From: Bdellovibrio sp.
GTDB lineage: Bacteria > Bdellovibrionota > Bdellovibrionia > Bdellovibrionales > Bdellovibrionaceae
Direction of reading: 5' to 3'
Length of the DNA: 47,099 nucleotides
Assembly (NCBI GenBank): GCA_014376435.1
Contig: JACMRL010000037.1
Coordinates: 1-47,099 of the forward strand
A model generated the notes under the pieces. It did not search any database. It had not been told where the DNA came from and saw only the letters and a list, made by a program, of their open reading frames with translations. A program made the position numbers and the translations under genes. This document shows positions 1-47,099 of the stretch, piece after piece. How positions within the stretch are numbered: position 1 is the first letter of the stretch; the number at the start of each line of letters is the position of its first letter.

Positions 1-659
1 ATCACCAGAAAGCACAAATGCTTCCGCAACGTTTGATGAGTTACCAACGAAAATTCTTCCCGAATTTAATCCTGAGGTTAATTTTGCTGCAAATGCAGTA
101 AAATCTGAAGCCGCTAAGTATCCATTCACCGAAGCCGTCGCACGTGAAATATCAATCGATGGTGAAGTACTTGAGGTACTGACTGTGATCGGATTTCCCG
201 AAGTGCCTGCCGATGTCACCGAACCGACGGTTCCGCCGCCAGATCCTGGTGTGTAGCCCAACGCATTAGTAATATCGTTAGAGTTTAAAACTCCAGCTGC
301 TGTTACGCGACCTTTTAAATCAACCGTTAATTTTGAGAAGGTGCCGGCTCCAACACCTGAGTTTGATAACGATAGTATTCCCGTATTTGAAATCGTGGCA
401 TCACCTGAAATCACAAATGCTTCCGCAAAATTCGAAGAGTTACCAACGAAAATTCTTCCCGAATTTAATCCTGAGGTTAATTTTGCTGCAAATGCAGTAA
501 AATCTGAAGAGGCTAAATATCCATTAACGGAAGCTGTCGCGCGCGTAATATCAATCGATGGAGAAGTACTCGAAGTACTAACCGTGATTGGATTTCCTGA
601 AGTAGCTGCCGAAGTCACTGAACCAACCGTGCCTCCGCCAGATCCTGGTGTGTAACCTA
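1..659 (-). repeat. 399-bp-offset direct repeat inside the fibre gene
   Basis: Positions 1 to about 260 match 400 to about 659 nearly base for base at a constant offset of 399 bp (133 codons). For example ttaccaacgaaaattcttcc occurs in both copies. Similarity falls away after about 260/659. The repeat keeps frame, so it duplicates a protein module (SVTSAxTSGNPITV through VLSGD). A shorter, more diverged module (NAKISDVAFxKIxGKPTTL) is repeated at about 690-780 and 940-1020. Confidence 0.85.
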
Positions 660-1959
660 ACGCTGTTGTTATATCCGACGATATCATCGTAATCGTATAT
701 CCGGCTAGCGTTGTGGGCTTACCGGAAATTTTACTAAATGCTACGTCAGAAATTTTAGCGTTATTAATGACACCGTTATTAACTGTTAGTACACCTAGGT
801 TTGTGATCGTCGCATCGCCAGAAAGTACACGACCTTCTGCAAAATTTGATCCGTTACCTACAAAAATATTTGCCGAAGTTAATGCACTTGTACCGTTTGA
901 TGGCGTGTATCCCAAGGCATTCGTAACATCATTCGAAGTCATAGTAATTGCGTAACCAGAAAGTGTGGTTGGCTTTCCGGTAATTTTATTAAAAGCTACG
1001 TCTGAAATTTTCGCATTATTGACTGCACCCGAAGCAATGACGGGGTTCAAAAGTGTTCCCGTTAGATCACCACTTAAACTTGTAGCAGCTTGGAAGGCTC
1101 CTGTTATTCTTGCATCATTACCTGCGGCAACTGTATTGGTGCCCGTTCCGACGTTTAAGGTCAACGCGGGAGTCGATGTACCGGCCGCTACTGATAAGTA
1201 AGAATTTGTAGAGCTCACCATCGTCACACCGCTTGCTGCGCCGGTGCTGTCAGAAGAAGGGACCCAGTTCGTACCATTAAATTTTAATACTTGCCCTGGT
1301 GCGGCACCACCCGCTAACAAACCCGATGGGTTCATCGAAGTTGCGGCCGCAGCCGTAACACAAGAAAAAGTTCCGGCGATTCGGGTTAATACATCTGATC
1401 CAGTACATGAAGGTATTGCTGTACCCAAAATAAAATCGGCGGCCGTATTAATTCCTAGCTTTTCTGAAGACTCTGCAAACATCGCAAACGGTACGCTGTT
1501 AATATCCATCGGAGGCAAAGTTTGCCAACCGTTACCACTGCCGTCGTTGAACTGCATCACCAGCCGGCGATTATCAATCAAGCTGGGCGAAAAAGTTCCC
1601 GTTGTTTGGCACGTGTAGGTCGGCGTGTTATTATTAAAAGCGTCGTACCATTTCATGGTACCCAAGACCGGATAACTGCGCGCCGCTTTAACCGGATCAC
1701 CGAGCGCAAGTACAGCACTGCCGCCTGAACTTGATAGATCTACATTTGAAAATGTTTCTGAATAAATCACGCACGTTGATAATGGATTCATTAAAGAAAA
1801 CTTAAACTGAACCGAGGTTGCTTCCAGCGGAGTACCGTCGGGCTTGTAGATTTTAGTTTGAAATGAAATGAGCTTCGGTGCAGCTAGCGCAGCAGATACA
1901 GAAAATACGCTCATGAAAACAAGCATGGAAAGAAAAAAGAATTTCTTTAAATAGGTCAT
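1..1959 (-). CDS. Tail-fibre-like repeat protein (MAT-like adhesin), N-terminal part, runs off left edge
   Basis: 653 codons are open from an ATG at 1959-1957 to the window edge; no stop is reached, so the C-terminus is missing. Residues 1-27 form a signal peptide (MTYLKKFFFLSML then a small-residue cleavage site near ALAAP). Next comes a domain of about 150 residues with a YKPDGTPL motif, two Cys and NSVPFAMFAE at its end, then a Cys-bracketed segment (SCTGSDVL...GTFSCVT). The rest is Ser/Thr/Gly-rich beta repeats with NALGYTP, KISGKPTTL, VGNxSNxAE and VLSGDATI motifs, as in phage tail fibres. This order matches what is known of Bdellovibrio mosaic adhesive trimer fibres, which display variable tips for prey binding. 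Family membership is inferred from motifs. A weak AGG lies 4 nt before the ATG. No enzyme motif was seen. Confidence 0.8.
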   Translation of the reverse strand, partial: MTYLKKFFFLSMLVFMSVFSVSAALAAPKLISFQTKIYKPDGTPLEATSVQFKFSLMNPLSTCVIYSETFSNVDLSSSGGSAVLALGDPVKAARSYPVLGTMKWYDAFNNNTPTYTCQTTGTFSPSLIDNRRLVMQFNDGSGNGWQTLPPMDINSVPFAMFAESSEKLGINTAADFILGTAIPSCTGSDVLTRIAGTFSCVTAAAATSMNPSGLLAGGAAPGQVLKFNGTNWVPSSDSTGAASGVTMVSSTNSYLSVAAGTSTPALTLNVGTGTNTVAAGNDARITGAFQAATSLSGDLTGTLLNPVIASGAVNNAKISDVAFNKITGKPTTLSGYAITMTSNDVTNALGYTPSNGTSALTSANIFVGNGSNFAEGRVLSGDATITNLGVLTVNNGVINNAKISDVAFSKISGKPTTLAGYTITMISSDITTALGYTPGSGGGTVGSVTSAATSGNPITVSTSSTSPSIDITRATASVNGYLASSDFTAFAAKLTSGLNSGRIFVGNSSNFAEAFVISGDATISNTGILSLSNSGVGAGTFSKLTVDLKGRVTAAGVLNSNDITNALGYTPGSGGGTVGSVTSAGTSGNPITVSTSSTSPSIDISRATASVNGYLAASDFTAFAAKLTSGLNSGRIFVGNSSNVAEAFVLSGD

Positions 1960-2259
1960 AAAACCTAAACAAATCTGCATAGTTATTTATCGGCTAATTT
2001 GTTGAATTTCTTTACAGACTAAAGTCTAACAATGCTAAAAGTCTCAAAAAGATCCACCTCTAGAAATTTAAAATACTAATCTGATGCGTTCAGAAAGCTT
2101 ATACGGCAATACATGCCCGTGTAGAAAGATCACCCACAACGATTATCGTTTTGCCAGGTGCTCACAAACAGTCTTCAACCGATCCCCGTCTGCGCTCTTC
2201 TCTCATCATTCTTTCGGCGCTTCGGGGGCATCGCCCCATCCTTGAAATCAGAATGGGCC
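1960..2259. other. Intergenic region between fibre gene and RAYT gene
   Basis: No supported gene. It must hold the promoter of the leftward fibre gene, but I see no convincing -35/-10 pair. A short palindrome (agactaaagtct) lies near 2026-2037. A 5-bp GC hairpin with a 3-nt loop (ggggcatcgcccc) lies near 2225-2237, upstream of the RAYT start. An open frame continues upstream of the RAYT ATG to a GTG at 2158, but its sequence has no family resemblance. Confidence 0.5.
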
Positions 2260-2952
2260 ATGAAAAAACCAAAACAACTTTCGCTCTTCCAAAACTCCCG
2301 TGATCTTAAAACTCAAACTAAATTCTTCGGCGGTGCCTTACTCAAAAACCGCCGTAAATCCATCAGACCGCTATCACGAAAAGATTCAATTCACTTTGTA
2401 CTTCGCAGCGAGTGGGCGATGGGTCGCGATAGCTTTTTAGCTAAGAAAAACTATGCAGATATCGATTATATCATCACCCGCTTTGCAAAACAGTTCGGCG
2501 TGCGGATTTACCAGCGAGCGATTAACAGTAATCACATTCACTTGCTTTTAAGAATCACGAACCGCGTGCTTTACCGTGCGTTTATCAAAGCCGTTTCAGG
2601 TAAAATTGCCAGTCACGTGATGGGTCAGCAAAGTTTTAGACTTTTTCTGAAGGCCCGCGGGAATTCATTCGCGGGCGATGGGTCCCACTCTGCGAAAGTG
2701 AAGCGGGAAAGTTTGTCAAAAAGAAAGACCTCACCTGAGATACTGAACAAGAACCGTGGCTTCTGGGAGTTTCGGCCTTTCTCGAGGGTTGTGAATTGGG
2801 GTAAAGATTTTAAAACTTGCGTCAGTTACTTGAAGCAGAATATTTTAGAAGCTTTCGGTTTTGTTAACTATACGTCGAGAAAAAACTTTTACTCTCGCTG
2901 GATTATTGAAACTATTCCGATACTCAGTAATGGACAAAATATCAAGCAATGA
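2260..2952 (+). CDS. REP-associated tyrosine transposase (RAYT, Y1/IS200-like)
   Basis: 230 residues. The HUH motif is clear in NSNHIHLLL, and the flanking pattern (RPLSRKDSIHFVLRSEWAMG, then FWEFRPFSRVV and YLKQNILEAFGF) is that of RAYT Y1 nucleases, which cut single-stranded DNA at REP hairpins. The start ATG at 2260 gives the usual basic opening MKKPKQLSLF; an upstream GTG at 2158 only adds unrelated sequence. About 30 residues (GNSFAGDGSHSAKVKRESLS and following) sit between the HUH domain and the FWEFRPF motif where relatives I know are shorter; this part includes a GC-rich hairpin. It has no inverted-repeat ends of its own, as expected for single-copy RAYTs. Catalytic Tyr not assigned with certainty. 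Confidence 0.85.
   Translation: MKKPKQLSLFQNSRDLKTQTKFFGGALLKNRRKSIRPLSRKDSIHFVLRSEWAMGRDSFLAKKNYADIDYIITRFAKQFGVRIYQRAINSNHIHLLLRITNRVLYRAFIKAVSGKIASHVMGQQSFRLFLKARGNSFAGDGSHSAKVKRESLSKRKTSPEILNKNRGFWEFRPFSRVVNWGKDFKTCVSYLKQNILEAFGFVNYTSRKNFYSRWIIETIPILSNGQNIKQ
2653..2676. repeat. GC-rich hairpin inside the RAYT gene
   Basis: gcccgcg (2653-2659) pairs perfectly with cgcgggc (2670-2676) across a 10-nt loop. A second imperfect inverted repeat follows (cact...agtg, near 2685-2700). The 12-mer gggcgatgggtc occurs here at 2673-2684 and again upstream in the same gene near 2416. REP-like character is a guess; it may be only local coding sequence. Confidence 0.4.
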
Positions 2953-3060
2953 TTACGCCGGATTAAGAACTCTTCAACGCAGGTTTGGCTAAGTTACGAA
3001 TTTTTAGTTTAGGATTATATTTTGCGCTTTAGTTTAGCTTCATTGTTTTACTGAAAAAAG

Positions 3061-3441
3061 CTACTCTTTAAAAAATTTCTTAACGTTGTTTTTAAAATCT
3101 TCGTTAGAAATTTCTGGGGTCATGCGGCGATCTAAAGTCAGCCGCACTTCTTTAACGAAACCTTTTTGATATTTTTCATTTACCGAATTTTTAATTGGCT
3201 CGATCATAAAACTCATTTGGTGCATCCAAACCGAGTTTTTCACCCACAGCCAAAGTGTTCCGTGGCGGTAAGCGATGGGCTCGGTATTTTCACCCACGGT
3301 TGGACCGACGATTTCTTTCCAATTCATCCACAGTTTCCAGCGTTTATACTGGTCTGAAACGGGGCCCGCTTTATCTTGAAAAAGCTGCTGCAGAACCTCG
3401 GCGCTGGTATTAAATTTAGAGCGAAAATCTTTATCGGACAT
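3061..3441 (-). CDS. dciA: DciA-like replicative helicase loader (DUF721)
   Basis: 126 residues. The core reads WMNWKEIVGPTVGENTEPIA then GTLWLWVKNSVWMHQMSF, matching the DUF721/DciA pattern W..IVG..la.ht.P......L.v.v..s.W...L. DciA proteins help load DnaB at replication origins in bacteria lacking DnaC. The family core fills nearly the whole protein. It is divergent from trmFO across a 56-bp gap, so both promoters must be packed there. No enzyme motifs are expected. The family call is firm; the loader role comes from characterised relatives. Confidence 0.85.
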   Translation of the reverse strand: MSDKDFRSKFNTSAEVLQQLFQDKAGPVSDQYKRWKLWMNWKEIVGPTVGENTEPIAYRHGTLWLWVKNSVWMHQMSFMIEPIKNSVNEKYQKGFVKEVRLTLDRRMTPEISNEDFKNNVKKFFKE

Positions 3442-3497
3442 AGGAATTTTTTAGCACAAGAACTTGCGTTTTTCGATAGGAAAGTCTACATCAGGGC

Positions 3498-4820
3498 ATG
3501 TCGAAATTATCCCGTAAAATTACCGTGGTTGGCGCTGGCTTAGCCGGCAGTGAATGTGCTCTTCAGCTGGCTAATAAAGGCTTTGAGGTCGTTTTATACG
3601 AAATGCGCGGAGTTAAACCAACCCCAGCCCACAAAACCACCGACTTCGCCGAATTGGTTTGTTCTAATTCATTTGGCAGTTTGTCTGATGTTTCAGCGAC
3701 GGGTCAGCTTAAATGGGAAGCCGAACACTTAAATTCTTTCGTATTAAAAGCCGCTAAAGATCACGCCGTTCCGGCCGGGCAAGCTTTAGGTATTGACCGC
3801 GAACGCTTTGCCCAAGCGGTTACTGCACTTGTCGAAGCTCATCCCAGAATTGAAATTAAGCGCGACGTCGTTACTTCGTTGAACCAAATTCCCCGCCCCG
3901 CCGTGATCGCTACCGGCCCGTTAACCGACGAAGCTTTAGCTAACGATTTACAAAAACATTTCGGTGATGAGTTTTTATATTTCTTCGATGCGATTGCGCC
4001 GATCATTGACGCGGAATCAATCAATACAGAAATTGCGTGGAAGGCAGATCGCTACGACAAGGGCACACCCGATTACTACAACTGCCCGATGGATAAAGTT
4101 CAGTACAATACATTCATTGAAGAAATTAAGAACGCACGAAAAATCGAACCTAAACATTTTGAGACCACCAATTTTTTTGAAGGCTGTATGCCGATCGAGG
4201 TTATGGTCGACCGCGGCCCGCAAACTTTACGTTTTGGCCCAATGAAACCCGTTGGCTTAACGAATCCTAAGACAGGTCGATACCCATTCGCAGCCGTGCA
4301 GTTGCGACAGGATAATAAAGAAGCCACGGCCTACAACATCGTAGGCTTTCAGACCCGCATGGCTTACGGCGAACAAACGCGAATTTTTAGAATGATCCCG
4401 GGATTAGAGAACGCAGAGTTTTTAAAACTAGGTAGCATTCACCGCAATATGTTTATTAATTCACCGAAGCGTTTAAATAAAGATCTATCCAGTAAATCAG
4501 ATCCCTATTTATTTTTTGCCGGACAAATCACGGGCGTAGAAGGTTACTTCGAATCCGTATGTATTGGTTTATTAGTAGCAAATTTTATCGAGCAAAAATT
4601 AAACGACAAAGTTTTTTCACCACCACCACGTGAATCAGCGATGGGTTCTTTGCTTGAAGCGATTACCGATCCATTTAAAGAGAAAAATTTCCAGCCAACG
4701 AATATCAACTTTGCGTTAATTCCGCCTTGGCCAGAGCCGATTAAAGATAAAAAAGAAAAGAAAATTAAACAAATCGAGAAAGCCCGTACCACTTTAACTT
4801 CTTGGACGGCCCAGCTTTAG
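3498..4820 (+). CDS. trmFO: TrmFO, methylenetetrahydrofolate-tRNA-(uracil-5-)-methyltransferase
   Basis: 440 residues, the usual family length. The N-terminal FAD-binding fold has GAGLAG at residues 12-17. The family signature AELVCSNSFGS holds Cys55, the expected catalytic/flavin-linked Cys; a second conserved Cys is in FFEGCMPIEVM. The C-terminal FAD motif reads FFAGQITGVEGYFES. The enzyme makes ribothymidine at position 54 of tRNA with methylene-THF as carbon donor and FADH2 as reductant. The ATG at 3498 is preceded by a purine-rich stretch (aggaaag) about 14 nt upstream and aggg close to the ATG. It is convergent with tdk, separated by a hairpin terminator. Confidence 0.97.
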   Translation: MSKLSRKITVVGAGLAGSECALQLANKGFEVVLYEMRGVKPTPAHKTTDFAELVCSNSFGSLSDVSATGQLKWEAEHLNSFVLKAAKDHAVPAGQALGIDRERFAQAVTALVEAHPRIEIKRDVVTSLNQIPRPAVIATGPLTDEALANDLQKHFGDEFLYFFDAIAPIIDAESINTEIAWKADRYDKGTPDYYNCPMDKVQYNTFIEEIKNARKIEPKHFETTNFFEGCMPIEVMVDRGPQTLRFGPMKPVGLTNPKTGRYPFAAVQLRQDNKEATAYNIVGFQTRMAYGEQTRIFRMIPGLENAEFLKLGSIHRNMFINSPKRLNKDLSSKSDPYLFFAGQITGVEGYFESVCIGLLVANFIEQKLNDKVFSPPPRESAMGSLLEAITDPFKEKNFQPTNINFALIPPWPEPIKDKKEKKIKQIEKARTTLTSWTAQL

Positions 4821-4821
4821 G

Positions 4822-4850
4822 CAAAAAAAAGACCGGCTTCTCCGCCGGTA
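4822..4850 (-). terminator. Rho-independent terminator of tdk
   Basis: accggc (4832-4837) pairs with gccggt (4844-4849) over a 6-nt loop. Read on the minus strand, the stem is followed by a T-rich run of eight T (complement of the A run at 4823-4830), so it ends leftward transcripts from tdk. On the plus strand the downstream sequence is not T-rich, so its use for trmFO is doubtful. Confidence 0.8.
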
Positions 4851-4862
4851 TTACGAACTTCT

Positions 4863-5456
4863 TTATGTAGGGCTTTGATTTAAGTTATCAAACTTTCTTG
4901 ACGGCTTTTGCTCAACAATCGGCGCAAAGTGCAACCGACAGCGTGCTTCATAAAAGTCTTCAGCCCCGACTTCGATTTGTGTTTGAGATGATCCACTAAT
5001 TTTTTGCGAGTACGTTGCAAGCTCGCCGCAAACCATACAGACCGCGCGATTTTTTGTAACTTCTTCGGCGATCGCCATCAATGTTGGAATTGGTTCGAAA
5101 GGCTGGCCTTTCCAATCCATATCTAAACCTGCAACAATTACGCGAATGCCGCGTGATGAAAGATCACGACAAACTTGCACCAAATCCATGGTAAAAAATT
5201 GTCCCTCATCAAAGCCAACGACTTGAGTTGAATTTTTTAAATGATTCCAGATATCAGAAATATTTTCTAGCGGAGTCGCTTCAACTTGAGTTTGATTATG
5301 CGAAGTTACATTTGTCTGGTGATAGCGTTGATCAATCATCGGTTTAAAAACTTGTACGTTTAATTTTGCGTATTGCGCACGACGAATTCGGCGGATTAAT
5401 TCCTCCGTTTTACCGCTGTACATAGAACCTGCGATGACTTCGATCCAACCTGACAT
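4863..5456 (-). CDS. tdk: Thymidine kinase, type II
   Basis: 197 residues. It phosphorylates thymidine to dTMP in the salvage pathway. Walker A is GSMYSGKTEE (residues 10-19), and the DEGQFF motif with the catalytic-base Glu is near residue 100. The zinc-binding Cys pairs are CMVC and a C-terminal CRLH, where the last ligand is His. The lid and thymidine-binding segments of the TK1 family are present. The gene is divergent from the MltF-like gene across 160 bp that holds an 18-bp palindrome, and it ends at a good terminator. Scavenging thymidine would suit a cell that lives on DNA of others, but tdk is widespread. Confidence 0.96.
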   Translation of the reverse strand: MSGWIEVIAGSMYSGKTEELIRRIRRAQYAKLNVQVFKPMIDQRYHQTNVTSHNQTQVEATPLENISDIWNHLKNSTQVVGFDEGQFFTMDLVQVCRDLSSRGIRVIVAGLDMDWKGQPFEPIPTLMAIAEEVTKNRAVCMVCGELATYSQKISGSSQTQIEVGAEDFYEARCRLHFAPIVEQKPSRKFDNLNQSPT

Positions 5457-5526
5457 ACCCTGTATTATTGTAACTGTGTGACACTTTGTCCCTAAGAAAA
5501 TTTTGCACGCCGCGCGCCAATTTTGT

Positions 5527-5544
5527 CTCTGAAAGCTTACAGAG
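5527..5544. promoter_or_regulatory. 18-bp palindrome between divergent tdk and MltF-like genes
   Basis: ctctgaaagcttacagag has 9-bp arms with one mismatch. It lies in the 160-bp gap between two divergent genes, so an operator is possible. No regulator is suggested by the sequence. Confidence 0.3.
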
Positions 5545-5616
5545 ATGATCTGATTATTTTATGCACCATTTTCGCATGACCATTGTGTCTGTATAGAATA
5601 GATAGGTGAACCTTAC

Positions 5617-6957
5617 ATGCATAAAAAGTCAAAAATGATGCTAATTCTAGCAATCTTTACGAGTGTGTTTATTTTCATTGGAAATGGCTGCCATGGCGCT
5701 TTTTTCAATGAAACACAAGCATCACAGGGCTTAAGCAAACAGGTTTTGCGCATCGGTATACACCAAGATCTTTACACAAAAAGTCCCGAAAAAGATTTAG
5801 TTACGGCTTTTGCTAATCAATACAAATTAAAAACTGAATTTATTAAAATTTCTAGCCTTGAAAAAGCAAACGAACTTATCAGCGATAAAGAAATCGATTT
5901 AGTTTTTATCCGTACCGATTTATCAACTCTTAATCTACAGGGCCAACCCAGCTTGGGTTATGATGAACTGCTCGTCTCGGTGGTTTGTTCAAACCCACTC
6001 ACTTTAGCGCAGCCGATTTATGTTCCAGATAATTTAATGTTTATTACCGGTTTAAAAAAATTTAGAAATCAATTTACCGCTAACCCCATTATCGAAACTA
6101 AAAAAACCTACCTGGAGTTAAAAATGAAGTCGTTAGAGCAAAACGCTTTTTGTTTTGCAGCCGACTCTCGCGTGGCGGAAAAATCATTACTTAGTTATCC
6201 GAAAATTAAAAAAGTTTGGCAAATGAGTTACGCCGTTCCGGTTTCTTGGCTCAGCACGACTGCTTCAAAAAATATCCATTCGCTTTTTCAAGGTTGGTTT
6301 AACAAACAAGTCAGAAAAAATGAAGTTCGTCATATTTGGGATCAGTATGAATCAAATGATTTTCAGATCTCGGCTTTAGCTTACCAAAGATTTTTTGAGC
6401 ACACCGATTCACGACTGCCAAAGTGGAAAAAGTTTTTTAAAAAAGCGGCTAAAGAGCAGGATATGCCCTGGACATTACTAGCCGCCGTAGCCTACCAAGA
6501 ATCGAAGTGGGATCATGCCGCCCGCAGCTACACCGGCGTACGTGGCCTTATGCAGATTACGACCAAGACAGCTCAGCACTTGGGTATTGAAGACCGTGAA
6601 GACCCCCAACAAAGCATCAAGGGTGCCGCCGTTTACTTAAAGTATTTTTACGATAAGACGCCTAAAACTGCCTCAAGCTACGAACGTTGGACGCAAGCCT
6701 TAGCGGCTTACAACATTGGATGGGCGCATTTGCGCGATGCCCGTAAGCTTGCCATCGCTTTAAATTACAATTCGTCTCGGTGGTATGAGTTTAAAAAAGT
6801 GATTCCGAAATTAGAACAAGAAAAATACTATTCAAAATTAACTTTTGGCTTTGCCCGCGGACGCGAAACGGTTGAATTCGTCGATAGCGTCCTTGGGTAT
6901 TATGATTTATTAAATAATTCTTTTACTCGACCGTTACTGACTTCGCGAGATTTCTAG
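5617..6957 (+). CDS. MltF-like membrane-associated lytic transglycosylase
   Basis: 446 residues. A hydrophobic N-terminal segment (residues 8-22) ends in GNGC, which is a poor lipobox, so simple export or anchoring are both possible. Residues about 43-240 look like a solute-binding-protein (SBP_bac_3) domain: VLRIGIHQDLY, then EIDLVFIRTDLS. Residues about 270-420 are an SLT domain: AVAYQESKWD with catalytic Glu295, then GLMQITTKTA and AAYNIGWAHL. The SBP-SLT order is that of MltF, which cleaves peptidoglycan to 1,6-anhydromuropeptides. Its last 35 nt overlap glmS on the other strand. The product pairs logically with AmpG encoded further right. Confidence 0.88.
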   Translation: MHKKSKMMLILAIFTSVFIFIGNGCHGAFFNETQASQGLSKQVLRIGIHQDLYTKSPEKDLVTAFANQYKLKTEFIKISSLEKANELISDKEIDLVFIRTDLSTLNLQGQPSLGYDELLVSVVCSNPLTLAQPIYVPDNLMFITGLKKFRNQFTANPIIETKKTYLELKMKSLEQNAFCFAADSRVAEKSLLSYPKIKKVWQMSYAVPVSWLSTTASKNIHSLFQGWFNKQVRKNEVRHIWDQYESNDFQISALAYQRFFEHTDSRLPKWKKFFKKAAKEQDMPWTLLAAVAYQESKWDHAARSYTGVRGLMQITTKTAQHLGIEDREDPQQSIKGAAVYLKYFYDKTPKTASSYERWTQALAAYNIGWAHLRDARKLAIALNYNSSRWYEFKKVIPKLEQEKYYSKLTFGFARGRETVEFVDSVLGYYDLLNNSFTRPLLTSRDF

Positions 6958-8761
6958 GCTGATCCACATCGTAACCCAAACTGTCCGCTAAGTGATACGA
7001 CATCAACTGTAATGGCACCACAGAAAGCAACGGATGCGCCATCCACGAAGAAGCCGGAATCGACAAATAATATTCACTCATCGACTGTAAAGCTGCATTT
7101 TCGCCCGTCCCAATCGAAATAATTTTACCGCCGCGTGCTTTAGCTTCTTGAAGATTACTAATTGTTTTTTCGATCAGTTCATCTGTGGGAGCTACAACAA
7201 CGATTGCCATATTTGAATCAATCAAAGCCAAGGGCCCGTGCTTCATCTCGCCCGCGGCATAGCCTTCGGCGTGCATGTAAGCTAATTCTTTTAATTTTAA
7301 AGCGCCTTCTAAGGCGATTGGGTAACTAACCCCACGGCCTAAATACAAAAAGCCTTTGAACTCTTGTAATTTTTTAGCCGCCTCAGAAAAATATTTATCA
7401 TAAGCTAATACCACTTCGAGTTGACTTGGAACGGCCAATAATTGAGTGACGTAGTTTTTCTCTTGGTCAGCAGTTAAAACGCCGCGGTCTTTCGCAATTT
7501 GCAGAGCTAAAACATTTAATAATGCAATCGTGCTAGTGAACGCTTTGGTACTAGCAACACCTACTTCGACGCCTGAATTCATGTATAAGTGGCCATGCGC
7601 TTCACGATCAATCGAAGATTTTTGTACATTGGTAATACTTAAAGTTAATGCGCCTTTTTCTTTCGCTAAGCGAATGGCCGCTAAAGTATCGGCGGTTTCA
7701 CCACTTTGTGAAATCGTAATCAATAAAGTATTTTTGGGAACGATTGGTTTACGGTAACGAAATTCACTGGCCACATCAATTTCAACGGGTAAATTGCCGG
7801 CTTGTTCAATTAGATATTTTCCAACCATCGCGGCGTAATAACTGGTTCCACAAGCCACGAACATAATGCGGTCGATGGATTTAAAAATTTCTGCATTTGA
7901 TTTTACAAAACCCAAAGTTTGCATTTCAACTTGGTGAGTTTCGGTGTTTAAATGCGGGCGAATCGCGGCCGCAACGGCACGGGGTTGCTCGTAGATTTCT
8001 TTCAACATAAAATGTTTGAAACCCATTTTTTCAACTTGTTCCGTATTCCAGTCAACTTGAACGATTTGTTTTTTTAACGGAGCACCTAAGGCAGAAAAAT
8101 ATTTAATTTCATTATTTTGGATATGCACAACTTCGCGGTCCTCTAAGTAGACGAAATTTTTTGTGTACTGAAGCGCCGCTTGCACGTCGCTGACGATAAA
8201 AAATTCTTTTTCGCCAACGCCGACAATTAATGGCGGGCCATCTTTAAAAGCAATAATTTCGTCCGGAGATTTTTCCCAAATAACCACTATAGAAAATGCG
8301 CCAATTAATTTACCTAAAGTTTTTTGCACGGCTAAGAGTAAATTTTTAGTGACTTGAATTTCTTCGTTGATTAAATGCGCCACTAATTCTGAATCTGTAT
8401 CGGAAGTAATTTTTGCCCCACGCGCGATTAAATCTTTTTTAATATCTAAATAATTTTCGATAATGCCGTTATGAACTAAACTGATTTCGCCCACTTGGTG
8501 TGGATGCGCATTTTTTTCGACGGGAGCACCGTGCGTAGCCCAACGAGTATGCCCGATGCCTAAGTGACCGCTGAAATGTTCATTGATTAATTTTTCTTCT
8601 AAATTTTTAAGTTTGCCGGCCGCACGAATGCGTTTCGTTTGCCCTTTATCAACCACCGCAATACCCGCGCTGTCGTAGCCGCGATATTCTAATTTTTTTA
8701 AACCATCGATAATAATTTTTTTAGGATCTTGAAAGCCTAAGTAACCTACGATTCCACACAT
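6923..8761 (-). CDS. glmS: Glucosamine-6-phosphate synthase GlmS
   Basis: 612 residues, normal length. It makes glucosamine-6-phosphate from fructose-6-phosphate and glutamine for cell-wall precursors. The N-terminal amidotransferase starts MCGIVGY with Cys2 as nucleophile (after Met removal); GHTRWATHG and HNGIIENY follow. Two SIS domains carry CGTSYYA, SQSGETADT and the C-terminal PRNLAKSVTVE tail. It is the second gene of an operon: glmU ends one base upstream. There is no space for a glmS ribozyme leader, and none is expected outside Firmicutes. The 3' end overlaps the MltF-like gene by 35 nt. Confidence 0.98.
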   Translation of the reverse strand: MCGIVGYLGFQDPKKIIIDGLKKLEYRGYDSAGIAVVDKGQTKRIRAAGKLKNLEEKLINEHFSGHLGIGHTRWATHGAPVEKNAHPHQVGEISLVHNGIIENYLDIKKDLIARGAKITSDTDSELVAHLINEEIQVTKNLLLAVQKTLGKLIGAFSIVVIWEKSPDEIIAFKDGPPLIVGVGEKEFFIVSDVQAALQYTKNFVYLEDREVVHIQNNEIKYFSALGAPLKKQIVQVDWNTEQVEKMGFKHFMLKEIYEQPRAVAAAIRPHLNTETHQVEMQTLGFVKSNAEIFKSIDRIMFVACGTSYYAAMVGKYLIEQAGNLPVEIDVASEFRYRKPIVPKNTLLITISQSGETADTLAAIRLAKEKGALTLSITNVQKSSIDREAHGHLYMNSGVEVGVASTKAFTSTIALLNVLALQIAKDRGVLTADQEKNYVTQLLAVPSQLEVVLAYDKYFSEAAKKLQEFKGFLYLGRGVSYPIALEGALKLKELAYMHAEGYAAGEMKHGPLALIDSNMAIVVVAPTDELIEKTISNLQEAKARGGKIISIGTGENAALQSMSEYYLSIPASSWMAHPLLSVVPLQLMSYHLADSLGYDVDQPRNLAKSVTVE

Positions 8762-8762
8762 T

Positions 8763-10142
8763 TTAAGACTCCGTTTTTTTCATCAGTTTTTGAGCATAGC
8801 CTTCTTTATTGACTTGGGGCGTACGCGATAAGGCTAAGGCGCCATCGGGGATCGCTTTCGTTACCGTGGTACCGGAAGCAATCAATACATCGTTACCAAC
8901 CGTGACCGGTGCCACAAATTGAGTATTACTGCCTACAAATACGCGGTCACCAATGACGGTTTTGTATTTCTTTTTGTCGGCCGAGTAATTACAAGTAATT
9001 GTGCCGCAACCGATATTTACTTCCTCACCAATTTCGGCATCGCCTAAATAAGTCAAGTGACCGGCTTTTGATTTTTTACCGAAGTTTACTTTTTTCATCT
9101 CGACGAAATTACCCACGTGCGCTGATTCACCAATGATTGTTTCCGGACGTAAACGAGCATAGGGACCCACGGAGGCATTATTTTTAACAATCACTTCATC
9201 GATGTAGCTACCGGCTTTAATTTGCACGCTATCGCCGATGACTGAGTTTGAAATCATGCAATTTGATTCAATTACAGAAAATGCACCAATCGCTGTTTTG
9301 CCACGTAGAAAAACATTCGGATAAATAACTGAACCCGAACCAACGATGACGCTTTCTTCAATGTAGCAAGTGGCCGGATCAATCATGATCACGCCACCTT
9401 CCATTAATTTATTTGCGTATTGAGTAAAAACTTTTTTTGTAGCGCGGGCTAATTCAACTTGGTTATTCACGCCGTGGGCGACATCAACATTGTTAGAAAG
9501 TAGGACCTGAACTTTTAAACCATCTTTCAAACCTAGGTCAATTAAGTCGGTTAAGTAAAATTCTTTTTTAGAATTATTATTTTGAATCAATGGAATATAT
9601 TTTTGTAAAACTTCGGCTTTTGCTACATAAATGCCCGTATTAATTTCTTTAACTTTTAAAGTTTCCGCTGAGGCATCTTTTGCTTCTACGATTGAAACCA
9701 ACTGTTTATTTGAATTACGGATGATGCGGCCAAACTCGCCGGGTTCAGCTAATTCAACGGTCACAACCGCTACATCTAGTTTTTGCTCGCGGAAATCAGA
9801 AATAAAATTTTTGATCTCTTGCGCAGAAATTAATGGATGATCACCATTCATAATAATAACGATGTCTTCGATTGAATCTAGGTCAGCAGACTTCACGGCA
9901 TCAGCGGTACCTAGTTGATTTATTTGTACATACGTGTGAATTGCCAACGGCTCTAGAACCGTTTTTACTAAATTTTGTCCGTGCCCTACGATGACGCGAA
10001 TATCATTCACATCGGCCTTACGGCAGCTTTCAATAATACGAACGATCATTGGTTTACCCGCAACCGGGTGAAGAACTTTTGGAAGGGCGCTTTTCATGCG
10101 CGTGCCCTGTCCGCCTGCTAAAATAAGTGCTGTTGATTTCAT
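8763..10142 (-). CDS. glmU: Bifunctional GlmU, UDP-GlcNAc pyrophosphorylase / GlcN-1-P acetyltransferase
   Basis: 459 residues, normal length. The N-terminal nucleotidyltransferase has LAGGQGTRMKS and PKVLHPVAGKPM, where G replaces the common A of LAAG. The C-terminal left-handed beta-helix of hexapeptide repeats runs from about residue 250 and includes the active-site region NFVEMKK, KAGHLTYLGDAEIG and CNYSADKKKYKT. It makes UDP-GlcNAc for peptidoglycan and lipopolysaccharide. glmS follows after one base, so the two genes give a complete short route from fructose-6-phosphate except GlmM. The ATG at 10142 has only a weak upstream GG. Confidence 0.97.
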   Translation of the reverse strand: MKSTALILAGGQGTRMKSALPKVLHPVAGKPMIVRIIESCRKADVNDIRVIVGHGQNLVKTVLEPLAIHTYVQINQLGTADAVKSADLDSIEDIVIIMNGDHPLISAQEIKNFISDFREQKLDVAVVTVELAEPGEFGRIIRNSNKQLVSIVEAKDASAETLKVKEINTGIYVAKAEVLQKYIPLIQNNNSKKEFYLTDLIDLGLKDGLKVQVLLSNNVDVAHGVNNQVELARATKKVFTQYANKLMEGGVIMIDPATCYIEESVIVGSGSVIYPNVFLRGKTAIGAFSVIESNCMISNSVIGDSVQIKAGSYIDEVIVKNNASVGPYARLRPETIIGESAHVGNFVEMKKVNFGKKSKAGHLTYLGDAEIGEEVNIGCGTITCNYSADKKKYKTVIGDRVFVGSNTQFVAPVTVGNDVLIASGTTVTKAIPDGALALSRTPQVNKEGYAQKLMKKTES

Positions 10143-10232
10143 GCAATTATTTTAACCATTAGCGATGCTCTTCGTCAGTCACTTTTTTTTTAGATCTAGG
10201 CAAATTGTGTCTTTAGCGGCACACTTAATTCT

Positions 10233-10910
10233 ATGATTAAAGCCATCGCGTTCGACCTCGACGATACACTGTTAGATACGACTGGCCTTTTGGTCCCTAA
10301 GGCATCGGCCGAAGCTTTCAGTGTTTTAATTAAAGCCGGTCTTAAATTAACTTTGGAGGAATGTGAAAAATTTCGTTTAGAAATGATCAAAGAAACTTCA
10401 CACAAAGAAGTTTTTGAAAAGTTAGCTAGCCAATACGGTACCCCCGAAACTAAGTTAGCCTCGACCGAAGCCGTACGTTTATTCTACGAACCTAATTTAC
10501 CAGACCAGTTACCCTTGCTTAAAGGCGCCCGCGAAAATTTGGATTATTTAAAAAAAAAATACAAACTGTTCCTTGTTACGGCCGGGGCAGATCAAGCTCA
10601 AAAACAAAAAGCCGTGGCTTTGGGCGTAACCAATGACTTTGAACGCATTTACGTGGTTAACAGCTTAGATAAAAAAAGAAAAAAAGCCGTATTCGAAGAC
10701 ATTTTACAACAGGGAAATTATCAACCTGAAAATTTATTGTGCATCGGTAATTCTTTATCTTCAGAAATTTACGATGCTTTACAAATTGGTGCCAAAGCTT
10801 GCTATTTTGAATTTGGTGAAAACCGTGGATATTTAGTCACCGATCCACGCTACAAACCAGATTTCCATATTCGTACTCACGCAGAGCTAATTGCCGCATG
10901 CAAGTTATAA
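10233..10910 (+). CDS. HAD-superfamily hydrolase
   Basis: 225 residues. Motif I is FDLDDTLLD with nucleophile Asp8 and Asp10; motif II is LVTAG; a Lys-rich stretch (KKRKKAVF) supplies motif III; motif IV is CIGNSLSSEI, where Asn and Glu stand in for the usual Asp pair, as in some HADs of this subgroup. A helical cap lies between motifs I and II. Substrate cannot be read from sequence; phosphoglycolate-type or nucleotidase-type activity is possible. The stop overlaps the next gene by 13 nt, suggesting cotranscription with the histidine-kinase-like gene. Confidence 0.85.
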   Translation: MIKAIAFDLDDTLLDTTGLLVPKASAEAFSVLIKAGLKLTLEECEKFRLEMIKETSHKEVFEKLASQYGTPETKLASTEAVRLFYEPNLPDQLPLLKGARENLDYLKKKYKLFLVTAGADQAQKQKAVALGVTNDFERIYVVNSLDKKRKKAVFEDILQQGNYQPENLLCIGNSLSSEIYDALQIGAKACYFEFGENRGYLVTDPRYKPDFHIRTHAELIAACKL

Positions 10911-12730
10911 AATCAAAGTTAGCTTTTTTAGCGAAAAGCGAAACTTTTAAAACTTTATTTAAAGAGTATGATCCGCTTTGGCTAACGGCGAATGATCTAA
11001 AATCTAACAAATACGCCATTGAGATTTTAATTTGCGAATCAACCATGGCGCAAGAAACCGAAATTGCCGCGGCCATTCACACGAAAAAAATCAAAAATGA
11101 AGTTTCGCGGATCCTCTTAGTTCACGCGGATGATGCACAGCTTTCGACGCAGAACTATAATCTAATCAAACCCGACGCTTTCATTGATCGGTCCTCTCTG
11201 ACGAACGATTATTTAATGAATCTGTGGGACGATGTCAGCCAATCAAACCAAGATCAGATTTATTTAAATCTTTCGGCCGAGCTTAACTCTGAGTATGAAA
11301 TTATCAAATTAGAACTAGAAAAAAAGCTGGAAGAGAAAACAAAAAACTTAATTGAAAGTCGTAAACAAATTTACGAAATCAATAACCGCGTTGAATTTTT
11401 AAGAAGAACTTTATACATCACCTCTAAAGTTAAAAATTTACAAGAAGCCGAAAGCCAACTGAATGAGCTGTTGGCTAGCTACAGCAAAGTAACTTGGCTT
11501 AAAATTGTTAAACATGAAGACGTAGCTAATTTTGAAAAAGATATTACTGCTCAGTTTGACTCTACCTTCGCAAAAAACGAACTTAAACTTCGCAATGAAA
11601 TATTTTTTGTTTACTTTTTTAAAGGTGATAAAAAAATATACCGCAAAGTTGATTTAGATTACTTTAAAAAATTAAGCGAAACTTTAGAAATTAATCTAAG
11701 CCGCTCGTTCAACTTACAATCGCTTCAACAAAGTGAACGTTTGTTTGACTTGGCTTTTCACTCATCTCCACATCCTATTTTAGTGATCGACCGTCATTAC
11801 CAAGTTGTGCAAGCTAATTTAGCCGCCGAACAAAGTACTTTGGGCTCTCACTATAAAACGAAATGTTATGAACTACTTTTTAACCGCAAATCAGTTTGTG
11901 TCGGTTGTGCTTTAGGAAAAAACTTCGAAGTGCAAAAAGAAATGAAGACTTTCCGGGTGCAATCTAGCCACTTTAATTTAGACAACGACGAAGAACATGA
12001 TTACTGGGTTCATCTTTACGAAGATATCTCGGAACAAAAATCAGTCGAGCATAAATTTCAACAGACGGCCCGCTTAGCCGAGTTAGGCTTGGTTTCAAGT
12101 TCGATCGCGCACGAGCTTAATAATCCACTGGGTGGAATTTTATCATATCTACAGATCATGAAATTAGATTTAGCTTCCAACCATCCTTTTCAAAATGATA
12201 TTGAAATGATGAACCAAACCGCTTTGCGGATGAAAAAAATTATTGAGGAGCTTTTAATTTTTTCGCGCAAGGAAGATTCTTTTCAGCTTGAATCGCAGTC
12301 ACTGCTAAAACTTTTGCAGAAAAATTTAGAACTTTTACAGATGCAGTTAAAAAAAGAAAATCTAAAAGTGATTTTTGCTGATTCAGAATCGGCCGCGCAT
12401 GGTGATGCAGAACATTTAGTATCTTCGTTGCATTTTAGAAATTCGATTCATTTAGTTTTTCAATTTTTTTTACAAAAGCTAAAATTTAAGCGTTTAAGTC
12501 AGGCGAATTTTACAGGGCTAGTCGAGGTAAAAATTTTCCAGGACCAAATCAATTCCTATTTAAGCTTTCAGGCTAACTTAGGTCCGTATGATGTCATGGC
12601 AAACACCAATGATATGACTTTGATTACTTTAGAGAAAAGCCTTTTAGATCAAGGCTTTCAAGCGATTATTACCGAACCAAAACCCGCGTGGATTCAGCTG
12701 CTGGTAACCCTTCCCCGCACAAAAGGTTAA
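10898..12730 (+). CDS. Sensor histidine kinase-like protein with PAS domain and degenerate ATPase domain
   Basis: 610 residues, no signal peptide or membrane helix, so probably cytoplasmic. Residues about 1-125 look vaguely receiver-like (EILICEST, RILLVHADD, KPDAFIDRS). A coiled coil follows at about 130-170. A PAS domain near 285-385 contains CYELLFNRKSVCVGC, a Cys pattern common in PAS sensors of this bacterial group. The HisKA H-box is intact: SIAHELNNPLGG with His405. The C-terminal part lacks recognisable N, G1, F and G2 boxes, so ATP binding is doubtful. HELNN keeps the E and N used by HisKA phosphatases. It overlaps the HAD gene by 13 nt and precedes an NtrC-type regulator by about 110 nt, its likely partner. 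Confidence 0.8.
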   Translation: MQVIKSKLAFLAKSETFKTLFKEYDPLWLTANDLKSNKYAIEILICESTMAQETEIAAAIHTKKIKNEVSRILLVHADDAQLSTQNYNLIKPDAFIDRSSLTNDYLMNLWDDVSQSNQDQIYLNLSAELNSEYEIIKLELEKKLEEKTKNLIESRKQIYEINNRVEFLRRTLYITSKVKNLQEAESQLNELLASYSKVTWLKIVKHEDVANFEKDITAQFDSTFAKNELKLRNEIFFVYFFKGDKKIYRKVDLDYFKKLSETLEINLSRSFNLQSLQQSERLFDLAFHSSPHPILVIDRHYQVVQANLAAEQSTLGSHYKTKCYELLFNRKSVCVGCALGKNFEVQKEMKTFRVQSSHFNLDNDEEHDYWVHLYEDISEQKSVEHKFQQTARLAELGLVSSSIAHELNNPLGGILSYLQIMKLDLASNHPFQNDIEMMNQTALRMKKIIEELLIFSRKEDSFQLESQSLLKLLQKNLELLQMQLKKENLKVIFADSESAAHGDAEHLVSSLHFRNSIHLVFQFFLQKLKFKRLSQANFTGLVEVKIFQDQINSYLSFQANLGPYDVMANTNDMTLITLEKSLLDQGFQAIITEPKPAWIQLLVTLPRTKG

Positions 12731-12768
12731 AACTTTCTTAAGTCCTGAATTAAGTCTGAGTAGTAGAT

Positions 12769-12800
12769 TTTTTGACACCTCCGTCAAAAATTGAATTAAT
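12769..12800 (+). promoter_or_regulatory. Candidate promoter with overlapping inverted repeat upstream of NtrC-type gene
   Basis: tttttgac (12769-12776) and gtcaaaaa (12783-12790) form a perfect 8-bp inverted repeat with loop acctcc. ttgaca at 12772-12777 is a consensus -35, and attaat at 12795-12800 after 17 nt is a plausible -10 (4/6). The repeat covers the -35, so it could be an operator. It could instead be a weak transcription hairpin after the kinase gene, though no T run follows. Confidence 0.5.
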
Positions 12801-12843
12801 CTGTTGTTAGATTACTTAAGAAACCACCATGGAAGGAAGTTTC

Positions 12844-14247
12844 ATGAAGCCTACGCGAGTTTTGATATTGGATGATGAGTCAACATTACGAACGGCATTA
12901 TTTCGTTTGCTAGACCGTAAAGGTTACCAAGTTGTGACCGCTCAGCGTATCGATGAAGCTCGCGCTTTCATGTCTCCGGATAAACCTTTTGATATCGCCA
13001 TCATTGATATGAATTTACCGGATGGTAATGGCTTAGATTTTATCGCCGAAATTAAAGCACATTCTCCGCTGACTCAAGTTGTTGTATTAACGGGTTTCGC
13101 TACAATCGATTCTGCTATTCAAGCTACTCAAAAAGGTGCTTATCACTTTTTAACGAAACCTTTTAATGTTGAAGAATTGATGGGCCTTTTGGTTAAAGCA
13201 CTTTCTCACCGCAATCTTGAACAAGAAAACAAACAGTTGCGAAATGAATTAGGTACGAAATACCAATTCGAACAAATCATCGGCGAAAGCGAAGGAATTA
13301 AAACTTGTCTTTCATTGGTTGAACGCGTGGCCAATTCTGATTCAACCGTTTTAGTCATGGGCGAATCAGGAACGGGTAAAGAATTAATCGCGCGGGCGAT
13401 TCATTATAATTCTCCTCGCGCCAAAGGCCCCTTCATTGCAATTAACTGCGGCGCAATTCCTTCTGAATTATTAGAGAGCGAATTATTCGGTCACGTAAAA
13501 GGCGCTTTCACTGGCGCAATTTCAAACCGCATTGGCCGTTTTGAATTAGCCGACGAAGGAACTTTATTTTTAGATGAAATTGGCGATTTAGATCCAAGTA
13601 TGCAAGTTAAGATCTTACGCGCCTTACAAGAAAGAGTTTTCGAGCCCGTTGGCGCCACCAAATCCGTGCAAGTGAATGTGCGCGTAATTGCGGCGACCAA
13701 TGTGGACATGGAGAAAGCCGTTAAAGAAGGAAATTTCCGCGAAGATCTTTATTACCGTCTAAATGTGATTCCCATTCAAATCCCCGCTTTACGCGAACGC
13801 CGCACGGATATTCCTATTTTATTAGGTCACTTCACTACTCAATTTAACCGCACGAAAGGCAAAGCCCTTGCCGGATTTTCGCAAGATGCGATGAACTGTT
13901 TAGTAAATTACGGATGGCCCGGAAATATTCGTGAGTTAGAAAATTTAATCGAACGTCTTAGCATTTTAAAAGGCACGGGCGTTGTTGAAGTGATTGATCT
14001 TCCACCAAAATACAAATCACACGCGGCAAGTTATGCCGAAACCGGGTCAGTCGAAATTCCTGAATCAGGTTTAGATTTCAACACCGCAGTCGATCAATTC
14101 GAAAATGCCTTAATTTTAAAGGCACTCGAGAAAACCGGCTGGAATAAAAACCAAGCGGCTTTACTTTTAAGGCTAAACCGCACCACGTTGGTTGAAAAAA
14201 TGAAGAAAAAAGGTTTGAAATCAAACGAACCCGAAATGGAAATGTAG
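12844..14247 (+). CDS. NtrC-family sigma54-dependent response regulator
   Basis: 467 residues in the standard order. The receiver has DDE near residue 10, phospho-acceptor Asp55 (IIDMNLPD) and Lys105 (LTKPF). The AAA+ domain has Walker A GESGTGKE, the sigma54-contact loop GAFTGA, Walker B LFLDEIGD, and NYGWPGNIRELENL. A C-terminal Fis-type helix-turn-helix reads WNKNQAALLLRLNRTTL. It activates sigma54 promoters when phosphorylated. The start at 12844 is chosen because ggaaggaag sits at the right distance; an ATG at 12829 lies before that site. Its kinase is probably the upstream gene, which seems unable to bind ATP, so another phosphate donor may be needed. Confidence 0.95.
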   Translation: MKPTRVLILDDESTLRTALFRLLDRKGYQVVTAQRIDEARAFMSPDKPFDIAIIDMNLPDGNGLDFIAEIKAHSPLTQVVVLTGFATIDSAIQATQKGAYHFLTKPFNVEELMGLLVKALSHRNLEQENKQLRNELGTKYQFEQIIGESEGIKTCLSLVERVANSDSTVLVMGESGTGKELIARAIHYNSPRAKGPFIAINCGAIPSELLESELFGHVKGAFTGAISNRIGRFELADEGTLFLDEIGDLDPSMQVKILRALQERVFEPVGATKSVQVNVRVIAATNVDMEKAVKEGNFREDLYYRLNVIPIQIPALRERRTDIPILLGHFTTQFNRTKGKALAGFSQDAMNCLVNYGWPGNIRELENLIERLSILKGTGVVEVIDLPPKYKSHAASYAETGSVEIPESGLDFNTAVDQFENALILKALEKTGWNKNQAALLLRLNRTTLVEKMKKKGLKSNEPEMEM

Positions 14248-14278
14248 TCCTCACGCAATCTTGTCATTATAACAGTTG

Positions 14279-14320
14279 AATCACTCACCGCTGACGCCGA
14301 TACTCGTTAAGTGAGTGATT
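14279..14320 (+). promoter_or_regulatory. Hairpin whose 3' arm contains the GTG start of the M14 gene
   Basis: aatcactcac (14279-14288) and gtgagtgatt (14311-14320) are a perfect 10-bp inverted repeat with a 22-nt loop. The 3' arm begins exactly at the GTG start codon, and no Shine-Dalgarno is visible upstream. It could hide the start codon in the mRNA, or end transcription of the NtrC-type gene that stops 31 nt upstream, although there is no T run. Confidence 0.5.
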
Positions 14321-15297
14321 TAGCTAATTTCATCAAAAACTATTCCGTTTATAAAGATCATGCGCGCGTCGAAGTTTTTTCGACTTTTCAACACAAACAA
14401 CAGACTTATCCACTGGTTTCAATTCATTACGGAAATCCAGAAGCCCCTACTTTACTGATTACAGGCGGCGTTCACGGGTTAGAGCGCGTCGGTGCACAAT
14501 TAGCTTTGTCATTATTAGATAGTTTTCACGAAAGACTTTCGTGGGATAGCGTTCTGAAAAAAATGTTAGATTCAATTCAAGTCGTATTTATTCCTTTAGT
14601 AAATCCCGTGGGATATTTTGAAACGACCCGCTCGAATGGCTCTGGCGTGGACATTATGCGAAACGCACCGATTGAAGCCGAAGATAAAGTTCCGTCGTTA
14701 CTAGGCGGACAGCTTTACAGTAAAAAACTTCCCTGGTACCGCGGTAACGTCGTCGAAAAAGAAACTGAATTTGTAATTGAGACCGTTAAAAATATTTTAA
14801 GCCGCACTCATTGTTTAATTTCGTTAGATATTCATTCTGGATTTGGCTTTAAAGACCAGCTGTGGTTTCCATTTGCGAATAGCCACAAAGAATTTACTCA
14901 GCTAGCCGAACTTCATTTACTGTTTGAGCTTTTGCAGAAAACTCATCCTTACCATATTTATAAAATTGAGCCTCAATCAAAGGTTTATCTGACCCACGGA
15001 GATATTTGGGATTACTGTTTTCTACATCATAAAAAAGAAAATCAAATTTATCTGCCTTTGACTTTAGAAATGGGTTCTTGGATCTGGGTAAAAAAAAATC
15101 CACTGCAACTTTTTTCAAAAACGGGTTTGTTCAACCCAATCAAAAAGCATCGCCTGAATCGTACACTTCGCCGCCATCGTCCGCTATTTGATTTCTTAAC
15201 TCATAGCTTAGCTTCCAGTGATGTATGGACTAAGATGGATTCCCGACTGCGCGAAAATGTAAAAACCGAAGCACGTAAGGCCTATTATGAAAAGTAA
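14311..15297 (+). CDS. M14-family zinc carboxypeptidase-like protein
   Basis: 328 residues. The zinc ligands of the M14 fold are visible: His55 and Glu58 in GGVHGLE, and His175 in SLDIHSGFG. The substrate Arg/Asn stretch is TRSNGSGVDIMRNAP, and the catalytic Glu253 is in TLEMGSW. So the active site is complete. There is no signal peptide, so the enzyme appears cytoplasmic; trimming peptides or cell-wall peptide fragments is an inference. The GTG at 14311 is directly preceded in frame by TAA, so the start cannot be further upstream, and no SD is seen. The last 11 nt overlap the alpha/beta hydrolase gene, indicating cotranscription. Confidence 0.85.
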   Translation: MSDLANFIKNYSVYKDHARVEVFSTFQHKQQTYPLVSIHYGNPEAPTLLITGGVHGLERVGAQLALSLLDSFHERLSWDSVLKKMLDSIQVVFIPLVNPVGYFETTRSNGSGVDIMRNAPIEAEDKVPSLLGGQLYSKKLPWYRGNVVEKETEFVIETVKNILSRTHCLISLDIHSGFGFKDQLWFPFANSHKEFTQLAELHLLFELLQKTHPYHIYKIEPQSKVYLTHGDIWDYCFLHHKKENQIYLPLTLEMGSWIWVKKNPLQLFSKTGLFNPIKKHRLNRTLRRHRPLFDFLTHSLASSDVWTKMDSRLRENVKTEARKAYYEK

Positions 15298-16021
15298 ACG
15301 CTGGATTCTAATTCGTGGACTAACACGCAGCCGCTTTCACTGGTTAGGATTTGATGAGCTTTTAAAAAAAGAATTAGATCTAGATATCGTTGAATGCCCA
15401 GAAATCCCCGGCAACGGCTACTTATTTAATGAAAGAAGTTTAAGCTCGATCGATGCCACAGTTAATTACCTAAGAAAACAAGTCGGCGGAATCACTGAGC
15501 CCGTTGGCTTACTAGGTATTTCGATGGGCGGCATGATCGCCAATCGCTGGGCCGCCATGCACCCGCACGAAGTTGAGCAACTGGTTTTAATTAATACCAG
15601 CTCTTCTTTAAGTCCATCGCACGAAAGATTAAATCCAAAGAATTATTTCACGATTTTAAAAAGTCTGATGAACTCAAATGCAGAAATAATTGAAACTACT
15701 GTTATGAACTTAACATCGAATCGTCCAGAAAAATGGAAACCACACTTGCCGCTATTGGCCCAATTTCAGCGCGAACACCCAGTCTCGTTAATAAATTTTA
15801 TGTTACAAATAAAATTATCGTCAAAAGCAGATTTTTCTGAAAAGCCGCAGCAGCCCGTATTGATATTAACTAGCCACGCAGATCACTTGGTCAATATGTC
15901 ATGTAGTTTGAAAATTGCTGAACAATGGCAAATGCCGCTGGTGGTGCATTCCACTGCGGGTCATGATCTAACTTTAGATGACCCCATGTGGGTGATCGAA
16001 AAAATAAAAGAACATAGCTAA
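15287..16021 (+). CDS. Alpha/beta hydrolase
   Basis: 244 residues. The nucleophile elbow is GISMGG with Ser79; the acid is probably the Asp in TSHADHLVN; the catalytic His is in STAGHDLTLDDP near residue 228. The opening WILIRGLTRSRFHW holds the oxyanion-hole strand. No signal peptide, so likely cytoplasmic. The substrate is unknown; relatives include esterases and BioH/MenH-like enzymes. It overlaps the M14 gene by 11 nt (coupled translation likely) and the last 4 nt overlap the 3' end of the O-antigen ligase-like gene on the other strand. Confidence 0.82.
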   Translation: MKSKRWILIRGLTRSRFHWLGFDELLKKELDLDIVECPEIPGNGYLFNERSLSSIDATVNYLRKQVGGITEPVGLLGISMGGMIANRWAAMHPHEVEQLVLINTSSSLSPSHERLNPKNYFTILKSLMNSNAEIIETTVMNLTSNRPEKWKPHLPLLAQFQREHPVSLINFMLQIKLSSKADFSEKPQQPVLILTSHADHLVNMSCSLKIAEQWQMPLVVHSTAGHDLTLDDPMWVIEKIKEHS

Positions 16022-17871
16022 TTTTTGTTCTGCACAGCTTGTAGAGAATTTGCATATATTTCTTGTGCTTCGGGAAAGCTAGGATCCAGTTGCGCGGCTT
16101 TTTTAAAAAAAGAAAGGGCTTTGACGTAATCGTTTTTGCTAGCATTCAATTTACCTAAAGCAATTAACGTATGTTGATTATTCGGAGACTGCCGCAAGGC
16201 TTCGATGTAATTTGCTTCGGCTTGATTGACTAAACCGTATTTTAAATAAAAATCACCACTATAATATAGAAAATATGTTTTCCCCGGATCGTCTAAAATT
16301 TCTTTTTTTATAGCGGCGTCTGCCACCTTAAAAATATACTGCCTGACCTTTGGATCTGCTTGCTGGGTGGCCGCGCGCATGGCTAACAACATCGTTTGTT
16401 CGACTGCCTCTGAATGAGCGAAAAATTTAGTTTCAAGTATGTTTTCTATAATTAATTTTAAGCTTCCATCCAGCCGAACGAAAAAAAGGTTTGGCGAATT
16501 TGCCGCGCGTTTTAAGCTTATATTAATTCGAATATTTTCAATACTTTGACAAACTGAATAAGTAGCTAAAGTTACTGAAATACAAATAAACGAATAACTT
16601 AAAACTTTATTGAATTTTTCTTTTGTACTAATTATATCTAACTTTTGCTGTATATAAATAAAGTTTATAAAAGCGGCTGCGCTAAAGAATAAAATGTAGC
16701 TGGTGATATTATCAAAAACGAATAAATTATTGATCAAATAAAATACCAAACCGCCGAATAAAAAAGCTTTTTGATCTGGAAATAGATCTAAGCTGCTTTT
16801 TTTAAATAAAACAGTGAAAAGAAATATGAAAAAAATTGCATAGCTAACTAAGCCGACGACTCCACACGTAGTCAGAAGCTCAAGTATAATATTGTGCGCG
16901 CGATCTTGCCCCGGTTGTTTCCAAAGGCCCGGCAGATAATACTTCGCCATATAGGCAAAGCTTTCTTGGCCCCAGCCCAGCACCGGGCGTTCTTTGATGG
17001 CTTCAAATGTCTGTTTCCAAATAAGTAAACGCTCATGAGCCGAAGCATCTTCAAATGAAGATGACGCCAAACGATCCATTAAATCTTGATTTTGCGATAC
17101 GTAAAAATTTAATGCCGTCACGATTAAAAATGAAGTAAATGTCACAGTAACTAACTTCTTTAAAAGACAAATAACAAACTGAGCTTTCCTTAAAGTAAAT
17201 CCGTAATAAAGACCGACCGCTATCAAGCCAGCTATTGAAGCCAAAATCACGCTTCTGGTTTGAGTTAGGTAGATTGATACCAAGTTCAGCACGCAGGCCG
17301 CTAAATAAAAGTATTTTAGAAATCGATTTTTTTTAATATTTGCAGAAGCAACAAAAAAGAATAGTGCGATGAAAAAACAAAGTCCCGTATAAACTGCAAA
17401 AAAGATCGGATTTCCCAAAAGTGAATCAACCCGTTCAATAAAATCTGAAGGATAACATCCCATTTTCTGGGCTATTCCAAACACAGACAGAACCATGGAA
17501 GATACTAAAATACTGTTGAAAAAAACAAACCATCTTTTTAAAGTATTCAAAAAAACAGAAAGCAGTAAGAACAAAATAAATAGATGAATGTACGTTACAA
17601 AACCTTCCATCCGTGAATAATTAGACCAAAAGCTAACGTAAAAGTTCGGACCCAGCAAATCAGCCAGTAATACAATAAGCAAAAATACGAATAACGAAAT
17701 AGTTATTTTAGATTTTAGTACCAAAAATAAATTGTACTTTTTGTGATTAAAAATAAGCAAACTTGAAATTGCGAAACAAAGACTTAGTAAAATTCTAAAT
17801 ACAAAATTTTTAAAGGTTACCGTCGGAAATATCATCTCATTGGACAAAACAACGCTGGTAAACGGAACCAA
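16018..17871 (-). CDS. O-antigen ligase-like membrane protein with C-terminal TPRs
   Basis: 617 residues from a TTG at 17871. About ten or more hydrophobic helices cover residues 1-460. The Wzy_C/WaaL signature region reads RPVLGWGQESFAY, then DRAHNIILELLTTCGVVGL with the conserved His. From about residue 520, TPR-like helices follow (FYLKYGLVNQAEANYIEALR, ALSFFKKAAQLDPSFPEAQE). Such proteins join or polymerise surface sugars at the inner membrane. The frame stays open for about 30 codons upstream and encodes IVRLVDRLLFALLCLVPF, typical of the family N-terminus, but contains no ATG, GTG or TTG. An in-frame ATC at 17913 has GGAG 5 nt upstream. The true start is therefore uncertain. Confidence 0.82.
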   Translation of the reverse strand: MVPFTSVVLSNEMIFPTVTFKNFVFRILLSLCFAISSLLIFNHKKYNLFLVLKSKITISLFVFLLIVLLADLLGPNFYVSFWSNYSRMEGFVTYIHLFILFLLLSVFLNTLKRWFVFFNSILVSSMVLSVFGIAQKMGCYPSDFIERVDSLLGNPIFFAVYTGLCFFIALFFFVASANIKKNRFLKYFYLAACVLNLVSIYLTQTRSVILASIAGLIAVGLYYGFTLRKAQFVICLLKKLVTVTFTSFLIVTALNFYVSQNQDLMDRLASSSFEDASAHERLLIWKQTFEAIKERPVLGWGQESFAYMAKYYLPGLWKQPGQDRAHNIILELLTTCGVVGLVSYAIFFIFLFTVLFKKSSLDLFPDQKAFLFGGLVFYLINNLFVFDNITSYILFFSAAAFINFIYIQQKLDIISTKEKFNKVLSYSFICISVTLATYSVCQSIENIRINISLKRAANSPNLFFVRLDGSLKLIIENILETKFFAHSEAVEQTMLLAMRAATQQADPKVRQYIFKVADAAIKKEILDDPGKTYFLYYSGDFYLKYGLVNQAEANYIEALRQSPNNQHTLIALGKLNASKNDYVKALSFFKKAAQLDPSFPEAQEIYANSLQAVQNKN

Positions 17872-17996
17872 ACAAAGTAATGCAAATAAAAGGCGATCAA
17901 CTAAGCGAACGATAAAATCTCCAACCTGGGTACGTAGCCAACTAAATAGCCATGCTAAATTTTAGCTTAACGAATTTATCCAGGTTGTCAAATTAG

Positions 17997-18830
17997 CTAC
18001 GCGCTAAACTTACGAACTAACTTTTGATCCATCTCAGAACGCTTTAAAACCGTCATAAAATCGATGCAATTAAAATCCATATCAAGTGCTGGGTAGCTAC
18101 AAACTTTGGCGCCAGCCTTGATGTATGACTTTAATAACGAAGGTATTTTATCTTCCGCTTCAAGAATTTGAGCCTCAGTCAGACCACGAGAGAAAACCAT
18201 CAACCAAAACAAGTAATCTTTCATTTGGTATTTTTCACGCGGAAAGAAGATCTCGTCATTTAAATGATCCCGCTGCTGGAAATAAGCGTAAATCAAAGCA
18301 GCCGAACGGGTATCGGTCACCTTAACGCTCGAACAACCCACCAGCTTATCGGCATTTAAAGCCTTCATGTATTCAGCAATACCTCTCCATAAAAGCGATA
18401 TCACGGCACCGCGGCGATGATCAGCGTGGATGCAGGCACGGCCAAGTTCAATAAAAGGTTCGCTTTGATCTTCAAGCCAGCTTGAAATTTCAAATTCTGA
18501 ATGGGTGTAAAACTTCGATGAGGTCTCAGAGAAATTCATTCGATAAGTGCCGACAACTTGCCCCGTCGGTTGATGCATAATTATTAAATGATCACAGATC
18601 GCATCGTATTCATCATAATCCAAGCCGCTTTTGGTAGAGCGACCCGCCATCTCTTTACAGAAAATTTCGTGACGTAAACGGAAGCAATCGATCACTTCTG
18701 TTTTTGTTTGGGCAATTTTAAGTTGGTAAGGTCCAAAATCTAGCTGCAGTTCGATTTTATTTTTCCAAGTTGAAAGGCGTGTCATGTAGACTTGGCTTTT
18801 GTGAATCACATTATCAATCATTGAAACCAT
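17997..18830 (-). CDS. OlsB-like GNAT-fold N-acyltransferase (COG3176 type)
   Basis: 277 residues. The pattern is that of GNAT proteins acting with acyl-ACP: CFRLRHEIFCKEM, DEYDAICDHLIIM, GTYRMN, then FIELGRACIHADHRRGAVIS and LVGCSSVKVTD. In relatives such as OlsB this makes lyso-ornithine lipid from ornithine and 3-hydroxyacyl-ACP. The ATG at 18830 has a strong aaggggg SD 6 nt upstream. It is divergent from a PlsC-like gene, which recalls an OlsB/OlsA set for making phosphate-free membrane lipid, but the substrate is inferred only. An imperfect 12-bp inverted repeat lies in the shared 122-bp gap. Confidence 0.78.
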   Translation of the reverse strand: MVSMIDNVIHKSQVYMTRLSTWKNKIELQLDFGPYQLKIAQTKTEVIDCFRLRHEIFCKEMAGRSTKSGLDYDEYDAICDHLIIMHQPTGQVVGTYRMNFSETSSKFYTHSEFEISSWLEDQSEPFIELGRACIHADHRRGAVISLLWRGIAEYMKALNADKLVGCSSVKVTDTRSAALIYAYFQQRDHLNDEIFFPREKYQMKDYLFWLMVFSRGLTEAQILEAEDKIPSLLKSYIKAGAKVCSYPALDMDFNCIDFMTVLKRSEMDQKLVRKFSA

Positions 18831-18880
18831 AGTACCCCCTTACTAGATTGAAGCACTGCCGAGGCGGATTAAAAAGTTAG

Positions 18881-18912
18881 GATTACGTCAAGAGCGTGAT
18901 CTTAACGTAATC
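18881..18912. promoter_or_regulatory. Inverted repeat in the divergent acyltransferase promoter region
   Basis: gattacgtcaag (18881-18892) and cttaacgtaatc (18901-18912) are inverted with 11 of 12 matches and an 8-nt spacer. The 8-bp cores gattacgt/acgtaatc are perfect. It sits centrally between the divergent OlsB-like and PlsC-like starts, which fits a shared operator. Confidence 0.5.
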
Positions 18913-18952
18913 TTGAAGTGACGTTTAGTTTTTCGAAAGTCATCCTTTAATC

Positions 18953-19699
18953 GTGGTTACAAATCTAATGAAGACGTTATTTATTTTCGTGAGTACTTTT
19001 AAATATTTTCTGAAATCTTATAAAAAAAATGCTTCGATTACGAAACTGAAACAAGCCTGGGCTTTAGATATTTTAAAACGTTTTAATTTTGAGATTAAAA
19101 TTAATAATCAACCGAGTAGTCAATCTCGGCGCATCTTAGTCGGTAACCATGTTAGCTACTTGGATATCATTGTTTTATTAGCGATTTGCCCTGAAGCCGT
19201 TTTTTTATCAAAACAAGAGGTCGCCCGGTGGCCCATCATCGGCGCCGCCGCAAAACGTATTGGTACGATTTTCGTAAGTCGTGATAACCGCCACGCGCGC
19301 AGTGAAGCCAGACAAAAAATTAAAAATTTATTCGATAACCGTGCTAACGAAATTCATTTGGCGGGTTTTCCTTCGGGCACGACCTGTTTAACCGAATCAA
19401 AACCGTGGAAAAAAGGTCTATTCGAAATTGCGCAACAAAGTGATGTGTTGGTTCAACCATTTAGCGTTGATTATTTTCCCTGGAGAGAGTGCGCCTACGT
19501 CGATCAGGACAATTTATTTTTGAGTTTGATAAGGTTATTTAAGACCCCCAACAAAAAAGTGGTATTTAGCTGGGGAGAAGCTTTTTATGTGACCGAAAAT
19601 ATTGAGCAAGAAATAAAATCTACTCAAGACTGGTCCCGAACTCGCTTTAACTTTACAAATAAAAAAAGCCATAATCCGATGCAGATTATGGCTTTTTAA
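18953..19699 (+). CDS. PlsC-like 1-acylglycerol-3-phosphate acyltransferase, altered motif
   Basis: 248 residues. Motif I is GNHVSYLD (His66, Asp71), the catalytic HX4D of the family. Motif III is GFPSGTTCL, where Ser141 replaces the Glu of the usual FPEGT. VQPFSVDYFPW corresponds to motif IV. The protein adds an acyl chain to a lysolipid at the inner membrane; with the OlsB-like neighbour it could act like OlsA, but that is inferred. The GTG at 18953 or ATG at 18968 could be the start; neither has a clear SD. The last nine or so codons (SHNPMQIMAF) are encoded by the terminator hairpin, and the stop lies in its T run. Confidence 0.8.
   Translation: MVTNLMKTLFIFVSTFKYFLKSYKKNASITKLKQAWALDILKRFNFEIKINNQPSSQSRRILVGNHVSYLDIIVLLAICPEAVFLSKQEVARWPIIGAAAKRIGTIFVSRDNRHARSEARQKIKNLFDNRANEIHLAGFPSGTTCLTESKPWKKGLFEIAQQSDVLVQPFSVDYFPWRECAYVDQDNLFLSLIRLFKTPNKKVVFSWGEAFYVTENIEQEIKSTQDWSRTRFNFTNKKSHNPMQIMAF
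19661..19697. terminator. Bidirectional terminator that overlaps the 3' end of the PlsC-like CDS
   Basis: agccataatc (19667-19676) pairs perfectly with gattatggct (19684-19693) over a 7-nt loop. It is flanked by seven or more A on the left and a T run on the right, so it works in both directions for the convergent genes. The plus-strand stop codon TAA is in the T run at 19697-19699. Confidence 0.88.
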
Positions 19700-19718
19700 T
19701 TTTAATTAGATTTAATAA

Positions 19719-20714
19719 CTATTTAAAATTAACACCTTTAAATTCTTTGTATAAGCTGCCGCGTTTTGCAAATTGTGCCAAATCTTCACCGCAGCGGCCC
19801 TGCATTAAACCTTCTAAATAACCAATCGAAGCTTGTAATGATTTAAAATAATCAATTACATCTGACGATAAAATCATTCTTAATTTTGGATCTGTTTTCG
19901 CTAGTATACCTTGGAAATGTGAAGCTGAAAAACATGAAAACGAACCATAAATAAGTCCTTGGTTTGGATTTTTTTTAATCCCCTCAATCACGCGCTTAAT
20001 ACCAATGCGTTTTACTTTGTAATAGCCCTCGTAATCTGGGTGACCGTGAGAATCTAGTACGGGCGGATTAAAGTCAGGACCACCACCATTGCGCGAATGG
20101 CCGTTGTAAAAAACGATATCAGCCCTAGCTAAACCACCAAAAAAATTTTCGTCGGATTGAGCTGTCAGCATCGACTGACGATTTTTTAGCACCGAAATAT
20201 TTTTATCGTAAGCTTCGGAGGCCGAAGCGTGAGTCAAAGTTAAATTAACATCAACTGAATTACCTAATAAATTAATCGTTTTACTGTAAACCGTGCTTCC
20301 CATTTCTGGATTTCCGGACTCGTGAAAACCACAAACCTGACGGCCATTTTTGCATTTTTTCGTCAAGGCCTCACGTAGTGCAAAATAGATTTCAATATCT
20401 AAACTTGGCGAGCGGCCCCAGTTGATCTTGTTCCAAATCTTATCTGTACCATCCGAATCATCGAAGTAGCCTAAGGCATAGCGTACATCCAATGATCGTT
20501 TTGCTACTGCTACGGAATAAACCGGAGCACAAACTTGCGGCTGGCTGGCATTGCTTTGCCCCGTCAGTTCAAGCGCTGTAGGCTGTAATAGTTGGTCCTG
20601 ATAATCACTAATTAATTCAGGTACCCAGCGATCGTAACCATACACGCCGGAGTATCCGGCCGAAGCACTGATCGAGGAAAATAGAATTAACGCAGCTAAT
20701 ATTTTATTTTTCAT
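19719..20714 (-). CDS. Exported protein with possible caspase-like (clan CD) His/Cys dyad
   Basis: 331 residues, not recognised as a named family. Residues 1-19 are a clean signal peptide (MKNKILAALILFSSISASA). A hydrophobic strand followed by GHS (DIVFYNGHS, His206) and a second strand ending in Cys (GLIYGSFSCFSASHF, Cys261) resemble the His-Gly and Cys strands of clan CD peptidases such as C25 or CHAT proteins. This is a pattern-based guess. Six Cys in the mature part (62, 121, 128, 261 and others) could include disulfides. It is the second gene after a trypsin-like lipoprotein gene: its ATG shares one base with that gene's TAA stop (taatg), so the two are translationally coupled. Confidence 0.6.
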   Translation of the reverse strand: MKNKILAALILFSSISASAGYSGVYGYDRWVPELISDYQDQLLQPTALELTGQSNASQPQVCAPVYSVAVAKRSLDVRYALGYFDDSDGTDKIWNKINWGRSPSLDIEIYFALREALTKKCKNGRQVCGFHESGNPEMGSTVYSKTINLLGNSVDVNLTLTHASASEAYDKNISVLKNRQSMLTAQSDENFFGGLARADIVFYNGHSRNGGGPDFNPPVLDSHGHPDYEGYYKVKRIGIKRVIEGIKKNPNQGLIYGSFSCFSASHFQGILAKTDPKLRMILSSDVIDYFKSLQASIGYLEGLMQGRCGEDLAQFAKRGSLYKEFKGVNFK

Positions 20715-21706
20715 TATTTACTCTCTTTCAAATCTTTGATTAATCGGGCCTGTACTTTTAAAATCCAGTCTGCATAAGCCGAAACTTTGGCAACTTGTGA
20801 ACGACCGCGACAGCTTATCATGTCGCCAGATGCAATGCTCGGGTCAACTCTTTTACTATCTTCATCAACCGATACCGCCGAATTAATTCCGATAACCTTT
20901 AATACGCCACCTTCGTTGAAAAATTGCGGCCCACCTGAATCACCTTGGCAAAGCGAATTTTTTGATTTTCTTGAAGTAAAATACCGATCTTCCGTATTTG
21001 GGTAATCCACATCAATCGTGGCAGTACCTTTACGAAGCTGACCGGTTGAAGTATCGTATTTTCCATTGGTATCAAGATAATCAACGGCACGGCCGTATCC
21101 GTAGAAGTAAATAGATTTACCGGCGTAATTGGCATTTGCATCTTGATCAATTTCGACCGTTTCAAAACCTTGAGGGATTGAACCCTTGAATACACCAACC
21201 GCAAAATCATGATCATTTTGTAAACCAGCAAAAATTTTAACTCTATTAGTTTTGAATTCAGGATGCAATTTAGGATCGATATATTTTCCATCTTCCAATA
21301 CCCACTCACGCGTGGCCGTATTAAATTGTGGATGCTGAACATATTCAAAACCGATACGTCGTACAGGTTCTTTCATAAATTTCGTGCGCGTTTCAAACAC
21401 CACATTAAATCCCGTAACACCCGGAACTAATTGATCGTTAAAACAATGGGCCGCAGTTAAAATTGTATTTGCGCCGATCAATACGCCTGTGCAGTAAGTA
21501 ATTACTTTTCGATCTTTATCGATTAATTCAACTGCGATCACACTTCGTGCAGCTTTAGTTTTACGTTCGATGACGATTTCACCATCGATTACGTTCATCT
21601 CTTTCAAAGCATCTTCATTCACACTGAAGCCTGATTTATCTAAGCTTGGTGCACACGACGTTAATTGGATGAGTAAACCGAAAGATAACAAATATTTTAG
21701 ATTCAC
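20714..21706 (-). CDS. Trypsin-like (S1) serine protease lipoprotein
   Basis: 330 residues. A lipoprotein signal ends in LTSC (Cys18). The chymotrypsin-fold triad is intact: His87 in LTAAHCF, Asp167 in HDFAVG, Ser257 in CQGDSGGP. The Cys pairs near the His and Ser are also present. The protein should sit on the outer or inner membrane face and cut proteins outside the cytoplasm. Residues 19-50 form a short pro-like segment before the mature strand (RSVIAVELID), so activation by cleavage is possible but not shown. The start is GTG at 21706 with gagggggg about 5 nt upstream. It is followed without a gap by the caspase-like gene. Confidence 0.92.
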   Translation of the reverse strand: MNLKYLLSFGLLIQLTSCAPSLDKSGFSVNEDALKEMNVIDGEIVIERKTKAARSVIAVELIDKDRKVITYCTGVLIGANTILTAAHCFNDQLVPGVTGFNVVFETRTKFMKEPVRRIGFEYVQHPQFNTATREWVLEDGKYIDPKLHPEFKTNRVKIFAGLQNDHDFAVGVFKGSIPQGFETVEIDQDANANYAGKSIYFYGYGRAVDYLDTNGKYDTSTGQLRKGTATIDVDYPNTEDRYFTSRKSKNSLCQGDSGGPQFFNEGGVLKVIGINSAVSVDEDSKRVDPSIASGDMISCRGRSQVAKVSAYADWILKVQARLIKDLKESK

Positions 21707-21750
21707 GAAGCCCCCCTCGATATTAATGATGCCTTCTTTTACCGCACCTT

Positions 21751-21763
21751 AGCGCAATGCGCT
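21751..21763. promoter_or_regulatory. 13-bp palindrome upstream of the protease pair
   Basis: agcgcaatgcgct is a perfect palindrome (6-bp arms, 1-nt centre) 45 nt upstream of the GTG. On the minus strand it overlaps tatagc, which could be a -10. It could be an operator or the start of the leader. Confidence 0.35.
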
Positions 21764-21850
21764 ATACTCAGATCGATTGTCGTGAAGTAATTCCCCATTC
21801 GATCATCTAGTTTTCACTTTTTAGTTGGTGAAATTCTTGATTTAGTCTTA

Positions 21851-21886
21851 TTTACATATTATCTACATATATAAGTAATGTGTAAA
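21851..21886 (+). promoter_or_regulatory. Inverted repeat upstream of the 39-residue ORF
   Basis: tttacatatta (21851-21861) and taatgtgtaaa (21876-21886) are inverted with 10 of 11 matches and a 14-nt spacer full of AT. It ends 17 nt before the ATG. The AT-rich spacer (tatata, tataag) may hold a -10. An operator is likely; the regulator is unknown. Confidence 0.45.
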
Positions 21887-21903
21887 TAAACGAGGGGATC
21901 TAC

Positions 21904-22023
21904 ATGGAGTTGTTCATGAGTTCAAAAGGATTTGTATCTAAAAAGCGTAATCATTTCGATAAGTTAAACATCGGAATTTGGTTTCTTCAGTTAGTTGTTA
22001 GTTATGTAATTGCCTTGTCGTAA
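21904..22023 (+). CDS. 39-residue membrane microprotein, unknown
   Basis: The ORF reads MELFMSSKGF, a basic stretch (VSKKRNHFDKLN), then a hydrophobic helix (IGIWFLQLVVSYVIALS) up to the stop. A strong SD (gagggg) lies 7 nt before the ATG at 21904; a second ATG at 21916 would give 35 residues. Upstream is an 11-bp inverted repeat. A charged N-terminus and one C-terminal transmembrane helix would suit a small inner-membrane protein. I know no family. The 70 nt after the stop hold no clear terminator. The 407-bp gap between the protease lipoprotein gene and pabA contains nothing else I can support. Confidence 0.55.
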   Translation: MELFMSSKGFVSKKRNHFDKLNIGIWFLQLVVSYVIALS

Positions 22024-22113
22024 GTGGTTGTTGTTGGCCGCTTGTGATATCGGGAGTCTGCAGGATGCCCTTCCCTTTTCGAGTATGTTATTTTGAGCGC
22101 TTTCAGGGAAATA

Positions 22114-22686
22114 ATGAAGGCCATATTAATAGATCACGATGATTCTTTTACTTATAATTTGCGACACTGGCTTAAGCCCCTGTGTTCTCAAATCGAAGTT
22201 TTTAATCATCAAGATTTTTTTAAAACGGCGCCGAAGATCGAAGCTGATACTTTGGTGGTTCTTTCCCCGGGGCCTAAAAATCCGATCGATTACCCGCAGA
22301 CTCTTGATTGGCTCCGATCCGTTCCGAAGCACACGCCCGTATTTGGGGTGTGCCTAGGTCTTCAAATGATGGCCCAAGCCTTGGAAGTTTCGGTAAAGCC
22401 TTATTCTCCACCGCTACACGGAAAAAAATCAGCGCTGTGTATTTTAAATAATGATTTAGAAAATTTAAAAAACAAAAAAGTCGCACGCTATCATTCTTTA
22501 TATTGTGATTTTGAATCAGGACAAAACGATTTCGAAATTTTAGCGGTCTCGGCCGATGACCAGCTGCCGATGTGGGTAAAGCATCAAACAAAAAAGTGGC
22601 TGGGGGTTCAATTTCACCCGGAATCTTTTTTAACCGAGAGCGCTGACCTACATCTACAGTATTTGAATAACTGGTTACAGCGATGA
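22114..22686 (+). CDS. pabA: Aminodeoxychorismate synthase glutaminase subunit
   Basis: 190 residues from the ATG at 22114, which has aggga 5 nt upstream; a TTG at 22093 would only add seven residues. It is a class I amidotransferase: DHDDSFTYNL at the start, SPGPKNP, catalytic Cys80 in FGVCLGLQ, and FHPESFLT with the catalytic His and Glu. It releases ammonia from glutamine for PabB. An anthranilate synthase role (TrpG) cannot be excluded from this subunit alone, but the neighbours are PabB- and PabC-like. The stop overlaps pabB by 4 nt (atga). Confidence 0.92.
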   Translation: MKAILIDHDDSFTYNLRHWLKPLCSQIEVFNHQDFFKTAPKIEADTLVVLSPGPKNPIDYPQTLDWLRSVPKHTPVFGVCLGLQMMAQALEVSVKPYSPPLHGKKSALCILNNDLENLKNKKVARYHSLYCDFESGQNDFEILAVSADDQLPMWVKHQTKKWLGVQFHPESFLTESADLHLQYLNNWLQR

Positions 22687-23750
22687 CGCCGCTGATTTGT
22701 TTTTACGAAAAAGATTTATTTATATTTAGCTTGGACTATGAGGTTCATCACTGCCCCGCGCAGATGCGGGTCGCAGATTTTTTAAATACAATTGAGAAAG
22801 AATTTTTTAATGCGATGAAAGTCATTCAATGTAATTTTGAGTTTGATTCAATGAGCGCGCAAAAAGCTTTGTATAACGGATCAAAAGCTAGCGTTTTTGT
22901 AATTCAAAATTATGCACTTAAAACTTTAGCCGAAATCACTGCCGGGGATGTAAAAAATATTTCGCATCAGTTTAAACCTTTAGTAAGTCGTGAGCAGTTT
23001 ACCGAGCAGGTGAAAATCATCAAAGGCCAAATCGCTGAGGGACGTATCTATCAGGTAAATTTGACGGCTCCATTAGCAGCTGCCTGTAATGAGTCGGGTT
23101 TAGATATTTTTAATTATTACCAAGCTAAATTTAATTCTGAGTACAAAGCATTTTTACCCTATGAAAATTATTCGCTGATCAGCTTATCACCTGAATTGTT
23201 TTTGCAAAGAGTAAAGAACCAACTAATCACACGCCCAATTAAGGGAAGCTCGTCAGCTGAAAAAGATTTTTCTACTTCGCTATACAAAAACGAAAAAGAA
23301 GAAGCTGAACTTTCGATGATTGTTGATTTACTGCGAAACGATTTAAATAACTTAGATGAAAATCAAGCCTCGGTAGTTACGAAACATCGCGAAAAAATGC
23401 AGCTGGGTTATATTCAGCATACTTATTCAGAAATTCAAGTTTCGAACGATCAGCCGCTAGCTAGCATATTACAAAAAACAATGCCGGGCGGCTCGATTTC
23501 GGGTTGCCCGAAGATCGAAAGCCTAAAAGTAATCAACGAGCTTGAGCCTTACCGACGTCAAGCTTACACCGGCACATTAGGTTGGTGGCAAAAAAATGAT
23601 TTCACTTTGAATTTAACGATACGTACTTTTATCAAAAGTCATGATTTACTAGTCTACCACGCCGGTTGCGGAATTGTTTACGATTCTGACCCGGAAAGCG
23701 AATGGGATGAATTTCTTTTAAAGACAGGTAGCCTTCATGTTACGAAGTGA
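22683..23750 (+). CDS. pabB: Aminodeoxychorismate synthase component I
   Basis: 355 residues, at the short end of the family because the N-terminal half is reduced. The chorismate-binding core is complete: GRIYQVNLTAPL, LSPELFL, TRPIKGSSSAEKD, SMIVDLLRNDLNN, MPGGSISGCPKIESL, and AYTGTLGWW. PIKG, with a Lys where anthranilate synthases have PIAG, is the mark of PabB, which uses that Lys as a nucleophile. It converts chorismate and ammonia to aminodeoxychorismate for folate. ATGA overlap with pabA and a 14-nt overlap with pabC show one operon. Confidence 0.93.
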   Translation: MTPLICFYEKDLFIFSLDYEVHHCPAQMRVADFLNTIEKEFFNAMKVIQCNFEFDSMSAQKALYNGSKASVFVIQNYALKTLAEITAGDVKNISHQFKPLVSREQFTEQVKIIKGQIAEGRIYQVNLTAPLAAACNESGLDIFNYYQAKFNSEYKAFLPYENYSLISLSPELFLQRVKNQLITRPIKGSSSAEKDFSTSLYKNEKEEAELSMIVDLLRNDLNNLDENQASVVTKHREKMQLGYIQHTYSEIQVSNDQPLASILQKTMPGGSISGCPKIESLKVINELEPYRRQAYTGTLGWWQKNDFTLNLTIRTFIKSHDLLVYHAGCGIVYDSDPESEWDEFLLKTGSLHVTK

Positions 23751-24426
23751 TGTGCTTGATACCTTTGTTTTCAAAAATAAAAAAATCTATTTAAAAAAAT
23801 ATCACATCGAAAGAAGCTTTGAAGCCTACCAATTTCTTTTTTCAGATTTTCCTTTAGAAAAGTTTCAACAAGTTTACGACCGCTTAGAGTTAGAACTAAA
23901 ATCTACGGTCGGTGAAGAGCAAATGGTCAGGTTATTTTTTTCTGAAAAAGAAAAAGGCCGAAACTCTTACGAAATACAGAATAAAGTTTTGCTGGGTGAT
24001 CCCGTGCGACTAGAAATTATTGCCTCCAAGATGAACCCTGCCGGCCGTGGCCCACAAAACTTTAAATGGACCGACCGCGATGAGTGGGTGGCATTACTTA
24101 AATCAAAAAGTGCCGACGCCGATGACGTGATAGCGCTTAATAGCTTAGAACAGTTGACCGAAACCAGTCGCTTTAATTTATTCTTCTACAATTCTGCATC
24201 AGATCTAGTCTTTACCCCGACTTTAGATTCAGGCTGCGTAAATGGAGTCTACCGCCGCTACGCGCTTTCTGAAAAAAGCATTGACCTGCCTACTCTAGGA
24301 AAAAAAGACTTAGTAGAAAAAGACATTTCAGTTGCTGAATTAGAATCGGCACCGCATATTTATTCTTTATTTGTTGCAAATTCAGCAAGAGGAGTTTTAA
24401 AAGCATGTCTAACTACAAAAAACTAA
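23737..24426 (+). CDS. pabC: Aminodeoxychorismate lyase, class IV PLP enzyme
   Basis: 229 residues. The N-terminal HIERSFEAY carries the H..R pattern of class IV aminotransferases. The PLP-binding Lys is probably that of NFKWTDRDEW. ETSRFNLFF matches the E.s.sNlF motif, and FTPTLDSGCVNGVYRR matches the P.L..G.L.G..R motif. It releases pyruvate to give p-aminobenzoate. It overlaps pabB by 14 nt and msrB by 22 nt. A D-amino-acid aminotransferase activity is possible for this fold, but position after pabAB makes lyase the best call. Confidence 0.88.
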   Translation: MLRSDVLDTFVFKNKKIYLKKYHIERSFEAYQFLFSDFPLEKFQQVYDRLELELKSTVGEEQMVRLFFSEKEKGRNSYEIQNKVLLGDPVRLEIIASKMNPAGRGPQNFKWTDRDEWVALLKSKSADADDVIALNSLEQLTETSRFNLFFYNSASDLVFTPTLDSGCVNGVYRRYALSEKSIDLPTLGKKDLVEKDISVAELESAPHIYSLFVANSARGVLKACLTTKN

Positions 24427-24851
24427 GTCCTGAAGAACTAAAAAAAACTTTATCTCCGCTAGAGTACGCAGTGACTCAACACGAAGACACCGAGCCTCCG
24501 TTTAATAACAAATACTGGGATAACCATGCAGACGGTATCTACGTGGATTTAGTGACTGGCGAACCTTTATTCACTTCAAAAGACAAATTTGATTCAGGCA
24601 CGGGCTGGCCCTGTTTTAGTGCGCCGATCAGCAAAAGTACTTTAGTTTTTAAAGAAGATAAAAAGTTATGGAGTACACGCACCGAGGTTCGCAGTAAATT
24701 AGGTGATGCGCACTTAGGACACATATTTGACGATGGGCCCGGACCTGAGGGCGTACGTTATTGTATTAATTCGGCGTCGCTGAAGTTTATTCCAAAAGGC
24801 GAATTGAAAAATTCGGCTTACAGTGAGTGGCTTAAGATATTTGACGTTTGA
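24405..24851 (+). CDS. msrB: Peptide-methionine (R)-S-oxide reductase MsrB
   Basis: 148 residues. The core is complete: GTGWPCFSAP, LGDAHLGHIFDDGP, and RYCINSASLKF with the catalytic Cys. It repairs methionine-R-sulfoxide with thioredoxin. The two CxxC zinc motifs seen in many MsrB proteins are absent, so this is the zinc-free type. The ATG at 24405 has gaggag 9 nt upstream, inside the end of pabC. The last 34 nt overlap the PlsC-like gene on the opposite strand. No signal peptide, so it acts in the cytoplasm. Confidence 0.96.
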   Translation: MSNYKKLSPEELKKTLSPLEYAVTQHEDTEPPFNNKYWDNHADGIYVDLVTGEPLFTSKDKFDSGTGWPCFSAPISKSTLVFKEDKKLWSTRTEVRSKLGDAHLGHIFDDGPGPEGVRYCINSASLKFIPKGELKNSAYSEWLKIFDV

Positions 24852-25687
24852 GCGTCTACTTCCATATTCATCGAAGGATAAAACGGAACAAATTTATCAG
24901 AAACAATCTGGTGAAGTAAATTAGCCACCTTGGTACGGTCGTCTTCTACATTAGGAAAAAGTAAAGGTAAGAATTCGATTTCACAGATGACTGCATCTAA
25001 TTGCAGTGAACGCCAAATTGCCGGAAAAAATGTTTGGTCGCCGTACCAGCATAAAGAATCACGTTGTGAAAAATAAACCGGGCCACCGTTAACACTGCGA
25101 AAGTTAAATACAAAGGGGCGGATTGGTTTATGTGCTAAGCCTGCGGACATGATTAAAGTCTTTTTAAATGGCAATACGCGCTCACCGTCGGAAGCGACTG
25201 ATTCTGCGTAAAGAACGACGCGGAAGCCTTCTTTTAAAACCTCAGTGATGCCTTTTAATTCTTCGTGAATATTCATGCGGTTTTTACGGTTTACATAAGC
25301 GCAACCGCCTAAATCGGTAATTTGCCCCAGCACCGGCGTGTGTTTCATTTCTAACGAAGTAATAAAAACGCTACCGCGCAAAGCTTGTAAACAAACGATG
25401 TCGATAAAACCCATGTGGTTACCCACCACTAATGAGTTTTCGTCCTCTGGAATATTTTCTTTACAGATTAATTCGACGTTAAAGGCTTTTAACATGAACT
25501 TTGCGTAAAAAGCTGAGTTTTGTAAAAGCTTTTTACGACGCTTGACCAGATCACGATTTAGAATTGAAAAGTAAATTGCGGATACAAAAAAGCAAAGAAT
25601 TAAAAATGCAAAGAATAAAAATCTGAAGGTAGCTCGAATTTTATTGAAAATATCTTTTACGGCCGAGGGTCTAGTATCTTTTAACAT
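24818..25687 (-). CDS. PlsC-like lysophospholipid acyltransferase
   Basis: 289 residues. An N-terminal helix at about 21-40 anchors it in the membrane. Motif I is GNHMGFID (His91, Asp96). Motif III has the form LYAESVASDGERVLPF in place of FPEGTxSDG; the Glu is kept though the surrounding residues differ. KPIRPFVFNFR corresponds to motif IV. Probably adds the second acyl chain to lysophosphatidate or a related lipid. It follows the Sua5/TsaC gene after 6 nt, so the two form an operon, and its 3' end overlaps msrB by 34 nt. Confidence 0.85.
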   Translation of the reverse strand: MLKDTRPSAVKDIFNKIRATFRFLFFAFLILCFFVSAIYFSILNRDLVKRRKKLLQNSAFYAKFMLKAFNVELICKENIPEDENSLVVGNHMGFIDIVCLQALRGSVFITSLEMKHTPVLGQITDLGGCAYVNRKNRMNIHEELKGITEVLKEGFRVVLYAESVASDGERVLPFKKTLIMSAGLAHKPIRPFVFNFRSVNGGPVYFSQRDSLCWYGDQTFFPAIWRSLQLDAVICEIEFLPLLFPNVEDDRTKVANLLHQIVSDKFVPFYPSMNMEVDAQTSNILSHSL

Positions 25688-25693
25688 ATACGA

Positions 25694-26716
25694 TCAGTCT
25701 ACAATCAAAGACGCTGCTTTGTATAGTCTGTCGAAAACACTTTCCCACATTTCTCCGCTATGAAGTGGCAGCTGAATAAAGCAAAGTGCTTCAGGGTTAC
25801 GTAAACTTACCGACCTAAGTTGAGAGTACATTTCCCGGGCCGCCTGCGTGGGATCGTTTGATAACTTTAAAAATTCGATTTTTTGAATCTGTTTCGTTGG
25901 CTTAATAATCTTTACGCCCTCAACTTCATCCGGTAGTTCAGCTAAGCGAGTATTTAAAATCAGCGACAGTTCAGAAAGCTTCATGCTGGGATTGCGGCAA
26001 ATGATAAATGGAACCGTTGGCATATAGTGATGCTTCATATGCCCAGGAGCTTCTTTTTTATCGATTTGTTGGGCCCAATTAAAGTCCAGTTTAGTCTGTT
26101 GAAGGGCTTCGTTAATTTGTGATTGCAGTAAAGCACCTTTACGTAAAATGGCTAACTGGTATTCATCGCCGATTTTTTTCACCGATAAAACCGTCGATTC
26201 GATTCCGACTTCGCTTTGCCCAGCTTCAATCACGTAAACTGAATCGCCAAATTCTTCGCGCACGTGTTGTGCCTTGGTCGGACTGGTGCGACCAAATTTA
26301 TTTGCGCTAGGTGCCGCGAGTGGTACGCCTACGGCTTGAATTAATACTTGTGCGACTGGATGCGAGGGCCAACGAATGCCGACGCTGTCTAAGCCCGAGG
26401 TGATTAAATCTGAAATTAATTCTGATTTTGGTAAAACTAAAGTTAAAGGCCCTGGCCAAAAAGCTTCGGCTAAGGTCTGGGCCATTTTATTCCATTGCTT
26501 GGCGCAAGTTTTTGCTTGTTCTAAAGAACTCACGTGCACGATCAGTGGATCAAAAAACGGACGCTGTTTGATTGAGAATATTTTTTTAATCGCTTCTTCT
26601 GAATCGATACGAGCTGCTAAGCCATAAACCGTTTCGGTGGGAAAACCGACTACGTCGCCTTGTTTGATCAAAACGGCGGCTTTTTGAATTGAAAGTAGTT
26701 GGGCGGGGCTTAGCAT
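25694..26716 (-). CDS. L-threonylcarbamoyladenylate synthase, Sua5 type
   Basis: 340 residues, the long Sua5 form rather than short TsaC. The N-terminal YrdC-like domain reads GFPTETVYGLAARI, IKQRPFFDPLIVH, GPLTLVLPKS, VGIRWPSHP and AAPSANKFGRTSPT. A C-terminal Sua5 domain follows after the linker APGHMKHHYMP, a known conserved joint. It makes threonylcarbamoyl-AMP for t6A37 on tRNA. The ATG at 26716 lies 47 nt from the end of the permease gene. Either symbol, tsaC or sua5, could be used. Confidence 0.95.
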   Translation of the reverse strand: MLSPAQLLSIQKAAVLIKQGDVVGFPTETVYGLAARIDSEEAIKKIFSIKQRPFFDPLIVHVSSLEQAKTCAKQWNKMAQTLAEAFWPGPLTLVLPKSELISDLITSGLDSVGIRWPSHPVAQVLIQAVGVPLAAPSANKFGRTSPTKAQHVREEFGDSVYVIEAGQSEVGIESTVLSVKKIGDEYQLAILRKGALLQSQINEALQQTKLDFNWAQQIDKKEAPGHMKHHYMPTVPFIICRNPSMKLSELSLILNTRLAELPDEVEGVKIIKPTKQIQKIEFLKLSNDPTQAAREMYSQLRSVSLRNPEALCFIQLPLHSGEMWESVFDRLYKAASLIVD

Positions 26717-26739
26717 TAGTTCAATTTAAATAAACGCTT

Positions 26740-26783
26740 TAGCTCTGTCTAATTAAATCGCCCTAGCTCTGTCTAATTAAATC
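26740..26783 (-). repeat. Tandem duplication of the permease gene's 3' end
   Basis: The 20-mer tagctctgtctaattaaatc occurs at 26740-26759 and 26764-26783 with a 4-nt spacer. On the minus strand each copy encodes DLIRQS followed by a stop. The copy at 26764-26783 is the real end of the permease; the other lies after the stop and is untranslated. Confidence 0.95.
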
Positions 26784-29282
26784 CATCGGATTTAACTTCT
26801 GCAGAGGTTTTAGCCCGAAATAGATCGCTAAAAATGAAATCGGCACGATCAGCCCCGCTAAAAACACCAAATATTGCCAATCATAAACCGTACTAATGTT
26901 AAACAAAAACGTTAGTAACAGCTTCGCCGCTATCAAACCCAGCAGAATTCCCGAGGCGATTGAGATACTCATCAGTACGAAAAATTGAATAAAAATAGCT
27001 TTTCTGATTTGGGCCTCGGTGGCTCCCAAGATCTGCACCAAGTTCATTTCTTGCAAACGCTCGCGGATTTGCGTGTTTAATAAAATAATAAAAACAAATA
27101 ATCCAACCGAAACCGCCAACCACGCCATCATTTGTAAGCCTAATGACATTTGATCGATATATTTTAAAGAATTCTGAATTGTTTTCGAAACATCAATCAC
27201 CGAAACATTTTTAAATTTCTGCACAACCTCTTGCTGAAACTTTTTAACGGGATTCATTTCTTGCGAAACTGAAGTTAAGAAAATTTGCGGAGCATCTTCT
27301 AGAACTCCTTTGGGAAATAAAATGAAAAAGTTCGGTTGAAAACTTGTCCAGCGCACTTGGCGAAGGGAACTAACTTGCGCTTGCATTTCTGTACCCTGTA
27401 CATCAAAAGTCATCAGATCACCAATTTTAACTCCGACCCGCTCTGCATATTTTTCTTCTAAAGAAATTTGCGGAAGTTCGTTTTGGTCAGTTCTGACTCC
27501 GCTAAATGTTCCCGCCACCAAAACTTCCGAAGGCTGCAAGGTATCGCTATAAGTTAAATTAACCCCGCGATTACGAAAGCGGGCTTCGTTTTCGGATTCA
27601 CGAGTTTGAAAACCCGTATCTTGCACGATGCGTTCGTAAGGCTGGTCGTTGATTTTTAAAATACGCGAACGAACTAAAGGGCTAAATTTTAATTTCGCAG
27701 CTAATACATTTTCTGAAATTTTTTGCAAAGGGCTTACTTGCTCAGGCTGAATGTCGAATAAAAATAACTGCGGAATTTGTGAAGTTTGCTGGGGTCGAAT
27801 TTCAGACAAGATTGATGATTTCAAATGCGGCAGTAAACTTAATACTAAAGTAGCTAAGCTCATCGTAGTAAAAACTAAGCTAGTTGAGGCAGCCCGGCGA
27901 GTTAGGCCCTTTATCGCATAGCGGGTTAACCACGAAAACCTTGCGGCCGACTTTTCGAGTAAAAACAAAATGAAGCGATTTAAGTACGAAAATAAAATAA
28001 TTAGAAATACTAAGGCTCCGACAAAACCGCTGGCAACTTTAACCGAATGACTTTGCCAGACGGATAAAGCCCAGAATAGCGCTAGTGAAAAAGCTAACCA
28101 AAAATAATAAAGTTTATTACGACGGGTATCAATCGAAGCATTTTGAAATAACTCAAGCGCCTGCAATTCAAAGATTTGTAGAATTTGCGGAACTGTCATC
28201 AGTAGTGGTCCCATAATACCCACTAAAGAGATGATGATTAATGATAATAGATCCACGCTCAACTCGATCGGTAACTGAAACTGATTTGTTACCAAGCTTT
28301 GCATGCCAGGTAGAACTAAACGCACAAATAAAATACATAACAAACACGAAACCACGGCAATAATTAAACTTTGTAAAAGATAGATCGCTAAAATTTTACG
28401 GTCACTTAGGCCCAAAGTTTTAAAGATGGCGATACTTTTCTTTTTCGTTTGAAAAGTCCACTGCAAAAGATAACTACCGCACAGAAAACACAGACCCAAT
28501 GCGACTAGCGCCACAAGCCCTAAATAATCGGTAAAGTATTTCAAAACGCGGTTTGAATCTTGCTCGCTATCCGCCACCGACTCAATTTGCACGACCGGAT
28601 CTTTAATTATTTTTTCGACTTTATTTTTAATGGCCGCGATATTTTGTTTGGGTGGCAGTTTGTATATCCAGTTTTCGCTGAATGTGCTGCCTGGCTTAAT
28701 CAGTTGCGAAGCGGCTAAGTAGTTAGAGTGAATTAAAACTCGCGGCGCAAAGCCTGCTCCGCGAAATAAGCGGGACGGATCTTCAACAATGGTGCCCGAG
28801 TATTCAAACTGCGCTTCACCAATATCAACTAAGTCGGCTAATTTTAATTCTAGAATTTCTTGTATTTCGGGATCAACCCAAACACGAGCCTTATCAGACG
28901 AAAAACCTTGATTAGAAAGTTTAAACTTCCCGTACAGCGGATAATTTGAATCAAACACGCCGACGCTTGTTAAGCGCGCATCGGTTTTAGTTCGCAGCAT
29001 TGAAAATAAAGAATAAAAGTGAGTTTTCTCGGTAAACGGAATTTCTGCTTCCCAAGTTTTGATTTCGGCTTCGGAAAATGCGCGACGTGCGTTAATCGAA
29101 ATGTCGCCGCCTAAAACCACTTGGGCTTTTTCCGCCGTCTGCGCCGATAAGCTTTGCTGAAAAATTTGTAGCAAGAAAAAACCAACTAGGCCTAAAGTAA
29201 AATTAAAGATCAGAAAAGAAGTGATCTTTCTAAAGCGGATTAATTCTAAGACGCTAAGTTTTAATAAAGTCTTTAATTTCAA
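26763..29282 (-). CDS. ABC transporter permease, YbbP-like (FtsX/MacB superfamily)
   Basis: 839 residues from a TTG at 29282. Two FtsX domains of about four helices each: an N-terminal helix (about 25-45), a first block near 255-400, further helices near 390-460, and a C-terminal block near 720-830 (LAVSVGLFVFIILLNTQI, ILGATEAQIRKAIFIQF). Large periplasmic regions lie between. The TTG overlaps the tga stop of the ATPase gene (ttga); an upstream TTG at 29321 in the same frame would add 13 basic residues. In E. coli the YbbA/YbbP pair neighbours tesA, as here. Substrate unknown, perhaps lipid related. Confidence 0.88.
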   Translation of the reverse strand: MKLKTLLKLSVLELIRFRKITSFLIFNFTLGLVGFFLLQIFQQSLSAQTAEKAQVVLGGDISINARRAFSEAEIKTWEAEIPFTEKTHFYSLFSMLRTKTDARLTSVGVFDSNYPLYGKFKLSNQGFSSDKARVWVDPEIQEILELKLADLVDIGEAQFEYSGTIVEDPSRLFRGAGFAPRVLIHSNYLAASQLIKPGSTFSENWIYKLPPKQNIAAIKNKVEKIIKDPVVQIESVADSEQDSNRVLKYFTDYLGLVALVALGLCFLCGSYLLQWTFQTKKKSIAIFKTLGLSDRKILAIYLLQSLIIAVVSCLLCILFVRLVLPGMQSLVTNQFQLPIELSVDLLSLIIISLVGIMGPLLMTVPQILQIFELQALELFQNASIDTRRNKLYYFWLAFSLALFWALSVWQSHSVKVASGFVGALVFLIILFSYLNRFILFLLEKSAARFSWLTRYAIKGLTRRAASTSLVFTTMSLATLVLSLLPHLKSSILSEIRPQQTSQIPQLFLFDIQPEQVSPLQKISENVLAAKLKFSPLVRSRILKINDQPYERIVQDTGFQTRESENEARFRNRGVNLTYSDTLQPSEVLVAGTFSGVRTDQNELPQISLEEKYAERVGVKIGDLMTFDVQGTEMQAQVSSLRQVRWTSFQPNFFILFPKGVLEDAPQIFLTSVSQEMNPVKKFQQEVVQKFKNVSVIDVSKTIQNSLKYIDQMSLGLQMMAWLAVSVGLFVFIILLNTQIRERLQEMNLVQILGATEAQIRKAIFIQFFVLMSISIASGILLGLIAAKLLLTFLFNISTVYDWQYLVFLAGLIVPISFLAIYFGLKPLQKLNPMDLIRQS

Positions 29283-29938
29283 TGCAGACTTCCGTCTTTT
29301 AAAACGAAAATACGGTCGCAACGTTTGGCTAATTCCATATCGTGCGTGACTAATACCGTTGTCGTTTTAGTGCGGCGCACTTGTTCGAAAAATAAATTCA
29401 TAACCTTCACGCCAGTTTCACTATCTAAATTTCCCGAAGGCTCATCCGCTAATAATAAGCTAGGCTGCGTAATTAAACCGCGGGCTAAGGCTAAGCGTTG
29501 GCATTCGCCGCCGCTCATCTCGGTGGGTTTGTGTTCGGCGCGGTGATGAAGGCCAACTTGCTCTAAGCGGGCTAAGATATCGGCTGCCGTAAACGAACGA
29601 TTAAGAATTTCTAAAGGTAGGCTTAAGTTTTCAAAGGCGGTTAAATGTGAAATCAAATGAAACTGCTGAAATACAAAACCAATATTTTCGGCTCGAAATT
29701 TTGTCATTTCAGCGCGTGATAAATTTTTAATGGTTTGGTTATTAATTAAAATCTCGCCCTCATCGAAGCTATCTAGCCCCGCAACAAGACTAAGAAAAGT
29801 TGATTTACCGCTGCCGGATGCCCCGACAACTGCGACAACGGCGCTGGACGGCACTTCTAAGTTAAGGTGTTTTAAGATCGCTAGTTTTTCGCTACCGGTT
29901 TGATAACTTTTTGAAAGATTTTTTATTGTTAAGCTCAT
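29279..29938 (-). CDS. ABC transporter ATPase, YbbA/LolD-like
   Basis: 219 residues. Walker A is GASGSGKST, the Q-loop is FVFQQFHL, the signature is MSGGECQRLALARGL, Walker B is LLLADEPSGNLD, and the H-loop is LVTHD. These are the marks of the MacB/LolD/YbbA group, which power FtsX-type permeases that move or extract substrates at the membrane rather than transport through a channel. The ATG overlaps the tesA stop by 4 nt and the stop overlaps the permease start. LolD itself is less likely because the partner is a YbbP-size permease rather than LolC/E. Confidence 0.92.
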   Translation of the reverse strand: MSLTIKNLSKSYQTGSEKLAILKHLNLEVPSSAVVAVVGASGSGKSTFLSLVAGLDSFDEGEILINNQTIKNLSRAEMTKFRAENIGFVFQQFHLISHLTAFENLSLPLEILNRSFTAADILARLEQVGLHHRAEHKPTEMSGGECQRLALARGLITQPSLLLADEPSGNLDSETGVKVMNLFFEQVRRTKTTTVLVTHDMELAKRCDRIFVLKDGSLH

Positions 29939-30528
29939 AGTTCTTTCTTTAAGAAAGCATAAATGCTGTCGGCTACAATGAGGTGACCTTTTTCATTCGG
30001 GTGAATTCCATCGGCTTGGTTCAACGTAGGTTTACCCGCGACTTTTTCTAATAAAAATGGCGCAAGCGTTACTTTATATTTTTTTGCTAAGCGCGGAAAA
30101 ATTTCTGAGAATTTTTTTTCGTAATTTTTTCCGTAATTAGGTGGAACAAAAAGTTGGCCTAAGATCACGCGCTGTTTATTTTCTTTCGCCCACTGTAAAG
30201 CCTGGCCTAGATTTTTTTCAGTCTCTTCCACTTTTAATCCGCGTAGGCCATCGTTACTACCCATCAGAATAAAAACGATTTCGGGCTTATCTTTTGTGAC
30301 CCACTTCAAGCGACTTAATGTAGAAGCGCTAGTTGATCCGCTTGAGCCTGCGCTGATGACGGTCCAATCTAATTTGTCGGCTTTGATTTTTTTCTGAATC
30401 AGTTGAGGAAAGGCCGCTTCTTGAGCGACGCCGTAACCTTCCGTTAACGAGTCTCCTAAAAAAACAATTTTCTTAGCGAACGCGATTTGCGAAATAAGTA
30501 ATGTGGTAAAAAAAAAGATCTTAAGCAT
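29935..30528 (-). CDS. tesA: TesA-like periplasmic SGNH/GDSL esterase
   Basis: 197 residues. A signal peptide (MLKIFFFTTLLISQIAFA) ends at about residue 18. Block I is FLGDSLTEGYG with the catalytic Ser; block II Gly is in SAGSSG; block III Asn is in LMGSNDGLRG; block V is ADGIHPNEKGH with catalytic Asp and His. TesA enzymes hydrolyse thioesters and esters of lipids in the periplasm. It is the first gene of the tesA-ybbA-ybbP operon. In E. coli tesA and ybbA are divergent; here all three are co-directional and overlap by 4 nt. Confidence 0.92.
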   Translation of the reverse strand: MLKIFFFTTLLISQIAFAKKIVFLGDSLTEGYGVAQEAAFPQLIQKKIKADKLDWTVISAGSSGSTSASTLSRLKWVTKDKPEIVFILMGSNDGLRGLKVEETEKNLGQALQWAKENKQRVILGQLFVPPNYGKNYEKKFSEIFPRLAKKYKVTLAPFLLEKVAGKPTLNQADGIHPNEKGHLIVADSIYAFLKKEL

Positions 30529-30616
30529 AGGCCTAAGATCTTAATCTGTTTTTAATCCGCAGAGCAGGGATTTTATGATCTGCCGAGCAGAATATTTATG
30601 TTAGCTTGCGCAAAAA

Positions 30617-30925
30617 CTAGTAACGGTTTCCGCCGCCTTCACGACCGCCGCCACCACCACCACCGCGAGGACGGTCTTCTTGTGGTTTTGCTTCAGAAAC
30701 ACGTACTGGACGTCCACCGATTGTTTGGCCATCCATTTTAGCAACTGCTTGGTCAGCTTGTGAATCGTCTTCGATTTCTACGAATCCGAAACCCTTGCTA
30801 CGACCCGTCATGCGGTCCATCACAACGCGAGCAGATAACACATTCCCAAATGATGTGAATGCTTGTTGAAGTTCGTCGTCAGTCACTGAGAATGCTAAAT
30901 TCCCTACGTATAATTTTTTTGCCAT
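30617..30925 (-). CDS. RRM-type RNA-binding protein, glycine-rich tail
   Basis: 102 residues. One RRM with RNP2 KLYVGNLAF and RNP1 KGFGFVEI; the C-terminus is a Gly/Arg stretch (RPRGGGGGGGREGGGNRY) like those of cyanobacterial Rbp and other bacterial cold-induced RRM proteins. It probably binds single-stranded RNA. The start at 30925 is fixed by ggagga 4-5 nt before the ATG; the open frame extends 34 codons further, but those residues do not look like part of the family. Cold regulation is known for relatives but not visible here. Confidence 0.92.
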   Translation of the reverse strand: MAKKLYVGNLAFSVTDDELQQAFTSFGNVLSARVVMDRMTGRSKGFGFVEIEDDSQADQAVAKMDGQTIGGRPVRVSEAKPQEDRPRGGGGGGGREGGGNRY

Positions 30926-31206
30926 TTCGTCCTCCGAAAGCGTTTTTGTTCTTAACCCCGGAAGCAAAAAGCTTAAAGACACGGGATCTTGTTTGATTAG
31001 GCTAAAAGCTGCCCTCTCTTCACACAAGTTTTTTCATAAAGCGAATCAAAAATCAAGAGTTTGGGCGGTGTTTGAGAGAGCTGAATACCCAATGCACACT
31101 ATACTTTGGTGGTGGTTAGGTGCCAAACAGTTGGGCGATTATGTACTTTTTGCTGTCTAAATTGTTACAGGCGAATGTTTGAGTTATTCCAATTACATTG
31201 TAGCCT

Positions 31207-32868
31207 ATGAAAAACTATCTTCTTTTAAATTCTATTTTTGCATTCGTATTTATTTTCAGTGGTTGTAATAAGAGTTCTGATTCACCAAAAAATGATAACG
31301 TGACCGCTCAGACAATTTTTTTAACAAGCGACTCACAAAATGCCTGCGAAAATAAAATTCGTGAACAGTTCGAACAAAATCAAATTCAGTTCGTTGACGA
31401 AATGCAATTTAAAAAAAATATCGCATTGGCAAATCAACTTCTGCACACTAGTCCGATCGCAGAAAGTTATAGCTTTGACGAGCAAGATGGGCAAATTCAA
31501 GAAATTAAAAAAACCCTTGGCTTTGATAGTCATGGCGAAAAAGCAGCGATTTCTTTCACACTTGGCCTTAACGACAAAAATTCGGCGAAGCCAATGTACT
31601 TTGAGCTTAAGTCCGAACAAAGAAATTTAGATGAGAAATCTGAGTTAACGCAAAGATATTCAGTGAATAATAACTGCGATCTTAATTTAATAAAAACTTC
31701 ATTTGCGTATTTTGTATTGAATGAAAAAAAATCTATCCACTACGAATTGAAAACAATTACCGACAGTGAGACCACCGAAGAGATGAGTAAAGATTTTGTT
31801 ATTCCTGATGGGAAAAACAGTATCGATTTTCTTTCGATGAATGCCGCAAAAGAATCTATTTCCGTTCTTGATGCTGTAAGCAATGCAGTTAGTCTTATTC
31901 CCGGAATGGGCTTTGCTGACATCGAAATGCAGACTTTATCGCCGAGCACCGATGGTGGATTTGGAAAAACGTTTCAATTTGACCGCCGACAAATTACGAT
32001 ATCTATAAATAAAAAAACTTTGATTCAAGTCATCATGCAAATCGACTTTGCCAACGAAGTACAACTGACAACTTACGTCGGAATAAATAAAAAATCTTGG
32101 ACTTTACCTAAAGCATTCAGATCTCAAATTTCGTTGGGCCAAGCACAGCTTGGAAGTAGCTATTTTGAATCAAAGCTATCTGCAAATTACCAGCAATCAA
32201 ATAGTGATTACCTTTTGATTGCGAATAAGGATTTTTCTTACAATTTAGCGGGTTATTATAAAACTACTTTGATCGAAGAAAATGAAAAATCTAAGACTTT
32301 TAAAATGCAGGAAATCTATCCACCGGTATTTAACGACCGCGTGAAACCTATAGACTTAGAAGCTAACTCCACGATTCAGTCGGATCTACCAGAAATTCAA
32401 AAAATCGCTCAATCGATTTTGTTAAAATCTTCGCAACGTAAGCAGCAAATCGCAGAAATTCTAAAGTATTTATCTTCAAATTATACTTATGATTACGACA
32501 TGGTCGAAAAAGAAAAAGTCAGAGCTTTAACAACTAAAGAAGCTTTAGATCGGAAAAAAGGGGTTTGTCAACATTATGCAGTCTTGTTTACGGCCATCGC
32601 TCGAGCTTTAAAAATCCCAAGTCGAATTGTCGTCGGATACCACATTAGTGCGGAAAAGCCTGGAATGCATGCTTGGGTAGAGGCTGAAATTCAACCGAAC
32701 CAGTGGCAAGTTATCGAGCCCCAATCCGCGGAGGGCCTTACGCAAACTCGCACACGCTTTTATTTTCCGCTTATACGAGGATATTTTCTTGAAGATAAAA
32801 ATGCGATAAACACAGAGTTTATAACGACGATGATGAATTTGAAGTTCGTTGCATCACCCGTGCTATGA
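31207..32868 (+). CDS. Lipoprotein with C-terminal transglutaminase-like domain
   Basis: 553 residues. A lipoprotein signal ends in FSGC (Cys20). The middle (about 40-390) has beta-rich sequence with no recognised family, though the general plan resembles secreted transglutaminase-like proteins with an N-terminal DUF3857-type region. The core at about 430-510 has Cys454 (RKKGVCQHYA), His488 (GMHAWVEAEI) and Glu504 (WQVIEPQ) where Asp is usual. So hydrolase or amide-bond activity is possible but the acid is replaced. It stands alone: the RRM gene is divergent and the hipA gene is convergent. Confidence 0.82.
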   Translation: MKNYLLLNSIFAFVFIFSGCNKSSDSPKNDNVTAQTIFLTSDSQNACENKIREQFEQNQIQFVDEMQFKKNIALANQLLHTSPIAESYSFDEQDGQIQEIKKTLGFDSHGEKAAISFTLGLNDKNSAKPMYFELKSEQRNLDEKSELTQRYSVNNNCDLNLIKTSFAYFVLNEKKSIHYELKTITDSETTEEMSKDFVIPDGKNSIDFLSMNAAKESISVLDAVSNAVSLIPGMGFADIEMQTLSPSTDGGFGKTFQFDRRQITISINKKTLIQVIMQIDFANEVQLTTYVGINKKSWTLPKAFRSQISLGQAQLGSSYFESKLSANYQQSNSDYLLIANKDFSYNLAGYYKTTLIEENEKSKTFKMQEIYPPVFNDRVKPIDLEANSTIQSDLPEIQKIAQSILLKSSQRKQQIAEILKYLSSNYTYDYDMVEKEKVRALTTKEALDRKKGVCQHYAVLFTAIARALKIPSRIVVGYHISAEKPGMHAWVEAEIQPNQWQVIEPQSAEGLTQTRTRFYFPLIRGYFLEDKNAINTEFITTMMNLKFVASPVL

Positions 32869-32910
32869 GTGAATGCGAAGTGGTCAAATAACTCGAACAC
32901 TCAACAGCAC

Positions 32911-34161
32911 CTACACCCCTTGCTGCCGCAACCCTTTAATGCGTCTTTCAATCAAATCAGAAATACGTTTGGCAATTCTTGCTTGAGAGAACTCTGACTC
33001 AATCCGGTCTGCTAAGTTGTCTTTTTTATTTTCTACACGCTTGATCACGGCATTTATGCGTTGATGAAATGTTCCTGGCTTCATTTGTAATTGATTTTCT
33101 AATAGCTTGAACTGCTTTAGTCCGATTTTTGAAAAATCTGTGCGTTGACCAATCGCAAAGGCAAAATCTTTTTTTAAGCTTGGGTAAATGGCCGTAGATA
33201 TCAGGTCGTAAAAAGGTGCTAGTTCGTTTTTTCCATCATGAAATAACAGCGATATATTTTTTGAATGACTATCGTTGTTGCCGATTAATAGGTTAAAACA
33301 AATCCAATCTAAAAAATCTTCCGCATTGGGTAATCGCTTTTTCGCTGCCACTGAATTTAAGATAAGTTCGTAATTTCTCTGAATGCTCGGACCCCCTTTT
33401 GCTTCGTATTTAAATTCGCTCGTTATCCCCTGAGCTTGGCAGAAATCTTGTTGATGAATACGTGAAACGATTCTTTTTTCGCTTGAGCGATCATAGCGTT
33501 CGATAATAAATAGCGGGTGTGGGCCGTCTAGTATCTGACATTTGGGAATTTTAAATCCAACTTCACGCGCAAGCTGCATGCAATAATATTCGTTATAAAC
33601 TGATTCTTTGATTCCTTTACGCTGAATCGGCGTTTTAATAATATGTGTCGTCGCGCCCCCGCCTTGCGGTAAATAAAACCGGCCTTTTTTATAAATAGCG
33701 GGAAACTTATCTTGAGCGCCCGCTAAGGAAAGATAGCCAGGATCCATCGCCGCAATCACATCGGCAACCGGCTTTTTTTTGTTGATCGCCTCATAAATTG
33801 TCGATAGCGGAACTTCAACTAAGCCTTGAGAGCTTTGTCTTACAAAAAAATTTTCGTCTTTGGTAACAACAAATGCGCCGGCGCAATCTTGACCAAAATT
33901 TTCTAAAAATTCGAACGTGCCTTTGATGTGATGATCATTTTCTAAAGTTTTTCTAAGATCTCCTTCCGGTAGTAAATTTTCAAAAAACGACAAGGTTATT
34001 TTATTTTGAAACTTTTTTTGTGTTAAAGGCATTGCAAGACTTAGTGGAAAGCTATTTTTTGAATTCTGCCAACTTTCGGTATATGAAAATGAATACACTA
34101 AATCTGTGTTACGCACTAGTGTTCCTACTTTTTGGTTTTCAAAGTAAACGTACAGATTCAT
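32911..34161 (-). CDS. hipA: HipA-family serine/threonine kinase toxin
   Basis: 416 residues. The N-terminal couple_hipA domain (about 1-110) reads VGTLVRNTDLVYSFSY and FFENLLPEGDLR. The kinase has LAGAQDKFPA (Gly-rich/Ser loop), HIIKTPI (Lys), FIIERYDR, LIGNNDSHSKNISLL with the catalytic Asp, and APFYDLISTAIYP (metal site). All catalytic residues are present, so the toxin looks active. HipA toxins halt growth by phosphorylating glutamyl-tRNA synthetase or other targets. Its ATG overlaps the hipB stop by one base (taatg). It could be a TA pair that aids persistence. Confidence 0.95.
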   Translation of the reverse strand: MNLYVYFENQKVGTLVRNTDLVYSFSYTESWQNSKNSFPLSLAMPLTQKKFQNKITLSFFENLLPEGDLRKTLENDHHIKGTFEFLENFGQDCAGAFVVTKDENFFVRQSSQGLVEVPLSTIYEAINKKKPVADVIAAMDPGYLSLAGAQDKFPAIYKKGRFYLPQGGGATTHIIKTPIQRKGIKESVYNEYYCMQLAREVGFKIPKCQILDGPHPLFIIERYDRSSEKRIVSRIHQQDFCQAQGITSEFKYEAKGGPSIQRNYELILNSVAAKKRLPNAEDFLDWICFNLLIGNNDSHSKNISLLFHDGKNELAPFYDLISTAIYPSLKKDFAFAIGQRTDFSKIGLKQFKLLENQLQMKPGTFHQRINAVIKRVENKKDNLADRIESEFSQARIAKRISDLIERRIKGLRQQGV

Positions 34162-34382
34162 TATTCTTCCATTCCAAGAATGATTTTAAATCCTAAAATT
34201 TTTGACATTTTGATGAGCGATGATAATTTAATGTCTGAATCGGCTAATTCAATTCGACTGATTCCGTTGTGCGAAAGATTACAAAAATCAGCCAATGCTT
34301 TTTGAGTGATTTGTAGCTCTTTACGTCTGGCCTTTAATGCCTTGGCTAAGCTTTTTTCGTCCAGAATACGCACAGATTTCAT
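34161..34382 (-). CDS. hipB: HipB-like HTH antitoxin
   Basis: 73 residues. A Cro/C1-type helix-turn-helix reads RRKELQITQKALADFCNLS then ISRIEL, followed by LSSLIKMSKILGFKIIL. The protein pairs with HipA to block it and repress the operon. The ATG at 34382 has ggagg 6 nt upstream. Three GAGAAT boxes spaced at exactly 50 bp lie upstream of the start, possible operators for this regulator. The very short C-terminus (GMEE) gives little tail for HipA contact. Confidence 0.93.
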   Translation of the reverse strand: MKSVRILDEKSLAKALKARRKELQITQKALADFCNLSHNGISRIELADSDIKLSSLIKMSKILGFKIILGMEE

Positions 34383-34406
34383 TCAAACCTCCGAAAATTC
34401 TTTCTA

Positions 34407-34516
34407 TAGTGAGAATTTAAGGCCATTTTAAGAATTTTCCAACAAAATTACCTGTGTAGTGAGAATTTTGAGCCAAAAACTGAACTAATGGCTAAAAATC
34501 AGCCTACACAGAGAAT
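34407..34516. promoter_or_regulatory. Three GAGAAT boxes at exact 50-bp spacing upstream of hipBA
   Basis: tagtgagaattt occurs at 34407-34418 and 34457-34468, and a diverged copy (cacagagaatct) at 34507-34518; the GAGAAT cores start at 34411, 34461 and 34511. A perfect inverted pair ctgtgtag (34452-34459) / ctacacag (34504-34511) joins the second and third boxes. The region precedes hipB on the minus strand, so autoregulatory operators are the likely use. A minus-strand ttggaa/ttaaat pair in the middle could be the promoter. Confidence 0.55.
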
Positions 34517-34519
34517 CTG

Positions 34520-34543
34520 AAGGTGCGCTGGCTCCGCACGCTT
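34520..34543 (-). terminator. Hairpin after slyD, possible terminator
   Basis: gtgcg (34523-34527) pairs with cgcac (34535-34539) over 7 nt; aag/ctt extend the stem with a one-base bulge. It lies just after the slyD stop on the minus strand. No long T run follows, so termination is uncertain. Confidence 0.4.
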
Positions 34544-34548
34544 AAACC

Positions 34549-35034
34549 TTAGTGGTGGTGAGCTTGCCCGTGTAAACCGTGCGCGTGGCCGTGGATAACT
34601 TCGTCGGCCGTCGCCTCGCGGATTAACATAATCTCGACATCGAAGATTAAATCTACGCCCGCTAATGGGTGGTTACCATCTAAAGTTACGTGTGTGTCTG
34701 AAATTTTCACAACTTTGACTACGCGCTGTTGCGATTCCATTTGTAATTGCAGGTGTGCGCCCATATCTAGTTTAAGATGAGCTAGTTCTTCTTTCGGAAC
34801 TTCCATAATCATATCTTGGCGAAAATCTCCGTAAGAATCTTTGGCGGCTAACATGATTTCTTTTTTGTCGCCTTCTTGCATTTTTACAAGCTCAGCTTCA
34901 AGGGCCGGAATAATTTGTTGGCGACCTTCTAAAAAAGGCATTGGCTGATTTGGCTCAGACTTATCTAGAACTTCGCCGTTTGAATTTTTTAAAGTATAAG
35001 TGAATGCAATAACTTGTGGATGGGTAGTAGACAT
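34549..35034 (-). CDS. slyD: SlyD-like FKBP-type peptidyl-prolyl isomerase
   Basis: 161 residues. FKBP part: FTYTLKNSNGEVLDKSE, MPFLEGRQQIIPALEAELVKM and GDKKEIML. The insert-in-flap domain (about 75-125) follows, with SYGDFRQDMI and LDGNHPLAGVDLIFDVEI. The His-rich tail (HGHAHGLHGQAHHH) would bind nickel or zinc; it lacks the Cys residues and extra length of E. coli SlyD. It acts as a chaperone and prolyl isomerase in the cytoplasm. It is divergent from the HNH gene across about 176 bp. Confidence 0.95.
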   Translation of the reverse strand: MSTTHPQVIAFTYTLKNSNGEVLDKSEPNQPMPFLEGRQQIIPALEAELVKMQEGDKKEIMLAAKDSYGDFRQDMIMEVPKEELAHLKLDMGAHLQLQMESQQRVVKVVKISDTHVTLDGNHPLAGVDLIFDVEIMLIREATADEVIHGHAHGLHGQAHHH

Positions 35035-35172
35035 GGCTGCCGGCCTTTCGTGATTTCGATCTTTTGACTGTACGAAAGTCTAGGTTTAGTCGGCAGTTTA
35101 TATGTAAAAAAGTATCAGAACAAGGCAAAAGCGAGATAACGAAAAGTTATATTCTGTATAAAACATTAGCTA

Positions 35173-35202
35173 TTGAATCGATCAGTTCTGATACATTACA
35201 AT
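35173..35202 (+). promoter_or_regulatory. Candidate promoter of the HNH gene (leaderless start)
   Basis: ttgaat (35173-35178) and tacaat (35197-35202) are good -35 and -10 boxes with an 18-nt spacer. The ATG of the HNH gene is at 35211, only 8 nt after the -10, so transcription would begin at or next to the start codon. No SD is present. Confidence 0.55.
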
Positions 35203-35210
35203 ATAGATAT

Positions 35211-35759
35211 ATGTTGGCAATCGCAGACGCCTACACAACAAGCTTCAAGGCTCTAGTCCTTAACGCAAGTTACGAACCTCTTCGTATTATCTCGTGGCAA
35301 AAAGCAATTCTGATGTGGTTTCAAGATAAGGTTGAAGTACTCGAGTACCACACAGCCTTCGCCAGATCCGCGAATGATGCGTTTAAATTACCGAGCGTGT
35401 TAAGATTAAAGACCTACATCAGACCAAAACGACACGAGGGAGTCCGCTTCTGTCGCGAAAACGTTTACATCCGTGATAATTACACGTGTCAGTACTGCGC
35501 TGAAAAACTTGATTACAAAGAATTAACGATTGACCATATTTTACCTGCTTCGCATGGTGGCCCAAAAACGTGGACCAATATGGTGACAGCGTGTCGTCCG
35601 TGTAATCAAACGAAAGCAAATCGTACTCCTGAAAAAGCAAAAATGCCGTTACTGCGACCCGCGAAAGCGCCCGCATGGTTACCGATTATCGAATACGATA
35701 CAATCGAAGGCGGAGCGCCCGTCTCTTGGTTAGATTACTTGCGGTTTAAAGCAAATTAA
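35211..35759 (+). CDS. HNH endonuclease
   Basis: 182 residues. The opening KALVLNASYEPLRIISWQKA is the conserved start of a common HNH group. The zinc/HNH core is CQYC, then LTIDHILPASHGG, and WTNMVTACRPCNQTKANRTP. The metal-binding His and Asp are present, so it should be active on DNA. The ATG at 35211 fits the family start; an upstream open frame reaches a TTG at 35064 but adds unrelated residues. The predicted promoter lies 8 nt before this ATG, so the mRNA may be leaderless. A role in restriction, repair or degrading foreign DNA cannot be separated here. Confidence 0.9.
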   Translation: MLAIADAYTTSFKALVLNASYEPLRIISWQKAILMWFQDKVEVLEYHTAFARSANDAFKLPSVLRLKTYIRPKRHEGVRFCRENVYIRDNYTCQYCAEKLDYKELTIDHILPASHGGPKTWTNMVTACRPCNQTKANRTPEKAKMPLLRPAKAPAWLPIIEYDTIEGGAPVSWLDYLRFKAN

Positions 35760-35772
35760 GTAAATTAACTGC

Positions 35773-36222
35773 ATGCCATATGTAGTTAAAAAAATCTCTG
35801 CACTAGAAACGATTGATTTGCGTTCGCGTATTTTGCGGCCGAGCCAGGCAATCGAGCTTTGCCATTATGCGGAAGATAATTTTGCTTCTAGCTTTCATTT
35901 AGGAATTTTTCAAAACGAAAAAATTATTTCCAACGGAACATTTTTACAGCAAGCGTACGAAAAATTTCCGCAAGCTAAAGTGCCGTATCGTTTACGTGGC
36001 ATGGCGACTGATCTATTATTTCAACGCCAAGGTCTAGGTTCGCTTATTATCGCTCAAGCATTGGAAGAATTAAAAACTCGCGGTTGTGATTTACTTTGGT
36101 TTAATGCGCGCACGAGTGCCGAAATTTTCTATGATAAATTGGGTTTTAAATCATTAGATCATATCTTCGATATCCCTCTGATCGGACCCCATAAAGTCAT
36201 GTACATGTGGGTGCAGAACTAG
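35773..36222 (+). CDS. GNAT-family N-acetyltransferase
   Basis: 149 residues. The acetyl-CoA-binding motif A reads YRLRGMATDLLFQRQGLGSLIIAQAL (V-x-x-Q-G-x-G/A form), followed by LWFNARTSAEIFYDKLGF (motif B). The substrate is unknown. It begins 14 nt after the HNH stop and is followed after 12 nt by the deaminase-like gene, so the four genes 35211-39139 are probably one transcript. No SD decides the start, but ATG at 35773 is the first good one. Confidence 0.87.
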   Translation: MPYVVKKISALETIDLRSRILRPSQAIELCHYAEDNFASSFHLGIFQNEKIISNGTFLQQAYEKFPQAKVPYRLRGMATDLLFQRQGLGSLIIAQALEELKTRGCDLLWFNARTSAEIFYDKLGFKSLDHIFDIPLIGPHKVMYMWVQN

Positions 36223-36234
36223 TACTGTTTACAG

Positions 36235-37875
36235 ATGATTATATCACTCACGCACAAGCTACTGGTAAAAGAATTTATTGAGATCGTTTCCGAAACAAAT
36301 GGCATCTCTTTAGCCGACACTTTAGATCTGATGCTTTCGTCTTCACTAAAAAATAAAAATCATGAGGCTTACAGTTGGGTTGTAGAATTTAAAGGTCTGT
36401 TAAATCGCTTTATTATTAATGAAATTAATATCGGAACTTTGCGTAAGCATCCATTCAATCAAGTCTTAGAAGAATTTTTTCGTCGCTTTCCTTTAAAATA
36501 TCAGGAAGAGCATATTCATTTATCGGGATCTTTGACGGCTGAATTTATTTGGTCGAAATTACGACCTTTAATCGAAGGTCCGCACGCCAATATTTACGAA
36601 AAAAAAATTAAAAATATTTACGGCGAGAAGGCTTGGCCCATTACTTCGGCCGAAGATGTGGATCAATTAATCCGCTTAAAAGAAACGGAAGGCTTCACGA
36701 CTTATTTAAGAATTTTATTTTTAGCCAGTTTAATTTTTATCTCGCGCGAAGCTCATGCCGATGCCGCTTACCATATGGCAACCGAGCTTTATCATCGTCA
36801 TAACGTGGGTTCAATCCGTTTAAAGTTTATGTTAAATCGTGCGACCTCAAAATCGGATGATAAAATTCCCGGGCTAGATCAGATTACTTCGGAAGATGTT
36901 TTACTTGGTCTATATGATGGTTTTAAAAGATTTCAAAGCGAGAATAAAGATTTTAATTTTGTTCTGTCTCCATCATTTAGAAAAGAAACGACTTATTTCG
37001 ACGAAGCAAAGTTTCCGGCACGCAAAGACCATTTTATGTATCAAGTCGATGAAATCTTAAGTCTGATCGAAAAGCACCCGTCTTTGGGTGAGCATTTGCT
37101 AGATGTAGATACCGTCGGTGACGAGCGCGAGATGTATCGTAAAGAACACTTCTTTGAACTTCAGCATGGTTTCAGAAAATTACAGTACCGCGGTTTCAAG
37201 ATTAAATCTCATCACGGCGAAACTTGGCATACTTTAAAAAAAGGTATTCAAGCCGTCGACAATGCGATGAATATTTGGCACATCGATACTTTAGAGCACG
37301 GAATTAGTTTAGGAATTAACCCGAATCTTTATTTTCATAAACTTTACCAGCGCGTAATTAAAAATAATATGGCTGGCATGACGATCGAAAATAATACTTT
37401 AGATTATAATGAATTAATGGATTTAAGCTGGGCCAATCACCGCGCGGTTTTACAAAAAATTCTATCGGGTGAGGTTTTAGATGAAAAAGATCGTACTCGC
37501 TTTTTAAAAGCAAAATTTCACAGCGCACGTGAAGTAGAACAATACCAGCATGACGTTTTAAATCGCCTAATCCAAAAAGGTGTTTCGTTGATTGCTCTGC
37601 CTTCTTCAAATAATAAACTAACGGGAAAATTTGATGATTATAAAGATCATCCTTTTTCTTGGTGGGAAAAAAAGAATGTTCAGCTGGGCGTCGGAACAGA
37701 TAATTACATCACGCTAAATACAAATTTTATTCAAGAGATGCTGATTCTACTTTTAACCGACCCGACAAATTTAAAAATTACAAAACTATTGATGGTAACA
37801 ACGGGTGAAACTCGTCGTCCTTATATCAGTCAGTTTTTGTGGAAAATGCGGAAAGACGTTAACAGCCATGTCTGA
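36235..37875 (+). CDS. Adenosine-deaminase-superfamily metal-dependent hydrolase
   Basis: 546 residues, far longer than ADA (about 340). The metal and catalytic pattern of the family is visible: EEHIHLSGSL (His93, His95), KSHHGETWH (His-Gly-Glu), IDTLEHGIS (His), ALPSSNNKL, and VGTDNYITLNT where ADA has TDDP. So one Asp of the pair is Asn. Extra N-terminal about 85 residues and an inserted middle (about 190-330) are not recognised. It may deaminate a purine nucleoside or a relative; the target cannot be told. The ATG of ampG lies inside its last codons (8-nt overlap), suggesting coupling to an importer. Confidence 0.82.
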   Translation: MIISLTHKLLVKEFIEIVSETNGISLADTLDLMLSSSLKNKNHEAYSWVVEFKGLLNRFIINEINIGTLRKHPFNQVLEEFFRRFPLKYQEEHIHLSGSLTAEFIWSKLRPLIEGPHANIYEKKIKNIYGEKAWPITSAEDVDQLIRLKETEGFTTYLRILFLASLIFISREAHADAAYHMATELYHRHNVGSIRLKFMLNRATSKSDDKIPGLDQITSEDVLLGLYDGFKRFQSENKDFNFVLSPSFRKETTYFDEAKFPARKDHFMYQVDEILSLIEKHPSLGEHLLDVDTVGDEREMYRKEHFFELQHGFRKLQYRGFKIKSHHGETWHTLKKGIQAVDNAMNIWHIDTLEHGISLGINPNLYFHKLYQRVIKNNMAGMTIENNTLDYNELMDLSWANHRAVLQKILSGEVLDEKDRTRFLKAKFHSAREVEQYQHDVLNRLIQKGVSLIALPSSNNKLTGKFDDYKDHPFSWWEKKNVQLGVGTDNYITLNTNFIQEMLILLLTDPTNLKITKLLMVTTGETRRPYISQFLWKMRKDVNSHV

Positions 37876-39139
37876 GTCGAATGAATTAAATGCGGGCTCG
37901 ATCTGGAAAAAAGTTTTCAGTAAAAATATGCTAATCGTTTTCGCTTTGGGTTTTGCGAGCGGCCTGCCGTTATTATTAACTGGCGCGACCTTGAAGCAAT
38001 GGCTAGCGCAAGATAAAATTGATATTAAAACCATCGGGTTTTTTAGCTGGGTAGGTTTAGCTTACTCTTTTAAATATTTGTGGTCGCCATTACTAGATCG
38101 CTACTTTTCGGAAAAAATCGGGCGCCGTAAGACTTGGATGATTCTTTCTCAAATTGGTTTAGTGGGCGGTATCGTGATGATGGGGGCGCAGGTGCCCACG
38201 CTTGATTTAACCTCGTTGGCTATGTGGGCCGTCTTCGTCGCGTTCATGAGTGCTACGCAAGACATCGCGATTGATGCTTACCGCAGAGAGTTTTTAACAA
38301 ACGAAGAGATTGGCCTGGGTTCTTCAATGGGCGTCTACGGGTACCGTGTAGCGATGCTTGTTGCGGGCGGAGTGGGGGTCTCATTCGTAGCCGATAGCGA
38401 TATTTTAGGAAATAAAATTTCTTGGAATCAACTTTACTACATAATGGCGGGGGTAATGGCTTTATGTTCGCTGATTACTTTCTTTGTTCCTGAGCCTGAG
38501 CGCGAAGCAGCCCCACGATCCATCATTGAGGCCGTGGTTGCACCATTTATTGAATTTTTTAAACGCCCCGAAGCGATTTTCATTTTACTTTTTGTTTTCG
38601 CTTTTAAATTAGGTGATCAGATCGCCGGAAGTTTATTAACTCCTTTTTATAAAGACATGGGTTTTCACAATGCCGAAATCGGCGTGATCACTAAAAGTTT
38701 TGGTTTAGCTTCTTCACTAGCCGGATTATTTGTTGGCGGATTAGCTTTATTGAAATTTGGAATTCGTAAATGCCTTTGGGCTTTTGGAATTTTGCAGGCT
38801 TTATCAACTGCTTCATTTGCGTTGGTGGTTTACACGGGGCCGGTGATTTGGTCTTTAGCGACCACGGTTTTATTTGAAGACTTCGCAACGGGAATGGGAA
38901 CCGCGGCGTTCACGGCTTACATTGCTTCGATTACTAGTCGTAAATTTACCGCGACGCAGTTTGCTTTGTTAACCAGTGTGGCGACACTGGGCCGAACTTT
39001 GTTTTCGGGATTCAGTGGAATTTTACAAGCTGAAGTGGGTTGGGCTAATTTCTTTTACATCGGCGGGTTGATGGCGCTGCCCGGCTTAGCGCTGCTTTGG
39101 TGGATTGATAAGAATCAGAAAACTACTCAAACAAATTAA
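37868..39139 (+). CDS. ampG: AmpG-like muropeptide MFS permease
   Basis: 423 residues from the ATG at 37868, within the end of the deaminase gene; a longer frame begins at 37805 but lacks family likeness. About 12 membrane helices. AmpG marks: FASGLPLLLTGATLKQWLAQ, LAYSFKYLWSPLLDRY, GRRKTWMILSQ, ATQDIAIDAYRRE. AmpG brings 1,6-anhydromuropeptides into the cytoplasm for recycling. In a predator this would take up fragments of prey wall cut by lytic transglycosylases such as the MltF-like protein, but this is inference. The stop is back to back with the stop of the next gene on the other strand (taatta). Confidence 0.93.
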   Translation: MSESNELNAGSIWKKVFSKNMLIVFALGFASGLPLLLTGATLKQWLAQDKIDIKTIGFFSWVGLAYSFKYLWSPLLDRYFSEKIGRRKTWMILSQIGLVGGIVMMGAQVPTLDLTSLAMWAVFVAFMSATQDIAIDAYRREFLTNEEIGLGSSMGVYGYRVAMLVAGGVGVSFVADSDILGNKISWNQLYYIMAGVMALCSLITFFVPEPEREAAPRSIIEAVVAPFIEFFKRPEAIFILLFVFAFKLGDQIAGSLLTPFYKDMGFHNAEIGVITKSFGLASSLAGLFVGGLALLKFGIRKCLWAFGILQALSTASFALVVYTGPVIWSLATTVLFEDFATGMGTAAFTAYIASITSRKFTATQFALLTSVATLGRTLFSGFSGILQAEVGWANFFYIGGLMALPGLALLWWIDKNQKTTQTN

Positions 39140-40213
39140 TTACTTCGCCGCCTCAACTCGAGGCGCCAATGAGCAAGAATAGCCAGGACGAAGAAAGCTT
39201 TCTTTATCCGTCGAGGCTGGTTTACGAAAACTAACGCCCGTCATATCGGTGGTGAAAGTTTGCAAGCAGTCATCCAACTGTTTGAGCGAAACTAATTTGA
39301 TCTGTTCATTTTCAACCGAGTAGCTGGTGTAGACGTAAGTTAAATCTGACTCACCCATTAGGCGGATTTTGTGATCGCCTTCAGACTCTACTTTGATTCC
39401 CGATTTAAGATCTTTTTCTGAAATCAAACCAAACATTTGAATCACCTGAGCTTGCGTACTTTTTTCTGAGATTTGTTTGAACCAATAATTTAAATGTTTA
39501 TGAAAAGGCTGTTTTGAATCTTCTGATAACTGGTTCATAATATCAGCTAAAACATAATGACCTTTGGTTGTTTTCTCAAAAGACATCTCGTGCGTGAATT
39601 TAAAGATTACTCCACGCTCTGCTAAGTAAGATAAAAATTCGTTCGAGAATTGAAATCTTGGGACTAAGGCGCGCTCGGGCTGCTTTTGTAAAATAGCGGT
39701 GAATTGTTCGATCGTTGGAAAATCAAAATCAGTTTTTACAATTTCGCGGCCGAGATATTCTGCGATTGATCCTTTACAGGGAAGTTTACTTTCTAATTGT
39801 ACTTTGCCACGGCTTTCGATTTTTACGAATTGGATAGAAACCGTTACGGCTCCGTCTAAGTCTTTTTGAATTTGCACTTGTGAAGTGTCGCCGCGTTTAA
39901 TTTCTAAGATATGAAAGCGCGTTAGTAACTCAGGGCGCTTTCTGAATTCACTTAAATACACTGAAAGTTTTTCTGCCCACAAAGGCTCGTCTATTTCGCG
40001 GCATTTTTGATCGATTTCAGTTTTTTCAACTTCACGAATTGTTACATCGGAAATGTGAAATAAAATATTATTTTGCGCCGCCATTCCTAACACTTGTTGA
40101 ATTTCTGAATTTTGATAAACTTGATTCACCGAAGAAGGTAAGCGCACCTGGCTTGAGAAACATCCTGCAAACAAGCACAAAATTGAAATAGAAAATAATA
40201 CACGCATTGCCAT
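39140..40213 (-). CDS. Lipoprotein of unknown function
   Basis: 357 residues. A lipoprotein signal ends in FAGC (Cys18 or so, depending on start). Nothing else is recognised. The sequence is mixed charged and polar, with no membrane helix after the signal and no enzyme motif seen; three or four Cys lie in the mature part (EIDQKCREID, KLPCKGS, DDCLQT, PGYSCSLAP). Two ATGs six bases apart (40213, 40207) could start it; aggatgg before the second makes 40207 possible. Its stop abuts ampG's stop. Confidence 0.8.
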   Translation of the reverse strand: MAMRVLFSISILCLFAGCFSSQVRLPSSVNQVYQNSEIQQVLGMAAQNNILFHISDVTIREVEKTEIDQKCREIDEPLWAEKLSVYLSEFRKRPELLTRFHILEIKRGDTSQVQIQKDLDGAVTVSIQFVKIESRGKVQLESKLPCKGSIAEYLGREIVKTDFDFPTIEQFTAILQKQPERALVPRFQFSNEFLSYLAERGVIFKFTHEMSFEKTTKGHYVLADIMNQLSEDSKQPFHKHLNYWFKQISEKSTQAQVIQMFGLISEKDLKSGIKVESEGDHKIRLMGESDLTYVYTSYSVENEQIKLVSLKQLDDCLQTFTTDMTGVSFRKPASTDKESFLRPGYSCSLAPRVEAAK

Positions 40214-40361
40214 CCTAGCCCCCAGATAAAGAAATCATATTCTTTAGTCTTTATTGTACGGGATGCTTAAAAAAAAATCCATATTTGGTGGCACACATCT
40301 GGCTATACAGACCTTCGATTAGACTAGCTAAGAAGTCAGTCGCTGCCAGGAGGAAAGCACC

Positions 40362-41633
40362 GTGAATAATTTTATCGAGTGTCAAATTTTGTGTCGTTTT
40401 AAGCCTGAAAACGTCAGTACGTTTTCTGTAAAAAAATTGTTCATATTTTTACCGTTATTATTTTCGTTAAATTCATTGGCAGCTTCGATCGAAACTTTGC
40501 CCGCTGATATTTATAGTCCGTCTTTTCGTTATGGTCAAATTACCGGACTTGAGCAGCGATATACCGAATCTGGTTCATTAATGCGATTAACTGATTATAA
40601 AGCGATTGAATTTAACGCCCGGACTTTAGCCCAATTAAATTCACAAGCTGAAGCCCTGATCGCTTCGTTAAATCGTTTCGGCGCATTTAACTTAGGAGAC
40701 TCTTTAAACTTAGGAACCTTGGATATTCAATCGAAGCCAGAAATTAAATATATGGCTCCAGTATTAGGCCGCGGAATTACAAAAAATTGGTCAGTGGGAA
40801 TTGGTATTCCGGTTATTCGTTACCAAAATAAAGTCAAACTTTCGCAATCATTTTCAAATATTGATTACTATCGTTCACAATTTTCTGGGCTGTCGGCAGA
40901 TTTAGATCGTGCCCTGAATACGAATATTGGCGAATCGACCCAGCAAGCACTCGAAGCTAAGGGTTACAAAAGATTAGATGATCGTGATCAACAGTTTATC
41001 GGTGATATCCAATTAGCTAGTGTGTTTAAGCTTTATGAGGACGCAAATCAAAGCATCGTACATCAAGCAACCTTAAGCTTACCTACCGGTCCTGCCTACG
41101 ATGCAGATGATTTGTTGGCTTTAAATACCTTCCACAAGACAACTTTGGAAAACACGATTGCGTACGCCCACAACATAGGTACTTTCTGGAAAATGGTTCC
41201 GTATACCACACTCAATATTGCGGTGCCCGATCAAATCGAAGCGCGTGTACCAACAAGCGATTCAGATATGTTACCCGATCAAGATTCAAAGGAGATGGTT
41301 CAGCGCATGGAAGGTACTAGCTTAGAAGTTGGCTTTCAAAATATCATAGCCCTTGGTGACTCATTCCAATTTTCTCTAGATTATAAAGTCGGAGCCAAAA
41401 GTGAAGACCGTTTTACGGGTTCTCGAGGCTTGCGTTATGAATTGTTAGCAAAAAATACTTCAGCTAGTTGGCAAAAAGTATCGGCTGAAGTCATTTACTC
41501 GAGCGTGAAATCTTACCTTTCTAAAAAATCGGCGATTCCAATGAACATCAGCTTAAAGATTTTTGACACCATCGCTGGACGAAATGTTGAAAGACGTATT
41601 GGCCAAGAATTAGCCTTAACACTTTTTTTCTAG
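40362..41633 (+). CDS. Outer-membrane beta-barrel-like protein, unknown
   Basis: 423 residues. The GTG at 40362 is fixed by a perfect aggagg 8-9 nt upstream. The hydrophobic signal (LFIFLPLLFSLNSLAA) starts only at residue 26, so the N-terminal region is unusually long. The mature part alternates short polar turns and strands (ITKNWSVGIGIPVIRY, TTLENTIAYAHNIG, SLEVGFQNIIALGDSFQFSL) and ends in LALTLFF, a terminal Phe as in outer-membrane barrels. About residues 75-110 and 140-190 look helical. No family is recognised. Thirteen nt separate it from the lipoprotein gene. Confidence 0.75.
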   Translation: MNNFIECQILCRFKPENVSTFSVKKLFIFLPLLFSLNSLAASIETLPADIYSPSFRYGQITGLEQRYTESGSLMRLTDYKAIEFNARTLAQLNSQAEALIASLNRFGAFNLGDSLNLGTLDIQSKPEIKYMAPVLGRGITKNWSVGIGIPVIRYQNKVKLSQSFSNIDYYRSQFSGLSADLDRALNTNIGESTQQALEAKGYKRLDDRDQQFIGDIQLASVFKLYEDANQSIVHQATLSLPTGPAYDADDLLALNTFHKTTLENTIAYAHNIGTFWKMVPYTTLNIAVPDQIEARVPTSDSDMLPDQDSKEMVQRMEGTSLEVGFQNIIALGDSFQFSLDYKVGAKSEDRFTGSRGLRYELLAKNTSASWQKVSAEVIYSSVKSYLSKKSAIPMNISLKIFDTIAGRNVERRIGQELALTLFF

Positions 41634-41645
41634 GGGACTGCACTT

Positions 41646-44072
41646 ATGAAATTTATTTTACAGTTATTTCTTATTTTCATTTTTGTAGGTTGCGCCCCAA
41701 AGCTGCAAGAGCCTGCTTACAAAAATACGGCGGTTGATTTGGGGCCAAAAAATAAAGATCGTGATTTGTTAGCAGAAAATGCGAATGCATTTGCAGATTC
41801 TAATTTTACAAAACAGAACTTAACTCAAGCTGAAGATGTTAAAAGCCGCTTGCAACAAACCGAAGCAATGTTTGATTTAGCAAGTATAAATTCAGACCAT
41901 GACTGGTCTTTGAAGGCGAATTCACAATTTAGTGACTTACAAAAAAAACTAAATACAAAAAAAATTAAAGCTGACCAGTCGATTTACATGGATTTAGTCT
42001 ATAAGCAAATAAAACCGCAAGTTGATAACACATTAAATGATGTGGATAACCAGATTTCTGAGAATTCAAACCAAATCATTGAAATGATTCGTGCTCAGAA
42101 AAAAAACTTAAACCAGGCAGCCGGAAAAACACAATTTAAAGAAAAACTGGCAGTCGCCAATACTTTTTTGAATTCTATCACCGCAGAAGTAAGCGCGATG
42201 AATTTACTTCCTGAGTTTAAGCAAATTTTTTTAGAGCAACTAAAAAATGAAAGCAAGCGCTTACTGACCGAAGCTAATAATTTTGATGAAAAACTAACTC
42301 AAAGTAATTCTTTGATTGCTAGTTTGAATGCAATTAGTGAATTCGTGAAGGCTTCAGAAATTGAATTAAGTGCCGAAGACCAAACTAATTTAAGTAAGGG
42401 ACAAAACTTAGCCGCAGTTTTAAATTCGGTCAACAACCCAGAAACGGCTTTGCAGGCGGTCGCGATCGTTTGGTCTTTATTAGATGCCGAACAAAAAATT
42501 GAGTACTTTAAATCCGCAAACGAAGATTTATACAAATTTTTCGTTGATAAAAGTGAATCCGATGTTCAATGCTTAGCCGAAAAAAACTGTGACGGTTTGA
42601 AAACGAAATTAATTTTGAATATGGGCGTTTATCCGGCGATCGAAAAATTTGGCGTTGATAAAATTAGTGCTCTAATTAATCAAAGCGGTAGAGACTACGT
42701 TTTAGCCCGCGTAAATACCGTAGCCGCGGATTCTGTTCCTAAAATTGGTGAAACGGTAACAAGTAAAATTTTAATATCGGTTAAACAGAAAAAAAGTGAG
42801 CTTTCTACGTTAAAAAATAATTTTCGCGACCATCTTTCTGAAGGCTTCGAGGATTTCTTAAAACTAAATAAAATTGCCTCGGTCGAAAATTTTATTTTAG
42901 ATAAAAATGACTCGAATATGGATTTAGAAACGCAAACGCTTTATATTCGTAATAAATTAAAGCAGCTTCCTTATTTAACAGATTCAAGTGATTTAATTAA
43001 AAGTCAGTTTGAACTAATTGAGGGTGCTTTACACTTACCACTTTTTAGCAAAGAGCCCGAGCAAAAATCTAAAACAATTCAAGAAGATCTAGACCAAATT
43101 TTAGTTCATCCGACGGCACGCCAGTACTTGGATTCCACGGCATCAAATAATTCAGAAATTAAACTAAATCAACAGTCTGAAATTCTTTTAACGATGGCTG
43201 ATTACGTCGATCAGTTGGCTGATTGGAAGAATTCAAGCTTTGATAAAAATTTATCGGCTGTGGAAGCCAAAGACATTTTAAAACAACTTAATGCAGATAG
43301 TTCACACCGTCTGTTCTTTGCCAAATATGATTTGCTACCTTTAGTACTATCGGTGGCCAGTCAAACTTTAAAACTAATGCAAGGTAGTGATTCGCTTATT
43401 GTATTAATTGATAATTATGGCGGCTTGTTGCCCGTACAAAGTATTGATAACAGTTCGACGCCGGTGGCTTTAGCGGCCGCTACAGATTTAAAAAATGGAT
43501 TTCGGAAAGAAAATATTAAATCGCGTGACTTGTGTCGCTTCCAGCTTTCTATTTTACAATTTTACCGCGCGACAGAGGCCATTGAAAACACCCAGTCAGA
43601 ATTATTAAAAAAATTAGATGCGGACGGGAATTCATCTCTTAATGATTTGGTTAAAGCTCGCAAAAGTTTGCATCTTTTGATTGTGGCCCTTGGAAATTAT
43701 TTATCTAGTCAGTTAGTACAAAGTAATGGTTTAGTCGCAAAAGAAATGTCTTTAGTTGCCGGCGAATTTTTGAGTAATGATTTTGATTTAGTTGATCAAA
43801 CATTGGCGATCGAGACCTTGGTTAAAACTTATGAAGCTACAAAAATTGATGTTTACCGTTGGACCGCTTTAGATATTTTTTATTCTTTAAATAAAAATAT
43901 GTATTCGTTTCCGAAACGTTTTTATAAGAATAATTCTTCAGATCTTCTAGATAATAACGTTGAAGTGACAACGGCTTTAGTAACTTATAAAAATTTATCA
44001 ACTTTGAAGCCTTATCTGAATAAGAAAAGCCAACTGCAATTAGAAGCTATTTATCAGGCGTGGATTCAGTAA
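41646..44072 (+). CDS. Large helical lipoprotein of unknown function
   Basis: 808 residues. A lipoprotein signal ends in FVGC (Cys16). The rest is Lys/Asn/Gln/Leu-rich and probably almost all helical, with heptad-like stretches at about 100-260 and 360-420. Only four Cys occur in the mature part (VQCLAEKNCDG, DLCRFQ and one other possible). No enzyme motif or known domain was seen. It begins 13 nt after the barrel-like gene and ends 2 nt from the convergent PA14/LamG gene. A periplasmic or surface partner of the barrel is a fair guess. Confidence 0.8.
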   Translation: MKFILQLFLIFIFVGCAPKLQEPAYKNTAVDLGPKNKDRDLLAENANAFADSNFTKQNLTQAEDVKSRLQQTEAMFDLASINSDHDWSLKANSQFSDLQKKLNTKKIKADQSIYMDLVYKQIKPQVDNTLNDVDNQISENSNQIIEMIRAQKKNLNQAAGKTQFKEKLAVANTFLNSITAEVSAMNLLPEFKQIFLEQLKNESKRLLTEANNFDEKLTQSNSLIASLNAISEFVKASEIELSAEDQTNLSKGQNLAAVLNSVNNPETALQAVAIVWSLLDAEQKIEYFKSANEDLYKFFVDKSESDVQCLAEKNCDGLKTKLILNMGVYPAIEKFGVDKISALINQSGRDYVLARVNTVAADSVPKIGETVTSKILISVKQKKSELSTLKNNFRDHLSEGFEDFLKLNKIASVENFILDKNDSNMDLETQTLYIRNKLKQLPYLTDSSDLIKSQFELIEGALHLPLFSKEPEQKSKTIQEDLDQILVHPTARQYLDSTASNNSEIKLNQQSEILLTMADYVDQLADWKNSSFDKNLSAVEAKDILKQLNADSSHRLFFAKYDLLPLVLSVASQTLKLMQGSDSLIVLIDNYGGLLPVQSIDNSSTPVALAAATDLKNGFRKENIKSRDLCRFQLSILQFYRATEAIENTQSELLKKLDADGNSSLNDLVKARKSLHLLIVALGNYLSSQLVQSNGLVAKEMSLVAGEFLSNDFDLVDQTLAIETLVKTYEATKIDVYRWTALDIFYSLNKNMYSFPKRFYKNNSSDLLDNNVEVTTALVTYKNLSTLKPYLNKKSQLQLEAIYQAWIQ

Positions 44073-44074
44073 TC

Positions 44075-45973
44075 TTAAGGCGGGTTAATGACTCGCGTTC
44101 GTTCATATAATGTATTCACTTGTCCGGCGGTCAGAACAACGTTCCATATGCCAATATCGTCAATTTGTCCGGAAAAGAAATTTGTATTCGCTAAATTTCT
44201 TCCAATATAAACAGTTGTTAAGTTGACCGTTGTCGTGGGAGTTGCACCAAAAGTACACGATGAATCTAGTTGTCCGTTAATATAAATTTGCCCGGCTGTT
44301 CCCAATAAAGTCACCGTTACAAAACTAAAAGTCGCCGTAGGGATTGAAACCGATGAGTCACAAAAAGTTCCTATGATATTGTGCCTGATGATTCCGCTTG
44401 GAAGAACTTCTAAACCGTATCCGTTGTTTGCCGTATTGGCTCCCCAATACATAATTGGTAAAGTACTTCCTAGGGCAGAAGGTTTAACCCACGCCGAAAT
44501 GGAACGCGCCGTAGAACCACCCGGAAGAAATGTTGTTGTCTCAGTCGAAGAAACGTAATCGTCCACTCCATCAAAAGAAATTGCTTGCGACCTGTCGGTC
44601 GTGACGTAGGCCATTCCGGTTCCATTTACGTTAGAGGCTACGGCATTCAGTGGCGCGCCTGGTGCACCAAGTCCGCTAATTCCTGTAACCGCTGCGCCAT
44701 TTGCGATGGCTCCTACTGTACCGTTCATTGCATAAGCTCGCACCATATTGGTGTAAGCGGGCACGACAAATTGTCGGAAATCTAAAGCTCGCACTGCTAT
44801 AGAATACAGATAGGGTTGCGTAACTGCCACTGGAGTTCCACACGCACCGGAAACATACTGAAGTCGGGCCACCGCACCTCCCGCATTATTATACATTTCC
44901 ATATAGATTGGATATTTTTGATTAGCAACGAAAGTAAAGCTTCCTGTGTTAGGAGAGGGTCCGTGATCTGTCCAATTATTTATGACCAAAGTATTATTTA
45001 TCCAAACACGAACGCCATCATCTGATATTGTTTGGATACAATAACTTGCCGAAGTCGGCGCAACAATTTGCCCGGTCCAATGTATTCCGTAATTTAACAC
45101 TCCGCCTGCGGGATTTGTTCCCCACAAAAAATCGACGGTGGCATCAATGCGTTGATTAACTAAAGTTGTAAAAGCACCCTCGGGCGATGCACCTGTCTGC
45201 GCGGCAAAATATCTTCCAAACAATCCGTCACCTTGATCAATAAAAACTTGTGCGGCTGCAGCAACTGTAACCGCTACCGTGGCACTAAACCCGCCAAATG
45301 TTGCCGTGATATTAATTGGTCCGCCGTTAGAGACTCCGGTAATAAGACCTTTTGATGACGTATTATTCACTGAAGCAATGGCGGCATTAGCCGAAGACCA
45401 TACGCAGGAACTAGTTAAATCAATACTGCCACCATCTGATGTAGAGCCAATGCATTTTACTTGTTGAGTGTTTCCAATGGGCAAAGTACCAGAAATATAA
45501 TTAAGCGTAAGGCCAGTTACCGTAGAACTATTAACCCGCACGGTAACCGGTCGCCGCGAAATATAAGGACCACCTTGTGCATCAGTGTAATTAATTGTCA
45601 TCGTATCACTGTAAGTAGCGGCACTTGCAGACTGGGCGGTAATCACAACTGTACAACTAGATCCCGCGGATAAAAAAATACCGCATGTACCACCCGAGCC
45701 TGGGTAGGTTCCGCCTTGAAATCCAAACTGAGTTATCGCAAAGTTTGTACCACTTAAATTATTAATAATCGTTGCGCCATTGTTAGTTAACGTTAGCGTT
45801 CTTTGAGCAGCAGCATTGAGTGGTAAGATTCCTAAATTGAAAATAGTTGCATCGGAAATAGTCAGACCAGCTGTCATATTTTTCCAATAAGAAAAAGGCA
45901 CAACAAATTGTGCCTCAGCCTTTTGAACCAAAGAAATATTTAAAATAAAAACAAATAGGCAAAAAAACTTCAT
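44075..45973 (-). CDS. Secreted multidomain adhesin-like protein: ASH-like, Big2, PA14, LamG
   Basis: 632 residues. A signal peptide (to QKAEA, about residue 21) precedes four modules. Residues about 35-145 are ASH/choice-of-anchor-D like (FNLGILPLNAAAQRTLTLTN, GGTCGIFLSAGSSC). About 150-235 are a Big2 Ig-like domain (GLTLNYISGTLPIGNTQQVK, VTVA). About 245-390 are PA14 (GLFGRYFAA, DDGVRVWINNTLVINNW). About 400-630 are LamG/concanavalin-like (ISFDGVDDYVSS, ISAWVKPSA, GQIYINGQLD, GQIDDIGIWN). PA14 and LamG bind sugars or glycoproteins in relatives. The ATG has aggatggt upstream and the fibre gene stops 25 nt before it, so one operon. Confidence 0.88.
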   Translation of the reverse strand: MKFFCLFVFILNISLVQKAEAQFVVPFSYWKNMTAGLTISDATIFNLGILPLNAAAQRTLTLTNNGATIINNLSGTNFAITQFGFQGGTYPGSGGTCGIFLSAGSSCTVVITAQSASAATYSDTMTINYTDAQGGPYISRRPVTVRVNSSTVTGLTLNYISGTLPIGNTQQVKCIGSTSDGGSIDLTSSCVWSSANAAIASVNNTSSKGLITGVSNGGPINITATFGGFSATVAVTVAAAAQVFIDQGDGLFGRYFAAQTGASPEGAFTTLVNQRIDATVDFLWGTNPAGGVLNYGIHWTGQIVAPTSASYCIQTISDDGVRVWINNTLVINNWTDHGPSPNTGSFTFVANQKYPIYMEMYNNAGGAVARLQYVSGACGTPVAVTQPYLYSIAVRALDFRQFVVPAYTNMVRAYAMNGTVGAIANGAAVTGISGLGAPGAPLNAVASNVNGTGMAYVTTDRSQAISFDGVDDYVSSTETTTFLPGGSTARSISAWVKPSALGSTLPIMYWGANTANNGYGLEVLPSGIIRHNIIGTFCDSSVSIPTATFSFVTVTLLGTAGQIYINGQLDSSCTFGATPTTTVNLTTVYIGRNLANTNFFSGQIDDIGIWNVVLTAGQVNTLYERTRVINPP

Positions 45974-45998
45974 ACCATCCTAGAACAAATGTTAAAGC

Positions 45999-47099
45999 TT
46001 AGTAGCCTGTAATCCAAGTGACCAGACAATTCGCTCCATCGCTCATCAGTGTATAAACAGTTTTGTTTAGTCCACCATTTACGCGGTTACCATTGGCCGG
46101 TACAAATCCCGGAGTACCCGAGGCGCCTAAAAATGTAACGCCGGCATCACTGTAACAAACAAACGGAATCGTCGTTGTACCACTATTACTTACCACTAAC
46201 ATATAAGCCGCACCCGGTTTCATATTATTGATTTGAACCGATGTTGCCGTCGCTGGTGGTGTCCATCTCATTACGTTACCTGTATTTGCATTCCAAACTA
46301 ATGTGTTACTAACGATATCTGTTTGTACATTCGACCAAGCTTGACCAGATACTTGAACTCCACCCGCCGTATCAACCGTTAAGCGTGTAATGTTGGCCGT
46401 TTTGATCGTTAAAGTATTACTGTCGTTGGTACCGATACTCGCCGCCGCACCAAAACTATTTCCACCCGGAATGTAAGCCGCTAATGGTAATGCTGCCGTA
46501 ATATCAGACGAGGCTAAAGCTCTGAATGTAGGAGTTGCCGCTGCACCCGTAGCCGGACCAGAAAACACCGTGCCCGCAGTTTGCGTAGCAAAGTTAGCAG
46601 ATACGATACTTCCGCACGTCCAACCTGTTGTCACATTCCAACTTAAAATCTGGTTCGCCGTACATGCTAACGGAGCTAACGTCGCACCCGTCGTAGAGTC
46701 AGTTGCGATCAGACGACTAACCCCTGGATTTGTAAAAAGTTTCGGAGTTGTAATTGAACCATTTGTGATTGTTGCCACACCCGCATTTGTAATTGAAACA
46801 TCACCACTCATTGTTACTGCTGTCGCCACATTCGATACATTACCAACAAACATACTTCCGTTCGCTAATACATTCGATGCCGGAGTGTAAGTTAAAGCCG
46901 TCGTAATATCAGCTGAGTTCAATAAGGCTGACGCTGTTACGCGACCTTTTGTGTCGAACGTAATCTTCGATCCAGTATTTGCAACTACGATCGGAGTTAA
47001 TGATAAAATGCCTGCATTCGTAATCGACGCATCACCTGAAAGTACTTGGTCTTGTGCAACGTTGGAAACGTTACCCACAAAGATATTTGCAGAAGTTAA
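45999..47099 (-). CDS. Tail-fibre-like repeat protein (MAT-like), C-terminal part, runs in from right edge
   Basis: 366 residues to the stop; the frame is open to the edge (LTSANIFVGN at the start), so the N-terminus is missing. Two VGNVSNVA modules (VLSGDASI, TMSGDVSI) and a Cys module (LACTANQILSWN then WTCG) match the left-edge fibre. A 120-residue C-terminal domain (ISTN-like turn, TLTIKTANITRLTVD, then QAWSNVQTDIVSNTLVWN through CLVTWITGY) is a different kind of module and may be the tip. Two Cys near the end (FVCYSD, ANCLV). In MAT fibres such tips bind prey surface. An ORF start at 47078 (GTG) seen as a start would be false. Confidence 0.85.
   Translation of the reverse strand, partial: LTSANIFVGNVSNVAQDQVLSGDASITNAGILSLTPIVVANTGSKITFDTKGRVTASALLNSADITTALTYTPASNVLANGSMFVGNVSNVATAVTMSGDVSITNAGVATITNGSITTPKLFTNPGVSRLIATDSTTGATLAPLACTANQILSWNVTTGWTCGSIVSANFATQTAGTVFSGPATGAAATPTFRALASSDITAALPLAAYIPGGNSFGAAASIGTNDSNTLTIKTANITRLTVDTAGGVQVSGQAWSNVQTDIVSNTLVWNANTGNVMRWTPPATATSVQINNMKPGAAYMLVVSNSGTTTIPFVCYSDAGVTFLGASGTPGFVPANGNRVNGGLNKTVYTLMSDGANCLVTWITGY

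Follow-up and report, generated by a model that had tools for sequence, protein, structure and literature searches.

The DNA analysed here, called the window, is a stretch of 47,099 nucleotides that makes up the whole of contig C28 in a fragmented, 90.75% complete Bdellovibrio sp. assembly of 42 contigs. At its left end, a minus-strand reading frame begins with an ATG at 1980 and is still open at base 1 of the contig (1..1980), encoding the N-terminal 660 codons of a fibre of the mosaic adhesive trimer (MAT) family. The sequence-only reading had given this gene the span 1..1959; the fibre reading frame on the minus strand stands, but the ATG at 1959 is the second in-frame ATG, and the start at 1980 is the likelier one because a similar extra MxIxLG start is present in four paralogues in the alignment and because paralogue C42 carries no methionine at the position of the second ATG. 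The protein has a signal-peptide-like start as read by eye (KKFFFLSMLVFMSVFSVSAALA followed by AP; 1882..1980), after which comes the MAT N-terminal domain (1423..1917), matched by the NCBIfam model NF053851.1 'Bdello_MAT_N' over residues 22-186 (E 8.4e-43; 146 bits where the cut-off is 60, and 141.8 bits in the genome-wide search) and modelled by single-chain structure prediction as a beta-rich fold (pLDDT 87.7, pTM 0.69). This profile search, the check that had been proposed for the suspected MAT domain, thus scored far above the cut-off, and NF053851.1 matched none of 14 control genomes. The Cys-bracketed segment CTGSDVLTRIAGTFSC follows at residues 192-207 (1360..1407). In an alignment of 80 N-domains, two cysteines are invariant.

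The remainder of the frame (1..1359) is shaft, in which the repeats reported earlier, VGNxSNxAE and NALGYTP, were recovered as three VGN.SN.A motifs (residues 374, 512 and 645) and three ALGYTP motifs (residues 355, 440 and 573); when the protein was shuffled 10,000 times, at least one VGN.SN.A appeared in 3 cases. Positions 1-160 recur at 400-559 with 91% identity, yet no tandem array was called by Tandem Repeats Finder in 1-1980, which points to shaft repeats of a degenerate or interrupted kind. By sequence, the window protein finds no relative in the PDB at E<=0.001. Taken from its sequence, the left-end gene encodes the beginning of a long fibre of the MAT family, predicted to be surface-displayed and likely to serve prey recognition. 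A Y1_Tnp (IS200-like) protein (2158-2952, plus strand; PF01797, E 1.9e-6) lies divergent from it; the genome has seven such places, and three besides this one are at contig ends.

The tip of this fibre had been expected outside the window, and comparison with the other contigs points the same way: on the coding strand, the window ends in 88 bases (1..88) that are identical to the first 88 bases of contig C15 and lie in frame with it. This stretch occurs at 100% only in C15, besides the window itself, in a search of the whole genome, and shares at most 13 nt with 18 other fibre stretches; the codon phase of the two contigs also agrees, (1980+4795-88)/3 giving 2,229 amino acids. C15 thus very likely holds the remainder of the gene, the whole fibre then having about 2,229 residues. 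On this inferred join, the last 401 residues of C15 would contain the tip, which is likely of a non-S74 type, those residues matching no Pfam family at E<=0.05, the autotransporter anchor included. Within a few bases 3' of the C15 frame lies a DUF5122 beta-propeller gene (L033:4800-8000, plus strand), and the same order of tip and propeller is seen in three of the seven other loci read that carry a C15-type tip, in two other genera, the two genes lying about 12, 61 and 840 nt apart. In a comparison over 66 genomes of the family, the C15 tip is most similar (62% and 59%) to tips in two genomes of another genus, the best match within its own genus reaching 43-44%. The window N-domain, on the other hand, is 72-91% identical to the copies in its own genome, 65% to its best aligned counterpart within the genus (G007) and at most 47% to those of G013. 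This mismatch between the kinship of N-domain and tip fits a tip swap, subject to the C15 join, and from it we infer that the window gene itself may have undergone one. A tblastn search with tip queries found no tip remnant behind C15, the likely 3' end of the gene.

The right end of the window carries the C-terminal 366 amino acids of a second MAT fibre (45999..47099, minus strand), also open at the contig end. It is likely the same gene as an N-terminal part on contig C2, to which it was assigned because of best matches and synteny with G013, and it looks like a syntenic core gene, so that two MAT classes meet in the window: the syntenic core type at the right and, at the left, one with an N-domain closest to copies in the same genome. 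The second fibre ends in a predicted phage-fibre-like beta domain (46002..46409; model pLDDT 92.1), and a profile of this tip with the last turn of the shaft matches the solved structure of Bd2133 (8ond, E 2.3e-6). Directly 3' of it is a gene (44075..45973, minus strand) whose product looks secreted and matches the Pfam domains PA14 and Laminin_G_3; it was not found beside the tip in the six related loci read. Three genes in 40362-45973 separate the core fibre from the gene at 39140-40213, and no homologue of these three was detected in the interval from the core fibre to the counterpart of the 39140-40213 gene in G007, G003, G009 or G013. A HipA-like kinase with both HipA domains lies at 32911-34161 on the minus strand.

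The resemblance to phage fibres raises the question of whether the window gene could be a prophage tail-fibre gene, or a trimeric autotransporter of the YadA type, rather than a MAT. The family found here does share with phage tail fibres and tailspikes the predicted fold of the right-end tip and its S74, Collar and glycine-rich tip types; the window protein has a weak match to a PHROG tail-fibre family (52 residues, E 8.5e-4), and one tip homologue carries the name 'trimeric autotransporter adhesin' in its source. Unlike those phage proteins, however, the fibres are chromosomal and secreted-looking and carry the MAT N-domain, which scores far over its cut-off; the 38 other listed reading frames were read by eye as chromosomal genes with no phage structural genes among them, and the last 401 residues of C15, the likely end of the fibre, match no autotransporter anchor in Pfam. 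A phage or autotransporter origin is therefore scarcely credible.

The wider genome contains further members of the family. NF053851 matches 13 places in it, of which those on contigs C16 and C2 (54563), overlapping by 32 nt, were counted as a single split gene, leaving 12 N-domains which, set against 13 fibre 3' ends, indicate about 13 MAT genes. In a tree from which two truncated own N-domains were left out and G007 was absent, the eight own N-domains other than that of C2 form one clade with 100/100 support, which is compatible with both recent expansion and gene conversion. Across the class, 106 of 143 genomes match NF053851, 103 of them over the cut-off, and the 14 same-genus genomes, including this one, have 0 to 27 N-domain places each, the two members assembled as single contigs having 1 and 18. 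By coordinates, S74 domains fall in MAT frames in 12/12 cases in G018, 10/11 in G013 and 1/2 in the genome studied here. The source organism is predicted to be a relative of the Pseudobdellovibrio predatory bacteria; Ca. Bdellovibrio qaytius and P. exovorus JSS have both been described as epibiotic (PMC11656739).

Stretches resembling fibre tips also occur behind the fibre genes. With 55 tip sequences as queries, tblastn (E<=1e-5) was run on up to 5 kb, in some cases less, behind 55 fibre 3' ends, 13 from the genome itself and 42 from G013, G018 and G035, the last contributing the 7 of its 12 loci that ended in a stop. Matches were obtained behind 13 of the 55. Seven of these, of which five are in G013, one is in G018 and one lies behind the genome's own C41a, fall within adjacent intact MAT genes and were rejected as remnants. 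The others are tip remnants behind six of the 13 own 3' ends (C3, C5, C12a, C24, C41b and C39), none with a match to the NF053851 N-domain, and none of the 42 ends in G013, G018 and G035 has a remnant in the same search. In G004, where 24 loci were found (27 N-domain places) and 15 of 19 stop-ended genes were followed by more than 100 nt of readable sequence, the coordinates of the single match placed it within the following intact MAT gene and it was dropped, leaving remnants behind 0/15. The totals are thus 6/13 in the genome studied against 0/57 in four relatives; statistics on 6/13 versus 0/42 or 0/57 are descriptive only, since the genes of one genome are non-independent. Eight of 46 upstream regions had matches; their coordinates put these in adjacent MAT loci, and in the case of C12 the C12a remnant is included.

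The remnants differ in state and content. The C5 fibre, which itself ends in a glycine-rich tip (PF21722), is followed by two S74-type coil ends (E 1.3e-8 and 2.7e-8) and a Collar tip (PF07484, E 4.7e-17), three layered remnants in all, so that roughly 1 kb holds three different tip ends, in a stretch with stops in every frame. The C3 remnant is interrupted by just one stop in its best frame and that of C24 is an open frame of 190 amino acids with an S74 domain, so that decay has not gone as far in every remnant, while those of C41b (58 residues) and C39 (31 residues; E 4.5e-6, the weakest) are slight. A Peptidase_G2 match of the C12 remnant was below its cut-off and was discarded. Stretches are also shared between loci: the C3 remnant has 298 nt in common with the intact C41b fibre at 96.6%, and the C12 and C24 remnants have 330 nt in common at 95.5%, extending past the stop codons, their 301-nt flank occurring at full length at those two places only. 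Separately, the roughly 1.67 kb behind the C5 (L089) and C24 (L043/L091) fibres are 71% identical, which suggests duplicated flanking genes.

Two explanations would account for such stretches with no exchange of tips. They could be artefacts of a metagenome-like assembly broken in fibre repeats, and 16 of the 84 contig ends do lie inside MAT genes; this is improbable, however, as the C3 and C5 remnants are internal to contigs of 171 and 188 kb and the stops in every frame at C5 make that stretch unlike a chimera of intact reads. The main rival holds that the window gene is an ordinary MAT fibre and that the remnants are the 3' ends of tandem MAT copies that decayed once deletion had removed their 5' parts. 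Tandem copies certainly exist, intact ones being found in G013, G018, G004 and on the genome's own contigs C12 and C41, but the absence of an N-domain match from all six remnants, the three different ends packed into about 1 kb at C5 and the 0/57 in four relatives that have tandem genes all speak against decay of whole copies, which is judged unlikely, if less so than an artefact. The replacement of tips by recombination in the shaft, with the former end left behind, appears preferable, and the remnants suggest that old tips were likely displaced as new ones arrived. As they are seen in one genome of five, such displacement may be local or rare.

On balance, the reading we consider the more probable is that the left gene is the start of a MAT fibre, predicted to be surface-displayed and likely prey-recognising, and that the MAT tips of this genome likely change by recombination. 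Attachment to the predator would be the task of the conserved N-domain, the repetitive shaft would form the trimer and extend the fibre outwards, and the non-S74 tip, for which C15 is the very likely location, would bind a structure on the prey surface; trimer formation, surface display and prey binding of the window fibre are putative. Incoming tips would recombine within the common shaft repeats, and the displaced tip would be left downstream with no N-domain and then decay, recombination being the putative cause of the remnants. More tentatively, and at somewhat less than an even chance, the tips may be pushed downstream as cassettes devoid of an N-domain and recopied into other fibres in the manner of Rhs, the leftovers forming a fossil record of prey recognition. 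The sequence-only reading had also proposed the window fibre as a probable host-range determinant; such a role is kept conditional here because deletions of single MAT genes in B. bacteriovorus gave small or no predation defects (PMC10769870).

MAT fibres have been described as prey-recognition proteins of predatory bacteria (PMC10769870), and those of B. bacteriovorus (NF053851) share with the genes found here a signal-peptide-like start, a conserved beta-rich N-domain, a long repeated shaft, exchangeable tips and membership of a multigene family. The present genes belong to another genus, with N-domains 72-91% alike within the genome, and differ in the remnants behind 6/13 of their 3' ends, which go unmentioned in the main text of that paper. 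MAT tips have been exchanged in evolution, and swapping has been proposed from structures (PMC10769870); the main text of the same paper does not contain the word 'pseudogene' and uses 'recombination' in its methods only. In the literature searched, which mostly excluded subscription papers and bioRxiv preprints, no report of displaced tips in MATs was found. A further parallel is offered by the orphan rhs modules of enterobacteria, in which C-terminal fragments of other variants lie downstream of the full-length gene (PMC3967940): both have stranded variant ends downstream and common stretches able to recombine. Unlike Rhs, the tips here are, where matched, fibre or adhesion domains, and no toxin or immunity gene was identified.

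Putatively displaced MAT tips behind fibre genes thus form an unexpected, genome-wide pattern that resembles the orphan ends of Rhs, and this genome would hold a DNA trace of how the swapping of MAT tips may happen. If displacement is true, the history of prey might be legible in the discarded tips, and the spread of 0 to 27 MAT places per genome could allow this genus to show whether tips follow prey range.
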